Assembly (NCBI RefSeq): GCF_006385685.1
Contig: NZ_VFRP01000007.1
Coordinates: forward strand, 1 to 64,000
DNA length: 64,000 nucleotides
DNA from: Amaricoccus solimangrovi
GTDB taxonomy: Bacteria; Pseudomonadota; Alphaproteobacteria; Rhodobacterales; Rhodobacteraceae
Reading direction: 5' to 3'
The notes below the pieces were generated by a model that ran no database searches, was not told the DNA's origin, and saw only the letters and a program-made list of their open reading frames with translations. A program made the position numbers and the translations under genes. Positions 1 to 64,000 of this stretch are shown in pieces. Every line of letters starts with the position of its first letter. The first letter of the stretch is position 1.

Positions 1-255
1 CATCCCTGGACCAATGGTCAGGCCGAGCGGATGGTTCGGACCATCAAGGAGGCGACGGTCCGCGCCTTTCACTACGCCAGCATCGAGGACCTTCGGCGTC
101 ATGTCCGCGACTGGCTGCTCGCTTACAACTACGCCAAGCAACTCAAGGCGCTCCGCTTCAGGACGCCCCTCGAAGCAATTCAGCCGATCGCCGTGGAAAG
201 GCCGGAACTGTTCGTTCGTCAGCCAAGCCAGGACATGCTGGGACTAAACAGCTAG
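1..255 (+). CDS. IS481-family transposase, C-terminal part (cut by window edge)
   Basis: The frame is open from base 1 to a TAG at 253-255 and gives 84 residues. They match the end of the DDE integrase core of IS481-type transposases: a W-T-N-G-Q-A-E-R motif that includes the last catalytic Glu, then a stretch ending in the T-P-x-E-A-I element and a terminal G-L-N-S. The N-terminal helix-turn-helix and the first two Asp residues lie outside the window, so intactness cannot be judged. No terminal inverted repeat was found just after the stop. A second, unrelated transposase remnant follows 17 bases later, so this edge is an insertion-prone spot. The family call is from memory of the motif pattern. 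Confidence 0.8.
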   Translation, partial: HPWTNGQAERMVRTIKEATVRAFHYASIEDLRRHVRDWLLAYNYAKQLKALRFRTPLEAIQPIAVERPELFVRQPSQDMLGLNS

Positions 256-272
256 GACTTCTTCCCGGCGGA

Positions 273-494
273 ATGGCGCGCCGCACTACCGCATCGACGC
301 GAAGAAGGGCCCCTTTCGTCATCGACAAGGCATTCCACGTCCAGACCATCAACAGCCTGCACGACCGCTTCGAACGCTTCATGGAGCCGTTCCGCGGGCC
401 GGCGACAAAGAACCTGACCGGCTACGCCTCGTGGCTCATCGCACGCTCGGCTCGCACCGAGCCGGAGCGCGTCGAAGACGCATGGATCGACTGA
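273..494 (+). pseudogene. IS1595/ISXO2-like transposase remnant
   Basis: This frame gives 73 residues. The middle part (F-H-V-Q-T-I-N-S-L-H, then F-R-G-P-A-T-K-N-L-T-G-Y) resembles the end of the DDE domain of IS1595-family transposases, where an H-x-Q-x-V-N segment is followed by a G-V-A-T-K-Y-L signature. Such enzymes are about 200-320 residues, so only a C-terminal stub remains. The first 13 residues look unrelated and may come from fusion at a breakpoint. It lies directly behind the IS481 remnant, suggesting one element landed in or beside the other. It is probably not functional. The family assignment is moderately sure, the truncation very likely. Confidence 0.55.
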
Positions 495-836
495 TAGCCG
501 CATAACCAACGCGCTTTTTCAGACATGGCCACTCTTTTCGAGTTGGGCACTGAAAGCTTCCCCAATCAGGCCGAGTAATGGATGCGACGTCCCAGATCAC
601 CGCGCATCCGCCTTCGGACGGGGCCGGAAGCACGCCGCCCCTTGCGCCGCGGGCGGATCACGCGGTCCGGGCTGTGCTTCGGCCAACCGCGCGGCCGCGC
701 TCCCGGAGAACGACCGGCGCCCGCCGCGCAAGATCGCCGCTCCTTCGTTCCGCGCCTGTCGGATCCCGTCTCGGAGGATCCGTCCGCCGCGACCCTGCCC
801 AACCAGGCGGCGCGAAAGCCGTCGGACCTTTTCCGG
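495..836. other. Gene-free stretch behind IS remnants
   Basis: About 340 bases without a credible gene. Frames on both strands are Arg/Pro/Gly-rich with no recognisable domain. The stretch separates the transposase remnants from the broken DUF1330 gene and is probably debris plus sequence downstream of the alaS block. No clear inverted repeat or promoter was seen. Confidence 0.5.
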
Positions 837-1126
837 TCAGTCCGCCACGCCCTCCACTATGACCAGATCGCGCTCGGAGGCGTCCCGGGCGAAGGACAGC
901 GCCTCCTGATATTCGGGCGAGCGGTAGCATGTCTCGGCCGCCTCGAGCGTGTCGAAGACGATCAGCACGTTGCGTGGCCGGTCGCGGCCCTCGAGCTGCC
1001 TGTGGCGCCCGCCGCGGGCGAGGAACCGCCCGCCATGCGCCGCGATGGCGGGGCCGGCGCGCCGGGCGTATTCGCCATAGGCGTCCTGTCGGTCACGCTC
1101 ACATGGGTGAGCCAGTAAGCCGGCAT
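837..1126 (-). pseudogene. DUF1330 family protein, single-base frameshift
   Basis: Reading from ATG at 1126 gives M-P-A-Y-W-L-T-H-V-S-V-T-D, the classic start of DUF1330 (dimeric ferredoxin-like fold) proteins. After about codon 14 the frame must shift by one base near 1084-1087 to continue as D-A-Y-G-E-Y-A-R-R-A and run to a TGA at 837-839, ending V-I-V-E-G-V-A-D. The span is 290 bases, one short of the 291 needed for a normal 96-residue family member. It starts 11 bases after the alaS stop on the same strand, so it was probably co-transcribed with alaS. Either a real inactivating deletion near the IS remnants or a base-calling error in a GC-rich run. Family function is poorly defined. Confidence 0.8.
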
Positions 1127-1137
1127 GTCGCTCTCCC

Positions 1138-3807
<2,670 letters not shown>

Positions 3808-3985
3808 CGGATTCTCGCAAGCAGGATGGGCGCGGCGCGGACGCCGCCCGTGACCGCGTACGGTTAGCCTTCCCGCGCGGTGAAGTCCATCGGCTGCGCG
3901 ATCCGGGCGGGGTCCGCGCGCGCCGGCGGGGCGGGAAGAACCTCCGGGCACCGATCCCGCGAGGGGGAACAGGCCCGGGGTCCGG

Positions 3986-4005
3986 GGGGCCGGCGAAGCG
4001 GCCCC
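3986..4005 (-). terminator. Possible recA terminator hairpin
   Basis: A 7-base GC stem (GGGGCCG / CGGCCCC) with a 6-base loop lies 11 bases past the recA stop. No T-run follows, so termination is a guess. It would separate recA from alaS. Confidence 0.35.
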
Positions 4006-4016
4006 TCCCGCCGGGG

Positions 4017-5081
<1,065 letters not shown>

Positions 5082-5134
5082 TGTCGCCTCTTATTTCACA
5101 CCCGCGCCGGACCGGCAATCGCCGGAGGGAAAAT

Positions 5135-5149
5135 GTTCCCAACTTGTTC
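5135..5149 (-). promoter_or_regulatory. LexA (SOS) box upstream of recA
   Basis: The plus strand reads GTTC, seven bases, GTTC, an exact match to the alphaproteobacterial LexA operator (GTTC-N7-GTTC, read as GAAC-N7-GAAC on the recA strand). It is 53-67 bases from the recA ATG. On the recA strand a weak -35-like TTGGCT just upstream would place the box inside the promoter, but the -10 is unclear. Confidence 0.9.
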
Positions 5150-5241
5150 TCCCAGCCAAGATGGGGATAAAACAGGAACATTGCAATGCGAATCTTCGGC
5201 CTCCCCAAGCCTGCCGCGGCGCTGGTTAACGGAATGTGAAG

Positions 5242-5934
5242 TCAGGCCGCGACGCCGAAGAGGCCGCCGATCCCCGCGGTCAGCGCGAGGGCGAGCGCGC
5301 CCCAGAACACGACCCGCGCCACCGGCCTGGCCGGCGCGGCGCCGCCCGCGCGGGCGCCGACATAGCCGAGGAGCGCGAGCGAGACGAGCGCGGCGACCGA
5401 GACGGTCGGCCCGACGAGGCCCCCGGGCGCGACGAAGACGGAGAGGAGCGGGACGGCGGCGCCGCAGGCGAAGGTGGCGGCGGAGGTGAGCGCGGCCTGG
5501 ACCGGACGGGCGGTCGCGATCTCGGTGATGCCGAGCTCGTCGCGGGCATGGGCGTCGAGCGCGTCATGGGCGCTCAGCGCGCGCGCGACCTCGAGGGCCA
5601 GATCCGGCGCGAGGCCGCGGGCCTCGTAGAGGCCGGCGAGTTCGCGCAGCTCCCCCTCCGGATCGGCGCCCAGTTCGCGGCGCTCCCGCGCGAGGTCGGC
5701 GGCCTCGGTGTCGGACTGGCTGCTGACCGAGACGTATTCCCCCGCCGCCATCGACATCGCCCCCGCGACGAGGCCGGCCGCCCCCGCGACCAGCACCGGA
5801 CGGATCTCGCTCGAGGCCGCGGCGACGCCCACGATCAGGCTCGCCGTCGAGACGATCCCGTCATTGGCGCCGAGCACGGCGGCGCGGAGCCAGCCGGTAC
5901 GGTGGACGAGATGGGTTTCGACGTGGCCGGGCAT
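5242..5934 (-). CDS. VIT1/CCC1-family iron/manganese transporter
   Basis: A 230-residue integral membrane protein of the vacuolar iron transporter family, expected to move Fe2+ or Mn2+ across the inner membrane. The start at 5934 (M-P-G-H-V-E-T-H) is preferred over an in-frame Met 15 codons upstream, because the family begins with H-x-x-R-x-x-x-L-R-x-x-V-L-G-A-N-D-G as seen here. The first hydrophobic pair contains A-G-A-M-S-M-A-A-G-E-Y-V-S-V-S-S-Q, the family signature. A charged cytoplasmic helix (E-R-R-E-L-G-A-D-P-E-G-E-L) and about three more membrane helices follow. It lies between cckA and recA on the same strand. Substrate is inferred from family only. Confidence 0.88.
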   Translation of the reverse strand: MPGHVETHLVHRTGWLRAAVLGANDGIVSTASLIVGVAAASSEIRPVLVAGAAGLVAGAMSMAAGEYVSVSSQSDTEAADLARERRELGADPEGELRELAGLYEARGLAPDLALEVARALSAHDALDAHARDELGITEIATARPVQAALTSAATFACGAAVPLLSVFVAPGGLVGPTVSVAALVSLALLGYVGARAGGAAPARPVARVVFWGALALALTAGIGGLFGVAA

Positions 5935-5997
5935 GGGCGACTCCCGCTCTGGGTACCGGGCCTTCGCGCGGCCCGGCACAGCAATCCCCGCGCGCCC

Positions 5998-8223
5998 TCA
6001 CCCGTCAAGCGCCTCCTTCACCCGCTGCGTCAGTTCCTGCAGCGTGAAGGGTTTCGCGAGGAAGGCCGCCTCCGGAATGCCGCCGTCGCCGCCGACGAAG
6101 GCGTCCTCGGCATAGCCCGACATGAAGATCACCTTGGCCCCCGGGCGGGTCCGCAGCGCCTCCCGCACCCAGGCCGGCCCGTCGAGCCCCGGCATGATCA
6201 CGTCCGAGAGCATGATGTCGACGTGGACATCGGCCTCGCGCAGGATGTCGAGCGCCTCCTCGCCCGAGCTCGCCTCGACGACCGTGTAGCCCCGGAGCCG
6301 GAGCGCGCGGGCGGCGAAGCTGCGGACCGGATCCTCGTCCTCGGCGAGCAGCACCAGGCCGCGCCCGGTCAGGTCGCGCGGCCGGGGGCTCTCGGGTTCC
6401 GGCGCCGGAGCCGGCTCGCGGCTGTCATGCGCGGGCAGGTAGATCGTGAAGATCGCCCCCTGCCCCGGCTGGCTGTCGGCGAAGATGAAGCCGCCGGTCT
6501 GCTTGATGATGCCATAGGCGGTCGAGAGGCCGAGCCCGGTGCCCTCGCCGACCTGTTTCGTGGTGTAGAAGGGTTCGAAGATCTTGTTGAGCTTGTCCTT
6601 CGGGATGCCCGCGCCGCTGTCGGCGACCTCGATCACCACGTAATCGCCCTTCAGGATCGCGGCGCGGTCGCGGTTCACGTCCTGCTCCAGATGCTCGTTG
6701 CGGGTGATCACGCGGATCTCGCCGCCCCCCGGCATCGCGTCGCGGGCATTGACGACGAGGTTCATGATCACCTGTTCGAGCTGGCGCTCGTCCACGCGCA
6801 CCGGGGCGAGGTCGGGGCCGTGCTCGATCCGGAGCGTGACCTTGTCGGTCAGCAGCCGGTTCAGCAGGTGGCTGAGTTCGGAGAGCGTGTCGCGCAGGTG
6901 GATGACGGTCGGGCGCAGCGTCTGCTTGCGCGAGAAGGCGAGCAGCTGGCGCACCAGCGAGGCCGCGCGGTTCGCGTTCTGGCGGATCTGCATCAGGTCG
7001 CCATGCTCGACATCGGCCACGTCGTGGCGCATCAGCAAGAGGTCGCAATGGCCGTTGATCGCGGTCAGCAGGTTGTTGAAGTCATGCGCGACGCCGCCGG
7101 CGAGCTGGCCCACCGCCTGCATCTTCTGGCTCTGCACGAACTGCGCCTCGAGCGATTTGAGCTCGGTCGCGTCCGAGAGGATCGCGAGCACCGAGGGCTG
7201 GCCGTCGAGCATCGCCCGGGTGAAGGCGACCTGCAGGAAGATCTCCTGGCCCTCGATCACCGCGCGCGCCACCTCGGGCTTGCCGAGCGCGCGACCGCGC
7301 AGCGTGTCGAGCACGCGCTCCCCGATCGAACGGCCCAGCCCCTCGATCAGCGCGTCGATCGCGACGCCGGGCGCGGCCCGCGCGCCGAGCAGCGTCCGGG
7401 CGGCCTTGTTCGCGAAGCCGAGCGCGCCCGTGGTCCCGAGCCGGGCCACGGCGACGGGCAGATCCTCGAGGAAATCGTCCGGCATCAGCCCGGCGATCGC
7501 CTCCGGGTCGAGCGGGCTCAGGAGGAAGTCCCGATGCCCCTCGCCCTCGCCGACCAGCACCGCGCGCGCCGCGCCGCCCGAGCGGAGCGCGTGGGCGGCG
7601 TCGGGACGCGGCGGCGCGTCGCGCAGGATCTCCCCGACATGGGCGGGCGCCCCGCCCTGTCCCAGCGCGGTGGCGGCGGAATTGGCGGCCAGCACCCCGC
7701 CCCGGGCGTCGATCCGGATCCAGGGAAGCGCGGTCGGCGCCGGGAACCCCGCGCCGGCCTCCGGCGCCTGGACCGCCTCCTCGCGCCAGAGCAGGCGGTC
7801 GCGGCCGTGGCGGGTGACGACGAGACGGCGCCCCTCCGCCTCCTCGGCCGCGACGCCGCGCGCGCGGGCGGCGCGGATCAGCCGGTAGCGCGCGGCCTCC
7901 GCCGCCGGCAGCCAGTCGCCCGGCGCGCCGGCCCGGGCCAGGGCGGCGGCGTTGCGGCCGCGCACCCGGCCCCGGAGGTCGGTCAGGAAGACCGCCGCCT
8001 CCTGCCCGTCGAAGAGCGCCGCCTCGGCCGCGTCGGCGCGCGCGCCCGCGTTTGAGACCCGGAGGAGGAGGAGAAACCCGCCGACCACCAGACCGGCGGC
8101 GGCGAGCGCGGCGGGCACCGCCGGCCCCGGGCCGACCGCGGGAAGAAGGGCGAGCGGCGCGAGCATGAGGCCCCCGACCAGCGCGGGCCTGAACGGCCGA
8201 AAACCACCGATGGACCCTGGCAC
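5998..8223 (-). CDS. cckA: Cell-cycle hybrid histidine kinase CckA
   Basis: A 741-residue membrane-anchored hybrid kinase feeding the CckA-ChpT-CtrA phosphorelay. GTG at 8223 is chosen because a GGGAGG Shine-Dalgarno sits six bases upstream; a TTG at 8250 in the same frame lacks one. Two membrane helices lie near the N-terminus (about residues 15-60), then PAS-like regions, the H-box G-G-V-A-H-D-F-N-N (His near residue 380), the ATPase boxes N-L-V-V-N-A-R-D-A-M and G-L-G-L-S-T-A-Y-G, and a C-terminal receiver with the phospho-acceptor Asp in L-S-D-V-I-M-P-G. The ending matches the CckA family. Possible CtrA half-sites at 30.2 kb are candidate downstream targets. Confidence 0.95.
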   Translation of the reverse strand: MPGSIGGFRPFRPALVGGLMLAPLALLPAVGPGPAVPAALAAAGLVVGGFLLLLRVSNAGARADAAEAALFDGQEAAVFLTDLRGRVRGRNAAALARAGAPGDWLPAAEAARYRLIRAARARGVAAEEAEGRRLVVTRHGRDRLLWREEAVQAPEAGAGFPAPTALPWIRIDARGGVLAANSAATALGQGGAPAHVGEILRDAPPRPDAAHALRSGGAARAVLVGEGEGHRDFLLSPLDPEAIAGLMPDDFLEDLPVAVARLGTTGALGFANKAARTLLGARAAPGVAIDALIEGLGRSIGERVLDTLRGRALGKPEVARAVIEGQEIFLQVAFTRAMLDGQPSVLAILSDATELKSLEAQFVQSQKMQAVGQLAGGVAHDFNNLLTAINGHCDLLLMRHDVADVEHGDLMQIRQNANRAASLVRQLLAFSRKQTLRPTVIHLRDTLSELSHLLNRLLTDKVTLRIEHGPDLAPVRVDERQLEQVIMNLVVNARDAMPGGGEIRVITRNEHLEQDVNRDRAAILKGDYVVIEVADSGAGIPKDKLNKIFEPFYTTKQVGEGTGLGLSTAYGIIKQTGGFIFADSQPGQGAIFTIYLPAHDSREPAPAPEPESPRPRDLTGRGLVLLAEDEDPVRSFAARALRLRGYTVVEASSGEEALDILREADVHVDIMLSDVIMPGLDGPAWVREALRTRPGAKVIFMSGYAEDAFVGGDGGIPEAAFLAKPFTLQELTQRVKEALDG

Positions 8224-8298
8224 AGCTTGCCTCCCGCCTGGACCGTTCAACCATAACGTGTCCGGATGGAAACAACCACAGGTAATATCGGTTCCCCG

Positions 8299-9504
8299 TC
8301 AGGATCGCGGCGCGGGAGTGCCCTCCGGCGCCCGGAAGCGCGCCATGTAGAAACCGTCGCCGCCGTCGACCGGGCTCAGCCGCCGGTCGCCGAGCACGAG
8401 CCAGCCGGGATGCCGCGCGGCGAAGGCCTCGGCGCGCTCCTCGTTCTCGGCGCGCAGCAGCGAACAGGTGGCATAGGTCAGGAGGCCGCCCGGCCGCGCC
8501 CGCGTCGCCGCCTCGTCGAGAATCGCATCCTGCAGCGGTGGATAGCTCGCCACCTCCTCCGGGGTCAGGCGCCACTTGCCCTCGGGCTTGCGCCGCCAGG
8601 CGCCGGTGCCCGAACAGGGCGCGTCCACCAGCACGAGATCGCAGACCGGCCCGAGCGCCGCGTGATCGCGCTCCGACAGGATCAGCACCTCGGCGCCGGC
8701 CCGGCGCGCGCGGTCGGGCAGGTCCGCCATCCGGCGCGGATTCGCATCCCAGGCCATGAGCCTGCCCCGCCCCTTCATCGCCGCGGCCAGCGCCAGCGTC
8801 TTGCCGCCGCCGCCCGCGCAGTAGTCGAGCACGGTCATGCCCGGCTCAGCCCCCGCGGTCTCGGCGACATACTGGCTCGAGACGTCCTGAAGCTCGACCA
8901 TGCCCTGGCTGTAGGCCCGGCTCGCGGCGACGGCGCGCGGATTCTCGAGCACGCGCAGCGCATGCCCGGCGAGCGGCTGCGAGGCGACGCGGATCCCGTC
9001 GCGCGCCAGGACCACGGTCGCGGCGTCCGCGTTGGTGCGCAGCGTGTTGACGCGCAGATCGACCGGCGCGCGGTGGCGCATCGCCTCCAGCACCTCGCCG
9101 AAATCGGCGCCGAGCGCGGCGTGGAGCGCGGGACCGAGGAAATCGGGGAAATCAAGCCGCACGCCCTCGGGCGCGCGGGCGAGATCGCCGATGAGCCGCG
9201 CCCGCTCCGCCGGCGTCGGCGGGTCGGGATCGTAGCCGTCGCCGGTGCAGAGCCTGTCGAGGCTTCCCTCCGCCGCCGCGAGGGCGAGCCCGATCGCGCG
9301 GCCGGTGTCGCCGCCGCCGAGCCAGCCGAGCGAGCGGCGCCGGCGCAGCCCGTCGAAGACGAGGTCGCGCACCGCGGCGCGGTCCTTGGAGCCCGCGAAG
9401 CGGCTGCCGCGCGCCCAGCGCGTCAGCACCCGCTCGGCGGGCTCGCCGGCGAGGATCGGGTCGAGAAGCTCCATCGCGGCGGAGAGGCGGGCACCGGGCG
9501 TCAT
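8299..9504 (-). CDS. rsmB: RsmB/NOP-family 16S rRNA (cytosine-C5) methyltransferase
   Basis: A 401-residue SAM-dependent RNA m5C methyltransferase. The N-terminal third is a NusB/RsmB-like helical region. The Rossmann domain begins near V-L-D-Y-C-A-G-G-G-G-K-T (SAM binding), and the two catalytic cysteines are in V-D-A-P-C-S-G-T-G and Y-A-T-C-S-L. R-V-N-T-L-R marks the RNA-binding/ferredoxin part. At about 400 residues it is a little shorter than E. coli RsmB, as is usual for alphaproteobacterial members, so the exact target base is inferred. It sits between purK and cckA on the same strand, with a 68-base gap after purK. Confidence 0.88.
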   Translation of the reverse strand: MTPGARLSAAMELLDPILAGEPAERVLTRWARGSRFAGSKDRAAVRDLVFDGLRRRRSLGWLGGGDTGRAIGLALAAAEGSLDRLCTGDGYDPDPPTPAERARLIGDLARAPEGVRLDFPDFLGPALHAALGADFGEVLEAMRHRAPVDLRVNTLRTNADAATVVLARDGIRVASQPLAGHALRVLENPRAVAASRAYSQGMVELQDVSSQYVAETAGAEPGMTVLDYCAGGGGKTLALAAAMKGRGRLMAWDANPRRMADLPDRARRAGAEVLILSERDHAALGPVCDLVLVDAPCSGTGAWRRKPEGKWRLTPEEVASYPPLQDAILDEAATRARPGGLLTYATCSLLRAENEERAEAFAARHPGWLVLGDRRLSPVDGGDGFYMARFRAPEGTPAPRS

Positions 9505-9572
9505 GCGGCTCTAGTGCCCCAGAATGGCGCGCGGAGGCAAGACGGGCGCGCCCGTCCCGCCGCGCCGCCGCC

Positions 9573-10670
9573 TCACCCTCGCGGCGAAAGCCGGGTGAAA
9601 TGGCCCATCTTGCGCCCCGGCCGGGCGGTGCCCTTGCCGTAGACATGGACGGCGGCGCCGGTCATCTCCTCGACCGCGTAGACCTCCTCGCCGAGCAGGT
9701 TGGTCATCACCGCGTCCGAATGCCGCGACCCGTCGCCGAGCGGCCAGCCGCAGATCGCGCGCACATGCTGCTCGAACTGGTCGATCAGGCAGGCGTCCTG
9801 GGTCCAGTGGCCGGAATTGTGCACCCTGGGCGCGATCTCGTTCACGACGAGGCCGGAGGGGGTGACGAAGAGCTCCACCCCGATCACGCCGACATAATCG
9901 AGCGCGTTCAGGATCCGCCCGGCCAGCAGCACCGCGTCCTGCGCGAGGCCGTTCGGGATCGCGGCGGGAATCGTGGTCGCGCGCAGGATCCCGTCCTCGT
10001 GCCGGTTCTCGCCCGGATCGAAGGCGACGACCTGCCCGTCCATGCCGCGCGCCGCGATCACCGAGATCTCGCGTTCGAAGGCGACGAAGCCTTCGAGGAC
10101 CGACGGCGTCTCGCCCAGCGTCTCCCAGGCGGCCGGCGCCTCGTCCGCGTCGCTGAGCCGCGTCTGCCCCTTGCCGTCGTAGCCGAAGCGCCGGGTCTTC
10201 AGGATCGCGGGCGCGCCGATCCGGCCGAGCGCGGCGGTCAGGTCGCCGAAATCGTCGATCGCAACGTAGGGCGCGGTGGCAAGCCCGATCCCGCTCAGGA
10301 AATCCTTCTCGATGATCCGGTCCTGCGACACTTCGAGCGCGCGCATGCCCGGGCGGACCGGCACGAGGTCGCCCAGCACACGGACCGCGCCGATCGGCAC
10401 GTTCTCGAACTCGTAGGTCGCGACGTCGATCCGCGCCGCGAAGTCGCGGAGCGCGCCGACATCCTCGTACGACGCGCGGGTGACGCGGGTCGCCACCTGG
10501 GCGGCGCAGGGTTCGGAGGCGGGTTCGAAGATCTCCACTTCCATCCCGAGCCGGCCCGCGGCGACCGCGAGCATCCGGCCGAGCTGGCCGCCGCCGAGGA
10601 TGCCGATCCGGCTTCCGATCGGCAGGCGCCGCGCCGCGTCCTTCGCGGCCATCGGAACCTCAGAGGTCAT
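9573..10670 (-). CDS. purK: N5-carboxyaminoimidazole ribonucleotide synthase
   Basis: A 365-residue ATP-grasp enzyme that carboxylates AIR to N5-CAIR using ATP and bicarbonate. The N-terminus carries [12 protein letters not shown], followed by the ATP-grasp core ([12 protein letters not shown]) and the metal-binding [19 protein letters not shown] at 10670 overlaps the end of purE by 11 bases and has GGAGG six bases upstream; ATG at 10652 (M-A-A-K-D) with GAGG is an equally plausible alternative. Either start implies translational coupling with purE. Confidence 0.96.
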
Positions 10671-11166
10671 CGGGCACCTCCGCCACCTCGGCGGTCTGGC
10701 GCGCGCGCCAGGCGTCGAGCCGGCCGGCGAGATCCGCGTCGGTCGTCGCCAGCATCGCCGCGGCGAGCAGCGCGGCGTTGGCCGCCCCCGCCGGGCCGAT
10801 CGCGAGCGTGCCGACCGGGATTCCCTTCGGCATCTGGACGATCGAGAGCAGCGAATCCATGCCCGAGAGCGCCTTCGACTGGACCGGCACGCCGAGCACG
10901 GGGAGCCGCGTCTTCGAGGCGAGCATCCCCGGCAGATGCGCGGCGCCGCCCGCGCCCGCGACGATGACCCTGAGCCCGCGCGGCGCGGCCTCCTCGGCAT
11001 AGGCGAAGAGCCGGTCGGGCGTGCGGTGCGCCGAGACGATGCGCACCTCGCAGGCCACGTCGAGCGCGGCGAGGATATCGGCGCCCGCGCGCATCGTCTC
11101 CCAGTCGCTCTGGCTCCCCATCACGATGCCGACCAGCGGCGCGGTGTCTCTGTCCTCAAGGCTCAT
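10660..11166 (-). CDS. purE: 5-(carboxyamino)imidazole ribonucleotide mutase
   Basis: A 168-residue class I PurE that converts N5-CAIR to CAIR in purine synthesis. The N-terminal [10 protein letters not shown] and the S-A-H-R-T-P-D-R motif form the active site; [12 protein letters not shown] and [13 protein letters not shown] follow as expected. The start overlaps the end of the upstream DUF465 gene by four bases (ATGA), and its own end overlaps purK, so DUF465-purE-purK is one tightly coupled unit. Confidence 0.98.
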
Positions 11167-11378
11167 GCGATTATATCCGGGGTCAATTCGTCGCTCAGGC
11201 GGCTGATCTCGTCCTTCAGCGACAGCTTGCGCTTCTTCAGCCGCCGCACGGCGAGCGGGTCGGCGCGGCCTTCGAGATCGAGCGCGGCGATGGCGTCGTC
11301 GAGGTCGCGATGCTCGGCGCGCAGGAGCTCGAGCTTGACGCGAAGCACTTCCTCGCGGGACATCGTGGGCTCGTTCAT
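11163..11378 (-). CDS. DUF465 (YdcH-like) small helical protein
   Basis: A 71-residue, highly charged helical protein of the DUF465/YdcH type: [12 protein letters not shown], then [14 protein letters not shown], the family hallmark. Function is not established. It heads the purE-purK unit and overlaps purE by ATGA. The start at 11378 is used; Met six residues in (11363) is possible. Divergent to hsp20 across a 217-base gap. Confidence 0.85.
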
Positions 11379-11595
11379 GGGCGTCGGGTCACCTTGGGCG
11401 CTGCTGTCCGTCCGGGGACGGCTGGAGAGGGTTTATAGCCCCGCCCGCGCCCCGCGCCTAGGGGATGAGGGCGGCGGCGCGCGCATTTCCCGGCGCCTCC
11501 CCGGCCCTTGTTTTCCGCCCCCGGGGGACCATCTTGATCGGTGTGGCGTCGCCGTAAGGGGCGCCGCGGCGGTCGCTTAGGACAAGGGCTTTGCC

Positions 11596-12015
11596 ATGAC
11601 GAAGGTTACATTCGCCTCGCATCCGTTCCTGCTCGGTTTCGAGCAGCTGGACCGGCTGGTCGAAAGGACAGCCAAGGCGGGCAACGACGGCTATCCTCCG
11701 TACAACATCGAGCAGCGCGGCGAGACCTCATACCGCGTGACGCTCGCGGTGGCCGGATTTGGTGAGCCCGATCTCTCGATCACGCTGGAGAACAACCAGC
11801 TCGTGATCCGGGGACGGCAATCCGATGAGGGAGATGACCGGGTGTTCCTGCACCGCGGCATCGCGGCGCGCCAGTTCCAGCGCAGTTTCGTGCTGGCCGA
11901 CGGGGTGGAGGTCTCGGGCGCCGCGCTCGAGAACGGATTGCTCCACGTCGATCTGGAACGCGCTCAACCCGAAGCGATCGTGCGTACCATCGCGATCAAT
12001 GGCCGGAAAAGTTAA
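11596..12015 (+). CDS. Small heat-shock protein, Hsp20 family
   Basis: A 139-residue IbpA/HspD-like chaperone that holds unfolding proteins. A short N-terminal arm (H-P-F-L-L-G-F-E-Q-L-D-R-L) precedes the alpha-crystallin domain: Y-N-I-E-Q-R-G-E-T-S-Y-R-V-T-L-A-V-A-G-F, the L-V-I-R-G-R-Q strand, F-L-H-R-G-I-A-A-R-Q-F-Q-R-S-F, and A-x-L-E-N-G-L-L-H-V-D-L-E-R near the end. It is followed 10 bases later by a DUF1150 gene, a pairing seen across Alphaproteobacteria. I could not identify a convincing heat-shock sigma promoter in the upstream gap. Confidence 0.95.
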   Translation: MTKVTFASHPFLLGFEQLDRLVERTAKAGNDGYPPYNIEQRGETSYRVTLAVAGFGEPDLSITLENNQLVIRGRQSDEGDDRVFLHRGIAARQFQRSFVLADGVEVSGAALENGLLHVDLERAQPEAIVRTIAINGRKS

Positions 12016-12025
12016 GGAGGCAGCC

Positions 12026-12253
12026 ATGACCGACTTTCCCTCTCTGACCGATGACTCGCCGAACCGTATCGTCTACGTGCGGTCGGTGAAGACGTCGGAA
12101 CTCCCCGAATCGATCCAGGCGCAGGCCCCGGGCCTCGACCACGTCTATTCGATCAACGCGCCCGACGGCTCGGTGCTCGCGCTCGTCTCGGACCGCCAGC
12201 AGGCCTTCGTGGTCGCGCGGCAGAACGAACTCTCGCCGGTCAGCGTGCACTGA
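12026..12253 (+). CDS. DUF1150 family protein
   Basis: A 75-residue small protein (M-T-D-F-P-S-L-T-D-D, then R-I-V-Y-V-R, Y-S-I-N-A-P-D-G and F-V-V-A-R-Q-N-E-L at the end) that matches DUF1150, the usual partner of HspD-type Hsp20 genes. An AAGGAGG Shine-Dalgarno at 12014-12020 fixes the start; a longer in-frame Met upstream lies inside hsp20. Function is unknown; its linkage suggests a role in heat-shock physiology or Hsp20 function. The stop codon falls inside a 14-base tandem repeat. Confidence 0.88.
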   Translation: MTDFPSLTDDSPNRIVYVRSVKTSELPESIQAQAPGLDHVYSINAPDGSVLALVSDRQQAFVVARQNELSPVSVH

Positions 12254-12297
12254 TCCCGCTGTGCTGACCCCGGTGTACTGACCCCGGTGTACTGACC
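12250..12297. repeat. 14-base tandem repeat over a stop codon
   Basis: Units of CTGACCCCGGTGTA at 12264-12277 and 12278-12291, a degenerate copy at 12250-12263 (11 of 14 matches) that includes the DUF1150 stop, and a partial CTGACC at 12292-12297. Since 14 is not a multiple of three, the TGA of successive units falls in all three frames. Confidence 0.85.
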
Positions 12298-12344
12298 GCG
12301 CGGGCGGCCCGGACGCGTCTCATCCGCGCCGGGGCCGCCCGCGC
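12298..12344. terminator. Bidirectional terminator between DUF1150 and trxB
   Basis: Perfect 13-base arms (GCGCGGGCGGCCC at 12298-12310 and its complement at 12332-12344) around a 21-base loop, between two convergent genes. There is no T-run, as often in GC-rich genomes. It ends seven bases before the trxB stop. Confidence 0.7.
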
Positions 12345-12350
12345 CGGTTC

Positions 12351-13352
<1,002 letters not shown>

Positions 13353-13439
13353 TCATATAGGTTCCCCGCGGCGCGAAGGAAACCCCCGCGCGTGGGGCCC
13401 GCGAGGGCGCGCGGCGGCGTTTCGATTTGTTTCGCTCAT

Positions 13440-13460
13440 GGGAAAGATTATTGCTTTCCC
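13440..13460. promoter_or_regulatory. Dyad in the trxB/Lrp divergent gap
   Basis: GGGAAAG, seven AT-rich bases, CTTTCCC: a perfect 7-base inverted repeat 51-71 bases upstream of the Lrp-type start. AT-centred dyads of this size are typical Lrp/AsnC targets, so autoregulation or trxB control is plausible. A weak promoter (TTGCTT at 13451, CATAAT at 13472, 15-base spacing) overlaps it. Confidence 0.5.
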
Positions 13461-13510
13461 GCGTGCGTCCGCATAATTACCGCGACACACTACGGGAATT
13501 GTCGCGTCTC

Positions 13511-14011
13511 ATGGCCTCCACCAAACTCGATCCTATCGACCGCCGGATCCTCGCGGAACTCCAGGCCGACGGCAGGATGACCAATGTCGAACTCTCGCGC
13601 CGCGTGGGCATCTCCGCGCCGCCCTGCCTCAGGCGCGTGCGCGCGCTGGAGGAGGCCGGGCTGATCCGGGGCTACCACGCCGACGTGAACGCGCGCGATC
13701 TCGGTTTCGAGGTGCAGGTCTTCGCGATGATCCGGTTGTCGAGCCAGGCCGAACGCGACCTCGCCGCCTTCGAGGCGCGCTGCCGCGACTGGCCGCTCGT
13801 GCGCGAATGCCACATGCTGAACGGCGAAATCGATTTCATCCTGAAATGCGTGGCGCCCGACCTCTCGACCTTCCAGAGCTTCCTGACCGAGGGGCTGACC
13901 TCCGCGCCCAATGTCGCGAGCGTGAAGACGAGCCTCGTGATCCGCTGCGCGAAGGACGAGCCGGCGGTGCCCTTCGACGTCTACGAGGAACGCGCCCGCG
14001 CGCGGGATTGA
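13511..14011 (+). CDS. Lrp/AsnC-family transcriptional regulator
   Basis: A 166-residue regulator. The N-terminal winged helix-turn-helix starts L-D-P-I-D-R-R-I-L-A-E-L-Q-A-D-G-R and includes V-E-L-S-R-R-V-G-I-S-A-P-P-C-L-R-R-V; the C-terminal RAM ligand-binding domain contains the V-R-E-C-H-M-L-N-G-E-I-D-F-I-L-K turn. It is close to the Lrp that sits beside trxB in Proteobacteria. An in-frame ATG 84 bases upstream is an alternative start, but ATG 13511 matches the family N-terminus. A 21-base dyad lies just upstream. The effector, probably an amino acid, is unknown. It is followed by the palindromic repeat cluster. Confidence 0.93.
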   Translation: MASTKLDPIDRRILAELQADGRMTNVELSRRVGISAPPCLRRVRALEEAGLIRGYHADVNARDLGFEVQVFAMIRLSSQAERDLAAFEARCRDWPLVRECHMLNGEIDFILKCVAPDLSTFQSFLTEGLTSAPNVASVKTSLVIRCAKDEPAVPFDVYEERARARD

Positions 14012-14020
14012 GAGGGGGGG

Positions 14021-14110
14021 TGGCGGACAGATGTCCGCCCTACGGGGTCGCGGCATGGGGCGGACAAATGTCCGCCCTACGGGGGACGTAGGGCGGACAT
14101 CTGTCCGCCA
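14021..14110. repeat. Palindromic repeat cluster (TGTCCGCC family), three copies
   Basis: Three 18-base palindromes built on GGCGGACA-N2-TGTCCGCC at 14022-14039, 14059-14076 and 14092-14109. Copies 1 and 2 continue into CCTACG; copy 3 is inverted and preceded by CGTAGG. Copies 1 and 3 form perfect 24-base inverted repeats (14021-14044 and 14087-14110). The cluster fills the gap between convergent Lrp and pgeF genes and may serve as a two-way terminator. The same family recurs at 56588-56661. The architecture resembles REP/BIME elements. Confidence 0.9.
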
Positions 14111-14139
14111 TCCATCCCTCTCCCCCGCCGAGCCCCCCG

Positions 14140-14898
14140 TCAGAGCCGGATCACCGCGATCTGCCGCCCGTAATCCGGCTCGCCCGCGTGGGTCGCGCGG
14201 CGGTAGGAATAGAACCGCCCCGGATCGGAATAGGTGCAATGGCCGGTCCACTCCGCCTCGACCCCGAGTTCGCGCAGCCGGGCGAGCACGAAGCCCGGCA
14301 GGTCGAAGCGCAGCCGGTCGCCCTGGCCCGGCGCGAAGAAGCGCTCGAACCCCGCCTCCTCCCAGGCGAACCGCTCGAAGAAGTCCGGTCCGACCTCGTA
14401 GGCGCGCTGGCTGATCGTCGGCCCCACCACAGCGCGGATCGCGCCGCGCGTGGCGCCGAGGCGCTCCATCGCGATCACGGTTTCCTCCAGCACGCCCCCG
14501 AGCGCGCCGCGCCAGCCGGCATGGGCCGCGCCGATCACCTCCGCGTCGCCGGCGCGGAACAGGACCGGGGCGCAATCCGCCGTCAGCACGCTGAGCGCGA
14601 GGCCGGGGCGGTCGGTCACCACCGCGTCGGCCTCCGGCCGCGTCCCGCCCTCCCAGGGGCCTTCCGCGGTGACGACGCGGGTCGAATGCACCTGCCTGAG
14701 CGAGAGGAGACGCGCGGGCGCCACGTCCATCGCCTCGGCGACGCGGCTCCGGTTGATCGTCACCGCCTCGCTCAGGTCGGAGGATCCCTGGCCGCAGTTC
14801 AGTCCTTCGAAGATCCCGGACGAGGCGCCCCCCTTGCGGGTGAAGAACCCGTGCGTGGTGCCGTCGAGACGCGGGGAGGTGAGGATTTCGAGCATCAT
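14140..14898 (-). CDS. pgeF: Peptidoglycan editing factor / polyphenol oxidase-like (YfiH)
   Basis: A 252-residue YfiH-family protein. Family members remove wrongly incorporated amino acids from peptidoglycan precursors or have laccase/purine nucleoside phosphorylase activity. Signatures: G-F-F-T-R-K-G-G-x-S near the start, L-R-Q-V-H-S (zinc His), A-D-A-V-V-T-D-R-P, T-A-D-C-A-P-V-L (zinc Cys) and A-H-A-G-W-R-G (zinc His). Last gene of a minus-strand trio; its start overlaps midA by four bases. The palindrome cluster lies directly downstream. Confidence 0.93.
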   Translation of the reverse strand: MMLEILTSPRLDGTTHGFFTRKGGASSGIFEGLNCGQGSSDLSEAVTINRSRVAEAMDVAPARLLSLRQVHSTRVVTAEGPWEGGTRPEADAVVTDRPGLALSVLTADCAPVLFRAGDAEVIGAAHAGWRGALGGVLEETVIAMERLGATRGAIRAVVGPTISQRAYEVGPDFFERFAWEEAGFERFFAPGQGDRLRFDLPGFVLARLRELGVEAEWTGHCTYSDPGRFYSYRRATHAGEPDYGRQIAVIRL

Positions 14899-15986
14899 CG
14901 ATCCATGCCTGGGCGCGGCTCCGCCGGGTCGAGGCCGGGCAGCGGCGCGCTGTTCGAAGGGGCGAACCCCAGAACGCGGAACAGGTTTCCCATTTCGTCC
15001 GGATGGGTCAAGCGCCGATGCGCGGCGGCGATCGCCGCCACGCCTCCCGCGTCCCGCCCGCGGGCGAGGGCATTGGCCCGCGCCGTGATCCCGAGCCGCT
15101 CCAGGAAGACGCCCTGCGCGACCGGCCCCGCGACCGCGACCGGCCCCGCCGCCTCGGCCAGCGCGCGGAAGCGGACATGGGTGGTGAGATCCGCGGCGCC
15201 GGGCTCGGCCAGCGGATCGACGGAGTCATGCGCGCGCAGCGCCTGCAGCGTGTCGCCGGTGCCGTCCCAGGCGCCGTAGTCGATCACGAGCGCCGCGCCG
15301 CCCGCCGACGCGATCCGGGCGCCGACCGCCCCGGCGATCGCCTCCGCCGCCGGGCAGCATTCGACCACCGCCCCGTCGGGCGCGAGCGGGAAGCGGCGCG
15401 CGAGTTCGGGCTCGGCCCGGGGCGGCCCCCAGCGGAAGGCGAGGCCCGGCCCGGCCCGCTCCACCAGCCGTTCGAGCCAGGCCATGTCGGCGCGCCGGAA
15501 CTGCCGCGCGGGCAGCGCGTCGAAGAATTCGTTCGCGACGAGATAGAGCGGACCGGCCGGCAGCTCCTCGACCCGCGCCGCCCAGTTCGGACCATGGCCC
15601 GCCAGCGTCTCCGCCTGCCGCGCCCTGAGCGCCGGGCTCGTCTCGACGAGCCAGAGCTCGGCGGCCTCGGCGAAACCCGGCAGCCGCGAGGCGACGCGGA
15701 GCGCGTCGCGCATCAGCGTGCCGCGGCCGGGGCCGAGTTCGGCCAGCACGAAGCGCGCGGGCGCCCCCTGCCCGCGCCAGACCTCCGCGAGCCAGGCGCC
15801 GACCAGTTCGCCGAACATCTGGCTGATCTCGGGCGCCGTGGTGAAATCCCCCGCCGCGCCGAGCGGGTCGCGGGTGGCGTAGTAGCCATGCTCCGGATGG
15901 CCGAGGCAGAGCGCCATGTATTCGTCGAGCGGCATCGGCCCCCGCTCGACGATCCGCCCCGCGATCAGCGCGCCGAGCGGGGTCAC
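14895..15986 (-). CDS. MidA/NDUFAF7-type SAM-dependent methyltransferase
   Basis: A 363-residue COG1565 (DUF185) methyltransferase. It begins M-T-P-L-G-A-L-I-A-G-R-I, then H-P-E-H-G-Y-Y-A-T-R-D-P-L-G-A-A-G-D-F-T-T-A-P-E-I-S-Q, the family hallmark, and a SAM site L-A-E-L-G-P-G-R-G-T-L-M. Human NDUFAF7 dimethylates an arginine of complex I; whether the bacterial protein does so is unknown, but Rhodobacterales carry a mitochondrial-type complex I. It overlaps lgt and pgeF by four bases each, so the three genes form one coupled operon. Confidence 0.9.
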   Translation of the reverse strand: MTPLGALIAGRIVERGPMPLDEYMALCLGHPEHGYYATRDPLGAAGDFTTAPEISQMFGELVGAWLAEVWRGQGAPARFVLAELGPGRGTLMRDALRVASRLPGFAEAAELWLVETSPALRARQAETLAGHGPNWAARVEELPAGPLYLVANEFFDALPARQFRRADMAWLERLVERAGPGLAFRWGPPRAEPELARRFPLAPDGAVVECCPAAEAIAGAVGARIASAGGAALVIDYGAWDGTGDTLQALRAHDSVDPLAEPGAADLTTHVRFRALAEAAGPVAVAGPVAQGVFLERLGITARANALARGRDAGGVAAIAAAHRRLTHPDEMGNLFRVLGFAPSNSAPLPGLDPAEPRPGMDR

Positions 15987-16867
15987 GGCGCCGCGCGCCG
16001 CGCGCGCGCCCAGAGGAAGAGCCCGAGCGCGAGCATCGGCAGGCTCAGGAGCTGGCCCATCGTCAGCCCCCAGCCGCCGCCGAGCGCGATCACATGGCCG
16101 ATCGGGTTCCCGGGGGTGACGAACTGCGGATCGGCCTGGCGGAACAGTTCGACGAACATCCGGCTGAGCGAATAGCCGATCAGGAACAGGCCGAAGATCC
16201 GCCCGGGCCGGGCGAGCGCGCCGCGCCGGATCGCGAGGAAGAGCACGAGGAAGAGCACGATCCCCTCCAGCGCCGCCTCGTAGAGCTGCGAGGGATGGCG
16301 GGCGCAGACCGCCGTCCAGTCCGGCGGGCAGGTCGCGCCCGCGCCCGGAAACATCACCGCCCAGGGCGCGGTCGAGGGTTTGCCCCAGAGCTCGCCGTTG
16401 ATGAAGTTCGCGATCCGCCCGAAGAAGAGCCCGATCGGCGTGGCGGCGGAGACCGCGTCGCCGACGCCGAGGATCGGGAAGCCGTTCCGGAGGCAGAAGG
16501 CGATGATCCCGGTGGCGACGCCGATCAGCCCGCCGTGGAAGGACATCCCCCCCTGCCAGACCGCGAGGATCTGGCCGGGATGGGCGAGGAAATATCCCGG
16601 CTGGTAGAAGAGCACGTAGCCGATCCGCCCGCCGAGGATCACCGAGAGCACCATCCAGGTCAGCAGGTCGTCGGTACGCTCCGGCGGCATCGGCGCCGCC
16701 CCGCCCCAGAGCGCGGGCCGCCGGCAGAGCGCGGCAACGTAGCGCCAGCCGAGCACCAGCCCGGCGATATAGGCGAGCGCGTACCAGCGGATCGCGAATT
16801 CGACGCCGAAGAGGTCGATGGAGAAGAGCCGCGGGTCGATGTCGGGAAAGGGCAGGACGAAGGGCAT
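15983..16867 (-). CDS. lgt: Prolipoprotein diacylglyceryl transferase
   Basis: A 294-residue inner-membrane enzyme that transfers diacylglycerol from phosphatidylglycerol to the lipobox cysteine of prelipoproteins. Start at 16867 (M-P-F-V-L-P-F-P-D-I-D-P); a longer frame upstream begins at an improbable GTG/ATG site and adds a non-family leader. Motifs: I-R-W-Y-A-L-A-Y-I-A-G, G-G-R-I-G-Y-V-L-F-Y, G-G-M-S-F-H-G-G-L-I-G-V, R-I-A-N-F-I-N-G-E-L-W-G-K-P and H-P-S-Q-L-Y-E-A, across about seven membrane helices. First gene of lgt-midA-pgeF. Its substrates in this window include the lipoproteins at 33191 and 49475. Confidence 0.97.
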   Translation of the reverse strand: MPFVLPFPDIDPRLFSIDLFGVEFAIRWYALAYIAGLVLGWRYVAALCRRPALWGGAAPMPPERTDDLLTWMVLSVILGGRIGYVLFYQPGYFLAHPGQILAVWQGGMSFHGGLIGVATGIIAFCLRNGFPILGVGDAVSAATPIGLFFGRIANFINGELWGKPSTAPWAVMFPGAGATCPPDWTAVCARHPSQLYEAALEGIVLFLVLFLAIRRGALARPGRIFGLFLIGYSLSRMFVELFRQADPQFVTPGNPIGHVIALGGGWGLTMGQLLSLPMLALGLFLWARARRAAP

Positions 16868-17001
16868 CGCGGCTCCGGTTCGTGAGGGCGCCCCTGCATC
16901 GGGGCCGATCCGGGCGAAGTCAAGCCGCGGATCGCGTGCCGGGCGCTTGGCAAAACGCCGCGCCGGGACCATATCAGCACGCGAAACCCCCCGGGAGGAC
17001 C

Positions 17002-17256
17002 ATGCCGATGCAGACCCGTTCCAAGATCCTCGACGACCTCACGCAGCTCATGTCGAACGCCGTCGGGGTCGCGCAGGGCGCGAAGACCGAGGCGGAGACC
17101 GCGCTCAAGGGCATGATGGACCGCTGGCTCGCCGATCGCGACTTCGTGACGCGCGAGGAATTCGACGCGGTGCGCGCGATGGCGCAGAAGGCGCGCGAGG
17201 AGAACGACGCGCTCCAGGCCCGAATCGCCGCGCTCGAGGAAGCCGCGAAGTCCTGA
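17002..17256 (+). CDS. UbiK/BMFP-family accessory factor
   Basis: An 84-residue, mostly helical protein: N-terminal amphipathic part (T-R-S-K-I-L-D-D-L-T-Q-L-M) and a C-terminal coiled coil (F-V-T-R-E-E-F-D-A-V, then E-E-N-D-A-L-Q-A-R-I-A-A-L-E). This fits the BMFP (DUF526) family, which includes UbiK, an accessory factor for aerobic ubiquinone synthesis, and the Brucella membrane-fusogenic protein. GGGAGG just upstream supports ATG 17002. Divergent from lgt; upstream of YbjN. Confidence 0.88.
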   Translation: MPMQTRSKILDDLTQLMSNAVGVAQGAKTEAETALKGMMDRWLADRDFVTREEFDAVRAMAQKAREENDALQARIAALEEAAKS

Positions 17257-17518
17257 CGCGACCGGCCGGATTCCGCCGCCGCGCGGTTCAGAAGCCGGTG
17301 GAATTCGGGCCTCTATCGCCCGGCGGGACCGGCCATTTCGCAGCCGCGGCGAAATCCGCGCGGCCCGGGCCCCGCGACCAAGAATTGTCTTTACAGGGCC
17401 TTCACTCTCACACACCATATTTTGTAGGTCCCCCGTCCAGGCGGGTGACCTGTTGTTAACCTCACAGCCCCCGCGCGGGGTCTTGCCCCGCCGGCGGCCA
17501 GACGAAGAGGCACCGGGT

Positions 17519-18022
17519 ATGGGCATTGTCGAGCGTGATTTTGACTGCGAGGAAATCCACCCCATCGATATCGTCGAGACGCTCGCGGAGGAGCGTTCGT
17601 GGGATTTCGACCGCGTCGCCGATGATCAGATCGCCATGGCCATCGAGGGGAGCTGGAGGACCTATTCCGTCACCCTTGCCTGGTCGGCGCAGGACGAGTC
17701 GCTCCGGCTCATCTGCGCCTTCGAGATGGCCCCGCCCGCGCGCAAGCTGAACGCGCTCAACCGCGCGATCATGCTGGCCAACGACAAGTGCTGGCTCGGC
17801 GCCTTCGTACTCTGGCCGGAACAGAAGATGATGGCCTTCCGCTACGCGCTGAACCTGACCGGCGGCGCGATGGCGAGCTCGGCGCAGATCAACGACATGG
17901 TGCGCGCCGCCGTGATGTCCTGCGAGCGATTCTATCCCGCCTTCCAGCTCGTCGCCTGGGGCAACGAGTCGCCGGAGACCGCGCTCGGCATCGCGATGAC
18001 CGAGGCCTACGGCCGGGCCTGA
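17519..18022 (+). CDS. YbjN domain-containing protein
   Basis: A 167-residue YbjN-family protein (type III chaperone-like fold): D-I-V-E-T-L-A-E-E-R-S-W-D-F-D-R early, L-R-L-I-C-A-F-E-M-A-P-P and W-L-G-A-F-V-L-W-P-E-Q-K-M-M-A-F-R-Y in the middle. The function of alphaproteobacterial members is not known. In many relatives this gene is followed by proC; here a phasin gene follows after 197 bases. A 262-base gap upstream holds a 7-base dyad (ATTTCGC/GCGAAAT, 17335-17355) and an AT-rich stretch near 17390-17455 that may contain the promoter. Confidence 0.85.
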   Translation: MGIVERDFDCEEIHPIDIVETLAEERSWDFDRVADDQIAMAIEGSWRTYSVTLAWSAQDESLRLICAFEMAPPARKLNALNRAIMLANDKCWLGAFVLWPEQKMMAFRYALNLTGGAMASSAQINDMVRAAVMSCERFYPAFQLVAWGNESPETALGIAMTEAYGRA

Positions 18023-18160
18023 GCCCCGGCCCGCTCCCCCCGGCATGCGCACCTCTCGGGGGGAGCGGTTCCGGCGCGTCCGATTGTCACGCGCCCGGCA
18101 TTCTCGCGTGCTAGGCTGGCCCTGTCCCCGCCGCGCGGGGAGGCGGCCGCGAGACGCCGG

Positions 18161-18189
18161 TTGACGTGAATGCTGCGGTGCAGCATAAC
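18161..18189 (+). promoter_or_regulatory. Promoter of phasin gene
   Basis: TTGACG at 18161-18166, a 17-base spacer, CATAAC at 18184-18189. A good vegetative-type promoter 31 bases before the phasin ATG, with the PhaR-type palindrome filling most of the spacer and touching the -10. Confidence 0.7.
18171..18185. promoter_or_regulatory. PhaR-type operator (phasin 1)
   Basis: TGCTGC-GGT-GCAGCA, a perfect palindrome containing CTGC-N3-GCAG, the site I recall for PhaR repressors of PHA granule genes in Rhodobacter and Paracoccus. It lies between the -35 and -10 of the phasin promoter, the ideal place for a repressor. A near-identical site precedes the phasin-like gene at 32406. Confidence 0.8.
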
Positions 18190-18219
18190 ACGAGGACAAT
18201 CAAGGGAGAGGAAAGCCCG

Positions 18220-18687
18220 ATGTTCGACCCCAAGACCTTCGCCTTCGACCCGGAGAAGATCTCCGAGTTCTTCAAGCAGAACGACTTCACCAAGCAGTTC
18301 CAGAACTTCAAGATGCCGGAGGTCGATACCGAGGCCTTCATGACCGCCCAGAAGAAGAACATGGAAGCCCTGGTGGAGGCCAACAAGGCCGCCGCCGCCG
18401 GCTATCAGGATCTCTTCAAGAAGCAGGTCTCGATCTTCGAGGAGACGATGGCCGAGGCGCAGAAGCACCTGAAGTCCTTCGACACCACGAAGCTCGACGC
18501 CGACAGCGCCAAGGCGCAGGCCGAGCTGGCCAAGGCCGCCTTCGAGAAGGCGCTCGCCAACATGCAGGCGCTGGCCGAATCCGCGCAGAAGGCGAATGCC
18601 AGCGCCTACGAGATCGTCTCGGCGCGCATCCAGGAAAGCCTCGTGGAACTGCGCGACATGGCGACCAAGCTCGCCAAGAAGGGCTGA
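18220..18687 (+). CDS. phaP: Phasin family protein (PHA granule-associated)
   Basis: A 155-residue helical, Ala/Lys/Glu-rich protein that coats polyhydroxyalkanoate granules. It starts M-F-D-P-K-T-F-A-F-D-P, then F-K-M-P-E-V-D-T-E-A-F-M-T-A-Q-K-K-N-M-E-A-L-V-E-A-N, the Rhodobacterales phasin signature, and ends E-L-R-D-M-A-T-K-L-A-K-K-G. An AGGGAGAGGA ribosome site fits ATG 18220; an in-frame ATG 18 codons upstream overlaps the promoter and is rejected. A strong hairpin terminator follows. Regulation by a PhaR-like repressor is likely from the operator. Confidence 0.93.
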   Translation: MFDPKTFAFDPEKISEFFKQNDFTKQFQNFKMPEVDTEAFMTAQKKNMEALVEANKAAAAGYQDLFKKQVSIFEETMAEAQKHLKSFDTTKLDADSAKAQAELAKAAFEKALANMQALAESAQKANASAYEIVSARIQESLVELRDMATKLAKKG

Positions 18688-18727
18688 GCCGGCCAGGGGG
18701 CGCCCTCCGACTTTAAGCCAGAAACGC

Positions 18728-18764
18728 GGAAAACCGCTTGCCCGCGCCGGGCAGGCGGTTTTCC
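18728..18764 (+). terminator. Terminator of phasin gene
   Basis: 10-base arms GGAAAACCGC and GCGGTTTTCC with a further inner TGCCCG/CGGGCA stem. The T-run TTTT in the descending arm gives it intrinsic-terminator character. It isolates the phasin from csaA. Confidence 0.85.
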
Positions 18765-18801
18765 TTGCGCGCGAACCCCTTTGCCCCCGCGGGAAGAGCG
18801 C

Positions 18802-19143
18802 ATGACCGGGACCGCCACATTCGAGGACTTCCTGCGCGTCGACATCCGCGTCGGCCGGATCGAACGGGCCGAGCCGTTTCCGGAGGCGCGCAAGCCCGCC
18901 TACAGGCTCTGGATCGACTTCGGCCCGGAGATCGGCACGCGGAAATCCTCCGCCCAAATCACCGAACTCTACGCGGTCGCGGATCTCGTCGGGCGCCGCG
19001 TGCTCGGCGTCGTCAACTTCCCGCCGCGCCAGATCGGCCCGTTCCGCTCCGAGGTGCTCGTCCTCGGCGTGGCCGACGCCGAGGGCCGCGTCGTCCTCGT
19101 CGCCCCCGATGCCGAGACCCCTCTCGGCGCCCGCCTGCATTGA
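18802..19143 (+). CDS. csaA: CsaA-like tRNA-binding protein
   Basis: A 113-residue OB-fold protein of the CsaA/Trbp111 type: F-E-D-F-L-R-V-D-I-R-V-G-R-I at the start, K-P-A-Y-R-L-W-I-D-F-G, S-S-A-Q-I-T-E-L-Y and V-V-N-F-P-P-R-Q-I-G. Family members bind tRNA elbows and have chaperone-like effects with secretion. ATG 18802 has a nearby GGGAAGAG; a TTG seven codons upstream is unlikely. It is followed 11 bases later by a TTG-initiated dehydrogenase gene, probably in one transcript. Confidence 0.92.
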   Translation: MTGTATFEDFLRVDIRVGRIERAEPFPEARKPAYRLWIDFGPEIGTRKSSAQITELYAVADLVGRRVLGVVNFPPRQIGPFRSEVLVLGVADAEGRVVLVAPDAETPLGARLH

Positions 19144-19154
19144 AGGAGCAGCCC

Positions 19155-20120
19155 TTGTCCCGTCCCCGCGTCATCGTCACCCGCAAGCTGCCCGATCCGG
19201 TCGAGGAAAGGCTCGGCGCCCTCTTCGACGTCACGCTGAACCCGAGCGACCGCGCGCTCCCGGCCGACGAGCTGAAGGCGGCGATGCGCGAGGCGGACGG
19301 CGTGCTCTGCGCCGTGGTCGACCCGATGACGGCCGAGGTGCTCGGCGTCGCGGGCAGGCGGGCCGGGATCGTCGCCAATTTCGGCGTCGGCGTGAACAAC
19401 ATCGACCTGAAGGCGGCGGAGGCCGCCGGCATCGCCGTCGGCAACACGCCCGACGTGCTGACCGACGCGACCGCGGACATCGCCATCGCGCTGATGCTCG
19501 CCGCGACCCGGCGGATGTACGAGACCGAGAAGATGCTGCGCGAGGGCCGCTGGAAGGGCTTCTCGATCACCGCGCAGCTCGGCATGGGCCTCAGGGACAA
19601 GGTGATCGGCATCGTCGGCATGGGCCGGATCGGCCAGGCGACGGCGCGCCGCGCCGCGCTCGGCTTCGGGATGAAGGTGATCTACTTCAACCGCTCCGAC
19701 CTCCGGGTGGAACTCGACTTCCCGGCCGAGCGGCGCGCGACGATCGAGGAGGTGATGGCGGAGGCCGATGTCGTCTCGCTGCACATCCCCGGCGGCGGCG
19801 AGAACCGGGGCCGGATCTCGGCGGCGATGATCGCGGCGATGAAGCCGACCGCCTACCTCGTCAACACCGCGCGCGGCGACGTCGTGGACGAGCCCGCGCT
19901 CGTCGCGGCGCTCGCGGCGGGCCGGATCGCCGGCGCCGGGCTCGACGTCTTCGCCGAGGAGCCGAAGGTGCCGGCCGAACTCGTCGCGCTCGAGAACGTG
20001 ACGCTGCTGCCGCATATCGGCAGCGCGACGCTTGAGACGCGCACCGCGATGGGGATGCTCGCGGTCGACAATCTCGAGGCCTTCTTCGCCGGACGGCCGA
20101 TGCCGGCGCGGGTCGTCTGA
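19155..20120 (+). CDS. D-2-hydroxyacid dehydrogenase (glyoxylate/hydroxypyruvate reductase-like)
   Basis: A 321-residue NAD(P)-dependent oxidoreductase. TTG at 19155 is the start: AAGGAG lies six bases upstream and the protein then begins R-P-R-V-I-V-T-R-K-L-P, as in the GRHPR/GhrB group. N-F-G-V-G-V-N-N-I-D and the Rossmann G-M-G-R-I-G are present, as is the catalytic triad Arg (T-A-R-G-D-V-V-D-E), Glu (A-E-E-P) and His (L-P-H-I-G-S-A-T). Probable substrates are glyoxylate or hydroxypyruvate, by family only. Convergent with the acyl synthetase gene ten bases away. Confidence 0.9.
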   Translation: MSRPRVIVTRKLPDPVEERLGALFDVTLNPSDRALPADELKAAMREADGVLCAVVDPMTAEVLGVAGRRAGIVANFGVGVNNIDLKAAEAAGIAVGNTPDVLTDATADIAIALMLAATRRMYETEKMLREGRWKGFSITAQLGMGLRDKVIGIVGMGRIGQATARRAALGFGMKVIYFNRSDLRVELDFPAERRATIEEVMAEADVVSLHIPGGGENRGRISAAMIAAMKPTAYLVNTARGDVVDEPALVAALAAGRIAGAGLDVFAEEPKVPAELVALENVTLLPHIGSATLETRTAMGMLAVDNLEAFFAGRPMPARVV

Positions 20121-20130
20121 CCGGCCCGGC

Positions 20131-21681
20131 TCACTCCGCCTCCAGCAGCGCCTGGAGGCGGGGGAAGTCGGTCTTGCCCGAGGCCAGCACCGGGATCTCC
20201 GCGAGAACGCGCAGCTCGGCCGGAAGCTGGATCTCCGCCACGCCCGCCTCGCGCGCATGGGCGCGCAGATCCTCGAGCCGCGCGCCGGGATGGGCGATCG
20301 CGAGCACGACCTTCTGCCCCTTGCGCGGACAGGGCAGCGCGGCGGCGCCGAGCGGCTCGTCCGGCCAGACATCGGCGGCGAGCGCCTCGACCCGCGCGAG
20401 CGAGACCATCTCGCCCCCGACCTTGGCGAAGCGCCTCAGCCGCCCGACGATGGTGACATGCCCTTCCGGGCCCATCCGCACCACGTCGCCGGTGTCGTAC
20501 CAGCCGTCCTCGGGCGGCTCGACCGCGCCCTCCCCGCCGAGACGGAGGTAGCCCGCCATCACGTTCGGCCCGCGCACGAAAAGCCGCTCGCCATCGATGC
20601 CCGGCACCGGCTCCAGCCGGTACTCGATCCCGGGCAGCAGGCGGCCGACGGTGCCGGGCCGAGGGTCGGCGTAGTCGTTGAGCGCGAGCACCGGCCCGGT
20701 CTCCGTCGCGCCGTAGCCTTCGAGCACCGGCACGCCGAAGCTTCCGGTCCAGAGCGCGCGGGTCGTCGCCTTCACCGGCTCGCCCCCCGCCACGACGGCG
20801 CGCAGCGAGCCGAGCTGCGCGGCGGTGGCCCGGCGCCCCCAGCCGGCGAGGAAGGTGTCGGTGCCGATCAGGATCGTCGCTTCGAGCCGCCGCACCAGTT
20901 CGGGGATGACGCGGTAGTGCAGCGGCGAGGGATGCAGCCCGGTCCGGATCCCCGTGGCGAGCATCAGCGCCACGCCCGCGGTCAGGCCGAAACTGTGGAA
21001 GAGCGGCAGGGCGGAGACCGCGCGATCCTCCGGCCCGATCGGCGCGCGCGCCCGAAGCTGCGCGATATTGGCGAGGATGTTGCCATGGGTGAGCACGACG
21101 CCCTTCGGCGCCCCCTCGGTGCCCGAGGTGAAGAGCACCGCCGCCTCGCTCGCCCGCGTCACGTCGCGCGGGGCGAAGCGTCCGGCGACGGCGGCGGCGA
21201 GCTTGTCGAAGGCGCCCGCCGACCGGCGCAGATCCTCGGTCCAGACCATCGCGAAGCCCGCCGCGACCATCTCCTCCACCAGCGCGCCGAGTTCCGCCTT
21301 CTCGACGAAGACGCGGCTCGAGAGGACGCTCCCGCAACCCGCCACGCGCAAGGCCGCGAGGACCGGACCCGGCCCCACGGTCGGGTTCAGCATCGCGGGC
21401 ACCCGTCCCGAGCGCCAGAAGCCGAGCAGGACCGCGACCGCCCCCGGCGCCGCCGGCAGCAGCACGCCGACCCGCTCGCCGGACGCGAAGCGCGCGCGGA
21501 AGGCGCGCTCCAGCACCGCGGCGGCGAGGGTGAGCCGGCCATAGGTCAGCGCGGTCCCGGCGATGTCCTCGACCGCGACCCGGCCCGCGCCATGCGCCCT
21601 GCGCGCGGCGAGCACCGCCTCGGCCAGCGAGCCGAACCGGTCGAGCGCCCTGAACCGCGCCAGTTCCGTGTCCCGTTCCAC
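20131..21681 (-). CDS. AMP-forming acyl-ACP/acyl-CoA synthetase (Aas-like)
   Basis: A 516-residue adenylate-forming enzyme. Motifs: A3 L-F-T-S-G-T-E-G-A-P-K-G-V (P-loop), A5 G-Y-G-A-T-E-T-G-P-V, A7 W-Y-D-T-G-D-V-V and a C-terminal A-S-G-K-T-D lysine. The pattern T-D-T-F-L-A-G-W then L-R-A-V-V-A-G-G-E-P-V-K is characteristic of the synthetase half of Aas (2-acylglycerophosphoethanolamine acyltransferase/acyl-ACP synthetase). No acyltransferase domain is fused. It likely activates fatty acids for phospholipid repair or recycling; substrate not provable. The gene stands with a zinc alcohol dehydrogenase upstream on the same strand, 84 bases away. Confidence 0.85.
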   Translation of the reverse strand: MERDTELARFRALDRFGSLAEAVLAARRAHGAGRVAVEDIAGTALTYGRLTLAAAVLERAFRARFASGERVGVLLPAAPGAVAVLLGFWRSGRVPAMLNPTVGPGPVLAALRVAGCGSVLSSRVFVEKAELGALVEEMVAAGFAMVWTEDLRRSAGAFDKLAAAVAGRFAPRDVTRASEAAVLFTSGTEGAPKGVVLTHGNILANIAQLRARAPIGPEDRAVSALPLFHSFGLTAGVALMLATGIRTGLHPSPLHYRVIPELVRRLEATILIGTDTFLAGWGRRATAAQLGSLRAVVAGGEPVKATTRALWTGSFGVPVLEGYGATETGPVLALNDYADPRPGTVGRLLPGIEYRLEPVPGIDGERLFVRGPNVMAGYLRLGGEGAVEPPEDGWYDTGDVVRMGPEGHVTIVGRLRRFAKVGGEMVSLARVEALAADVWPDEPLGAAALPCPRKGQKVVLAIAHPGARLEDLRAHAREAGVAEIQLPAELRVLAEIPVLASGKTDFPRLQALLEAE

Positions 21682-21765
21682 CGCGTCCTCCCCCTGCCCC
21701 GCTGGCAGACTGCGCCCCGCCGGGTGAAAAGGACAGCCCCGAAGGACGCCGCCCGCGCGCGCGCC

Positions 21766-22770
21766 TCAGGGAACGAGCACCGCCGCTCCCTGGAACCGGC
21801 CCCGCCGCAGGTCATCGAGCGCCTCGTTCGCGCGGCGGAGCGGATAGACCGAGGTCTCGGCGCGGATCCCGGCCCGGGGCGCGAGGTCGAGGAACTCGAC
21901 CGCGTCGGCGCGGGTGAGATTGGCAACCGAGAGGATCTCGCGCTCCTCCCAGAGGATCTCGTAGGGGAAGGACGGAATGTCGCTCATGTGGATCCCGCCG
22001 CAGACGACCCGCCCGCCCTTGCGGAGCGCGCGGAGCGCGAGCGGCACCAGCGCGCCCACCGGCGCGAAGAGGATCGCGGCGTCGAGAAGTTCCGGCGGCC
22101 GCTCCTCCGACCCGCCGGCCCAGACCGCGCCGAGCCGGAGCGCGAGCGCGCGCGCCCCGGCGTCCCCGGCCCGGGTGAAGGCGTAGACCTCCCGCCCCTG
22201 CCAGACGAGCACCTGCGCGAGCAGATGCGCGGCCGCCCCGAACCCGTAGAGCCCGATCCGCCGCCCCTCTCCCGCGCGCCGCAGCGAGCGCCAGCCGATC
22301 AGCCCCGCGCACATGAGCGGCGCCGCGGCCACCGGATCCTCGAACCCGGCGAGCGGGAAGGCGAAGGCCGCGTCGGCCACGACATGGGTGGCGAAGCCGC
22401 CGTCGCGGGTGAAGCCGGTGAATTCGGGCGCGTCGCAGAGATTCTCGCGCCCCTCCGCGCAATAGGGGCAGTGGCCGCAGGCATGGCCGAGCCACGGGAT
22501 CCCGACCCGCGTGCCCGGCGCGGGGCTTGCGACGCCGGGACCGCGCGCCACGACCCGGCCGACGATCTCGTGGCCCGGCACGATCGGCAGCCGCCCGTTC
22601 GGCAATTCCCCGTCCACCACGTGCAGATCGGTGCGGCAGACCGCGCAGGCCTCGACCGCGACCAGGATCTCGCCCGGCCCCGGAACCGGCGCCGGACGCG
22701 CCTCCCAGACGAGCGGCGCGCCAATCGCGCGCAGCACCATCGCCCCCGTCTCCCGCTCCGGCCCCGCCAT
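21766..22770 (-). CDS. Zinc-dependent alcohol dehydrogenase family protein
   Basis: A 334-residue medium-chain dehydrogenase. Catalytic zinc ligands: Cys in A-V-C-R-T-D-L-H and His-Glu in G-H-E-I-V-G; structural zinc: C-G-H-C-P-Y-C-A-E-G-R-E-N-L-C. The cofactor site G-L-Y-G-F-G-A-A-A-H departs slightly from G-x-G-x-x-G. It belongs to the branch that lacks the usual C-terminal insert. ATG 22770 has a G-rich ribosome site; Met at 22740 (M-V-L-R-A-I-G) is an alternative. Physiological substrate unknown. Divergent from a thioesterase gene. Confidence 0.88.
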   Translation of the reverse strand: MAGPERETGAMVLRAIGAPLVWEARPAPVPGPGEILVAVEACAVCRTDLHVVDGELPNGRLPIVPGHEIVGRVVARGPGVASPAPGTRVGIPWLGHACGHCPYCAEGRENLCDAPEFTGFTRDGGFATHVVADAAFAFPLAGFEDPVAAAPLMCAGLIGWRSLRRAGEGRRIGLYGFGAAAHLLAQVLVWQGREVYAFTRAGDAGARALALRLGAVWAGGSEERPPELLDAAILFAPVGALVPLALRALRKGGRVVCGGIHMSDIPSFPYEILWEEREILSVANLTRADAVEFLDLAPRAGIRAETSVYPLRRANEALDDLRRGRFQGAAVLVP

Positions 22771-22927
22771 GCCATTCCCCCCGGCGCTTCTCCCCTCCGG
22801 CCATCCTGCCACCATCGGGGCGGAGCGCCAATCGCGGAGCCGTCCCGGGGCCGCGATCCGGCCCGCCGCTTGACAGGCCCGGCCAGACTTGGTCGATGGC
22901 TCCCGGAGCGGCGGCGAGGACGGATGA

Positions 22928-23767
22928 ATGCGCGCAATGACCATCGGGCGCCCGACGCTGACGACCCGCGTCGAAAGCTGGGAATGCGACTTCAACGATC
23001 ACTGGAACGCCCGGTTCTACGCGCGGAGCTTCCAGCAGGCCGCCGAGCGCGTGGCGACGCTCGACGGCCGCGACAATCCCGGCCTCGGCCTCCTCGGGGC
23101 GCGCACGATCCGTTTCCACCGCGAGCTTCTGGCCGGGACCGGCGTCGAGGTGCGCTCGGCCCGGGTCTCGGGGGGCGAATACGGCGGCGCGGTGCTCCAC
23201 CTGCTCGGCGACGCGCGCGGCCTCGCCGCGACCGCGCTCGACCTGCCCGGGACCGGCGGCGCGGCGCTGCCGCGGGCGAGCGCGCGCGAGGCGCGGCTGG
23301 CCTTTCCCCGCGCCGGCGCGCCGGCGGACGCCGAGGAAAACTGGGCGGGCGCGCGGATCGCCGAGACCGGCCCGGTCCGCCCGGCGGAACTCGACCATAC
23401 CGGCGCCCCGCTGCTCGAGGAGATCCTCCGGCGCGTCGCCCTCGGCCTGCACGCGCTGCTCGACGGGCTCGGCTTCACGCGGGACTTCACGGCGGAGCAC
23501 GGCATCGGCCGCATGGCGGTGGAAACCCGGATCCGCCCGCTCGCCGCGGGCCCGCTGCGCCCCGGCGCGCTGCTCCGGGTCCGCTCCCGCCTCGCGCGGA
23601 CCGGACCCCGCTCCTTCGCCACGCGCCACCGGCTCGAGACCGACACCGGCGCGGCCCTCGCGCGGGTCGGGCATACCCTCGTCGCGGTCGATCTCGCCAC
23701 CCGCCGCGCCGTCGCGCCGCCGGGTTTCCTCCCGCGTCCGGAGGCCGGCGAAGCGGCCCTCCGCTGA
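22928..23767 (+). CDS. Double-hotdog acyl-CoA thioesterase-like protein
   Basis: A 279-residue protein with two 4HBT-like halves. The first carries E-C-D-F-N-D-H-W-N-A-R-F-Y-A-R, close to the catalytic D-x-N-x-H-x-x-N pattern; the second starts at about residue 150 with E-L-D-H-T-G-A-P and includes M-A-V-E-T-R-I-R-P-L. Probably hydrolyses acyl-CoA; chain length unknown. An alternative Met lies three codons in (22937). It is divergent from the zinc alcohol dehydrogenase and lies upstream of glnB. Confidence 0.72.
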   Translation: MRAMTIGRPTLTTRVESWECDFNDHWNARFYARSFQQAAERVATLDGRDNPGLGLLGARTIRFHRELLAGTGVEVRSARVSGGEYGGAVLHLLGDARGLAATALDLPGTGGAALPRASAREARLAFPRAGAPADAEENWAGARIAETGPVRPAELDHTGAPLLEEILRRVALGLHALLDGLGFTRDFTAEHGIGRMAVETRIRPLAAGPLRPGALLRVRSRLARTGPRSFATRHRLETDTGAALARVGHTLVAVDLATRRAVAPPGFLPRPEAGEAALR

Positions 23768-23791
23768 CTTTGGCGACCGATCTTAATTTGC

Positions 23792-24292
<501 letters not shown>

Positions 24293-24380
24293 CCGCCCGC
24301 CGGCACCCCGAGCCTCGAACCGAACGGGCCACGCGCGGAGGCCCGCAACCGCATCGCGCCATAACCGCTAAGGAACAGAC

Positions 24381-25790
24381 ATGAGCGATAAAGAGTCCAT
24401 TCTGAAGTCCCTCAAGGAAGACGACATCCCCTATGTCGACATCCGCTTCACGGATCCCAAGGGCAAGCTCCAGCATGTGACCGTCCTTTCGGACCTCGTC
24501 GACGAGGACTTCCTCGACGAGGGGTTCATGTTCGACGGATCCTCGATCGCCGGCTGGAAGGGCATCGAGGAATCGGACATGAAGCTCATGGTCGATGTCG
24601 AGAGCGCCTATATCGACCCGTTCTTCGCCGAGAAGACGCTCTGCGTGCACTGCTCGGTCGTCGAGCCCGACACCGGCGAGCCCTATGACCGCGACCCGCG
24701 CGGCACCGCCGAGAAGGCCGAGGCCTATCTGAAGTCCTCCGGCATGGGCGACGCCGCCTATTTCGGCCCGGAGGCCGAGTTCTTCCTCTTCGACGACGTG
24801 CGCTTCTCGAACACGATCAACAAGGTCAGCTTCCAGATCGACGCGATCGACGCCTCCTGGAACACCGACACCGTCTACGAGATGGGCAACATGGGCCACC
24901 GGCCCGGCGTCAAGGGCGGCTACTTCCCGGTGCCCCCGGTCGACAGCGCCCAGGACATCCGCGCCGAGATGCTCTCGACGATGAAGCGGATGGGGATGAA
25001 GGTCGACAAGCACCACCACGAGGTGGCCTCGCCCCAGCACGAACTCGGCCTGATCTTCGGCACGCTCACCAAGCAGGCCGACGAGATCCAGAAGTACAAG
25101 TACGTGATCCAGCAGGTCGCCGCCGCCTACGGCAAGACCGCGACCTTCATGCCGAAGCCCTATTACGGCGACAACGGCTCGGGCATGCATGTGAACATGT
25201 CGGTCTGGAAGGACGGCAAGCCGCTCTTCGCCGGCGACAAGTACGCCGACCTCTCCCAGGAGGCGCTCTGGTTCATCGGCGGCCTGCTGCACCACGCGAA
25301 GTCGCTCAACGCCTTCACCAACCCGACCACGAACAGCTACAAGCGGCTGATCCCGGGCTTCGAGGCGCCGGTGCTGCGCGCCTATTCCGCGCGCAACCGC
25401 TCGGGCTGCGTCCGCATCCCGTGGTCGGAGAGCCCGAAGGCGAAGCGCGTCGAGGCCCGCTTCCCCGATCCGCTCGCGAACCCCTATCTCGCCTTCGCGG
25501 CGCTGCTGATGGCCGGTCTCGACGGGATCAAGAACAAGATCGATCCGGGCGAGGCCTCGGACAAGGACCTCTACGACCTGCCCCCCGAGGAGCTGGCCGA
25601 GATCCCGACCGTCTGCGGCTCGCTGCGCGAAGCGCTCGAGAGCCTCGCGGCGGACAAGGACTACCTGCTCGCGGGCAATGTCTTCACCGAGAGCCAGCTC
25701 GAGGGCTACATGGCGCTGAAGTGGAAGGAGGTCTACGCCTTCGAACACACGCCGCATCCGGTCGAGTACCAGATGTACTATTCCGGCTGA
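24381..25790 (+). CDS. glnA: Glutamine synthetase type I
   Basis: A 469-residue enzyme making glutamine from glutamate, ammonia and [14 protein letters not shown] (residues 48-58), the metal-site segment G-P-E-A-E-F-F-L-F, the ATP-binding [12 protein letters not shown], and N-R-S-G-C-V-R-I-P are seen. Tyr398 in K-D-L-Y-D-L-P-P is the adenylylation site, so activity is covalently controlled by GlnE under PII. AAGGA lies nine bases before the ATG. A perfect 12-base-arm hairpin follows the stop. Confidence 0.99.
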
Positions 25791-25814
25791 TCCCGGATCG
25801 GTATCGCACTTTCC

Positions 25815-25840
25815 GAAGGCGGCGCCCCGGCGCCGCCTTC
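25815..25840 (+). terminator. Terminator of glnBA
   Basis: A perfect 26-base palindrome (GAAGGCGGCGCC and complement, no loop bases beyond the centre) 25 bases past the glnA stop. There is only a short TTCT after it, but position and strength fit an intrinsic terminator. Confidence 0.75.
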
Positions 25841-26007
25841 TCGCGTCGCACTCCCCGCCCTCCGGGCGGTGGCGCCGCGTCCGGCGCCGCGCTGGTAGCA
25901 AGGCCGCGCCCGCGGCGCGCTCCGGGACCTTCGCCCGTGGCACCCCCGCCTCACCCGCCGGCTCTTCGCCCCACCGGGTGGCCCGCCAACGCGCGCTTCC
26001 TCCCATG

Positions 26008-26142
26008 TTTCATATGGGCATGAAATCTATCGGGCAGTCCGTCCCGGCCAACGGGCCGGGACGAGGGGCCCCGCCAACAGGCGGGGAGAAAAGGACTCGC
26101 GGCCAAAGGGCCGCTCCGCCCGATCCCGCCGGAGGCGGGATC
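26008..26142. repeat. Cluster of five short hairpins between glnA and cobB
   Basis: Within 135 bases: TTTCAT/ATGAAA (26008-26025), GTCCCGGCC/GGCCGGGAC with AACG loop (26041-26062), CCCCGCC/GGCGGGG with AACA loop (26069-26086), GCGGCC/GGCCGC with AAAG loop (26099-26114), and GATCCCGCC/GGCGGGATC with GGA loop (26122-26142). All are perfect, and three share tetraloops beginning AA. The cluster ends eight bases before the cobB stop in a convergent gap, so part may act as a terminator, but five in a row is unusual. Apart from this and the glnA terminator, the 360-base gap has no gene. Confidence 0.85.
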
Positions 26143-26150
26143 GCCTTCCC

Positions 26151-26867
26151 TCACGCCCCCGCGTCGCCGGTCCCGAGCAGCCGCGCGACGAAGCGCGGCA
26201 CGCTCTCGACCGCCGGGCCGTAGACGCTTTCGTCGAAGAGATGGGCGTTCGCCGATTTCTCGAGATTGAACTCCAGCGTCAGGATGCCCATCGTCCGCGC
26301 GATCTCGACGAATTCCGCCGCCGGATAGACCGCGCCCGAGGTGCCGATCGCGACGAAGAGATCGGCGCGGGCGAGCGCCGCCTCGATCTCGGGCATGTCA
26401 TAGGGCATCTCGCCGAACCAGACCACGTCGGGCCGCAGCGTCCCGGACCGGCCGCAGGCGGCGCAGTGGTCGCCGACGCCGAGATCGCCGCGCCATTCGA
26501 CCGTGACGCGGCAGGCGCCGCAGAGCGCGCGGCAGATGCGCCCGTGCATGTGGTGCACCGCCCGCGACCCGGCGCGCTCGTGCAGGTCGTCGATGTTCTG
26601 GGTGCAGAGGAAAAGCGCCCCGCCGTCGGTCCGGAGCCCCTCGCCGAGTTCCGCGAGCGCGAAATGCGCCGCGTTCGGCCCCGCCGCCAGCATCGCCCGC
26701 CGCCGCGTGTTGTAGAAATCGTGCACCCGGCCGGGATCGGCGGCGAAGGCGGCCGGCGTCGCGAGCTTCACCGGATCGAATCTGGCCCAGATCCCGCCCG
26801 CGTCGCGAAAGGTGCCGAGCCCGCTGCCCGCCGAGATCCCCGCGCCGGTGAGGACGAAGACCCTCAC
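26151..26867 (-). CDS. cobB: NAD-dependent protein deacylase, Sir2 family
   Basis: A 238-residue sirtuin that removes acyl groups from lysine using NAD. Motifs: V-L-T-G-A-G-I-S-A-G-S-G-L-G-T-F-R (NAD), T-Q-N-I-D-D-L-H (catalytic region), H-M-H-G (catalytic His), zinc pairs C-x-x-C at C-G-A-C and C-A-A-C, and the end I-G-T-S-G-A-V-Y-P-A and F-N-L-E. A Y-x-x-R pair (F-Y-N-T-R-R) matches residues that bind succinyl groups in SIRT5/CobB, so desuccinylase activity is likely. Its start overlaps the stop of a small upstream frame by four bases. Confidence 0.93.
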   Translation of the reverse strand: MRVFVLTGAGISAGSGLGTFRDAGGIWARFDPVKLATPAAFAADPGRVHDFYNTRRRAMLAAGPNAAHFALAELGEGLRTDGGALFLCTQNIDDLHERAGSRAVHHMHGRICRALCGACRVTVEWRGDLGVGDHCAACGRSGTLRPDVVWFGEMPYDMPEIEAALARADLFVAIGTSGAVYPAAEFVEIARTMGILTLEFNLEKSANAHLFDESVYGPAVESVPRFVARLLGTGDAGA

Positions 26868-27055
26868 GCCGCGTTTTCCGGTCCGCCAGACAGCCCCGGC
26901 GCCCCGCGGTCGCGCGGCGCCCTCCGCGCGGCGAAGGCTTCGTCGCGCCGCAACAACCCGTCTTCCGGCGCGATCGGCCCCGCGCCCGGCGGCCGCCAGC
27001 CGCGCTCATCCATCCAGGATGCGGCCGGCAGGCGCCGCTGCGAGATCCCGCTCAT
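26864..27055 (-). CDS. Hypothetical 63-residue protein upstream of cobB
   Basis: A frame starting M-S-G-I-S-Q-R-R-L-P and containing S-W-M-D-E-R-G-W-R-P-P, then D-G-L-L-R-R-D-E-A-F-A-A-R-R-A. I do not recognise it. Support for coding is the ATGA overlap with cobB and the absence of other content here; against it are its small size, Arg/Pro bias and weak ribosome site (GGACGGG). A longer start at 27118 exists. Divergent from parE. Confidence 0.4.
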   Translation of the reverse strand: MSGISQRRLPAASWMDERGWRPPGAGPIAPEDGLLRRDEAFAARRAPRDRGAPGLSGGPENAA

Positions 27056-27167
27056 CCCGTCCGTTTCCAAAGACCCTTTGCCCGCGCGGACCAAACAAGA
27101 TATGGCTTGGGCGCGCATTTCCCCCGCTATCCTTGGCGAAACCGGAACAAAGATAAAGAGCCAACCT

Positions 27168-29162
27168 ATGGTCCATGCCTCCGATCTCTTCGACGACGAC
27201 CCCTCGCAGCGGGCCTATGACGCCTCGGCGATCGAGGTGCTCGAAGGGCTGGAGCCGGTGCGCAAGCGCCCGGGCATGTATATCGGCGGCACCGACGAGC
27301 GTGCGCTGCACCATCTCGTCGCCGAGGTGCTCGACAATTCGATGGACGAGGCGGTGGCGGGCCATGCGAACCGGATCGAGGTGGAACTTCACGCCGACGG
27401 CGCGGTCACGATCCGCGACAACGGCCGGGGCATGCCGGTCGACCCGCATCCCAAGTTCCCCGGCAAGTCGGCGCTCGAGGTGATCTTCTGCACGCTGCAC
27501 GCGGGCGGCAAGTTCTCCGGCAAGGTCTACCAGACCTCGGGCGGGCTGCACGGCGTCGGCGCCTCGGTCGTGAACGCGCTCTCGGACCGGCTGACGGTCG
27601 AGGTCGCCCGCGGCCGCCAGCTTCATTCGCAGAGCTTCTCGCGCGGCATCCCGCTCGGGCCGCTCGAGAATCTCGGGCAGACGCTGAACCGGCGCGGGAC
27701 GAGCGTGACCTTCCATCCCGACGCCGAGATCTTCGGCGCCTCGGCGCGGTTCAAGCCGGCGCGGCTCCTCAGGATGGTGCGCTCCAAGGCCTATCTCTTC
27801 TCGGGCGTCGAGATCCGCTGGAAATGCGACCCGGCCCTGATCGGCGCGGGCGACGACACGCCCGCGAGCGCGACCTTCCACTTCCCCGGCGGGCTCGCCG
27901 ACTATCTCGGCGAACGGCTCGCGGGCGCCGATACCTATGCCGAGAGGCCCTTCGCCGGGAAGGTCGATTTCGCCGAGCGTTTCGGCGCGGATACCGTCGG
28001 CTCGGTCGAATGGGCGATCAACTGGACGCCGCAGCGCGATCCCTTCGTCTCCTCCTACTGCAACACGGTCAACACGCCCGAGGGCGGCACGCACGAGGCG
28101 GGGTTCTGGGCCGCGCTCCTGAAGGGCATCCGCGCCTATGGCGAGCTTTCCTCGAACCGCAAGGCCGCGCAGATCACCCGCGACGACCTGACGGCCGGCG
28201 CGGGCGCGATGATCTCCGTCTTCATCCGCGACCCCGAATTCGTCGGCCAGACCAAGGACCGGCTCTCGACGCAGGAGGCCGCGCGGCTCGTCGAGGGGGC
28301 GGTGCGCGACCGGTTCGACAACTGGCTCGCCGCCGATCCGAAGACCGCCGGTTCGATTCTCGATTTCCTGGTGCTGAAGGCCGAGGAGCGCGCGCGCCGC
28401 CGCGCCGAGAAGGAGACGAGCCGCAAGACCGCCGTCAAGAAGCTGCGCCTGCCCGGCAAGCTCGCCGACTGTTCGGGGGCGAGCCGCGAGGGATCGGAAC
28501 TCTTCCTCGTCGAGGGCGATTCGGCGGGCGGCAGCGCCAAGCAGGCGCGCGACCGCAAGACCCAGGCGATCCTGCCGCTGCGGGGCAAGATCCTGAACGT
28601 GCTCGGCGCGGCCTCGTCGAAACTGACGCAGAACCAGGAGCTTTCCGACCTCTGCCAGGCGATGGGGGTGCAGACCGGGAGCCGGTTCCGGCTCGACGAC
28701 CTGCGCTACGAGAAGATCATCATCATGACCGACGCCGACGTGGACGGCGCGCATATCGCCTCGCTGCTGATGACCTTCTTCTTCACCCAGATGCGGCCGC
28801 TGATCGACCACGGCCATCTCTACCTCGCCGCCCCGCCGCTCTACCGCGTCACCCAGGGGGCGAAGTCGGTCTATGTCTCGACCGACGCCGAGAAGGACGC
28901 GCTGATGGCCAAGGGCCTCGGCGGCCGCGGCAGGATCGAGGTGAGCCGGTTCAAGGGCCTCGGCGAGATGATGCCCGCGCAGCTCAAGGAAACCACGATG
29001 GACCCGGCGAAGCGCACGCTGATCCGGGTGACGCTCGACGGCGAGGACGAGGGCGACACCGCGGGGCTGGTCGAGCGGCTGATGGGCAAGAAGCCCGAAC
29101 TGCGCTTCCAGTTCATCCAGGAGAACGCGAAATTCGTCGACATGGACGAACTCGACCTCTGA
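27168..29162 (+). CDS. parE: DNA topoisomerase IV subunit B
   Basis: A 664-residue ATPase subunit that decatenates chromosomes together with ParC. The frame is open far upstream, but the protein begins M-V-H-A-S-D-L-F-D-D-D-P at 27168. GHKL ATPase motifs: V-L-D-N-S-M-D-E-A, R-D-N-G-R-G-M-P, T-S-G-G-L-H-G-V-G-A-S-V-V-N-A-L-S. The transducer contains Q-T-K-D-R-L-S-T. TOPRIM: F-L-V-E-G-D-S-A-G-G-S-A-K-Q-A-R-D and M-T-D-A-D-V-D-G-A-H-I. It ends F-V-D-M-D-E-L-D-L. The Q-T-K sequence and P-L-R-G-K-I-L-N-V are common to GyrB and ParE; the length under 700 and lack of the GyrB insert favour ParE. Confidence 0.95.
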   Translation: MVHASDLFDDDPSQRAYDASAIEVLEGLEPVRKRPGMYIGGTDERALHHLVAEVLDNSMDEAVAGHANRIEVELHADGAVTIRDNGRGMPVDPHPKFPGKSALEVIFCTLHAGGKFSGKVYQTSGGLHGVGASVVNALSDRLTVEVARGRQLHSQSFSRGIPLGPLENLGQTLNRRGTSVTFHPDAEIFGASARFKPARLLRMVRSKAYLFSGVEIRWKCDPALIGAGDDTPASATFHFPGGLADYLGERLAGADTYAERPFAGKVDFAERFGADTVGSVEWAINWTPQRDPFVSSYCNTVNTPEGGTHEAGFWAALLKGIRAYGELSSNRKAAQITRDDLTAGAGAMISVFIRDPEFVGQTKDRLSTQEAARLVEGAVRDRFDNWLAADPKTAGSILDFLVLKAEERARRRAEKETSRKTAVKKLRLPGKLADCSGASREGSELFLVEGDSAGGSAKQARDRKTQAILPLRGKILNVLGAASSKLTQNQELSDLCQAMGVQTGSRFRLDDLRYEKIIIMTDADVDGAHIASLLMTFFFTQMRPLIDHGHLYLAAPPLYRVTQGAKSVYVSTDAEKDALMAKGLGGRGRIEVSRFKGLGEMMPAQLKETTMDPAKRTLIRVTLDGEDEGDTAGLVERLMGKKPELRFQFIQENAKFVDMDELDL

Positions 29163-29309
29163 CGCCCCGTCGGCCGCCGCCGCGCGCGGGCGGAAATCGG
29201 CGCGGCCGCGGAACCGAAGCGGGCGCCGTTTGTTTTCGACACATCTTCGCCGGACCGCGCTATTTTCCGGGATAGCCGGCCGGCGTTGTGTACGAAAGGA
29301 CAAACGCCA

Positions 29310-29384
29310 ATGAATTCGATCATCTACCTCGTGGGACTCGTCGTCATCGTGCTGGCCATTCTTTCCTTCCTCGGCCTGCACTGA
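29310..29384 (+). CDS. 24-residue single-span membrane microprotein
   Basis: A very short frame, M-N-S-I-I-Y-L-V-G-L then a run of Val/Ile/Leu/Ala and S-F-L-G-L-H, which is almost entirely one membrane helix. A clear ribosome site GAAAGGA lies nine bases before the ATG. A possible promoter is TCGACA at 29236 with TATTTT at 29261 (19-base spacing). I recall similar tiny proteins annotated in Rhodobacterales but no function. It sits between parE and a convergent nuclease gene, 148 bases after parE, so it probably has its own transcript. Confidence 0.7.
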   Translation: MNSIIYLVGLVVIVLAILSFLGLH

Positions 29385-29432
29385 CGGGAGGCGGGACCGC
29401 CACGCGCAACGCCCCGCGCGACACCGGGGCGA

Positions 29433-30143
29433 CTACCCCCGCGGCGCCCGCCAGCCCGCCGCCACCGCCGCCGTCTCGTCGCAGAACCAGCGCTCCCCCT
29501 TCGCCGTCGAGATCCGCGTCCGCGCATAGGCGGCGCTGCCGGGAAGATGGTAGATCCGCTCGCCATCGGCGGAGATGTTCCCCTTGACGCGGCAGTCCCC
29601 CGCCTCGCTCTCGGCCCGAGCCTCGGCGGCCCGGGTCCGCGCCGCGCGGAGATCGGCGCGATAATCCCAGGGCGCCTCCGCGCCGGTCCGCCAGACGCCC
29701 CGGCCCGCGGCCTTCGCCGCCGCCTCGTCGGGGATGTAGTCGGCGGCGTAGCGCCGGAAGGCCCAGGCGAGCCCCTCCGCCACCAGCGCGCGGCCGAGAT
29801 CGGTATCGCCGGCGCGGCAGGTGGCGACCACGCGGCCATATCGGTCGGTATCGCGCCGGACGCAGGCGACCTCCCGCTCCGCCACCAGCGCGACGAGCCG
29901 CGCCCGCGCCGCCTCGCCGCAGGCCCAGGCACCGCAGCTCTGCGCCCGTTCCGGCGCGTCGATCCCGAAAATCCGCACGACGGCCCCGCCGACCCGGAGC
30001 GTGTCGCCGTCCGAAACCCGCGCCGCGCCGCGCGGGCCGGGCTGGACCGGCGCGCCGCCCGGCAGCAGCGTCAGCGCCGCGAGAAGGAGCGCCACGAGCC
30101 CCGGTCCCGCGCGGCCTCCCCGCGCCATTCCTGAAATCGACAT
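29433..30143 (-). CDS. Secreted thermonuclease-like (SNase) protein with C-terminal sunset-like domain
   Basis: A 236-residue protein. A GGAGGAACG ribosome site supports ATG 30143. Residues 1-35 form a signal peptide-like segment. The SNase fold follows: V-S-D-G-D-T-L-R-V, I-F-G-I-D-A-P-E-R (catalytic Arg/Glu region), D-R-Y-G-R-V-V-A and A-L-V-A-E-G-L-A-W-A-F-R. The last 50 residues, G-N-I-S-A-D-G-E-R-I-Y-H-L-P-G-S and G-E-R-W-F-C-D-E-T-A-A-V-A-A-G-W-R, match the small sunset domain that often trails SNases. Likely a periplasmic or secreted nuclease; nucleic acid substrate not certain. Two CtrA-like half-sites lie upstream. Confidence 0.85.
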   Translation of the reverse strand: MSISGMARGGRAGPGLVALLLAALTLLPGGAPVQPGPRGAARVSDGDTLRVGGAVVRIFGIDAPERAQSCGAWACGEAARARLVALVAEREVACVRRDTDRYGRVVATCRAGDTDLGRALVAEGLAWAFRRYAADYIPDEAAAKAAGRGVWRTGAEAPWDYRADLRAARTRAAEARAESEAGDCRVKGNISADGERIYHLPGSAAYARTRISTAKGERWFCDETAAVAAGWRAPRG

Positions 30144-30200
30144 CCGACGTTCCTCCGGGCGGCCCCCGACCGGGCCAGCCTTCGGCATCGTCGCAAAGGA

Positions 30201-30225
30201 ATGGTTAACGGCGCAAGATGGTTAA
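30201..30225 (-). promoter_or_regulatory. Pair of CtrA-like half-sites
   Basis: The plus strand reads ATGGTTAA at 30201-30208 and 30218-30225, i.e. two TTAACCAT octamers on the minus strand, the short CtrA recognition sequence in Alphaproteobacteria. They are part of a 14-base direct repeat (30201-30214 and 30218-30231). They lie 58-82 bases upstream of the nuclease start and 118-142 bases upstream of the gene at 30343. Confidence 0.55.
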
Positions 30226-30342
30226 CGGCGCGAACCGCTCGAAGGCGCGGCCCGGCCTCACGGGCGTTTCACTCCCGCCCACTGGCGAGGCGCCGCGGGC
30301 CGCGCTATCCTCGCGCGCCGAAGCATCCCCCGGGGGCTCCCC

Positions 30343-30771
30343 ATGCGCCTGTCGCCGCTCTTCCCGCTCGCCTTCCTGCCGCTCGCGGCCCTCCCCGGCC
30401 CGGCCCTCTCCGCCGAGACCGCGGGGGCGAAGGACATTCCGGTCGAGGAATGGGTCGCGATGGCCGACGGGCACACCCTGACCTACGAGATCAACGGGAT
30501 CTTCTTCGCGCTCGAACACTACTACCCGCATTCGAACCGCGTGACGCTTCAGGCGAACGACGGGCGCTGCCTTCAGGGCACCTGGAACTACGAGGCGCCG
30601 CATTACTGCTTCTACTGGGAGGGGCAGCCGCCGGCCTGCTTCCGGCACGCGCGGCTCGGCAAGGAGATCCTGATCATCGAGACGCAGGACGGGCACGACA
30701 CGGCGATGACCCAGGAGATGACGAATGTCTCCGACACGCCCGTCACCTGCGGCGTGCCCCCGATCAGCTGA
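30343..30771 (+). CDS. Hypothetical secreted protein
   Basis: A 142-residue protein with a cleavable signal peptide (M-R-L-S-P-L-F-P-L-A-F-L-P-L-A, cleavage near P-A-L-S-A). The mature part has four Cys (G-R-C-L-Q-G-T-W, H-Y-C-F-Y-W-E-G, P-A-C-F-R-H, V-T-C-G-V-P) and aromatic-rich segments such as L-E-H-Y-Y-P-H-S and W-N-Y-E-A-P-H-Y. The arrangement (a G-R-C-x-G-x-W turn followed by Y-C-F-x-W) resembles DUF995-like periplasmic proteins, but I would not assign it. Function unknown. Faces dksA convergently. Confidence 0.75.
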   Translation: MRLSPLFPLAFLPLAALPGPALSAETAGAKDIPVEEWVAMADGHTLTYEINGIFFALEHYYPHSNRVTLQANDGRCLQGTWNYEAPHYCFYWEGQPPACFRHARLGKEILIIETQDGHDTAMTQEMTNVSDTPVTCGVPPIS

Positions 30772-30846
30772 GGGCCGCGGAAGCGGGCCGGGCCATCGTC
30801 GGCGAAGGGGCCCCGCCCCGGGGCCCCGGACATGTTCGGGCGCCGC

Positions 30847-31269
30847 TCAGTCGTCGCGGTGCACGCGCTCCTTGCGCTCGTGGCGCTCCTGCGCCTCGAG
30901 GCTCAGCGTCGCGATCGGACGCGCGTCGAGCCGGCGCAGCGAGATCGGATCCCCGGTCTCCTCGCAATAGCCGTAGCTGCCGTCCTCGATCCGGCGCAGC
31001 GCGGCGTCGATCTTGGACACCACCTTGCGCTGGCGATCGCGGGTGCGAAGCTCCAGCGCGCGGTCGGTCTCCTCCGAGGCGCGGTCGGCGATGTCGGGGA
31101 TGTTGCGCGTCCCCTCCTGCATCGTCTCGATCGTGCCGCGGCTTTCCGCCAGGATGGACGCCTTCCAGGCCAGGAGCTTGCGCCGGAAATAATCCAGTTG
31201 GCGGGGATTCATAAAGGGTTCGTCGTCGGTCGGATGATACTCGACGTCGAACTTGGTCTCAGGCTTCAT
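30847..31269 (-). CDS. dksA: RNA polymerase-binding transcription factor DksA (one-cysteine type)
   Basis: A 140-residue DksA/TraR protein that enters the RNA polymerase secondary channel and modulates rRNA and amino-acid promoters with ppGpp. Start at 31269 (M-K-P-E-T-K-F-D-V) gives the expected size. A long coiled coil (W-K-A-S-I-L-A-E-S through the tip D-x-x-D-R-A-S-E-E-T-D) is followed by the globular domain I-E-D-G-S-Y-G-Y-C-E-E-T-G-D-P-I. Only the first zinc Cys remains; the other three positions are Thr, Asp and Ala. I recall the same pattern in the active Rhodobacter sphaeroides DksA. Divergent from moxR. Confidence 0.94.
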   Translation of the reverse strand: MKPETKFDVEYHPTDDEPFMNPRQLDYFRRKLLAWKASILAESRGTIETMQEGTRNIPDIADRASEETDRALELRTRDRQRKVVSKIDAALRRIEDGSYGYCEETGDPISLRRLDARPIATLSLEAQERHERKERVHRDD

Positions 31270-31383
31270 AGAACCACACCTTTTATGCCGTCCTGGCCGT
31301 GTGATCCCGCCCGTCAATACCGGCCGGTTTCCCCATGGCCCCTCAACGTTTTCGTGGCCTCCCGATATAGGGATTCGGATAGC

Positions 31384-31412
31384 TTGTCACGCGCTACCTG
31401 CCGATTCATGCT
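31384..31412 (+). promoter_or_regulatory. Probable promoter of the MoxR gene
   Basis: TTGTCA at 31384-31389, exactly 17 bases, CATGCT at 31407-31412. It lies 59 bases before the ATG at 31471, in the divergent gap with dksA. Confidence 0.5.
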
Positions 31413-31470
31413 CCCCGCGGAGCGCCTTCGGGCAGGCTGTGCAAATAACTGGCAGTGGTATGAAAAAACG

Positions 31471-32313
31471 ATGAAATTCAATGGCACCGACGCATATGTG
31501 GCCACGCCCGACATGGCCGTGGCGGTGAACGCCGCGATCCGTCTCGAACGGCCGCTCCTCGTGAAGGGGGAACCGGGGACCGGCAAGACCGAACTGGCAC
31601 GCCAGATCGCCGGAAGCCTCGGGCTCGAGCTCATCGAGTGGAACGTGAAATCGACGACGCGCGCGGCGCAGGGGCTCTACGAATACGACGCGGTCAGCCG
31701 GCTGCGCGACAGCCAGCTCGGCGATCCGCGCGTGGGCGATGTCGCGAACTACATCCGCCGCGGCCCGCTCTGGCGCGCCTTCACCGCCGGGGAGAAGGTC
31801 GTGCTGCTGATCGACGAGATCGACAAGGCCGACATCGAATTCCCGAACGACCTGCTGCAGGAACTCGACCGGATGGAGTTCTTCGTCTACGAGACCGGCG
31901 AGACCGTTCGCGCGCGCACAAGACCCATCGTCGTCATCACCTCGAACAACGAGAAGGAACTTCCCGACGCCTTCCTGCGCCGCTGCTTCTTCCATTACAT
32001 CCGCTTCCCCGACCAGGAAACGCTCGCGCGGATCGTCTCGGTGCATTTCCCCGGCATCAAGCCCGCGCTGATCCGCGCGGCGCTGACCCAGTTCTTCGAG
32101 ATCCGCGAGACGCCGGGCCTGCGGAAGAAGCCTTCCACGTCGGAAGTGCTTGACTGGCTTAAGCTTCTCCTGGCGGACGATCTCGCGCCGGAGGATCTGC
32201 GGCGCGACCCGTCCGAGGCGCTGCCGCGCCTGCACGGGGCGCTCCTGAAGAACGAACAGGACGTGCATCTCTTCGAGCGGCTCGCCTTCATCGCCCGCGG
32301 AAGACGATCCTGA
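31471..32313 (+). CDS. MoxR-family AAA+ ATPase
   Basis: A 280-residue AAA+ chaperone-like ATPase: Walker A V-K-G-E-P-G-T-G-K-T, Walker B L-L-I-D-E-I-D-K-A, sensor 1 I-T-S-N-N-E-K-E-L-P and an arginine finger in F-L-R-R-C-F-F-H-Y. The group (CoxD-like subfamily) usually works with a VWA/CoxE partner to activate or metallate enzymes. The likely partner is the VWA protein at 34764, here separated by four genes. ATG 31471 gives M-K-F-N-G-T-D-A-Y, the family start. No clear ribosome site was seen. Confidence 0.93.
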   Translation: MKFNGTDAYVATPDMAVAVNAAIRLERPLLVKGEPGTGKTELARQIAGSLGLELIEWNVKSTTRAAQGLYEYDAVSRLRDSQLGDPRVGDVANYIRRGPLWRAFTAGEKVVLLIDEIDKADIEFPNDLLQELDRMEFFVYETGETVRARTRPIVVITSNNEKELPDAFLRRCFFHYIRFPDQETLARIVSVHFPGIKPALIRAALTQFFEIRETPGLRKKPSTSEVLDWLKLLLADDLAPEDLRRDPSEALPRLHGALLKNEQDVHLFERLAFIARGRRS

Positions 32314-32348
32314 TGGTCGGCGGGCGCGCGCGCGCTATGTCATCTTAC

Positions 32349-32377
32349 ATGACAGAACGCCGCGGGCATGCTATGCT
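32349..32377 (+). promoter_or_regulatory. Promoter of phasin-like gene
   Basis: ATGACA at 32349-32354, 17-base spacer, TATGCT at 32372-32377. The -10 is overlapped by the PhaR-type palindrome, matching the layout at the first phasin gene. Confidence 0.6.
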
Positions 32378-32388
32378 GCGGCGCAGCA
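32374..32388. promoter_or_regulatory. PhaR-type operator (phasin-like gene 2)
   Basis: TGCTGC-GGC-GCAGCA, perfect palindrome with the CTGC-N3-GCAG core, differing by one central base from the site at 18171. It overlaps the -10 and lies 18 bases before the gene at 32406, so repression by the same regulator is likely. Confidence 0.8.
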
Positions 32389-32405
32389 AAGCTTGAGAGG
32401 ACCGG

Positions 32406-32711
32406 ATGCTCCCCTTCACCACCTACGCGGCCTACACCGATTCCTGGATGCGATTCACGCGGGCCTATGGCGAGATGTCGCTGCACGCCGCGGAGGTGAT
32501 CGCGCACCGGACGTTCCAGATGGCGACGGGAACGATGAGCGCGCCGGAGGCGATCGGCATGGTGATGGAGAAGGCCACCGCCTTCGCCGTCGCGACCGAG
32601 CGCGCCGCGCTCGTCGCCGCGCGCGGCGGCGACGTCATGAATATTGCGTCCGAGGCGCTGAAGCCCTATGGCGCCAAGACCCGTTCCAACGTCCGCAGGT
32701 TACGCGGCTAA
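32406..32711 (+). CDS. Small phasin-like PHA-associated protein
   Basis: A 101-residue helical protein: M-L-P-F-T-T-Y-A-A-Y-T-D-S-W, then A-E-V-I-A-H-R-T-F-Q-M-A-T-G and V-A-T-E-R-A-A-L-V-A-A-R-G-G, ending K-T-R-S-N-V-R-R-L-R-G. It resembles short helical proteins found with PHA genes in Rhodobacterales; the sequence similarity to phasin 1 is weak, and the main evidence for a granule role is the shared operator. A GAGAGGA site fits the ATG. Alternative: an unrelated helical stress protein. Confidence 0.65.
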   Translation: MLPFTTYAAYTDSWMRFTRAYGEMSLHAAEVIAHRTFQMATGTMSAPEAIGMVMEKATAFAVATERAALVAARGGDVMNIASEALKPYGAKTRSNVRRLRG

Positions 32712-32747
32712 CCCCGCCCGGTCCGCCGGGCAGATCCGGCGGTGCCG

Positions 32748-33194
32748 ATGTCGCAGATCACTCCCACCCGCGCCTCGGACGAGGCCGACTGGCGGCGCCT
32801 CTGGCGCGCCTATCTCGCCTTCTACGACACCGAGCGGCCGGATGAGGTCTACGCCCACAGCTTCGCCCGGCTCGTCGATCCGGCGGTGACGGAGTACAAC
32901 GGGCTGATCGCGCGCGAGGACGGGCGCGCGGTCGGCATCGTCAACTACATCTTCCATTGCCACGGCTGGCAGCCCGCCGGGGTCTGCTATCTCCAGGATC
33001 TCTACGTCGCGCCCGAGGCGCGCGGCGGCGGCGTCGGGCGCGCGCTGATCGAGGCGGTCTACGCGGCCGCGGACGCCGCCGGCCGGCCCGAGGTCTACTG
33101 GCTGACCCAGGCCGACAACGCGCGCGCGCGCCGGCTCTACGACGCGGTGGGCGTCGCGACCCCGTTCATGAAATACCGGCGCCCCCCGCCGTGA
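32748..33194 (+). CDS. GNAT-family N-acetyltransferase
   Basis: A 148-residue acetyltransferase. The acetyl-CoA site is C-Y-L-Q-D-L-Y-V-A-P-E-A-R-G-G-G-V-G-R-A-L, with the C-terminal L-T-Q-A-D-N-A-R-A-R-R-L-Y-D typical of the group. Substrate unknown. ATG 32748 is used; GTG two codons upstream is possible. Its stop overlaps the GTG start of the DUF2927 lipoprotein, so the two are coupled. Confidence 0.88.
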   Translation: MSQITPTRASDEADWRRLWRAYLAFYDTERPDEVYAHSFARLVDPAVTEYNGLIAREDGRAVGIVNYIFHCHGWQPAGVCYLQDLYVAPEARGGGVGRALIEAVYAAADAAGRPEVYWLTQADNARARRLYDAVGVATPFMKYRRPPP

Positions 33195-34543
33195 GCGCCC
33201 TCGCCCTCGCCGCCTGCCTCGCCCTCATCCTGCTGGGCGGCTGCGCGACGCCGCAAGGGGACGCGCCGGCGACGCTGACCGGCGTGCGCTTCGCGCCGGT
33301 CTCGCCCCCGCGGGGCACGCGGCAGTCGAACCGCGAACTGGCCGAGGATTTCCTCGACCTCACCTTCGCGCTCGAGAACGGCGAGACGCTGCCCGCGCTG
33401 CTCCGCTACGAGCGGCCGGTGCGGATCTACATGGGAAGCCCCGAACTCGCCGAATACGCGCCCGATCTCGCGCAACTCCTGCTCCGGATCCGGCGCGAGG
33501 CGGGGATCGACATCGCGCGGACCGACGACCCGGCGAAGGCGCTCATCTTCATCGAGGCGGTGCCCGCGCACGAGATCGCCGCCGTCTTCCCGACCGCGGC
33601 CTGTTTCATCGCGCCGGGCGAGCGCGACTGGAAGGGTTTCCGCGCCCGCGCCGCCGAGACGCATCCGCGCTGGTCGGCGCAGAAGGCGCTCGGCGAGGCG
33701 GCGATCTTCCTGCCGACGGATTCGACGCCGCAGGACACGCGCGACTGCCTCGCCGAGGAGATCACCCAGGCGCTCGGCCCCGCCAACGACCTCTACCGCC
33801 TGCCCGATTCGATCTGGAACGACGACAATTTCCACGGCATGCCGACCTCGTTCGACATGACGATCCTGCGCGCGCTCTACCAGCCCGAACTCCACAGCGG
33901 CATGACGCGGGAAGCGGTCGCCGCCGTCCTGCCGCGCGTGCTCGCCCGGACCAATCCGATGGGCCGGAACCTCGCCCCCCGGAAGCGCGCGCCGGAATCG
34001 CGCGTCTGGGGCGACGCGATCGAGGCGGCGCAGGCGCCCGACGCCCCCCGCGAGGAACGGATCCGGGCGGGGCTGCTCGCGACCGGGCTCGCCGCGGAGA
34101 TGCGCCCGCCCGACCACCGGCTCGGCGTGGCCGAACTCGCGCTCGGCCGCGCGACGCTCGGCCGCGACCCGGCCTTCGCCGCGCATCAGTTCGCCGAAGC
34201 CTACGCGGGCTTCCGCGACCGGCTCGGCCCCCACGACATCCGCACGGCGCAGGCGGGCGTGCATCTCGCCGCGCTCGCGCTCGGCGCGGGCGACACCGAC
34301 TCGGCGATCCGGCTGGCCGAGCGCCACATGCCCGACGCGGTCGCCTATCAGAACGCGATCCTCGCGGCGAGCTTCATGAGCATCAAGGCCGAGGCGCTCG
34401 CCGCCCAGGGCGCGGAGGCCGCCGCCGCGGAGGCGCGGCTCGACAGCCTGCGCTGGGCGCGCTATGGCTTCGGCGACCCCGACGGCGCGCTCGCGCGCGA
34501 GCAGATCGCGCTCGCGGCCGATCTCGCGGAACCCCGGAAATGA
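33191..34543 (+). CDS. DUF2927 domain lipoprotein
   Basis: A 450-residue predicted outer-envelope lipoprotein. GTG at 33191 overlaps the GNAT stop (GTGA). The signal peptide ends with lipobox L-L-G-G-C. The DUF2927 region includes R-E-L-A-E-D-F-L-D-L-T-F-A-L-E-N-G, R-I-Y-M-G-S-P and D-C-L-A-E-E-I-T-Q-A-L-G-P-A-N-D-L; the C-terminal 150 residues are Ala-rich helices that look like degenerate TPR-like repeats. Function unknown. It was found by family pattern and lipobox; Lgt in this window would modify it. Confidence 0.85.
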   Translation: MSALALAACLALILLGGCATPQGDAPATLTGVRFAPVSPPRGTRQSNRELAEDFLDLTFALENGETLPALLRYERPVRIYMGSPELAEYAPDLAQLLLRIRREAGIDIARTDDPAKALIFIEAVPAHEIAAVFPTAACFIAPGERDWKGFRARAAETHPRWSAQKALGEAAIFLPTDSTPQDTRDCLAEEITQALGPANDLYRLPDSIWNDDNFHGMPTSFDMTILRALYQPELHSGMTREAVAAVLPRVLARTNPMGRNLAPRKRAPESRVWGDAIEAAQAPDAPREERIRAGLLATGLAAEMRPPDHRLGVAELALGRATLGRDPAFAAHQFAEAYAGFRDRLGPHDIRTAQAGVHLAALALGAGDTDSAIRLAERHMPDAVAYQNAILAASFMSIKAEALAAQGAEAAAAEARLDSLRWARYGFGDPDGALAREQIALAADLAEPRK

Positions 34544-34550
34544 GCGCGCA

Positions 34551-34721
34551 ATGCTGCTGACCCTTGTCTTCATCGCCGGATTCGCCTTCGGCTGGTACCG
34601 TGCCCGGACCCGGGGCGGCGACCGGCTCGACCGGCTGCAATATGGCACGGTGCACGGAATCCTCTTCACCCTCGTGGCCTTCGTCGGCTGGATCGTGGCG
34701 ATCAAGGCGGGAATTCTCTGA
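34551..34721 (+). CDS. Small two-span membrane protein
   Basis: A 56-residue protein with two hydrophobic helices (M-L-L-T-L-V-F-I-A-G-F-A-F-G-W-Y and G-I-L-F-T-L-V-A-F-V-G-W-I-V-A-I) around a basic loop with R-G-G-D-R-L-D-R-L-Q-Y. Similar small proteins are common in Rhodobacterales, often mislabelled as acyltransferase fragments; no function is known. It begins seven bases after the DUF2927 stop and precedes the VWA gene by 42 bases, so it is likely co-transcribed with both. Confidence 0.8.
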   Translation: MLLTLVFIAGFAFGWYRARTRGGDRLDRLQYGTVHGILFTLVAFVGWIVAIKAGIL

Positions 34722-34763
34722 TGCCCGGCCGCCCGCCCCTCCGCCGCCGCTGAGGGCGCGGCG

Positions 34764-35948
34764 ATGTTCACCCGGTTCTTCGCCGATCTGCGCGCCGCCG
34801 GCGTGCCGGTCTCGCTGCGCGAATACCTGGGCTTTCTCGGCGCGCTCGAGGCCGAGGTGGTGCTCTACGACGCGGAGGGGTTCTATTTCCTCGCCCGCGC
34901 CTGCCTCGTGAAGGACGAGCGGCACACCGACCGGTTCGACCGCGTCTTCGCCGCGGTCTTCGGCGGGCTGCTCTCCGAGGGGCCGGAGGCGGCGCTCGAG
35001 GCGATCGGCCTGCCCGAGGAGTGGCTGCGCAAGCTCGCGGAAAAGCATCTGAGCCCGGAGGAGCGCGCCGAGATCGAGGCGCTCGGCGGGTTCGAGGCGC
35101 TGATGAAGGCGCTGCGCGACCGGCTCGCGGAGCAGAAGGGGCGGCACCAGGGCGGAAACAGGTGGATCGGCACCGCCGGCACCTCGCCCTTCGGCGCCCA
35201 TGGCTACAATCCCGAGGGCGTGCGGATCGGCCAGGACGAGAGCCGGCACCAGCGCGCGGTGAAGGTCTGGGACCGCCGCGACTTCCGCGACTTCGACGAC
35301 GCGGTGGAGCTCAATACGCGCGCGATGAAGATCGCGCTCCGCCGGCTGCGCCGCTGGGCGCGCGAGGGCGCGGCGGAGGAACTCGACCTGCCCGGCACGA
35401 TCCGCGCCACGGCCGAGCGCGGCTGGCTCGACGTGGTGACGCGGCCCGAGCGGCACAACGCGGTCAAGGTGCTGCTCTTTCTCGACGTCGGCGGCTCGAT
35501 GGACCGGCACGTGGCGGCGGTGGAGGAGCTCTTCTCCGCCGCGCGGAGCGAGTTCAAGCATCTCGAACACTACTATTTCCACAACTGCCTCTACGAACAC
35601 GTCTGGCGCGAGAACCGTCGCCGCTGGGACGCCGCGATCCCGACGGAGGAGGTGCTGCGCACCTACGGGCCCGACTATCGCTGCGTCTTCGTCGGCGACG
35701 CGACGATGTCGCCCTACGAGATCACCCATCCGGGCGGCGCGAACGAGCACTGGAACGAGGAGCCGGGCGCCGTCTGGCTCGGCCGCGCGCTCGGCCTCTG
35801 GCGCCACGCGCTCTGGATCAATCCGGTGCGCGAGGACCGCTGGGGCCACGATCCCTCCATCGGCATGATCCGCGACATCATGGAGGGGCGTATGGTGCCG
35901 CTGACGCTGGCGGGCCTGGAGAGCGGCATCCGCGAGCTGGCACGCTGA
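34764..35948 (+). CDS. VWA/CoxE-like protein
   Basis: A 394-residue protein with a C-terminal von Willebrand A fold. The metal-ion-dependent adhesion site appears as F-L-D-V-G-G-S-M-D, and N-C-L-Y-E-H-V-W and V-G-D-A-T-M-S-P-Y-E-I follow as in the CoxE/YeaD2 group. The N-terminal half begins F-T-R-F-F-A-D-L-R-A-A-G-V-P-V. Family members partner with MoxR ATPases in enzyme maturation; the MoxR at 31471 is the likely partner. The MIDAS has D-x-G-G-S rather than D-x-S-x-S, as is common in this subfamily. Confidence 0.9.
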   Translation: MFTRFFADLRAAGVPVSLREYLGFLGALEAEVVLYDAEGFYFLARACLVKDERHTDRFDRVFAAVFGGLLSEGPEAALEAIGLPEEWLRKLAEKHLSPEERAEIEALGGFEALMKALRDRLAEQKGRHQGGNRWIGTAGTSPFGAHGYNPEGVRIGQDESRHQRAVKVWDRRDFRDFDDAVELNTRAMKIALRRLRRWAREGAAEELDLPGTIRATAERGWLDVVTRPERHNAVKVLLFLDVGGSMDRHVAAVEELFSAARSEFKHLEHYYFHNCLYEHVWRENRRRWDAAIPTEEVLRTYGPDYRCVFVGDATMSPYEITHPGGANEHWNEEPGAVWLGRALGLWRHALWINPVREDRWGHDPSIGMIRDIMEGRMVPLTLAGLESGIRELAR

Positions 35949-35986
35949 GGCTGGGCGCGGCCGGCGCGGCGCGCTAGAACCGGCCC

Positions 35987-37528
35987 ATGACCCTCTCGCT
36001 CTTCGACGCCGGCCCGCCCCCGCCCTGCCCCGCGCGCTTCAACATGGCCGCCCATACGCTCGGCCATGACCGCGCCGCGCCGGAGAAGATCGCGCTCGAG
36101 GTGCTGAGTGCCCCCGGCGCGGTCGCGGAAAGCTGGAGCTACGCGCAACTTCGCGCCGCGGTGCTCGCGGCCGCGGGCGGGCTCGCGGCCCGGGGGATCG
36201 GCCGGGGCGACCGGATCCTGCTCCGGATCGGCAACTCCTCCGATTTCCCGATCCTCTTCTTCGCCGCCAACGCGCTCGGCGCCGTGCCGGTCCCGACCTC
36301 GACCCAGCTGACCGAGGCCGAGGTCGCGGGCATCGTCGCCGATCTCGACCCGGCGCTGATCCTCGCCGCCGAGGGCGTCGCCTGCCCGCCCGCGGGAAAC
36401 CGGCTCGACACCGCCGCGATCGCCGCGATCCGCGCCCATGCGCCGGCCGCGGGCTTCGCCGAGACCGCGGCCGACGATCCCGCCTACATGGTCTATACCT
36501 CGGGCACCGGCGGCCGGCCCAAGGGCGTCGTCCACGCGCAGCGCGCCGCCTGGGCGCGGCGGATGATGTGGCAGGGCTGGTACGGGCTCGCCCCCTCCGA
36601 CCGGATGCTGCACGCGGGCGCCTTCAACTGGACCTACACGCTCGGCGCCGGGCTGACCGACCCCTGGGCGATCGGCGCCACCGCGCTCATCCACGCCGGC
36701 CCGCCCGACCGCGGCGTCTGGCCCGCGCTCGCGCGCGCGCACCGCGCGACGATCTTCGCGGCGACGCCGGGGGTCTACCGCCAGATACTCGGCTCGGAGG
36801 CGGATCTCGCCGCGGGCTTCGCGCATCTGCGCCACGGCCTCTCGGCGGGCGAGGCGATGCCCGAGGCGGTCCGGGCCGGGTTTCGCGCGCGCGCGGGCCG
36901 CGAGGTCTACGAGGCGCTCGGCATGTCGGAGGTCTCGACCTACATCTCCTTCGCCCCCGCCGCGCCGCCCGTGCCGGGACGCGCCGGGCGGCCGCAGCCG
37001 GGCCGCCGCGTCGCGATCCTGCCCGATTCCGAACGCGACGGCGAAACCCCGGTCCCGCGCGGCGAACACGGCCTTCTGGCCGTCTCGCGCCGCGATCCGG
37101 GCCTGATGCTCGGCTACTGGCGCCGGCCGGAAGAGACGGCGGCGAACTTCCGGGGCGAATGGTTCCTGACCGGCGACCGGGCGGAGATGGCGGCGGACGA
37201 CACGATCACCTATCACGGCCGCGCCGACGACCTGCTGAACGCCGGCGGCTTCCGGGTTTCCCCGGCCGAGGTCGAGACCGCGCTGCTCGCCCATCCGGCC
37301 GTGGGCGAGGTCGCGGTGGTGGAGCGCGAGGTCCGCCCGGGCGTCACGGTCATCGCCGCCTTCTACGTGGCCGAGGGACCGGCGCCCGCGGAGGAGGAGC
37401 TTGCCAGCCATTGCGCCGCGCGGCTCGCGCGCTACAAATGCCCGAGGGCCTTCATCGCCCTCGAAACCCTGCCGCGCAGCGCGAATGGCAAGATCATCCG
37501 CCGCGCCCTGAAGGAGGGCTGGCCATGA
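35987..37528 (+). CDS. Acyl-CoA synthetase / benzoate-CoA ligase-like AMP-binding protein
   Basis: A 513-residue adenylate-forming ligase. Motifs: Y-T-S-G-T-G-G-R-P-K-G-V (P-loop), E-A-L-G-M-S-E-V-S-T-Y-I-S (A5), W-F-L-T-G-D-R-A (A7), G-R-A-D-D-L-L-N-A-G-G-F-R-V-S-P-A-E-V-E (hinge) and the catalytic Lys in R-S-A-N-G-K-I-I-R-R. The G-F-R-V-S-P-x-E-V-E hinge fits acyl/aryl-CoA ligases. Substrate unknown. Overlaps the DsbA-family gene by four bases. Confidence 0.87.
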   Translation: MTLSLFDAGPPPPCPARFNMAAHTLGHDRAAPEKIALEVLSAPGAVAESWSYAQLRAAVLAAAGGLAARGIGRGDRILLRIGNSSDFPILFFAANALGAVPVPTSTQLTEAEVAGIVADLDPALILAAEGVACPPAGNRLDTAAIAAIRAHAPAAGFAETAADDPAYMVYTSGTGGRPKGVVHAQRAAWARRMMWQGWYGLAPSDRMLHAGAFNWTYTLGAGLTDPWAIGATALIHAGPPDRGVWPALARAHRATIFAATPGVYRQILGSEADLAAGFAHLRHGLSAGEAMPEAVRAGFRARAGREVYEALGMSEVSTYISFAPAAPPVPGRAGRPQPGRRVAILPDSERDGETPVPRGEHGLLAVSRRDPGLMLGYWRRPEETAANFRGEWFLTGDRAEMAADDTITYHGRADDLLNAGGFRVSPAEVETALLAHPAVGEVAVVEREVRPGVTVIAAFYVAEGPAPAEEELASHCAARLARYKCPRAFIALETLPRSANGKIIRRALKEGWP

Positions 37529-38160
37529 CCCGCCTCGACATCATCTCCGATTTCGTCTGCCCCTGGTGCTACCTCGGCAAGGTCAATCTCGAGGCCGCGA
37601 TCGCGGCGCGCGGCGCGCATCCCTTCGCGATCACCTGGCACGCCTTCCAGCTCGACCCGACGATCCCGCCCGAAGGCCATGCGCGCGGCCCCTATATCGA
37701 GGCGAAGCTCGGCGGGCCGGAGCAGGCCGCGGCCGCCCATGCCCGGCTGACGGAGATGGGCGCGGCGGCGGGAATCGCCTTCCGCTTCGACCGGATCACC
37801 CGCGCGCCGAACACGCTCGACGCGCACCGGCTGACCCGCTGGGCCGCGGCCGAGGATCGCCAGACCCTGGTCGCGACCGAACTCTTCCGGCGCTATTTCG
37901 AGGAGGGCGAGGACATTTCAGATCCGGGCGTGCTGACCGCGGCCGCGGAGGCCGCCGGCCTCGACCCCGCCCCGGTGGCGCGCCTGCTCGCGGGCGAGGC
38001 CGACCGCGCCGAGGTCGCGGCGGAGGTCGCCGAGGCGGCGCGGATCGGCGTGACCGGGGTTCCGACCTTCATCCTCGGCGGCCGCTACGCGGTCAACGGC
38101 GCGCAGCCGCCCGAGGTCTGGGCGAGGGTCATGGACGAGCTCGACGCCGCCACCGCCTGA
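37525..38160 (+). CDS. DsbA-family (FrnE-like) oxidoreductase
   Basis: A 211-residue cytoplasmic thioredoxin-fold protein with the redox pair C-P-W-C in S-D-F-V-C-P-W-C-Y-L-G-K, an inserted helical domain (N-T-L-D-A-H-R-L-T-R-W-A) and G-V-T-G-V-P-T-F-I-L (cis-Pro loop). This is the FrnE/DsbA-like group, linked to oxidative stress and polyketide chemistry. No signal peptide. Coupled to the AMP ligase by an ATGA overlap, so they may act in one pathway; glutathione-dependent isomerase-type activity is an alternative. Confidence 0.9.
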   Translation: MTRLDIISDFVCPWCYLGKVNLEAAIAARGAHPFAITWHAFQLDPTIPPEGHARGPYIEAKLGGPEQAAAAHARLTEMGAAAGIAFRFDRITRAPNTLDAHRLTRWAAAEDRQTLVATELFRRYFEEGEDISDPGVLTAAAEAAGLDPAPVARLLAGEADRAEVAAEVAEAARIGVTGVPTFILGGRYAVNGAQPPEVWARVMDELDAATA

Positions 38161-38182
38161 GCGCGGGCGCCGGGCGCGCGCG

Positions 38183-38494
38183 TCACTCCTCCAGGATCTG
38201 CGCCTTCGCCATGCCGAGCAGCTCGTCCATCTTGGACCGGATCGTCGTCTCGTCGGCCTTGCCGGCGAGATCGGCCGCGATCTTGCGGTAGACCTCCTCG
38301 TGCCCGACCTCCTGGAAATCGGCGTAGACGACCTCCATCGCATAGGCCTCGGCCTCGGCGCCCGTCTTGCCGAGCTCCGCGGCCGCCCAGAGCCCGATCA
38401 GCCTGTTGCGCCGGGCAAAGGCCTTGAACTGCATCTCCTCGTCATGGGCGAACTTGTTCTCGAAGGCCTTTTCACGGTCCTTGAAGCTGTCCAT
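38183..38494 (-). CDS. F1-ATPase zeta inhibitor (DUF1476)
   Basis: A 103-residue helical protein: [19 protein letters not shown] at the N-terminus, the inhibitory segment of the zeta subunit first found in Paracoccus denitrificans ATP synthase, then [14 protein letters not shown] and E-V-V-Y-A-D-F. It blocks ATP hydrolysis by F1. Two in-frame ATGs lie close: AAGGAGG touches the first (38500) and sits six bases from the second (38494), so 38494 is preferred. Divergent from purC. Confidence 0.93.
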
Positions 38495-38574
38495 CGGCAT
38501 CCTCCTTCGGGGGTCTCTCGTTCGCGCGCACATAATCATTCCGCCCGTCCCCGGACAAGCGCCCTGCAATCGCC

Positions 38575-38602
38575 CTTGCTCCTTTTCGGGCCCGGGTATA
38601 GA
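38575..38602 (+). promoter_or_regulatory. Possible purC promoter
   Basis: CTTGCT at 38575-38580 and TATAGA at 38597-38602 with 16 bases between, 65 bases before purC. The -10 is good, the -35 weak. A GC-rich stem may form downstream, but no PurR site or riboswitch was recognised. Confidence 0.4.
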
Positions 38603-38666
38603 GAGCGGGGGACGGGAAAGGCGGGCGTCCGGCCCCCCTTTCCCATTGGTATTTTCGGAGACTTTC

Positions 38667-39431
38667 ATGGCCCGCCGCAGGATGATTTACGAGGGCAAGG
38701 CGAAGATTCTCTACGAAGGCCCCGAGCCCGACACGCTCATCCAGTACTTCAAGGACGACGCCACCGCCTTCGACGCCACCAAGAAGGCGACGATCGAGGG
38801 CAAGGGCGTGCTGAACAACCGCCTTTCCGAGCATTTCATGAGCGGGCTGAACGCGATCGGCGTGCCGACCCACTTCATCCGCCGCATCAACATGCGCGAG
38901 CAGCTGATCCGCATGGTGGAGATGATCCCGCTCGAGGTCGTGGTGCGCAACTATGCCGCGGGCTCGCTCTCCAAGCGCCTCGGCATTCCCGAGGGGCAGC
39001 AGCTGCCGCGCCCGGTGATCGAGTTCTACTACAAGGACGACGCGCTGCACGATCCGCTGGTGACCGAGGAGCATGTCGTGGCCTTCAACTGGGCGAGCCA
39101 GCAGGACATCGACGACATGATCGCGCTCGCGCTCCGCGTGAACGACTTCCTCTCGGGCATGTTCCTCGGCGTCGGCATCCGGCTCGTCGACTTCAAGATC
39201 GAGATCGGCCGGATCTACGACGGCGACTTCCAGCGCCTGATCGTCGCGGACGAGATCTCGCCCGACTCCTGCCGCCTCTGGGACATCGAGACCGGCCGCA
39301 AGCTCGACAAGGACGTGTTCCGCCACGACCTCGGCGATCTCGCGGACGCCTATACCGAAGTGGCCAAGCGCCTCGGCGTCATGCCCAAATCGCAGAGCCG
39401 GACCCATTCCGGCCCGAAGCTGGTGAACTGA
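38667..39431 (+). CDS. purC: SAICAR synthase
   Basis: A 254-residue enzyme joining CAIR and aspartate with ATP in purine synthesis. [46 protein letters not shown] and [12 protein letters not shown] are all present. The stop shares one base with the purS start (TGATG), showing coupling in purC-purS-purQ. Confidence 0.98.
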
Positions 39432-39670
39432 TGAAAGCTCGCGTGCATGTGACGCTGAAGACCGGCGTGCTCGATCCCCAGGGCGAGGCGGTGCGCCATT
39501 CGCTCGGCGCGCTCGGCTTCGAGGGCGTGGGCGAGGTCCGGATCGGCAAGGTGATCGAGCTGGAGGTCGCCGAGACCGACCGCGCGGCCGCCGAGGCGCG
39601 CGTGCGCGAGATGTGCGAGAAGCTCCTCGCCAACACGGTGATCGAGAATTACGCGGTGGAGATCGCATGA
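39431..39670 (+). CDS. purS: FGAM synthase subunit PurS
   Basis: A 79-residue dimeric subunit of the three-part formylglycinamide ribonucleotide amidotransferase. V-H-V-T-L-K-T-G-V-L-D-P-Q-G-E-A-V and N-T-V-I-E-N-Y-A-V-E define the family. It overlaps purC by one base and purQ by four. The PurL subunit is not within the window. Confidence 0.97.
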   Translation: MKARVHVTLKTGVLDPQGEAVRHSLGALGFEGVGEVRIGKVIELEVAETDRAAAEARVREMCEKLLANTVIENYAVEIA

Positions 39671-40353
39671 GCCTCAAGGCCGGCGTCGTCGTCTTTCCGG
39701 GATCGAACTGCGACCGTGACCTCGCCGTGGCGCTCCGCCGCGCCGGGGCCGATGTCACGATGATCTGGCACAAGGAGACCGAGCTTCCGGCCGGGCTCGA
39801 TCTCGTCGGCGTGCCCGGCGGCTTCTCCTTCGGAGACTATCTGCGCTGCGGCGCGATCGCGGCGCGGGCGCCGATCATGCGCGCGGTCGTCGATTTCGTC
39901 CACGCGGGCGGCTACGGCCTCGGCGTCTGCAACGGCTTCCAGGTGCTGATCGAGACCGGCCTCCTGCCCGGCGCGCTGATGCGCAACGCCGGGCTCCGCT
40001 TCGTCTGCGCGCCGGTCGGGCTCGAGGTCGCGACGACCGACAGCGCCTTCACCCGGGCCTATGCGCGGGGCGAGCGGCTGGAGATTCCGATCGCCCATCA
40101 CGACGGCAACTACTTCGCCGATCCCGAGACGCTGGCGGCGCTGGCCGACCAGGACCGGATCGCGCTGCGCTACACCGAGAATCCGAACGGCTCGGCCGCG
40201 GACATCGCCGGGATCCTGTCGGAAAACCGCCGCGTTCTCGGGCTGATGCCGCATCCGGAACGCGCGGTCGATCCCGCGCATGGCGGCGCGGACGGCGCGC
40301 GGATGTTCGCCGGTCTCGTGGCGGCGCTGAGCGGGGAAGCGGTGCGCGCTTGA
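39667..40353 (+). CDS. purQ: FGAM synthase glutaminase subunit PurQ
   Basis: A 228-residue class I glutaminase that feeds ammonia to PurL. Catalytic triad: Cys in G-L-G-V-C-N-G-F-Q, His and Glu in M-P-H-P-E-R. It starts with G-V-V-V-F-P-G-S-N-C-D-R-D, the family mark. The start overlaps the purS stop by four bases. dctB follows on the same strand after 31 bases. Confidence 0.98.
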   Translation: MSLKAGVVVFPGSNCDRDLAVALRRAGADVTMIWHKETELPAGLDLVGVPGGFSFGDYLRCGAIAARAPIMRAVVDFVHAGGYGLGVCNGFQVLIETGLLPGALMRNAGLRFVCAPVGLEVATTDSAFTRAYARGERLEIPIAHHDGNYFADPETLAALADQDRIALRYTENPNGSAADIAGILSENRRVLGLMPHPERAVDPAHGGADGARMFAGLVAALSGEAVRA

Positions 40354-40384
40354 GCCGGACCCCCGCCGGGGTTAGATCAGGCTC

Positions 40385-42145
40385 ATGAACCAGGCCAGCA
40401 CAGCGGCGAAGCCGACGGGGTATCCGGGTCGCATCTGGATGCGGGCCGGGCTGGTGGTTTCCGTGCTGGTCATGGGCGTCGTGATCTGGGCCAGCCAGAT
40501 CTATCTCACCCGCTCCTTCTCCGAGAGCCAGGAGACCGACGCGACGCTGCGCGCGACGCTCTACGCCGGCTCGATCCAGAGCGCGATGCAGCGCCATTCG
40601 GTCGTGCCGCTCCTGCTCGCCCGCGACCCGATCCTGCAGATCGCGCTCCGCACCGGCGAATTCGCCGAGGCCGAGGCGCGGCTCCGGGACTTCCGCGAGG
40701 AGATCGGCGCGGGCTCGATCTTCCTGCTCGACGCCAAGGGCCGCATCGTCGCGGCGAGCGACAAGCAGCCGATCGAGCAGTACGACGGCGACAAGGCCTA
40801 TTTCACGCTCGCCGTCGCCGATACCGGCACGATCTTCTCGATCATCGAGAACGACGACGGCGCCTACAGCTTCCATTACGCGCGCAAGGTCGAGAACGAG
40901 GGGCAGCTTCTCGGCGTGATCGTCGTGACCGTCGACCTCGGCGCGCTCGAGGAGGGCTGGCGCCGGTCCCGCGTCAAGGTGGCGGTCACGAATTCCGAGG
41001 GCAACGTGCTGCTCGCCTCCGAGCCGACCTGGCGCAAGAGCGCGCTCGACACGCTGCTCGCCTCCGCCTCGCACCCGTCCCGCGTCACCCAGGTGCTGCG
41101 CGACGCGCGCGAGGGTTTCGGCGCGCCGCCCTATGTCTACATCTCCGGCACGCCCTATATCGGCGCCGAGGTGCCGGTCGGCTTCCGCAACTGGCGCCTG
41201 ACCTATTTCGCGGGGCTCGAGGACGTGCGGGCGCGGGTGAACGCGGTGCTCGCGCTCATCATCATGGTGCTCGCCCTGCTGCTCGCGCTCGCCTTCTACC
41301 TGCTCTCGCGCCGCGCCCGGGCCGAGAACCGCCGCGTGAAGCGGGAATCGGACGACCTGCGCCAGCTGAACCGCCGGCTCTCGGCCGAGATCGCCGCGCG
41401 CCAGAGGGTCGAGCGCAACCTGAAGGACGCGGAACTGAGCCTCGAACAGGCGTCGAAACTCGCCGCGCTCGGCCAGATGTCGGCCGCCGTCAGCCACGAG
41501 CTGAACCAGCCCCTCGCCGCGATGAAGACCTATCTCGCCGGCGCGCGGCTCCTGCTCACGCGCAAGCGCGCGGAGGAGGCGCTGACCTCGTTCCAGCGCA
41601 TCGACGACCTGATCGAGCGCATGGGCGGGATCACCCGCCAGCTCAAGTCCTACGCGCGCAAGAGCGACGCCGACGACCTCGAGCCGGTGGACCTGCGCGA
41701 CAGCGTGCGCGCGGCGCTCGCGATGATGGCGCCGCAGCTCGGCAAGATGTCGGTCAACATCACCACCACCCTGCCCTCCGAGCCGGTCATGGTCCGGGCC
41801 GATCCGCTCCGGATCGAACAGATCATCGTGAACCTGCTCCGCAACGCGCTGGACGCGGTGAAGGGACGCGACGACAAGAGGGTGAAGATATTCCTCGTCC
41901 AGGGCGAGATGATCCTGCTCTCGGTCGAGGACAACGGAGAAGGACTGAAGGATCCGGGCAAGCTGTTCGAACCCTTCTACACCACGAAGAAGCCCGGAGA
42001 GGGGCTGGGCCTCGGCCTCGCCATCTCGGCCGGGTTCGCCAACGAGCTCGGCGGCCGGCTCGTCGCCCGCAACGCCCCCGACGGCGGCGCGGTCTTCGAA
42101 CTGCTGCTGCCGAGGGAACGGGCGCAAAATCACGCCGCGGAGTGA
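40385..42145 (+). CDS. dctB: C4-dicarboxylate-type sensor histidine kinase DctB
   Basis: A 586-residue membrane sensor. Helix 1 lies at about residues 20-38, the periplasmic double-PDC (Cache) sensor at 40-280 (R-D-P-I-L-Q, Y-D-G-D-K-A-Y-F, Y-I-G-A-E-V-P) and helix 2 at about 288-308. A coiled coil follows, then H371 in S-A-A-V-S-H-E-L-N-Q-P-L-A-A-M, N-box L-L-R-N-A-L-D-A-V and G-box G-L-G-L-A-I-S-A-G-F. The fit to DctB is good; the ligand (succinate or another C4 acid) is by family. No TRAP transporter genes are beside it. It overlaps no gene but is three bases from dctD. Confidence 0.9.
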   Translation: MNQASTAAKPTGYPGRIWMRAGLVVSVLVMGVVIWASQIYLTRSFSESQETDATLRATLYAGSIQSAMQRHSVVPLLLARDPILQIALRTGEFAEAEARLRDFREEIGAGSIFLLDAKGRIVAASDKQPIEQYDGDKAYFTLAVADTGTIFSIIENDDGAYSFHYARKVENEGQLLGVIVVTVDLGALEEGWRRSRVKVAVTNSEGNVLLASEPTWRKSALDTLLASASHPSRVTQVLRDAREGFGAPPYVYISGTPYIGAEVPVGFRNWRLTYFAGLEDVRARVNAVLALIIMVLALLLALAFYLLSRRARAENRRVKRESDDLRQLNRRLSAEIAARQRVERNLKDAELSLEQASKLAALGQMSAAVSHELNQPLAAMKTYLAGARLLLTRKRAEEALTSFQRIDDLIERMGGITRQLKSYARKSDADDLEPVDLRDSVRAALAMMAPQLGKMSVNITTTLPSEPVMVRADPLRIEQIIVNLLRNALDAVKGRDDKRVKIFLVQGEMILLSVEDNGEGLKDPGKLFEPFYTTKKPGEGLGLGLAISAGFANELGGRLVARNAPDGGAVFELLLPRERAQNHAAE

Positions 42146-42148
42146 CAG

Positions 42149-43498
42149 ATGACGGACAAGACGACGACGGTCGCGATCGTGGACGACGAGGCGGATCTCC
42201 GCGAGTCGGTCGCGCAGTGGATGCAGCTCTCGGAATTCGAGCCCCGCACCTTCGAGACCGCCGAGCTGGCGCTGAAGGCGCTCGGCCCCGATTTCCCCGG
42301 CGTCGTGCTGAGCGACATCAAGATGCCGGGCATGGACGGCATGGCGCTGCTGCGCCGGCTCCAGTCGGTCGATCCCGGCCTGCCGGTGATCCTGATGACC
42401 GGCCATGGCGACGTGCCGATGGCGGTCGAGGCGATGCGCATCGGCGCCTTCGACTTCGTCGAGAAGCCCTTCGATCCGGAGCGGCTCGCCGATCTCGTGC
42501 GCAAGGCCTCGCAGGCGCGCGCGAGGACGCTGGCGACCCGCGCGCTGCGCCGCGAGCTTTCCGACGGCAACGTGCTGACGCGCCGGCTCATGGGCGCGAG
42601 CCCGGCGATGGAGAAGCTGCGCGAGCAGATCCTCGACATGGGCCAGGCCGACGGCCACGTGCTGATCCTCGGCGAGACCGGGACCGGCAAGAGCCTGATC
42701 GCCATGGCGCTCCACGCCTGCGGCGCGCGGGCGAGCAAGCCGCTCATCACGCTGAACTGCGCCAGCGTGCCCCCCGAGACGATCGAGCCGATGCTCTTCG
42801 GCGCGCCGGACCGGCCGGAGAAGTCGCTGATCGACCAGGCCGAGGGCGGCACGCTCGCCCTCGAGGACATCGAGGCGCTGCCCGCGCATGCCCAGGCCCG
42901 GCTGGTCGAGACGCTGAGCGCCACCGACCCGAGCAGCGCGGCGAACCGCCCGCACAACATCCGCGTCGTCGCGATCTCGAGCCGGCTCGGCGCCGGCGCC
43001 CCGCCCGCCGAGGTGCTGCGCGACGACCTCTACTTCCGCCTCGCCGGGCTCATCCTCGAGGCGCCGCCGCTGCGCGCGCGCGGCGAGGACATCCTGACGC
43101 TCTTCTCGCATTTCACGGTGCAGTTCGCCGAGGAATACGGCTGCGAGCCCCCGACGCTCAACGCCGCCGACGCGGCGAACCTCGTCCAGGCGCCCTGGCC
43201 GGGGAACGTGCGCCAGCTCATCAACCTCGCCGAGCGCGCGGTGCTGCAGGCGCGGCGCGGCGATCACAACATCTCGGCGCTGCTGATCGACGACGGCTTC
43301 CAGGCGCCGATCATGGCGCTCGACGCCGAGAAGCCGCTCAAGGAGCATGTCGACGCCTTCGAGAAGATGCTGATCGACCACGCGCTCCGGCGCAACACCG
43401 GCTCGGTCAGCGCGGTCATGGCCGAACTCGCCCTGCCCCGCCGCACGCTGAACGAGAAGATGACGAAATACGGCCTCAGCCGGGGCGACTACCTCTGA
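42149..43498 (+). CDS. dctD: DctD-like response regulator lacking GAFTGA
   Basis: A 449-residue NtrC-type regulator: receiver (V-D-D-E-A-D-L-R-E-S, phospho-Asp in L-S-D-I-K-M-P-G, Lys in E-K-P-F), AAA+ domain with Walker A L-G-E-T-G-T-G-K-S near residue 175, arginine-finger region and P-G-N-V-R-Q-L-I, and a C-terminal Fis-type HTH (L-P-R-R-T-L-N-E-K-M). The sigma-54 contact loop G-A-F-T-G-A is missing: where L-F-G-x-x-x-G-A-F-T-G-A is expected, the sequence goes from M-L-F-G-A-P directly into S-L-I-D-Q-A-E-G-G. Walker B reads L-A-L-E-D-I-E instead of L-F-L-D-E-I. It probably does not activate sigma-54 promoters in the usual way. Confidence 0.9.
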   Translation: MTDKTTTVAIVDDEADLRESVAQWMQLSEFEPRTFETAELALKALGPDFPGVVLSDIKMPGMDGMALLRRLQSVDPGLPVILMTGHGDVPMAVEAMRIGAFDFVEKPFDPERLADLVRKASQARARTLATRALRRELSDGNVLTRRLMGASPAMEKLREQILDMGQADGHVLILGETGTGKSLIAMALHACGARASKPLITLNCASVPPETIEPMLFGAPDRPEKSLIDQAEGGTLALEDIEALPAHAQARLVETLSATDPSSAANRPHNIRVVAISSRLGAGAPPAEVLRDDLYFRLAGLILEAPPLRARGEDILTLFSHFTVQFAEEYGCEPPTLNAADAANLVQAPWPGNVRQLINLAERAVLQARRGDHNISALLIDDGFQAPIMALDAEKPLKEHVDAFEKMLIDHALRRNTGSVSAVMAELALPRRTLNEKMTKYGLSRGDYL

Positions 43499-43505
43499 CG
43501 CGCGG

Positions 43506-43537
43506 GGAGGCGTGCCGGCGATCCCCGGCGCGCCTCC
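43506..43537. terminator. Bidirectional terminator after dctBD
   Basis: GGAGGCG/CGCCTCC and inner GCCGG/CCGGC stems around a short loop between convergent dctD and the DUF1593 gene. No T-run. Confidence 0.65.
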
Positions 43538-43548
43538 GGCCTTCCGGC

Positions 43549-45036
43549 TCAGACCAGGTCGAACGTATCCGCGGAAGCGGTGGTTCGCAGCACGGTCAGG
43601 TGATCCCAGCGCGCCCATTCCCCGGCGTCGTGCGTGCCCTCGACCATGATCGTGTCGCCGCGGTCGATATGGACGACATGGCTTTCGGTCTGGAACTGGT
43701 TCTCGTTGCCGAGCGCGCGCCAGGAGAAGGCGAGATCCCCGTCCACATAGACCTTGAAGGTCGATTTCCCGTCGGATTCGTTGAAATAGCGCACCGTCAG
43801 CGCGTAGTCCCCCGACGCGCCCTTGAAGGTGCCTTCCGCGGTGCCGTGCCCGCCCGTGCCCTTGTAGGTTTCGACCAGGGGGCTCGATCCCTGCCGCCCG
43901 CTGATCACGCGATAGCCGTCGAGATCGAGCGACTCGGCCTGGGCGAGCCCGACCGGGATCAACGGCCCGCCGTCCCCGGTCCCGCCGTCGCCCCCGCCGG
44001 TACCTCCCCCTGTGCCGCCGGTGCCGCCATCGCTTCCGCCGCCGCCGCCGGTCCCCGCCGCCCAGTCCATCCGCTCGGCGAAATCGGCGTAGATCTCGGC
44101 CCGGTGGTCGTAGACGGTCCGCGCGCCGAACCACTGGCCGAGCTTCAGCGAGGCCTCGGTCCGGTCGGTCCAGGCGTTCTCGCCGATGTTCCACTCCCGG
44201 AACCGGCCGCCCCAGCTGTCGCCGCCGGTCGGATTGTCGTTGCTCACATTGTCGAGCAGATAGAGCAGCGACGGGGTGTCGCCCATCTTGAGCCCGTCGG
44301 GCGATGAGGCGCCGGTCCGCGTCGTCGACAGGTCGTAGGTGTATTTCTCCTTGAAGAGCGTGCCGAGCGCGCCGTGGTCGGCCACGTTCTCGAGCACCCA
44401 GGGCAGGTTCGCCGCGATGCCCTTGTGCCGGTCCCCGTTCTCGTCGACGTAGATCCCGCGCATGGTCGATTCCGAGTCGATCCACCACAGGTCGTGATAG
44501 GCGGCGTTGTTGCTGACCGCGTTCACCAGCGCGTTGAAGGCCGCCGGATTCTCCTCGTCCTGACCGAAGCCCGACAGCGAGAAGAGCCGGACATTCGGCA
44601 CGATGTCCGGGGCGGAGAGCAGCGCCGCCGCCGCGTCGTGGATCGGCCCCCAGACCAGCACGTAGAGCGGATCCCCGGGCGAGGCCGCGCGGGCCTCCGA
44701 GACGATGAGCTTCGCCCCGTTCGAGAGCGTCCCGGGCCAGGCGCCGTTGTAGCTCCCCTCGGCGATCTTGTTCCTGAGCGAATCGGCGGAAGGGAAAGCC
44801 GCGTCATGCGCCCTCAGATCCGGCAGGTCCTTGGCATAGGCGTCGAGCATCTCCCGCATCATCGCCGCGCCGCTGGTCTTCACGCCGTTGATCGTCCCGC
44901 CGTCGAGCGTGCGGGTCATCACGAAGCCGCGGTAGTTCACGTCGTTCGCATAGACGAGCGCGTGGATCATCGACTGCGCGTCGTCGTTGTCGTAGCCGCC
45001 GAGATCGGTCGAGATCAGTACTCTGGGGTCTGCCAT
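43549..45036 (-). CDS. DUF1593 (nucleoside hydrolase-like) protein with C-terminal carbohydrate-binding-like domain
   Basis: A 495-residue multi-domain protein. Residues 1-330 are a DUF1593 domain, related to nucleoside hydrolases and found in cellulose-associated proteins: R-V-L-I-S-T-D-L-G-G-Y-D-N-D-D-A-Q-S-M, V-L-V-W-G-P-I-H-D-A-A, W-W-I-D-S-E-S-T-M-R-G, G-D-T-P-S-L-L-Y-L. A Gly/Ser/Thr/Asp linker (about 335-370) leads to a beta-rich domain resembling CBM6/35 modules. The chain ends A-D-T-F-D-L-V. No N-terminal signal peptide is seen, but the linker, binding domain and C-terminal motif suggest type I secretion. A 29-base inverted repeat lies 60 bases upstream. Enzymatic activity unproven. 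Confidence 0.8.
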   Translation of the reverse strand: MADPRVLISTDLGGYDNDDAQSMIHALVYANDVNYRGFVMTRTLDGGTINGVKTSGAAMMREMLDAYAKDLPDLRAHDAAFPSADSLRNKIAEGSYNGAWPGTLSNGAKLIVSEARAASPGDPLYVLVWGPIHDAAAALLSAPDIVPNVRLFSLSGFGQDEENPAAFNALVNAVSNNAAYHDLWWIDSESTMRGIYVDENGDRHKGIAANLPWVLENVADHGALGTLFKEKYTYDLSTTRTGASSPDGLKMGDTPSLLYLLDNVSNDNPTGGDSWGGRFREWNIGENAWTDRTEASLKLGQWFGARTVYDHRAEIYADFAERMDWAAGTGGGGGSDGGTGGTGGGTGGGDGGTGDGGPLIPVGLAQAESLDLDGYRVISGRQGSSPLVETYKGTGGHGTAEGTFKGASGDYALTVRYFNESDGKSTFKVYVDGDLAFSWRALGNENQFQTESHVVHIDRGDTIMVEGTHDAGEWARWDHLTVLRTTASADTFDLV

Positions 45037-45096
45037 GGTTCCTCGCCGCGGTCCGGGATCCCGGGGGGTCCGGACCTTTCAATAATTCAAATCCAT

Positions 45097-45125
45097 GGCA
45101 TGCGCTTCATCGCGAAGCGCATGCC
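45097..45125. repeat. Inverted repeat upstream of DUF1593 gene
   Basis: 12-base perfect arms GGCATGCGCTTC and GAAGCGCATGCC around five bases (ATCGC). It is 60-90 bases upstream of the DUF1593 start on its strand, so it may be an operator or a 5'-leader hairpin. Confidence 0.75.
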
Positions 45126-45395
45126 GATACAGCTGCCCAACCTCAAGTCCCGTGGTAAAGGAACAGTGGAAGCCCTTGGCTTTCAGATTTTTTCCGACGC
45201 AAGTTTTCCGCGCTTCCTGTGCGTAATCCGATTAGGGCCGAAGCCGGCGGCGCCTGTCAACCTTTCGTGGCCATCTCATCGCCCGGCGGCGGAGAACCGC
45301 GCACGAAGAATTGAGAACACAGTGACTTCGCCGGCGGAAGCGCACGCTATCCGCGGCCGGAGAGGCGGAGGGGACGCAAATCCCGCGTGGCATAT

Positions 45396-45410
45396 GTTCT
45401 CTTTTTGTTC
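45396..45410 (+). promoter_or_regulatory. LexA (SOS) box upstream of the radical SAM gene
   Basis: GTTC at 45396-45399, seven bases, GTTC at 45407-45410, an exact alphaproteobacterial LexA operator like the one at recA. It ends 13 bases before ATG 45424. The only other such box I found in a promoter position of this window is that of recA. Confidence 0.85.
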
Positions 45411-45423
45411 CAGAATGCCGGGC

Positions 45424-46515
45424 ATGGATGACACCGAATCGGACCGGATCGACAAGTCCCTCCGGCGCGCGCGCGGCGCCGCCAGCAACCGCGACGGCCG
45501 GTTCGAGCGGCATGCGCGCCTCGCCTTCCACGACGGCTGGGGTCTCGCGGAGGAGACGCGGCCGCCGCTCCGGACCGAGGTGGCGATGGAGCGGGCGCGC
45601 ACGATCCTGGCGCGCAACGAATCGCCCGACCTCTCCTTCGACCGCTCGGTCAATCCCTACCGGGGGTGCGAGCATGGCTGCGTCTACTGCTTCGCCCGGC
45701 CGAGCCACGCCTTTCTCGGGCTGTCGCCCGGGCTCGACTTCGAGACCCGGCTGACCGCGAAGCCGAACGCCGCCGAGCGGCTGGCGGCGGAACTCTCGCG
45801 CAAAGCCTATGTCTGCGCGCCGATCGCGATCGGCACCAATACCGATCCCTATCAGCCGGTCGAGAAGCGGCTCGGCATCACCCGCGCCATCCTCGGCGTG
45901 CTGCGCGAGTTCAACCATCCGGTCTCGGTCCTGACCAAGGGCGCGCTCGTCACCCGCGACGCGGACATTCTCGGCGAGATGGGCAGGGCCGGGCTCGCGC
46001 GCGCCGGGCTGTCGCTGACCACGCTCGACCCCGCCCTCGCCCGCGCGATGGAGCCGCGCGCGGCGGCGCCCGCGACCCGCCTCGCCGCGATCGAGGCGCT
46101 GGCCGCCGCCGGCTGCCCGGTCTGGGTCTCGCTCGGACCGGTGATCCCGGGGCTGAACGACATGGAGATGGAGCGCCTGCTCGCCGCGGCGAAGGCGGCC
46201 GGCGCGCGGGGCGCCGGCTACATCGTGCTGCGCCTGCCGCGCGAGGTCGGGCCGATCTTCCGCGACTGGCTCGAGGAGAGCTTTCCCGACCGGGCCGCGC
46301 GGGTGATGAACCTCGTCCGCCAGATCCACGGCGGCCGGGACTACGATCCGGAATGGGGCAAGCGGATGACCGGCGAGGGGCCGATCGCCGCGCTGATCGC
46401 CCGGCGCTTCGCCGTCGCGAGCCGGCGGCTCGGCCTCGACCGCCCCTGGCCCCCGCTCCGCCGCGACCTCTTCCGCCCGCCCCGCCGCGGGCCCGAACAG
46501 CTCAGCCTGTTCTGA
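45424..46515 (+). CDS. PA0069/SplB-type radical SAM protein
   Basis: A 363-residue radical SAM enzyme of the COG1533 (SplB-related) group called PA0069 or Rv2578c family. The Fe-S cluster motif is C-E-H-G-C-V-Y-C (C-x3-C-x2-C) around residue 80, preceded by S-V-N-P-Y-R-G, and G-T-N-T-D-P-Y-Q-P-V and V-L-T-K follow as in the family. The N-terminal R-G-A-A-S-N-R-D-G-R-F-E fits. ATG 45424 or 45415 could be the start; no ribosome site is obvious. The substrate is unknown; relation to spore photoproduct lyase and the LexA box point to nucleic-acid repair. It is followed by a perfect inverted repeat. Confidence 0.88.
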   Translation: MDDTESDRIDKSLRRARGAASNRDGRFERHARLAFHDGWGLAEETRPPLRTEVAMERARTILARNESPDLSFDRSVNPYRGCEHGCVYCFARPSHAFLGLSPGLDFETRLTAKPNAAERLAAELSRKAYVCAPIAIGTNTDPYQPVEKRLGITRAILGVLREFNHPVSVLTKGALVTRDADILGEMGRAGLARAGLSLTTLDPALARAMEPRAAAPATRLAAIEALAAAGCPVWVSLGPVIPGLNDMEMERLLAAAKAAGARGAGYIVLRLPREVGPIFRDWLEESFPDRAARVMNLVRQIHGGRDYDPEWGKRMTGEGPIAALIARRFAVASRRLGLDRPWPPLRRDLFRPPRRGPEQLSLF

Positions 46516-46517
46516 CG

Positions 46518-46601
46518 GGGCGGAATATGCATATGCATATCGAACGGCCACGCGCCGGACCGCGAGCCGGACGGGAAGATATGCATATGCATATTCCGCC
46601 C
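46518..46601. repeat. Perfect 23-base inverted repeat with ATGCAT core
   Basis: Arms at 46518-46540 and 46579-46601 are perfect complements, separated by 38 bases. Each arm is GGGCGGA- followed by a 16-base AT-rich self-palindrome with two ATGCAT units. The element begins three bases after the radical SAM stop and ends 82 bases before the MFS start, in an otherwise GC-rich region. It could be a terminator, a twin operator or a MITE-like element. Confidence 0.9.
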
Positions 46602-46683
46602 GCCGGCTCCGCGTTGACCGGGCCGGGCCGCCGGCCTAGATGGACCGGCGCGCGGCTTCCCCGCCTTCTCCGAAAGATCCCGA

Positions 46684-47910
46684 ATGTCCACCGCCGACCG
46701 AGCCGCCCCGCCGGCGCCGCTGCTCTCGCATCGCCCGTTCCTGCTCTTCATCCTCGGCCGCGGCTTCTCGCGCTTCGCGGCGCAGATGGCGGTGGTGGCG
46801 ATGGGCTGGCAGGTCTACGCGCTGACCGACAGCGCCTTCATGCTCGGCATGGTCGGCCTCGCGCAGTTCACGCCGATGGCGCTGCTGACCTTCCTCGCCG
46901 GCCACGCCGCCGACCGCTACGACCGGCAACGCGTGGTGCAGATCTGTCAGGTCGCGCAGGGGCTGGCCGCCGCGCTGCTCGCCTGGGGAAGCTGGGAGGG
47001 CTGGCTGACGGCGGGGACGATCTTCGCGGCCGTCATGCTCTTCGGCGCGGCCGCCGCCTTCGAATCCCCCGCCTCGGCCGCGCTCCTGCCCGGCGTGGCG
47101 CCGAGGGGGGCGCTGCAGCGCGCGACGGCGATCTCGACCGCGAGCTTCCAGATGGCGGTGATCGGCGGCCCCGCGCTCTCGGGTCTGCTCTACGCGGCCG
47201 GGCCGGCGGTGCCCTATACGGTGATGGCGGTCTTCTGGGTGCTCGGCGGCATGCTGAACGGCGCGATCGTGCCGGCGCGCGAGCCGGGCGGGCGGGAGCC
47301 GCCCCGGCTCGCCGATCTCTTCGCCGGCATCGGCTTCGTGCGCGGCGACCCCGCGATCCTCGGCACGATCTCGCTCGACCTCTTCGCGGTGCTGCTCGGC
47401 GGCGCCACCGCGCTGATGCCGATCTTCGCCCGCGACATCCTGCACGTCGGGCCGCTCGGCCTCGGCGTGCTGCGCGCCTGCCCGGCCGTCGGCGCGCTCG
47501 CCATGACCTTCGTCCTCGCCCGCCGCAGCCTGCGCGACAAGGTCGGGCTCCGGATGTTCCAGGCGGTGATCGTCTTCGGCCTCGCCACGATCGTCTTCGG
47601 CCTCTCGCGCCACGTCTGGCTCTCGGGTCTCGCGCTGCTCGTGATGGGCGCGGCGGATACGATCAGCGTGGTGATCCGCACCTCGCTCGTGCAGCTCCGG
47701 ACGCCGGATGCGATGCGCGGGCGCGTCGGCGCGGTGAACTTCCTCTTCATCAACGCCTCGAACCAGCTCGGCGAATTCGAGAGCGGCGTCACCGCGGCGC
47801 TCTTCGGCGCGGTGCCGGCGGTGCTGATCGGGGGCGCGGGCACGGTGCTGGTCGCGGCGCTCTGGATGCGGCTCTTCCCGACGCTGCGCGACCTGCGCCG
47901 GCTCGAATAG
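46684..47910 (+). CDS. MFS transporter, EntS/MFS_3-like
   Basis: A 408-residue protein with about 12 membrane helices. It starts S-H-R-P-F-L-L-F-I-L-G-R-G-F-S-R-F-A-A-Q-M, with the A-D-R-Y-D-R-Q-R loop-2 motif after helix 2/3 and G-x-x-D-T-I-S-V-V-I-R near the end, as in MFS exporters of the EntS group. Substrate unknown. The long inverted repeat upstream may control it. It is convergent with bmt, and the stop codons abut with no base between. Confidence 0.85.
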   Translation: MSTADRAAPPAPLLSHRPFLLFILGRGFSRFAAQMAVVAMGWQVYALTDSAFMLGMVGLAQFTPMALLTFLAGHAADRYDRQRVVQICQVAQGLAAALLAWGSWEGWLTAGTIFAAVMLFGAAAAFESPASAALLPGVAPRGALQRATAISTASFQMAVIGGPALSGLLYAAGPAVPYTVMAVFWVLGGMLNGAIVPAREPGGREPPRLADLFAGIGFVRGDPAILGTISLDLFAVLLGGATALMPIFARDILHVGPLGLGVLRACPAVGALAMTFVLARRSLRDKVGLRMFQAVIVFGLATIVFGLSRHVWLSGLALLVMGAADTISVVIRTSLVQLRTPDAMRGRVGAVNFLFINASNQLGEFESGVTAALFGAVPAVLIGGAGTVLVAALWMRLFPTLRDLRRLE

Positions 47911-48888
47911 TCAGGAGCCGGTGCCGGGACCGGTCTCGGCCGGCGAGAGCGGCCCGAGCGCGCCGGTGATCGCCGCGAGATCCGGCGCCGCGCCCCTGGG
48001 CCGCGATTCGAGCGCCACCCGCATCGCGCCGAGATGCGCGGGGGTCGAGCCGCAGCAGCCGCCGATGATCCGCGCGCCCGCGTCGCGCGCGAGCAGCGCG
48101 TAGCGCGCCATCAGTTCCGGCGTGCCGTCGTAGAGGATCCGGCCCGAGACGAATTTCGGCACGCCCGCGTTGGCCTTGGCAATGAGCGCCGCGCCCGGCG
48201 CCGCGCCCGCGAGGCCGATCAGGCTTCGCACCAGATCCGACGCGCCGACGCCGCAATTGGCGCCGAAGGCGAGCGGCGGCGCGGGAAGCCCCGCGACCAG
48301 CGCCGCGAAACCCGCGACGTCGAGCCCGGCCATGGTGCGGCCGTTGGTGTCGAAACTCATCGTGCCGCACCAGGGCAGGCCGGCCGCCGCCGCGGCGCGG
48401 ACCGCCGCCTCGAATTCCGCCGGGGCCGAGAAGGTCTCGATCCAGACGAGATCCGCGCCCCCGTCCCGGAGCCCGCGTGCCTGTTCCCCGAACATCGCCT
48501 CGGCCGCCGAGGCGTCGAGCGATCCGCCTGGCCCCACGCCCTCGCCGGTCGGGCCGATCGAGCCGCCGACCGCGACCGGCCGCCCGGCCGCGTCCGCGAC
48601 CTCGCGCGCGATCTCGGCCGCCCTCCGGTTCAGGTCGTAGACCCGGTCCTCGGCGTCGTGCCGGGCGAGCCGGCTCGCATTGGCGCCGAAGCTGTTGGTG
48701 AGGAAGATGTCGCAGCCCGCCCCGACCCAGCCCTCGTGCAGCGCGCGCACCCGGCCCGGGTCGGTCGCGTTCCAGAGTTCCGGCGCCTCGCCGGGTTCGA
48801 GCCCCATCCGGAAGAGATTGGTGCCGACCGCGCCATCGGCGAGCAGCCAGTCGCGGCTTTCGAGGAGCGCGCCGAACACCCCCGACAT
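47911..48888 (-). CDS. Betaine/homocysteine S-methyltransferase-like
   Basis: A 325-residue homocysteine methyltransferase of the zinc barrel family. L-A-D-G-A-V-G-T-N-L-F, T-N-S-F-G-A-N-A-S-R-L, G-G-S-I-G-P-T-G-E and the zinc ligands Cys in G-A-N-C-G-V-G and Cys-Cys in I-G-G-C-C-G-S-T-P. The group in Rhodobacterales is often called BmtA and uses glycine betaine or dimethylsulfonio compounds as donor; donor not fixed by sequence. It starts three bases after sufE on the same strand. Confidence 0.88.
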   Translation of the reverse strand: MSGVFGALLESRDWLLADGAVGTNLFRMGLEPGEAPELWNATDPGRVRALHEGWVGAGCDIFLTNSFGANASRLARHDAEDRVYDLNRRAAEIAREVADAAGRPVAVGGSIGPTGEGVGPGGSLDASAAEAMFGEQARGLRDGGADLVWIETFSAPAEFEAAVRAAAAAGLPWCGTMSFDTNGRTMAGLDVAGFAALVAGLPAPPLAFGANCGVGASDLVRSLIGLAGAAPGAALIAKANAGVPKFVSGRILYDGTPELMARYALLARDAGARIIGGCCGSTPAHLGAMRVALESRPRGAAPDLAAITGALGPLSPAETGPGTGS

Positions 48889-48891
48889 GGC

Positions 48892-49323
48892 TCAGGCCGA
48901 CCGCGCCGCGGTCGCGGCGATCGCCTGGATCCGCGCGACCATCGCCCGGAGCCCGTTCGAGCGCTGCGAGGAGAGATGCGAGTCGAGCCCGAGCCGGGCG
49001 AGTTCCCCCGGCGCGTCGACCGCGAGCATCCCCGACGGCGTCAGCCCGGCATAGAGCGCGTGCAGCACCGCGATCAGCCCGCGCACGATCATCGCGTCGG
49101 AATCGCCGGCGAAATCGAACCGGGCCTCGGCGCCCGCCCCCTCGAAGCGCGGCGCGATCCAGACCTGGCTCGCGCAGCCCTCCACCCTGGTCGCGGGCAC
49201 CCGCAGCGCGTCGTCGAGCGGCGGCATCGCCTTGCCGAGGTCGATCACATAGCGATAGCGGTCCTCCCACTCGTCGAGGAAGGCGAAATCGGCGGCGATC
49301 TCTTCGAAACGGTCGGTGGCCAC
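48892..49323 (-). CDS. sufE: Cysteine desulfuration protein SufE
   Basis: A 143-residue sulfur acceptor for SufS in Fe-S cluster assembly. GTG at 49323 gives V-A-T-D-R-F-E-E-I-A-A-D-F-A-F-L, the family start; a longer frame upstream is not family-like, and the ribosome site (AAGGGG, 12 bases away) is weak. The active Cys is in V-E-G-C-A-S-Q-V-W. L-S-S-Q-R-S-N-G-L near the end is conserved. Encoded immediately upstream of the homocysteine methyltransferase gene, a sulfur-metabolism pairing. Confidence 0.92.
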   Translation of the reverse strand: MATDRFEEIAADFAFLDEWEDRYRYVIDLGKAMPPLDDALRVPATRVEGCASQVWIAPRFEGAGAEARFDFAGDSDAMIVRGLIAVLHALYAGLTPSGMLAVDAPGELARLGLDSHLSSQRSNGLRAMVARIQAIAATAARSA

Positions 49324-49474
49324 GGTTGCGAACGCCCCTTGTCCCTGATGTCCCCGATTTATGCCGGCCCTGCCCGGAGTTCCAGTGCCGAGCGACGCCC
49401 CGCCCCGCATTTGCCCTTCCAAAGCCGGGCGGCGGCGACTATCCCTTGGCCAGTTTTCTACCGGCGGAGCACCC

Positions 49475-49933
49475 ATGCGGCGCGGTCCAGTCTGTCTTCT
49501 CGCGCTCGCGGCGCTTTCGGGTTGTTCCTACGAGATGCCCTCCTTCCTCGGACGCGAGGGCGACCAGTCGGGCACCTATACGCTCGGCGGCGACGCCGCC
49601 GAGGCACCCGACCCGGTCGAGATGCCGGTCACCTCCGCGGTCGCGGAACGCGGGCTCCATGGCGTGATCCTGCGCGCGGAATCGGTGGCGCCGACGCAAG
49701 GGTACTACGGCGCGCTGCTCGCGCCGGTCGATCCGGAGAGCCGGGCCGATGCGAACGGCATCGTGACCGTGAAGTTCACCGCGCTGCCGCCGGCGACGCC
49801 GGGGGCGACGGGGCCGGCGCGCACCCGGATGCTCGACGCCGCGCTCTTCGTCCAGAACGTGACCCTGCGCGGCGTGAAGGCCTTCCGGGTGGTGGGCAGC
49901 CCGAATTCCATCACCGTGCCCGTGCCGAAATGA
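49475..49933 (+). CDS. Conserved hypothetical lipoprotein
   Basis: A 152-residue protein with a short signal peptide and lipobox A-L-S-G-C. The mature part has Y-E-M-P-S-F-L-G-R-E-G, V-A-E-R-G-L-H-G-V-I-L-R-A and F-V-Q-N-V-T-L-R-G-V-K-A-F-R-V-V-G. I do not recognise the family. It is coupled to the downstream FAD oxidoreductase by ATGA, an odd pairing of an envelope lipoprotein with a soluble enzyme. Confidence 0.8.
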   Translation: MRRGPVCLLALAALSGCSYEMPSFLGREGDQSGTYTLGGDAAEAPDPVEMPVTSAVAERGLHGVILRAESVAPTQGYYGALLAPVDPESRADANGIVTVKFTALPPATPGATGPARTRMLDAALFVQNVTLRGVKAFRVVGSPNSITVPVPK

Positions 49934-51342
49934 GCGCGGCGGCCGAGGCGCTGCGCGCCGAATTCGGCGCGCGGGCGGTGCTGACGGACCCCGCGGAGAT
50001 GGCGCCGAGCCTCACCGATCTCTACCGCGAGGTCACGGGCACGGCGGCCGCGCTGCTGCTGCCCGGCTCGACGGCGGAGGTCGGGGCGATGCTGCGCGCC
50101 GCCGCCCGGCTCGGCCTCGCGGTCGTGCCCCAGGGCGGCGGCACCGGCCTCGTCCACGGCGCGATCCCGGCCGGGACGGATCAGGTCGCGTTGTCGCTGC
50201 GCCGGATGAACCGGATCCGTTCGATCGAGCCGGACGACTACGCGGTGACGGCCGAGGCGGGCTGCGTGCTCCAGGCGGTGAAGGAGGCGGTCGCCGCGCA
50301 TGATCTCTTCCTGCCGGTCTCGATCGGCTCGCAGGGCACGTGCCAGATCGGCGGCATCGTCTCGACCAACGCGGGCGGGATCAACGTGCTGCGCTACGGG
50401 ATGACGCGGGAGCAGGTGCTGGGGCTCGAGGTCGTGCTCGCGGACGGCACGCTCTGGGACGGGCTGTCGAGCCTGCGCAAGAACAACACCGGCCCCGATC
50501 CGAGGCAGCTCTTCATCGGGGCCGAGGGCACATTCGGCGTGATCACGGCGGCGACGCTGCGCCTCGCGCCGCTGCCCCGCGCGCGGGCGACCGCGCTCGT
50601 CGCGCTGCCCGATGTCGCGGCGCTGACCGGCGTCTTCCACCTCGCCCGCCGCGCCTGCGCCGACCTGCTCTCGGCCTTCGAATTCATGATGCCCGAGGCG
50701 ATGGCCGTGGCGCGGGAGGCGATGGAGGGGCCGCCGGACCTGCCCGGCCCCGGCGGCGCCTACGCGCTGATCGACCTCGCCGCGCCCGGGCCGGTCGATC
50801 TCGACGCGCTGCTCGAGGGCTTCCTCGCCACCGCGCTCGAACGCGGCCTCGTCCGCGACGGCGTGATCGCGACGAGCGGAGCGCAGGCGGAGCGGCTCTG
50901 GATGCTGCGCGAGGCGGTGAACGACGGCGCGGCGCGGCACGGGCCGCATCTGCGCAGCGACGTCTCGACGCGGCTCTCCGAGGTGCCCGCCTTCGTGGCC
51001 GAGGTCACGAAGGCGATCGCGGAGGGGGTGCCGGGGGCCCTGCCGCTCGCCTTCGGGCATTTCGGCGACGGCAACGTGCATGTGACCGTGCTGCCCGCGA
51101 AGGGGCCGGCGGCGGAGATGGAGGCGGCGATCCATCGCGCGAAGGAGATCCTCAACGCGCGCGTCGACGCGCGCGGCGGCTCGATCAGCGCCGAGCACGG
51201 GATCGGCCGGCTGAAGCGCGCCGATTTCGACGCGCGGCTCGCGCCCGCGCCCCGGCGGATGCTGGCGGGGCTGCGCGCGGCGCTCGATCCGGAGGGGCGG
51301 ATGAACCCCGGCGCGCTGCATCCGCCGGGGCGCGACGGCTGA
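49930..51342 (+). CDS. FAD-linked D-2-hydroxyacid dehydrogenase (GlcD/D2HGDH-like)
   Basis: A 470-residue VAO-family flavoprotein. The FAD-binding part has V-V-P-Q-G-G-G-T-G-L-V-H-G, G-S-Q-G-T-C-Q-I-G-G-I-V-S-T-N-A-G-G and L-F-I-G-A-E-G-T-F-G-V-I-T; the C-terminal cap shows A-F-G-H-F-G-D-G-N-V-H-V-T and S-A-E-H-G-I-G-R, metal and substrate residues in this group. Substrate could be D-2-hydroxyglutarate, D-lactate or glycolate. Start coupled to the lipoprotein gene. dgoK follows 89 bases later. Confidence 0.9.
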   Translation: MSAAAEALRAEFGARAVLTDPAEMAPSLTDLYREVTGTAAALLLPGSTAEVGAMLRAAARLGLAVVPQGGGTGLVHGAIPAGTDQVALSLRRMNRIRSIEPDDYAVTAEAGCVLQAVKEAVAAHDLFLPVSIGSQGTCQIGGIVSTNAGGINVLRYGMTREQVLGLEVVLADGTLWDGLSSLRKNNTGPDPRQLFIGAEGTFGVITAATLRLAPLPRARATALVALPDVAALTGVFHLARRACADLLSAFEFMMPEAMAVAREAMEGPPDLPGPGGAYALIDLAAPGPVDLDALLEGFLATALERGLVRDGVIATSGAQAERLWMLREAVNDGAARHGPHLRSDVSTRLSEVPAFVAEVTKAIAEGVPGALPLAFGHFGDGNVHVTVLPAKGPAAEMEAAIHRAKEILNARVDARGGSISAEHGIGRLKRADFDARLAPAPRRMLAGLRAALDPEGRMNPGALHPPGRDG

Positions 51343-51431
51343 GGGCTGCGACGCGCTTGTTGCCGCGGCCGCGGCCGGCGTGGTAGGGCTTTCGCGCATT
51401 TCACACGAGAGATCGGGATCGCGTCTCCCTC

Positions 51432-52376
51432 ATGGTTGCTTCCGGCGAATGGATCGCGGCGGACTGGATCGCCGTCTACTGGGGACCCACGCATATGCGC
51501 GCCTGGGCCGTCGGCCCGGAGGGGCGGGTGCTCGCCGAGGTGGAATCGGAGGCCGGCACGCTGAGCCTGACGCCCGACCGGTTCGAGCCGGCGCTGCTCG
51601 ATTGCGTGCTCGACTGGCTCGATCTGACGCGCGTGACCGACGTCTTCGTCTGCGGCATGGCCGGCGCGCGGCAGGGCTGGGCGGAAACGCCCTATGTGAC
51701 GGTGCCCGCGCCCCCCCGGGGCGGGCTGCCGCTGGTCGAGCCCGCGGTCGCGGACGACGGCATCTCGGTCCACATCCTGCCCGGGATGCGCCAGGACGAT
51801 CCCCCCGACGTGATGCGCGGCGAGGAGACGCTGATGGCGGGCCTGATCGCGCGCGAGCCGGATTTCGACGGCGTGGTCTGCCTGCCGGGCACCCATACCA
51901 AATGGGTGCATATCAGCGCGGGCGAGGTGGTGAGCTTCGCCACCTTCATGACCGGCGAGGTCTTCGGCCTGCTCTCCACATCCTCGGTCCTGCACTACAC
52001 GATGGACGAGGGCGGCTGGTCGGAACCGGATTTCGACGCGGCGGTCGAGGAATCCCTGTCCTTTCCCGAGCAGGTGGCGCGCAAGCTCTTCGGCATCCGG
52101 GCGGAGGCGCTGCTGCGCGGCCTCTCGGCGGCGGCGTCGCGGGCGCGGCTCTCGGGCCTGCTCGTCGGGCTCGAGATCGCGGCGTCGAAACCCTACTGGC
52201 TCGGCCGCGACATCGTGCTCGTGGGCGAGAGCCCGCTCGCCGGGGCCTATGCCCGCGCGCTCGGCCTCTCCGGACTGACGCCGCGGCGCGACGATCCGAC
52301 CGATCTGGTGATCGCGGGGCTCGACGCGGCGCGGAAGGACCTGATCGCCGCGCGCGGGCGCGGCGAGGCCGGCTGA
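51432..52376 (+). CDS. dgoK: 2-dehydro-3-deoxygalactonokinase
   Basis: A 314-residue sugar acid kinase of the De Ley-Doudoroff route for galactonate. D-W-I-A-V-Y-W-G-P-T-H-M-R-A-W-A at the N-terminus (first ATP-binding motif, with W-G-T replaced by W-G-P), C-G-M-A-G-A-R-Q-G-W, G-E-E-T-L-M-A-G-L, C-L-P-G-T-H-T-K-W-V and F-M-T-G-E-V-F define DgoK. The partner aldolase dgoA is not seen here; an IlvD-type dehydratase is absent too. Confidence 0.9.
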   Translation: MVASGEWIAADWIAVYWGPTHMRAWAVGPEGRVLAEVESEAGTLSLTPDRFEPALLDCVLDWLDLTRVTDVFVCGMAGARQGWAETPYVTVPAPPRGGLPLVEPAVADDGISVHILPGMRQDDPPDVMRGEETLMAGLIAREPDFDGVVCLPGTHTKWVHISAGEVVSFATFMTGEVFGLLSTSSVLHYTMDEGGWSEPDFDAAVEESLSFPEQVARKLFGIRAEALLRGLSAAASRARLSGLLVGLEIAASKPYWLGRDIVLVGESPLAGAYARALGLSGLTPRRDDPTDLVIAGLDAARKDLIAARGRGEAG

Positions 52377-52389
52377 GGCGGGCTGGGCC

Positions 52390-53235
52390 TCAGCCGAGTT
52401 CCAGCGTCGCGCGCCCGAAGACGCGCGCCGTCTCCTCCCGCGGCGCGGGGCCGAGATACATCCGCGCGGTGTCGAAATCGGGGCGGAGGCCGAGCCGCCG
52501 GGCGAGCCGCTCGGCCTCGGGATTGCTCGCGGGCATGTCGACGACGAGTTCCGGCCCCGGCGGCGTCGCGGCGAGCGCGCGGAGCAGCCTCTCGGCCGCG
52601 TCCGCGTCCTCGGCCATCAGCGGGCCGACCTTCGCCCCCGCCCGGCAGGCGCGGATCGTGCCGAAGCCGCGCAGCCGGCCATCGGGGGCGCGCAGGACCA
52701 GCGTGATGCGCGTCGGCGCGGGGGCGAGCCAGGCGCCGAGATAGGCGGCGCGGTCGATCCCGGAGGCGGCGCGGTCCCAGGCGAGCAGTTCGGCGAGATC
52801 CTCCGGGCGCGCGGGCGCCGCCCCGCCCCCGGCCGCCTCCCCGGCCACGACGCCGCCCCAGCGCCGCGCGCGGTCGGCGACGGCGAAGCCCGAGCGGGCG
52901 TAATTCGCCTCCTGCGCCGGCACCGCGTCGAGCCCGACCACGCGCCCGGCGAGCCGCGCGAGCCCCGCCTGCCAGATCTTCCACCCCAGCCCCCGCCCCC
53001 GCCAGGCGGGCACGCAGAGATAGAGGCCGAGGAAGCCGAAATCCGCCCCCTGCCGGACGACGGAGATCGCCGCGACCGGCTCCTCGCCCATGAAGGCCAT
53101 CAGGAATCCCTCCGGATCCGCCGCGCGGAAGGCCTGCGCGTCGTCGATCCCGGGGTTCCAGCCCTCCGCCGCCGCCCAGTCGAGCGCGCGGTCGAGATCG
53201 GCCGGCGTCATCACCGCGATCCGGGGCGCGCTCAT
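52390..53235 (-). CDS. Tandem-domain GNAT acetyltransferase
   Basis: A 281-residue protein with two GNAT-like halves. The first has L-Y-L-C-V-P-A-W-R-G-R-G-L-G-W-K-I-W, an intact acetyl-CoA motif; the second (from about residue 135) is degenerate, with G-P-L-M-A-E-D-A-D-A-A and M-P-A-S-N-P-E-A-E-R-L-A-R-R-L-G-L. This is the YitI/DUF1248-like arrangement. Substrate unknown. It overlaps the upstream GntR gene by four bases, suggesting a shared transcript. Confidence 0.85.
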   Translation of the reverse strand: MSAPRIAVMTPADLDRALDWAAAEGWNPGIDDAQAFRAADPEGFLMAFMGEEPVAAISVVRQGADFGFLGLYLCVPAWRGRGLGWKIWQAGLARLAGRVVGLDAVPAQEANYARSGFAVADRARRWGGVVAGEAAGGGAAPARPEDLAELLAWDRAASGIDRAAYLGAWLAPAPTRITLVLRAPDGRLRGFGTIRACRAGAKVGPLMAEDADAAERLLRALAATPPGPELVVDMPASNPEAERLARRLGLRPDFDTARMYLGPAPREETARVFGRATLELG

Positions 53236-53942
53236 GTTCCGCCTCCGAGCAGGTCGCGCAGGCTCCTCGGCGCCGCCTCGCGCTCGCGCAGGTCGAGGCC
53301 GGAGAGCAGGTCGACGAGATGGCCGTGCATCAGCTCCTCCGCCCGCGCGCCGTCGCGGGCCGCGAAGGCGTCCACCAGCGCGTGATGGGCGTGGCATTCG
53401 CAGAGCGTGTCGCGCCGCCGCCAGTAGAGCGCGATCACGAGCGAGGAGCGCGCGACGAGCGAGACGATCATCTCCGCGATCGTGCGCTGGTCCGCGGCCT
53501 CGGCGATCGCGCAATGGAACTGGCCCGAGAGATAGACCGCCGTTCCGACGTCGCCCGCGCGCATCGCCCGGTCCTCCTCGGCGATCCGGGCGCGCATCTC
53601 CGCGGCCCAGCCGGGGCCGGCCCGGCGCGCCGCGAAATGCGCGGTCCGCGGTTCGAGCAGCGCGCGCGCCTCGAAGACCTCGCGCGCCTCGCGCGGATCG
53701 GGCCGGGCGACGGAGGCGCCGCGGTTGCGCCGGAGCGTCACCAGCCCCTGATGCGCGAGCCGCGCCAGCGCGGCGCGCACCACCGTGCGCCCGGCGCCGA
53801 AGAGCTCGCCCACCTCGTCCTCGGAGAGCCGCGCGCCGGGGGGGAGGCGGTGTTCGAGGATGCCGCGGGCGAGCGCCACGGCGATTTCCTCGCTCGGCGC
53901 CGGCTCCGGCGCCGCGGCGGTGATCTGTCGTGATCCGAGCAT
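53232..53942 (-). CDS. GntR-family regulator with FCD domain
   Basis: A 236-residue repressor-type regulator. The N-terminal winged HTH is I-L-E-H-R-L-P-P-G-A-R-L-S-E-D-E-V-G-E-L-F-G-A-G-R-T-V-V-R-A-A-L; the FCD ligand domain carries metal-binding His candidates in F-H-C-A-I and H-A-L-V-D-A. It is divergent from an ABC uptake operon, and TCGTATACGA in the shared gap is a good operator for this subfamily. The ligand is probably the imported compound. Confidence 0.92.
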   Translation of the reverse strand: MLGSRQITAAAPEPAPSEEIAVALARGILEHRLPPGARLSEDEVGELFGAGRTVVRAALARLAHQGLVTLRRNRGASVARPDPREAREVFEARALLEPRTAHFAARRAGPGWAAEMRARIAEEDRAMRAGDVGTAVYLSGQFHCAIAEAADQRTIAEMIVSLVARSSLVIALYWRRRDTLCECHAHHALVDAFAARDGARAEELMHGHLVDLLSGLDLREREAAPRSLRDLLGGGT

Positions 53943-54034
53943 CGAAACACCTTCCTCTCAGGCGTCTCCCGAGTAGACGCCGATTCGCGCCCGCCGACCA
54001 TCCTCTTCGAGATTGTCGCCTGATCCTCCCGGCT

Positions 54035-54044
54035 TCGTATACGA
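54035..54044. promoter_or_regulatory. Candidate GntR/FCD operator
   Basis: TCGTATACGA, a perfect 10-base palindrome of the form T-N-GTATAC-N-A, as used by FCD-type GntR regulators. It lies 93 bases from the GntR start and 153 bases from the ABC ATPase start in the 254-base divergent gap. Confidence 0.6.
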
Positions 54045-54196
54045 TTTTCGCCGCTTCCATCGCCATCTCGCCCAAATTTTCGGCATTCGCTCGTCGCGGC
54101 ATGAAAAGAGGGCGGTGTCTGGCGAGTCATTCTTTGCGTCCCGTCCGGCGCGCACCCCAATGAGGCACCGAACGATCCCGTGCCCCCCGGAGGCCC

Positions 54197-55180
54197 ATGC
54201 GCACAGAGAAGGACCTGGAGCTGGTCGCCCTGACCAAACGCTATGGCGACAGTCTGGCGGTCGACTCGATCAACCATGTCTTCCCCGCCGGCGGCTATGT
54301 CTGCCTGCTCGGCCCCTCCGGCTGCGGCAAGAGTTCGACGCTGCGGATGATCGCGGGGCACGAGAGCGTCACCGAGGGCTCGATCGTGCTCGAAGGCGCC
54401 GAGATCGCGCATCTGCCGCCCGCCCGGCGCGGTACCGCGATGATGTTCCAGAGCTACGCGCTCTTCCCGCATCTCTCGGTCGAGGAGAACGTCGCCTTCA
54501 GCCTCAAGATGAAGGGCGTGGACAAGGCGACGCGGCTCGGCCGGGCGCGGGAGCTGCTCGAACTCGTCGACATGACGAAATTCGCCGGGCGGCTGCCGGC
54601 GCAGCTCTCGGGCGGGCAGCAGCAGCGCGTCGCGCTCGCGCGCGCGCTCATCACCAAGCCGCGCGTCCTGCTGCTCGACGAGCCGCTCTCCGCGCTCGAC
54701 CCCTTCCTGCGCGTGCGCATGCGCGCGGAGCTGAAGAAACTGCAGCGCGAGCTCGGCATCCTCTTCATCCACGTCACCCACGGCCAGGACGAGGCGCTCG
54801 CGCTCGCCGACCAGGTCGTGCTGATGAATGTCGGCAGGATCGAGCAGGCCGGCACGGCGCGCGACGTCTTCGACGCGCCGCGCACCGAATTCGTCGCCCG
54901 CTTCATGGGCGGGCACAACATCGTCGGCCGGCCCGGGGAACGCTACGCGGTCCGCTCCGACCGCGTCCGGCTCGACCGGAGCGCGGCATCCGGGCTGCGC
55001 GCGAGGGTCTCGGGGATCGAGTACCAGGGCGCCAGCGTCCATGTCGCCCTCGCCTGCCCCGGGGAGGGCGAACTGACCGCCGTCCTGCCCGACCGCGACT
55101 TCTTCGCCGCGCCGCTCGATCCCGAGGCCGCGGTCGGCGTGACCTGGGATCCCGCCGACCAGCACCGGCTCGGCGCCTGA
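54197..55180 (+). CDS. ABC transporter ATP-binding protein (PotA-like)
   Basis: A 327-residue ATPase of the spermidine/putrescine-type importers. Walker A G-P-S-G-C-G-K-S-S, Q-loop F-Q-S-Y-A-L-F-P, signature L-S-G-G-Q-Q-Q-R, Walker B L-L-L-D-E-P-L-S-A-L-D and the switch His in F-I-H-V-T-H. A C-terminal TOBE domain starts near residue 245. CCGGAGG lies five bases before the ATG. First gene of an operon with a Tat-exported binding protein, two permeases and a racemase. Confidence 0.95.
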   Translation: MRTEKDLELVALTKRYGDSLAVDSINHVFPAGGYVCLLGPSGCGKSSTLRMIAGHESVTEGSIVLEGAEIAHLPPARRGTAMMFQSYALFPHLSVEENVAFSLKMKGVDKATRLGRARELLELVDMTKFAGRLPAQLSGGQQQRVALARALITKPRVLLLDEPLSALDPFLRVRMRAELKKLQRELGILFIHVTHGQDEALALADQVVLMNVGRIEQAGTARDVFDAPRTEFVARFMGGHNIVGRPGERYAVRSDRVRLDRSAASGLRARVSGIEYQGASVHVALACPGEGELTAVLPDRDFFAAPLDPEAAVGVTWDPADQHRLGA

Positions 55181-55213
55181 ACGCCTGCCCGGCGCGGCCG
55201 GCCCGCGCCGCCG

Positions 55214-55251
55214 CCCATCACGCCCGCCCATCACGCCCGCCCATGACGCCG
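55214..55251. repeat. Small 13-base tandem repeat
   Basis: Two perfect copies of CCCATCACGCCCG and a third imperfect copy in the gap between the ABC ATPase and the binding-protein gene. Too short to suggest a function. Confidence 0.8.
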
Positions 55252-55284
55252 CCGGTCGCCCCGGCGGAAAACGAGGAGCCCCCG

Positions 55285-56589
55285 ATGACGAAGACCGACC
55301 TCCCGAAGACCGACCTTCCCAAGACCGGCGCCAGCCGCCGCGCGGTGCTGAGGGGCGCCGCGGCCACCGCCGCGCTCGCCGCCACGAACACGATCGGCGC
55401 GCCGATGATCTGGGCGCAGAACATCAAGGACGTGACGCTGCGCCAGTTCGGCACCGGCGTGTCGAACCTCAACGAGGTGGCGCAGAAGGTGAAGGAGGAT
55501 CTCGGCTTCACGCTCGAGATGACGGCGCTCGATTCCGACTCCGTCACCCAGCGCGCGGCGACCCAGCCGAACAGCTTCGACATCGCCGACATCGAATACT
55601 GGATCTGCAAGAAGGTCTGGCCGACCGGCAACCTTCAGGCGATGGATACGACGAAGATCAAATACTACGACAAGATCTCGCCGATCTTCACCACCGGCAA
55701 GCTGCGTCCCGACAGCGTGGTCGCGCAGGGCACCGCGCCCTCCAAGGTCGGCTTCGTGACCGAGGAAGGCTCGAAGGAATTCGCCGCCGAGCCGACGCGG
55801 TGGATGACGCTGATCCCGACGATCTACAACGCCGACACGCTCGGCATCCGCCCCGACCTGATCGGCCGGCCGATCGAGCACTGGTCGGAGCTTCTGAACC
55901 CCGAGTTCAAGGGCAAGGCCTCGATCCTCGACATCTCCTCGATCGGCATCATGGACATGGCCATGACCTGCGAGTCGATGGGCGAGATCCAGTACGGCGA
56001 CAAGGGCAACATGACCCGCGAGGAGATCGACAAGACCATCGCGATCTTCACCGAGGCCAAGAAGAACGGCCAGTTCCGCGCCTTCTGGAAGAGCTTCGAC
56101 GAGAGCGTGAACCTGATGGCCTCGGGCGAGGTGGTGATCCAGTCGATGTGGTCGCCCGCGATCACCGCCGTCAAGACCCGCGGCATCCCTTGCGTCTACC
56201 AGCCGCTCGCCGAGGGCTACCGCTCCTGGGGCGGCGGGCTCGGCCTCTCGAAGGCGCTCTCCGGGCTCGAGCTCGACGCGGCCTATGAGTACATCAACTG
56301 GTATCTCTCGGGCTGGGTCGGCGGCTTCCTGATGCGGCAGGGCTACTATTCCGCCGTGCCGGAGACGTCGAAGGAATTCATGTCCGAGAACGAATGGGGC
56401 TACTGGTACGAGGGCAAGCCCGCGACCGGCGACATCGTCTCGCCGCAGGGCCAGAAGCTCGCCGCCGCCGGCGAGACCCGCGACGGCGGCTCCTACGACG
56501 AGCGGATGGGCCATGTCGCCTGCTGGAACTCGGTGATGGACGAGAACCAGTACATGGTCCGCAAGTGGAACGAGTTCATCGCCTCCTGA
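55285..56589 (+). CDS. PotD-like substrate-binding protein, Tat-exported
   Basis: A 434-residue periplasmic solute-binding protein. The signal has a twin-arginine motif S-R-R-A-V-L-R-G followed by A-A-T-A-A-L-A-A, preceded by an unusual repeated leader (T-D-L-P-K-T-D-L-P-K-T-G). The mature part fits the spermidine/putrescine-type family (Y-N-A-D-T-L-G, W-S-E-L-L-N-P-E-F-K-G-K-A, S-G-E-V-V-I-Q-S-M-W). GAGGAG lies six bases before the ATG. The ligand is unknown; the linked hydantoin/Asp racemase suggests a ring amide or amino-acid derivative. A paired palindromic repeat begins inside its stop codon. Confidence 0.92.
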   Translation: MTKTDLPKTDLPKTGASRRAVLRGAAATAALAATNTIGAPMIWAQNIKDVTLRQFGTGVSNLNEVAQKVKEDLGFTLEMTALDSDSVTQRAATQPNSFDIADIEYWICKKVWPTGNLQAMDTTKIKYYDKISPIFTTGKLRPDSVVAQGTAPSKVGFVTEEGSKEFAAEPTRWMTLIPTIYNADTLGIRPDLIGRPIEHWSELLNPEFKGKASILDISSIGIMDMAMTCESMGEIQYGDKGNMTREEIDKTIAIFTEAKKNGQFRAFWKSFDESVNLMASGEVVIQSMWSPAITAVKTRGIPCVYQPLAEGYRSWGGGLGLSKALSGLELDAAYEYINWYLSGWVGGFLMRQGYYSAVPETSKEFMSENEWGYWYEGKPATGDIVSPQGQKLAAAGETRDGGSYDERMGHVACWNSVMDENQYMVRKWNEFIAS

Positions 56590-56661
56590 CGTAGGGCGGA
56601 CCCCGGTCCGCCATCCCATGCCCGGGCGGAGCGGACGGCGGACAGATGTCCGCCCTACGTC
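56588..56661. repeat. Palindromic repeat pair (TGTCCGCC family)
   Basis: Two GGCGGAC-type palindromes (56595-56612 and 56637-56654) in inverted arrangement, bounded by perfect 14-base arms (GACGTAGGGCGGAC at 56588-56601 and its complement at 56648-56661). The whole 74-base unit can fold into one long hairpin between the binding-protein and first permease genes. Same family as 14021-14110. Confidence 0.9.
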
Positions 56662-56685
56662 CGGGCTTTCCAAGCGCGAGGGATC

Positions 56686-57549
56686 ATGCAAGCCGAGAGG
56701 AAATCCGAAACGCTGACCGGCTGGCTGCTCGCGGCGCCGCTGACGCTGGTGCTGCTGTTCTTCCTGATCCTGCCGATCGCGATGATCTTCGTCGTCAGCT
56801 TCTGGGGGGCGACGGAATTCTCGATCTATCCGGCGTTCCAGTTCGACAACTACCAGTTCCTGTTCTCCTCCCCCGTCACCTACCAGGTCTTCGCCAAGAC
56901 CTTCATGTACGCGGGCGTGACCTGGGCCTGCACGCTGGTGATCGGCTTCGCGGTCGCGCATTTCCTCGCCTTTCACGTGCGGAGCCTGACCTGGCAGATC
57001 GCACTCTTCCTGCTCTGCACGATCCCGTTCTGGACCTCGAACATCATCCGGATGATCTCCTGGATCCCGTTCCTCGGCCGCAACGGCATCGCCAATTCGA
57101 CGCTGATGGAACTCGGCATCATCCGGGAGCCGCTCGAATGGCTGCTCTATTCCGATTTCGCGGTGATCCTCGCCTTCGTGCATCTCTACACGCTCTTCAT
57201 GGTGGTGCCGATCTTCAACACCATGATGCGGATCGACAGATCGCTGATCGAGGCGGCGCGCGACAACGGCGCCTCGGGCTTCCAGATCCTCACCAACGTG
57301 ATCATCCCGCTGACCAAGCCCGGGATCATGATCGGCTCGATCTTCGTCGTGACGCTGGTGATGGGCGATTTCGTCACCGTGCGGATCATGTCGGGCTCGC
57401 AATCGGCCAATGTCGGGCGGCTGATCTCGAACGACATCGGCCTCTTGCAATACCCGTCCGCGGCCGCGACCGCGATGGTGCTGCTCGCGACCGTGCTCAT
57501 CATGATCGCGATCATGCTGCGCTTCGTGAACATCCGGAAGGAACTCTGA
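56686..57549 (+). CDS. ABC transporter permease (PotB-like)
   Basis: A 287-residue inner-membrane permease with about six helices and the EAA motif I-E-A-A-R-D-N-G-A-S-G-F-Q-I-L-T-N-V-I-I-P. Starts 24 bases after the palindromic repeat pair and is one base from the second permease gene. It forms the channel with the next gene and is driven by the ATPase at 54197. Confidence 0.94.
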   Translation: MQAERKSETLTGWLLAAPLTLVLLFFLILPIAMIFVVSFWGATEFSIYPAFQFDNYQFLFSSPVTYQVFAKTFMYAGVTWACTLVIGFAVAHFLAFHVRSLTWQIALFLLCTIPFWTSNIIRMISWIPFLGRNGIANSTLMELGIIREPLEWLLYSDFAVILAFVHLYTLFMVVPIFNTMMRIDRSLIEAARDNGASGFQILTNVIIPLTKPGIMIGSIFVVTLVMGDFVTVRIMSGSQSANVGRLISNDIGLLQYPSAAATAMVLLATVLIMIAIMLRFVNIRKEL

Positions 57550-57550
57550 G

Positions 57551-58393
57551 ATGGACGAGAGACGCCCGCGCTCCTTCTACCTGCTCGCGGCCTTCTTCGC
57601 GCTCTTCATCCTGTTCCTCTACGGGCCCACGATCACCATCGGCATCCTGAGCTTCCAGGGGCCGGAGGGGGGGCTGACCTTCCCGATGCGCGGGGTCTCG
57701 ACGCACTGGTTCGAGGAACTGTTCCGGCGGCAGTCTGTCGGCGACATCTGGGGCGCCTGGCGGCGGTCGGTCGTGCTCGGCCTCATGGTGATGGTCGCGA
57801 CCGTGGTGGTCTCGGTCATGGGCGGGCTTGCCTTCCGCAAGCGGTTCCTGGGCTCCGGGCCGCTCTTCTATCTCATCATCACCAGCCTCATCATCCCGTC
57901 GATCCTGATCTCGCTCGGCGTCGGCCTCATCTTCTCCCAGCTCGGCTGGGACGTGCACTGGGCGACGAGCGGCTTCGGGTCGCAGCTCACCTGGACGCTG
58001 CCCTTCGGCCTCCTGATCATGTTCGCGGTCTTCAACCGGTTCGATCGGGCCTATGAGGAGGCCGCGCGCGACCAGGGCGCGACGGCCTGGCAGACGGCGC
58101 GCCACGTGGTGATCCCGATCATCGGCTCGAGCCTGATCGGCGTCGCGCTCTTCGGCTTCACGCTCTCCTACGACGAATTCGCCCGGACGCTGCTGACGGC
58201 GGGGAGCCACAACACGCTGCCGCTCGAGATCTACGGGATGACGACCAATGTCACCTCGCCGGTGATCTTCGCGCTCGGCACGCTGACGACGGTCTTCTCC
58301 TTCCTCATCATCGCGGTCTTCCTGATCGTCGCGATCACCTCGCAGCGGCGGCGGGCGCGGCGCGGGTCGGACGCGGGCCAGGGGATGGTCTGA
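57551..58393 (+). CDS. ABC transporter permease (PotC-like)
   Basis: A 280-residue second permease. EAA motif E-E-A-A-R-D-Q-G-A-T-A-W-Q-T-A-R-H-V-V-I-P, six hydrophobic helices and a basic C-terminal tail (Q-R-R-R-A-R-R). It lies between the first permease and the racemase gene, seven bases before the latter, so all are one operon. Confidence 0.94.
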   Translation: MDERRPRSFYLLAAFFALFILFLYGPTITIGILSFQGPEGGLTFPMRGVSTHWFEELFRRQSVGDIWGAWRRSVVLGLMVMVATVVVSVMGGLAFRKRFLGSGPLFYLIITSLIIPSILISLGVGLIFSQLGWDVHWATSGFGSQLTWTLPFGLLIMFAVFNRFDRAYEEAARDQGATAWQTARHVVIPIIGSSLIGVALFGFTLSYDEFARTLLTAGSHNTLPLEIYGMTTNVTSPVIFALGTLTTVFSFLIIAVFLIVAITSQRRRARRGSDAGQGMV

Positions 58394-58400
58394 GCCCGCG

Positions 58401-59042
58401 ATGATCCGGCTGCTCCTCATCAATCCCAACAGCACCGAGCGGATGACCGAGACCATCGCCGCCGCCGCCCGCGCGGTCGCGGCGCCCGATGTCGAGATCA
58501 TCGCGCGGACCAACCGCGCCGGCCCGCCCTCGATCCAGGGCGAGGCGGACGGGGCGGCGGCGGTGCCGGGGCTGCTCGCCGAGATCGCGGCGGCGGCGGG
58601 CGCGGCGGACGCGGTCGTGATCTGCTGCTTCGACGACACCGGGCTCGCCGAGGCGCGGGCCGCCGCGCCCTGCCCGGTCATCGGCATCGGCCAGGCCGCC
58701 TGTCACGCCGCCGAACTGCTCGGCAAACCCTACAGCGTCGTGACCACGCTCGCGGTCTCGGTGCCGATCCTCGAGGCCAATCTGGCGGCCTACGGGCTCG
58801 CCCACTGCCGGCGGGTGCGGGCGAGCGGGGTGCCGGTGCTCGCGATCGAGGGCGCGGCGGCGAGCATCTCCGCGGAGGTCGGCCGGGCGAAGGCGGAGGA
58901 CGGGGCGGAGGCGATCGTGCTCGGCTGCGCCGGGATGGCGGACCTGCCCGCCGCGCTCGCCGCGGAGCACGGCATCCCGGTGATCGACGGCGTCGCCGCG
59001 GCCTGCGGGCTGGCGCGCACGCTCGTCACGCTTCGAAGCTGA
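58401..59042 (+). CDS. Aspartate/glutamate/hydantoin racemase family protein
   Basis: A 213-residue racemase. I-N-P-N-S-T-E-R-M-T at the start, the two catalytic cysteines in I-C-C-F-D-D-T-G-L and V-L-G-C-A-G-M-A-D, and I-G-I-G-Q-A-A are the family marks of hydantoin racemases. It probably racemises a 5-substituted hydantoin or an amino acid imported by the adjacent ABC system. No hydantoinase or carbamoylase gene lies in the window. The gene is the last of the operon. Confidence 0.9.
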   Translation: MIRLLLINPNSTERMTETIAAAARAVAAPDVEIIARTNRAGPPSIQGEADGAAAVPGLLAEIAAAAGAADAVVICCFDDTGLAEARAAAPCPVIGIGQAACHAAELLGKPYSVVTTLAVSVPILEANLAAYGLAHCRRVRASGVPVLAIEGAAASISAEVGRAKAEDGAEAIVLGCAGMADLPAALAAEHGIPVIDGVAAACGLARTLVTLRS

Positions 59043-59387
59043 CCGCGCTCAGGCGGCGCCGAGGAAGAAGCGCGCCATCCCGGCCGAGGCGTCGGGCCCG
59101 GCGGGATCGCGAATTCCGCCGCCACGGCGCGCGTCACGCCCGCGAGGATCGCGGGCTCGCCCCCGTTCCGGCAGGCAACGGATCGCGCCCCGCGCCCCGC
59201 CGGGGCTAGACGAGGATCAGCCCGCGCGCCTGAGATATGGCGCGACCGGCCCCCCGCGGAAAACGATTCCGCGCGGGCGCGGACCATCGTCGGGATCCCG
59301 CCGCCCGGCCGCGCGACGCCGGGGATCGGGCGGGCTTTCGCGGGCATCCGACTTGAATGCGCGGTTCCCATGGTCTAACTGCCTGGG
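59043..59387. other. Gap with a possible minus-strand esterase remnant
   Basis: 345 bases without an intact gene. Reading minus from about 59119 to TGA at 59049-59051 gives R-D-P-A-G-P-D-A-S-A-G-M-A-R-F-F-L-G-A-A, which resembles the C-terminus of PHB-depolymerase-like esterases (P-A-G-P-D-A-S-x-x-M-x-R-F-F-L). Upstream the frame degenerates. The rest is GC-rich with no clear signals apart from the short leader of the Rrf2 gene. Confidence 0.4.
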
Positions 59388-59849
59388 ATGATTTCGCAAA
59401 AGACGAAATACGCGATCAAGGCGCTGATCACCCTCGCCCAGGAACAGGCCGAGGGGGGCGCCTCGCTGCGGATCGAGGAAATCGCCAACCGCTCGAACAC
59501 GCCCAAGCGCTTCCTCGAGCATATCCTGATCGACATCCGCAACGCCGGCGTGATCGGCAGCCGGCGCGGCCGGGACGGCGGCTACATGCTGATCAAGCCG
59601 CCCGAGAGCATCTCGATCAGCGACGTGCTGCGGATGATCGACGGCCCGATCGCGCCCCTGCCCTGCCTGTCGCGACGCGCCTATCAGCGCTGCGAGGACT
59701 GCCTCGACGAGCGGACCTGCCGCATCCGCAAGGTCTTCGGCGACCTCTACGCCGCCTATCTGCTGATGGTCGAATCCCTGACGCTGGCCGATCTGATGCG
59801 GGATGATTCGCTCATTGAATCCACGCCGGAACTCGACATAATTCCCTGA
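59388..59849 (+). CDS. Rrf2-family regulator with four cysteines
   Basis: A 153-residue winged-helix regulator. HTH: M-I-S-Q-K-T-K-Y-A-I-K-A-L, L-R-I-E-E-I-A-N-R-S-N-T-P-K-R-F-L-E, I-G-S-R-R-G-R-D-G-G-Y-M-L. Cys residues at 93, 102, 105 and 111 (P-C-L, R-C-E-D-C and T-C-R) could ligate an Fe-S cluster as in IscR or RirA, though spacing differs from both. It sits directly upstream of the sulfate ABC operon with an AT-rich dyad between, so it likely controls sulfate uptake in response to sulfur or Fe-S status, as CymR does. Confidence 0.9.
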   Translation: MISQKTKYAIKALITLAQEQAEGGASLRIEEIANRSNTPKRFLEHILIDIRNAGVIGSRRGRDGGYMLIKPPESISISDVLRMIDGPIAPLPCLSRRAYQRCEDCLDERTCRIRKVFGDLYAAYLLMVESLTLADLMRDDSLIESTPELDIIP

Positions 59850-59899
59850 TTTTTATTCGGAAAACTCTTTTTCGCCGAGCTCCCTCTTAATTCTTGATT

Positions 59900-59922
59900 A
59901 TCACGATGAAACCTGTCGTGAT
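59900..59922. promoter_or_regulatory. Dyad upstream of sulfate ABC operon
   Basis: ATCACGA, nine bases, TCGTGAT, in a strikingly AT-rich 90-base gap. It lies 27-49 bases before the binding-protein ATG. Probable operator for the adjacent Rrf2 regulator or promoter control element. A TTAA-N7-TTAT motif just upstream is a poor CtrA match. Confidence 0.55.
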
Positions 59923-59948
59923 TAGCGGGAATTAACCTGGAGGCTCGC

Positions 59949-61121
59949 ATGCCCAGCATTCACCCCGCGACTGGCCACCCGCCTTCGCCGCCCGCGGACC
60001 GGACCGGCGCGGAGGCCTATGTGGCGCTGTTCGACGTCTACGGCACGCTGCATCTCGCCCCGCCGCCCGCGGCGCGGTGGCATCCGGCCGGCACCCGGGA
60101 GGCGCGCCCGGCGCGCCGCTGGCCCGCCGGGATCGCCGCCGCGCTGCTCGCGGGCGCGGCGCTTCTGACGGGGGGCGGCGCGAGCGCCGAGACGCTGCTC
60201 AACGTCTCCTACGACCCGACGCGCGAACTCTACCGCGACTACAACGCCGCCTTCGGCAGGCACTGGGAGGCCGAGGGCAACGCGCCGCTCGAGATCGCCG
60301 CCTCGCATGGCGGATCGGGCGCGCAGGCGCGCGCCGTGATCGAGGGGCTCGACGCCCAGGTGGTGACGCTGGCGCTCGCCTCCGACGTCGCCGCGATCGC
60401 GGAGAAGTCGGGCAAGATCCCCGCCGACTGGCAGGAGAAGCTGCCCCACAACTCCGCGCCCTATACCTCGACGATCGTCTTCCTGGTGCGCGCCGGCAAT
60501 CCGAAGGGCATCGCGGACTGGGGCGATCTCGTGAAGGACGGGGTCGAGGTCATCACGCCGAACCCGAAGACCTCGGGCGGGGCGCGCTGGAACTACCTCG
60601 CGGCCTGGGCCTGGGCCGACAGGACCTTCGGCCACGACGAGGCGAGGATCAGGGACTACATGGGCCAGCTCTTCGCGCATGTGCCGGTGCTCGATACCGG
60701 GGCGCGCGGGGCGACGACGACCTTCGCCCAGCGCGGGATCGGCGACGCGCTGCTGGCCTGGGAGAACGAGGCCTTCCTCGCGCTCAACGAGCTCGGCCCC
60801 GACCAGTTCGAGATCGTCGTCCCCTCCGTCTCGATCCTCGCCGAGCCGACCGTGGCGCTCGTGCCCGGCAACCTCCATTCCGAGGAGCAGGGCAAGGCCG
60901 CGGGCGAATATCTCGAATGGCTCTACAGCCCCGAGGCGCAGGCGATCGCGGCGAAACACTACTACCGCGTCTGGGACACGTCGAAGGCCGATCCCGCCGA
61001 CGTGGCGCGCTTCCCGAAGCTCGATCTCGTCTCGATCGACGATTTCGGCGGCTGGGCGAAGGCGCAGCCCGAGCATTTCGGCGACGGCGGCGTGTTCGAC
61101 CAGATCTACAAGCCGAGGTAG
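59949..61121 (+). CDS. Sulfate/thiosulfate-binding protein with N-terminal extension
   Basis: A 390-residue periplasmic sulfate-binding protein. From residue 81 on (E-T-L-L-N-V-S-Y-D-P-T-R-E-L-Y, S-H-G-G-S-G-A-Q-A-R-A-V, N-P-K-T-S-G-G-A-R-W-N-Y) it is a typical Sbp/CysP. The signal peptide is at about 55-80 (R-R-W-P-A-G-I-A-A-A-L-L-A-G-A), so about 55 extra residues precede it, with no usable start in between. TGGAGG seven bases before ATG 59949 supports that start. The extension could be an unusually long n-region or a fused upstream peptide. Confidence 0.92.
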   Translation: MPSIHPATGHPPSPPADRTGAEAYVALFDVYGTLHLAPPPAARWHPAGTREARPARRWPAGIAAALLAGAALLTGGGASAETLLNVSYDPTRELYRDYNAAFGRHWEAEGNAPLEIAASHGGSGAQARAVIEGLDAQVVTLALASDVAAIAEKSGKIPADWQEKLPHNSAPYTSTIVFLVRAGNPKGIADWGDLVKDGVEVITPNPKTSGGARWNYLAAWAWADRTFGHDEARIRDYMGQLFAHVPVLDTGARGATTTFAQRGIGDALLAWENEAFLALNELGPDQFEIVVPSVSILAEPTVALVPGNLHSEEQGKAAGEYLEWLYSPEAQAIAAKHYYRVWDTSKADPADVARFPKLDLVSIDDFGGWAKAQPEHFGDGGVFDQIYKPR

Positions 61122-61128
61122 GCGGACG

Positions 61129-61968
61129 ATGCGCGGTCTTTCCCTTCGCTCTCCCTCGCCGATGCCGGGTTTCGGCCTCGCCGCCGGGATCACCTTCACG
61201 CTGCTCTCGCTCGTCGTGCTGATCCCGATCGCGGCCCTGATCGCGCGGGGCGCGGATATCGGCCTCGCGCATTTCCTCGCCACGGTGGGGACCGAGCGGG
61301 TGCTCTCGGCGCTCTGGCTCTCGTTCCGCCTCGCCTTCCTCGCGGCGCTCTTCAACCTCGTGCTCGGCCTCGCGGTCGCCTGGATGCTGGCGCGCTACGA
61401 CTTCCCCGGCCGCCGGCTGATCGACGCGGCCGTGGACCTGCCCTTCGCGCTGCCGACGGCGGTGGCCGGCATCGCGCTCACGACGCTCTACGCGCCGAAC
61501 GGGCTGGTCGGCCATGTCTTCCAGGGGTTCGGCGTCCGGATCGCCTATACCGAACTCGGCATCTGGCTCGCGCTGGTCTTCGTCAGCCTGCCCTTCGTCG
61601 TGCGCACGGTCCAGCCGGTGATCGAGGAGATCGAGCGCGAGGTCGAGGAGGCCTCGGCCACGCTCGGCGCCCACCGGCTCCGGACCTTCGTCCGTGTGAT
61701 CCTGCCGATGCTGACGCCCGCGCTCCTGACCGGCTTCGCGCTCGGCCTCGCGCGCGCGGTCGGCGAATACGGCTCGGTGATCTTCATCGCCGGCAACCTG
61801 CCCTACAAGACCGAGATCGCGCCGCTCCTGATCGTGATCCGGCTCGAGGAATTCGACTACGAGGGCGCGATCTGCATCGCGCTCGCGATGCTCGCGATCT
61901 CCTTCCTGATGCTGCTCGTCATCAATCTCGTCCAGGTCCTGAGCCGACGGAGGTATGGCAATGCCTGA
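61129..61968 (+). CDS. cysT: Sulfate ABC transporter permease CysT
   Basis: A 279-residue permease with six helices and the CysT/CysU signatures F-P-G-R-R-L-I-D-A-A-V-D-L-P-F-A-L-P-T-A-V-A-G-I-A-L and the EAA loop V-E-E-A-S-A-T-L-G-A-H-R. ATG 61129, seven bases after the binding-protein stop, is the start; the frame extends far upstream through antisense. A small membrane gene overlaps its end. Confidence 0.95.
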   Translation: MRGLSLRSPSPMPGFGLAAGITFTLLSLVVLIPIAALIARGADIGLAHFLATVGTERVLSALWLSFRLAFLAALFNLVLGLAVAWMLARYDFPGRRLIDAAVDLPFALPTAVAGIALTTLYAPNGLVGHVFQGFGVRIAYTELGIWLALVFVSLPFVVRTVQPVIEEIEREVEEASATLGAHRLRTFVRVILPMLTPALLTGFALGLARAVGEYGSVIFIAGNLPYKTEIAPLLIVIRLEEFDYEGAICIALAMLAISFLMLLVINLVQVLSRRRYGNA

Positions 61969-62200
61969 ACATGTGCGAAACGCGCTGCCCTTCATGGCCC
62001 TCGGTCTCGGCGCCGCCGTGACCGCGAGCGGAACCCTGCTTCTCTCGGGCGGCGGATTTCTCGCCGCGCTCGCGCTCTACATGCTGACCGGCTCGGCCAC
62101 GCTCGGCCTCGCCGCCTTCGTCCAGGCGGCGCGGCCGCTCCGCCCGCGGCTCGCCCGGCTCCTCGCGCGCCGGCGCCGGCCGGCGCTGCTCTCCCACTGA
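61961..62200 (+). CDS. Small membrane protein inside the cys operon
   Basis: A 79-residue protein with two hydrophobic helices (F-M-A-L-G-L-G-A-A-V-T-A-S-G and F-L-A-A-L-A-L-Y-M-L-T-G-S) and a basic tail R-R-R-R. GGAGG seven bases upstream selects ATG 61961 over ATG 61955. It overlaps cysT by eight bases and precedes cysW by 22 bases. I know no standard component of sulfate ABC systems with this form; function unknown. Confidence 0.75.
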   Translation: MPEHVRNALPFMALGLGAAVTASGTLLLSGGGFLAALALYMLTGSATLGLAAFVQAARPLRPRLARLLARRRRPALLSH

Positions 62201-62222
62201 CGCGACAAGGAAAGAACCGGCC

Positions 62223-63125
62223 ATGCCCGCGGATATCGCCCTTCCCGCCAGCGCCCCCCTCTCCGCCCGTCCGCCGCGCCGCCGGGCGCGCCGGGTGACG
62301 ACGGAGCCGGGATGGTTCCGCGCCGCGCTGATCGCGACGGTGCTGACGCTGCTCGCACTCCTCCTGTTCCTGCCGCTCTGGGAAGTGTTCAGCCAGGCGC
62401 TCTCCGAGGGGTTCGGCGCCGCCGTCGCCTCGCTCGGCAATCCCGACGCGCGCCACGCGATCCTGCTCACGCTCCTGACCGCGCTCGTCGCGGTGCCGAT
62501 GAACGCGGCCTTCGGGATCGCGGCGGCCTGGATGATCGCCAAGTTCGACTTCCGGGGAAAGGCCTTCCTGATCACGCTGATCGATCTGCCCTTCTCGGTC
62601 TCGCCGGTGGTCGCGGGGCTCTGCCTCACGCTGCTCTTCGGCTCGGGCTCGGCGCTCGGCGCCTTCATGATCGCGCACGGGATGCAGGTCGTCTTCGCGG
62701 TGCCGGGGATCATCCTCGCCACGATGTTCGTGACCTTCCCCTTCGTCGCCCGCGAACTCATCCCGGTGATGCAGGAGCAGGGCCGCGCCGAGGAGGAGGC
62801 GGCGCTGACGCTCGGCGCCTCCGGCTGGCGGACGTTCCGCACGGTGACGCTCCCGAACATCCGCTGGGCGCTGCTCTACGGCGTCCTGCTCTGCAACGCG
62901 CGCGCGATGGGCGAATTCGGCGCCGTGGCGGTGATCTCGGGCAAGATCCGCGGCGAGACCATCACCATGCCGCTGATGATCGAGATGTCCTACAACGAAT
63001 ACCTGACCGTCGCGGCCTTCACGATGGCGGCGCTGCTCGCCTCGCTCGGCCTCGTCATGCTGACCGCCAAGACGCTGCTCGAATGGCGCTTCGCCGACCA
63101 GCTCGCCGCCCGCCACCGCCATTGA
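62223..63125 (+). CDS. cysW: Sulfate ABC transporter permease CysW
   Basis: A 300-residue permease. The N-terminal 35 residues are Arg/Pro-rich ([10 protein letters not shown]) and cytoplasmic; the rest has six helices with [24 protein letters not shown] and the EAA loop [12 protein letters not shown], and ends with E-W-R-F-A-D-Q. Partner of CysT in the sulfate channel. Confidence 0.95.
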
Positions 63126-63151
63126 ATCCCGGGCTCACCAGGAGTTTCCCC

Positions 63152-63871
63152 ATGAACATCGAAATCGAGGAACTGGCCAAGGAATTCGGCGCGACCACCG
63201 CGCTGATGCCGGTCAGCCTGTCGATCCCCTCGGGCGCGCTCGTCTCGCTGCTCGGCCCCTCCGGCTCGGGCAAGACTACGCTCCTGCGCGTTCTCGGCGG
63301 GCTCGAATTCCCGACCTCGGGCCGGGTGCTCTTCGACGGGCAGGACGCGACCGGGCTCTCGGTGCAGGAGCGGCGCGCGGGCTTCGTCTTCCAGCACTAC
63401 GCGCTCTTCCGGCACATGACGGTGTTCGAGAACATCGCCTACGGGCTGCGCGCCCGGCCGAGGCGCTCCCGCCCGACGGAGGCGGAGATCGACCGGCGGG
63501 TCCACAAGCTCCTCGCGATGATCCAGCTTCCCGACATCGCCCGCCGCTATCCCGCGCAGCTCTCGGGCGGCCAGCGCCAGCGCGTGGCGCTCGCCCGCGC
63601 GCTCGCGATCGAGCCCCGGATGCTGCTGCTCGACGAGCCGTTCGGCGCGCTCGACGCGCGGGTGCGGCGCGAGCTCCGGGGCGGGTTGCGGACGATCCAC
63701 GACCAGACCGGGCTCACCACGATCTTCGTCACCCACGACCAGGAGGAGGCGATGGAGCTCTCCGATCTGGTGGTGGTGATGAGCATGGGCCGGATCGAGC
63801 AGGTAGGCGCGCCCAGAGAGATCCGCGCCCGGCCCGCGACCCGCTTCGTCGCCGAATTCATCGACGCCTGA
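63152..63871 (+). CDS. cysA: Sulfate ABC transporter ATPase CysA, short form
   Basis: A 239-residue ATPase: Walker [11 protein letters not shown]-loop F-Q-H-Y-A-L-F-R, signature L-S-G-G-Q-R-Q-R, Walker [12 protein letters not shown] and the switch His in V-T-H-D. The [21 protein letters not shown] stretch is CysA-specific. CysA proteins are usually about 330-360 residues with a C-terminal TOBE region; here the protein stops right after [15 protein letters not shown] precedes the ATG. Likely still active, but a regulatory domain is missing. Confidence 0.92.
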
Positions 63872-63875
63872 GGGA

Positions 63876-63896
63876 GCCGGGCGCCCTCAGCCCGGC
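63876..63896 (+). terminator. Terminator of cys operon
   Basis: GCCGGGC and GCCCGGC arms around a seven-base loop, four bases past the cysA stop. The loop contains the stop codon of the minus-strand frame below. Confidence 0.5.
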
Positions 63897-64000
63897 ACCC
63901 GGGCCGGCGCCAGCGAGCGCGGCGCGGCGCCCCTCCGGTTCTGGAAGCGGTTGCTGACCGCGAGGATCTGCGCCCCCCAGCCGCAGGCGGAGCCGTCGCC
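63887..64000 (-). CDS. Partial frame, C-terminal 37 residues (runs off window)
   Basis: Minus-strand frame open from the window edge to TGA at 63887-63889: G-D-G-S-A-C-G-W-G-A-Q-I-L-A-V-S-N-R-F, then basic and ending A-R-V-P-G. I do not recognise the family. It is convergent with cysA and could be the end of a real gene; evidence is limited. Confidence 0.35.
   Translation of the reverse strand, partial: GDGSACGWGAQILAVSNRFQNRRGAAPRSLAPARVPG

Follow-up and report, generated by a model that had tools for sequence, protein, structure and literature searches.

The window analyzed here is a 64,000-nucleotide stretch of Amaricoccus solimangrovi contig NZ_VFRP01000007.1. It holds a radical SAM gene with a putative LexA operator at its 5' end and, at the C-terminus of the gene product, a motif of the β-clamp-binding type (Table 1). 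A Sde182/nucleoside-hydrolase-like gene and an MFS gene are the neighbors. Directly past the radical SAM stop codon lies a perfect 23-nt inverted repeat (46519–46600). Its arms, GGCGGAATATGCATATGCATATC and the reverse complement, are separated by 36 nt, and it may form a terminator-like hairpin or represent a small repeat element.

Table 1. Features of the radical SAM locus and the recA-upstream box, in window coordinates.
Feature	Position	Strand	Remarks	Basis
-35-like hexamer TGGCAT	45388..45393	+	17-nt spacer	consensus resemblance
Putative LexA operator GTTCTCTTTTTGTTC	45396..45410	+	inside -35/-10 spacer	exact GTTC-N7-GTTC
-10-like hexamer CAGAAT	45411..45416	+	ends 7 nt before ATG	inference from spacing
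PA0069-family radical SAM gene	45424..46515	+	363 aa, stop included	NF033668 494.9 bits, PF04055
CxxxCxxC [4Fe-4S] ligands C82, C86, C89	45667..45690	+		76/76 alignment
Variable, low-confidence linker, residues 351-358	46474..46497	+	columns 354-358 variable or gapped	pLDDT
C-terminal β-clamp-binding-type motif QLSLF (Q359-F363)	46498..46512	+		76-sequence alignment; 162/168 homologues
recA-upstream box GTTCCCAACTTGTTC	5135..5149	+	comparison only

A profile search assigned the window protein to the PA0069 family, i.e., NF033668 was covered over positions 1–348 of 348 with a score above its cut-off of 360. NF038135, the model of the related Rv2578c family, gave 208.8 bits, under its cut-off of 430. 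The first-pass annotation, made from the sequence alone, had described the gene as PA0069/Rv2578c-type. The gene is the single PA0069-family match in the 4.86-Mb genome, and the family passed the cut-off in 166 of 196 genomes from the order and in 171 of 398 genomes of a phylum sample. A phage origin was rejected, as the phage matches were partial and distant (four records, none covering 80%). In four viral contigs, the gene sits at one contig end or no more than about 1.3 kb from it, which looks like host flank; viral-contig scans with clostridial and Rv2578c relatives yielded nothing useful. We know of no substrate for the PA0069 family. The literature searched gave no damage phenotype for it, and the open-licence literature neither a link of PA0069 with LexA nor, as far as titles and abstracts go, a functional study of Rv2578c or PA0069; in the available part of one paper, PA0069 is an entry in a microarray gene list. 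We take PA0069 to be a member of the P. aeruginosa SOS regulon and Rv2578c to be under LexA control.

The operator lies 13 nt 5' of the ATG at 45424, as first annotated. Taken alone, such a box would be weak evidence and prove little. Three exact GTTC-N7-GTTC matches were found in the window, with 1.05 expected and at least three in 14 of 100 shuffles, and the whole genome has 106, compared with 38 of the reversed pattern. The match at 1960 falls within a coding region that by eye reads as alanyl-tRNA synthetase. The box at 5135 is located upstream of a gene named by eye as recA (ATG 5081, minus strand) and, because of this strand, is opposite in orientation relative to its gene. The radical SAM box had been called identical in form to the recA box, which is correct for the exact pattern and for the position upstream of recA. 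Elsewhere in the same genome (G000:C2:90739-90799), two identical GTTCCCTTAATGTTC boxes lie on opposite strands, 31 nt apart, and are possibly a divergent SOS promoter.

The box was widely conserved among relatives of the gene. We compared 110 best-scoring loci, i.e., the 30 best matches among the 196 genomes from the order, together with 79 of 80 named loci and the window, in whose choice boxes played no part. In the equivalent 260-bp segment, 101 of the 110 loci had an exact GTTC-N7-GTTC on either strand (94 on the gene's strand) and nine had none; among control windows taken from these loci, 12 of 2811 had one (Fisher p about 1e-161, in a test that ignores relatedness). This conservation establishes that the box is real. 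Sixty further regions were spread across families of the phylum, with 58 usable (21 of the same class, 37 of other classes). Eighteen of the 21 further alphaproteobacterial loci carried GTTC-N7-GTTC and three lacked an exact box (background 1/106), whereas CTGT-N8-ACAG was found in the same place in 20 of the 37 loci from other classes (background 0/187). TTAGYAATAATACTA, presumably the Xanthomonas-type box, was present in two of the remaining 17, and 15 of the 37 were without any recognizable box. Three loci had been left out before these counts because the motif regex failed on them, although all have the cluster cysteines; L137 has the alphaproteobacterial box, L178 has CTGT-N8-ACAG and L192 has neither. 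A box that swaps along with the LexA motif of the clade is hard to explain except by LexA control. Both the LexA-type reading of the box and its expected recurrence upstream of Rhodobacterales orthologues, put forward in the first-pass annotation, are borne out by these comparisons. With an operator in the promoter and conserved in relatives, as is typical of LexA regulon members, we propose that the gene is a LexA-repressed SOS gene whose putative operator would bind LexA.

As the operator fills the spacer between the two promoter-like hexamers, LexA bound there would block RNA polymerase directly. Thirty-nine promoters (window included) had an in-frame ATG 9–17 nt past the box, the range to which the scan was limited; the ATG followed after 11–13 nt in 37 of them and after 16 nt in two. 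From this spacing, 45424 is the likely start codon, in agreement with the earlier assignment, and a nearer in-frame ATG at 45415 overlaps the putative -10 element. TTGC occurred at the matching -35 position (±1 nt) in 26 of the 39 scored promoters, the window not among them, and the first two bases after the box were T in 31 and A in 36, starting a TANNNT-like -10. Both hexamers are weaker in the window than in many relatives. Given how close the -10-like hexamer is to the ATG, the transcript is probably leaderless, with the mRNA start at or near the ATG. The layout is not general, since the ATG is farther from the box in many other alphaproteobacteria of the set.

The window protein ends with GPEQLSLF and thus with the canonical β-clamp-binding motif, a short tag by which many proteins of DNA replication and repair attach to the ring-shaped sliding clamp. 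The consensus clamp-binding motif is given as QL[S/D]LF or QxxLF in the available passages of a paper that also places QLSLF at the C-terminus of B. subtilis PolC (PMC12309361). The pentapeptides of this β-clamp client and of the window protein are identical, although PolC is a polymerase and not a radical SAM protein. In 162 of 168 homologues, a Q..L[FL] or hexapeptide-class motif fell within the last 12 residues, compared with none of 629 background ORFs, which were naive (at least 150 aa) and surely include some that are not genes. The tail had no part in picking the homologues, and 166 of the 168 proteins are distinct (L033 and L062 seem to be one locus). By regex, the 168 tails were classified as Q[LM]xLF (92), Q[LM]xL[LI] (48), other QxxL[FL] (23), hexapeptide (2) and other (3); the six misses were QLSFF (2), QLSLI (1) and a motif farther in (3: L093, L152, L153). 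The three loci set aside end with QLNLL (L137) and QGSLF (L178, L192). In the 76-sequence alignment, Q359 was conserved in 76/76, L362 in 74/76 and F or L at 363 in 73/76, with Q359 being one of 41 invariant columns and directly preceded by the variable or gapped residues 354–358. AlphaFold2 pLDDT was mostly >90 for residues 51–350, 66 for residues 351–360 and 54 for residues 361–363; residues 1–50 were low-confidence too, disorder alone hence does not single out the tail. As judged from alignment and model, the tail looks like a strongly selected short linear motif, and a conserved QL[S/D]LF/QxxLF-type motif in a stretch predicted to be flexible is what would be looked for in a clamp client. 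The open-licence literature gave no joint report of a radical SAM enzyme and a clamp-binding motif and, in titles, abstract starts and available passages, none of SplB or spore photoproduct lyase with a sliding-clamp motif. The C-terminal clamp motif is the new part, not found in print, and we know of no earlier radical SAM enzyme with a clamp-binding motif.

Tails of 15 further, more distant relatives (14 plasmid stretches and one phage record) were judged by eye. Six were in or near Q..L[FL] (Tsukamurella QESLF, Streptomyces QLTLL, Arthrobacter QEPLF, Roseburia QQSLFD, a gut phage QMSLFE and Aeromonas QLRLF, the latter of PA0069 type), and three were near-matches (Nonomuraea QLALV, Acetoanaerobium QLSFF, Monoglobus QLGF). 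The motif was absent in five, i.e., three Bacilli, one Bacteroidota (Runella) and a mobile-pair-B protein, and is therefore not a property of all SplB-like proteins; the C-terminal end of L211 was not among the classified tails. On the Rv2578c-family side, four actinobacterial plasmid relatives, one of them annotated as Rv2578c family, end with QESLF, QEPLF, QLTLL and QLALV, the last being a near-match from a protein that fails the CxxxCxxC regex. The gut phage contig (L213, MT835833.1, recorded as phage) encodes a clostridial-type SplB-like radical SAM protein with its clamp-type end. On the Runella plasmid pRUNSL02 (L207, typed conjugative), a UvrD-helicase gene and a gene for a SplB-like radical SAM protein overlap (1450–3438).

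We consider it the best explanation, and a rather likely one, that the gene encodes an SOS-induced, clamp-tethered radical SAM enzyme acting on a DNA lesion. The computation shows the operator, the family with its fold and cluster ligands, and a conserved motif within a tail modeled at low confidence; that the promoter functions, that LexA and the clamp are bound, that the substrate is DNA and what the chemistry is, we infer. LexA would occupy the operator within the -35/-10 spacer, and DNA damage would induce transcription of an mRNA that begins at or near the ATG. The flexible QLSLF tail would then sit in the hydrophobic cleft of the β sliding clamp and hold the enzyme on DNA, at a stalled fork or in a freshly replicated gap. 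At this site, a 5'-deoxyadenosyl radical would attack the lesion, the chemistry most likely being direct reversal of a base–base cross-link or of another radical-type base lesion. Points against this explanation are the loci with no exact or recognizable box, the weaker hexamers of the window, the SplB-like proteins without a clamp motif, the absence of rnhB beside the gene in the window's family and in other classes, the equally low-confidence N-terminus and a literature search that gave no damage phenotype. Archaeal SplB-like genes adjoin NreB, for which the available passages of one study describe a possible PCNA-binding (PIP) motif and speculate on cross-link repair (PMC4929162). As in the window, a SplB-like radical SAM gene is thereby tied to a possible sliding-clamp partner; in archaea, however, the possible PIP motif is in the neighbor protein, whereas the clamp-type motif of the window lies within the enzyme itself. 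The archaeal arrangement would be an independent parallel.

Genes downstream of the relatives were also analyzed. We counted rnhB (RNase HII) when it started at most 700 nt past the stop codon on the same strand, with queries picked by signature regex, over the 165 loci whose downstream sequence reached 700 nt or more. It follows the gene in 52 of the 165 loci, i.e., in 45/77 of L062–L141, in 7/58 of the wider set (7/21 further alphaproteobacterial and 0/37 other-class loci) and in 0/30 of the family to which the window belongs; the window itself gave no rnhB match. A strict regex found a CcrM-like DNA methylase in 16 of 80 loci, 12 times downstream on the same strand and sometimes after rnhB. 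With rnhB in no more than 52 of 165 loci, there is no universal operon partner. The neighborhood bears on a different reading of the enzyme, to which we assign a small but appreciable likelihood: its substrate could be RNA, a nucleotide or a protein, with SOS control incidental or serving a checkpoint or tolerance and the clamp tail only localizing the protein. Against this, the clamp is loaded on DNA, rnhB as a frequent neighbor in other alphaproteobacteria is a DNA-maintenance gene, and in comparisons with the predicted model the DNA-acting spore photoproduct lyase (SPL) was the nearest solved fold, about 4–6 Z units above other radical SAM folds.

This fold likeness (PDB 4fhc, 4fhe-4fhg, 4k9r, 4rh0; identity 12–13%) in turn suggests a true SPL recruited to the SOS regulon, with 5-thyminyl-5,6-dihydrothymine as the lesion that it repairs, in keeping with the name splB; we regard this as unlikely. 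The mutants C140A and C140S in the structure titles mark C140 of the solved enzyme, which we take to be the H-atom donor. No fourth conserved cysteine was found in the 76-sequence family alignment, where C82, C86 and C89 are the only invariant cysteines and the next commonest column reaches 26/76. Homologues were located by a regex requiring the CxxxCxxC cysteines, hence their 76/76 invariance is partly by construction, and some invariant columns around the cluster are likewise due to this selection. We rejected a true SPL for want of a conserved cysteine other than the cluster ligands. At the sequence level, the A1 profile search gave no SPL entry at E≤1, and hhalign against one SPL sequence gave a probability of 21% (E 0.001) over 69 columns. 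The window protein shares the fold of SPL but not its cysteine, and it differs from SPL also by its C-terminal clamp-type tail and the SOS box upstream.

An SOS gene named splB is already in print. In its available passages, a 2012 paper places splB among the predicted SOS genes of alpha- and beta-Proteobacteria, with Rhodobacter sphaeroides and Paracoccus denitrificans among the alphaproteobacteria of a figure legend (PMC3323433). SOS-regulated splB (COG1533) appears also in Bacteroidetes and other groups (PMC3323433, PMC8565304, in part), with a LexA-type operator before a SplB-like radical SAM gene as in the window. SplB-like photolyases have been tied to ImuB-C and the SOS network (PMC3765255), and UV-lesion repair was proposed for the gene under this name (PMC3323433, PMC3765255), as far as the available passages go, which speaks for the SPL reading. 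The same passages of the 2012 paper treat SOS splB as SPL; a clamp motif or a missing cysteine is no topic in them (PMC3323433). The Caulobacter repair-gene paper PMC1839093 is without mention of splB, and the accessible part of a Streptomyces venezuelae LexA ChIP-seq/mitomycin table includes a radical SAM gene, vnz_31145 (PMC9380542). TIGR03886, the one SPL-family model searched, was rejected as the alphaproteobacterial SOS splB, as none of 142 alphaproteobacterial genomes gave a score above its cut-off. Four weak matches comprised a PA0069 protein (L219), two SPL-like proteins (L217, matching solved SPL at E 4e-14, and L218) and L220. Because PA0069 proteins, in contrast, are found in most genomes of the order, the splB of the 2012 prediction would be the PA0069 gene. 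The regulatory part of the LexA-regulated repair function suggested in the first-pass annotation is sound but not new.

The C-terminal tail could also be a degradation tag or a packing element instead of a clamp motif, which we consider improbable. Hydrophobic residues end most tails, and 142 of the 168 proteins stop exactly at the five-residue motif, as a degron would have it; 24 of 168, however, have 1–21 residues beyond the motif, and in L153 it lies farther in. A degron is not expected to keep a Gln invariant four positions ahead of the final motif residue or to swap between clamp-motif classes, and a packing role is at odds with a tail that is unpacked in the model. Finally, although an eight-letter pattern is common in this genome and shuffles can match the count in the window, a chance box before a gene outside the SOS regulon is made very unlikely by the conservation among relatives and by the exchange to another LexA motif in other classes.

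With the clamp-tethered repair enzyme as the preferred reading, we tentatively suggest, at a little under even confidence, that radical SAM enzymes of the PA0069 family repair DNA while tethered to the replication clamp and form a widespread class. They would be SOS-induced, lack the SPL cysteine, reverse a replication-blocking lesion through radical chemistry and, in many alphaproteobacteria, be encoded directly ahead of rnhB, a gene of ribonucleotide repair; the Rv2578c and clostridial groups would probably be included, and the archaeal NreB/PCNA arrangement would be similar. The clamp motif turns a LexA-boxed radical SAM gene of a common family into a specific model of damage-induced recruitment to the sliding clamp, with Q359 as the single residue through which catalysis and recruitment could be separated. 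If true, it places the enzyme on DNA at or behind the fork, and the search for its substrate would hence narrow from everything that radical SAM enzymes act on to DNA lesions associated with replication.
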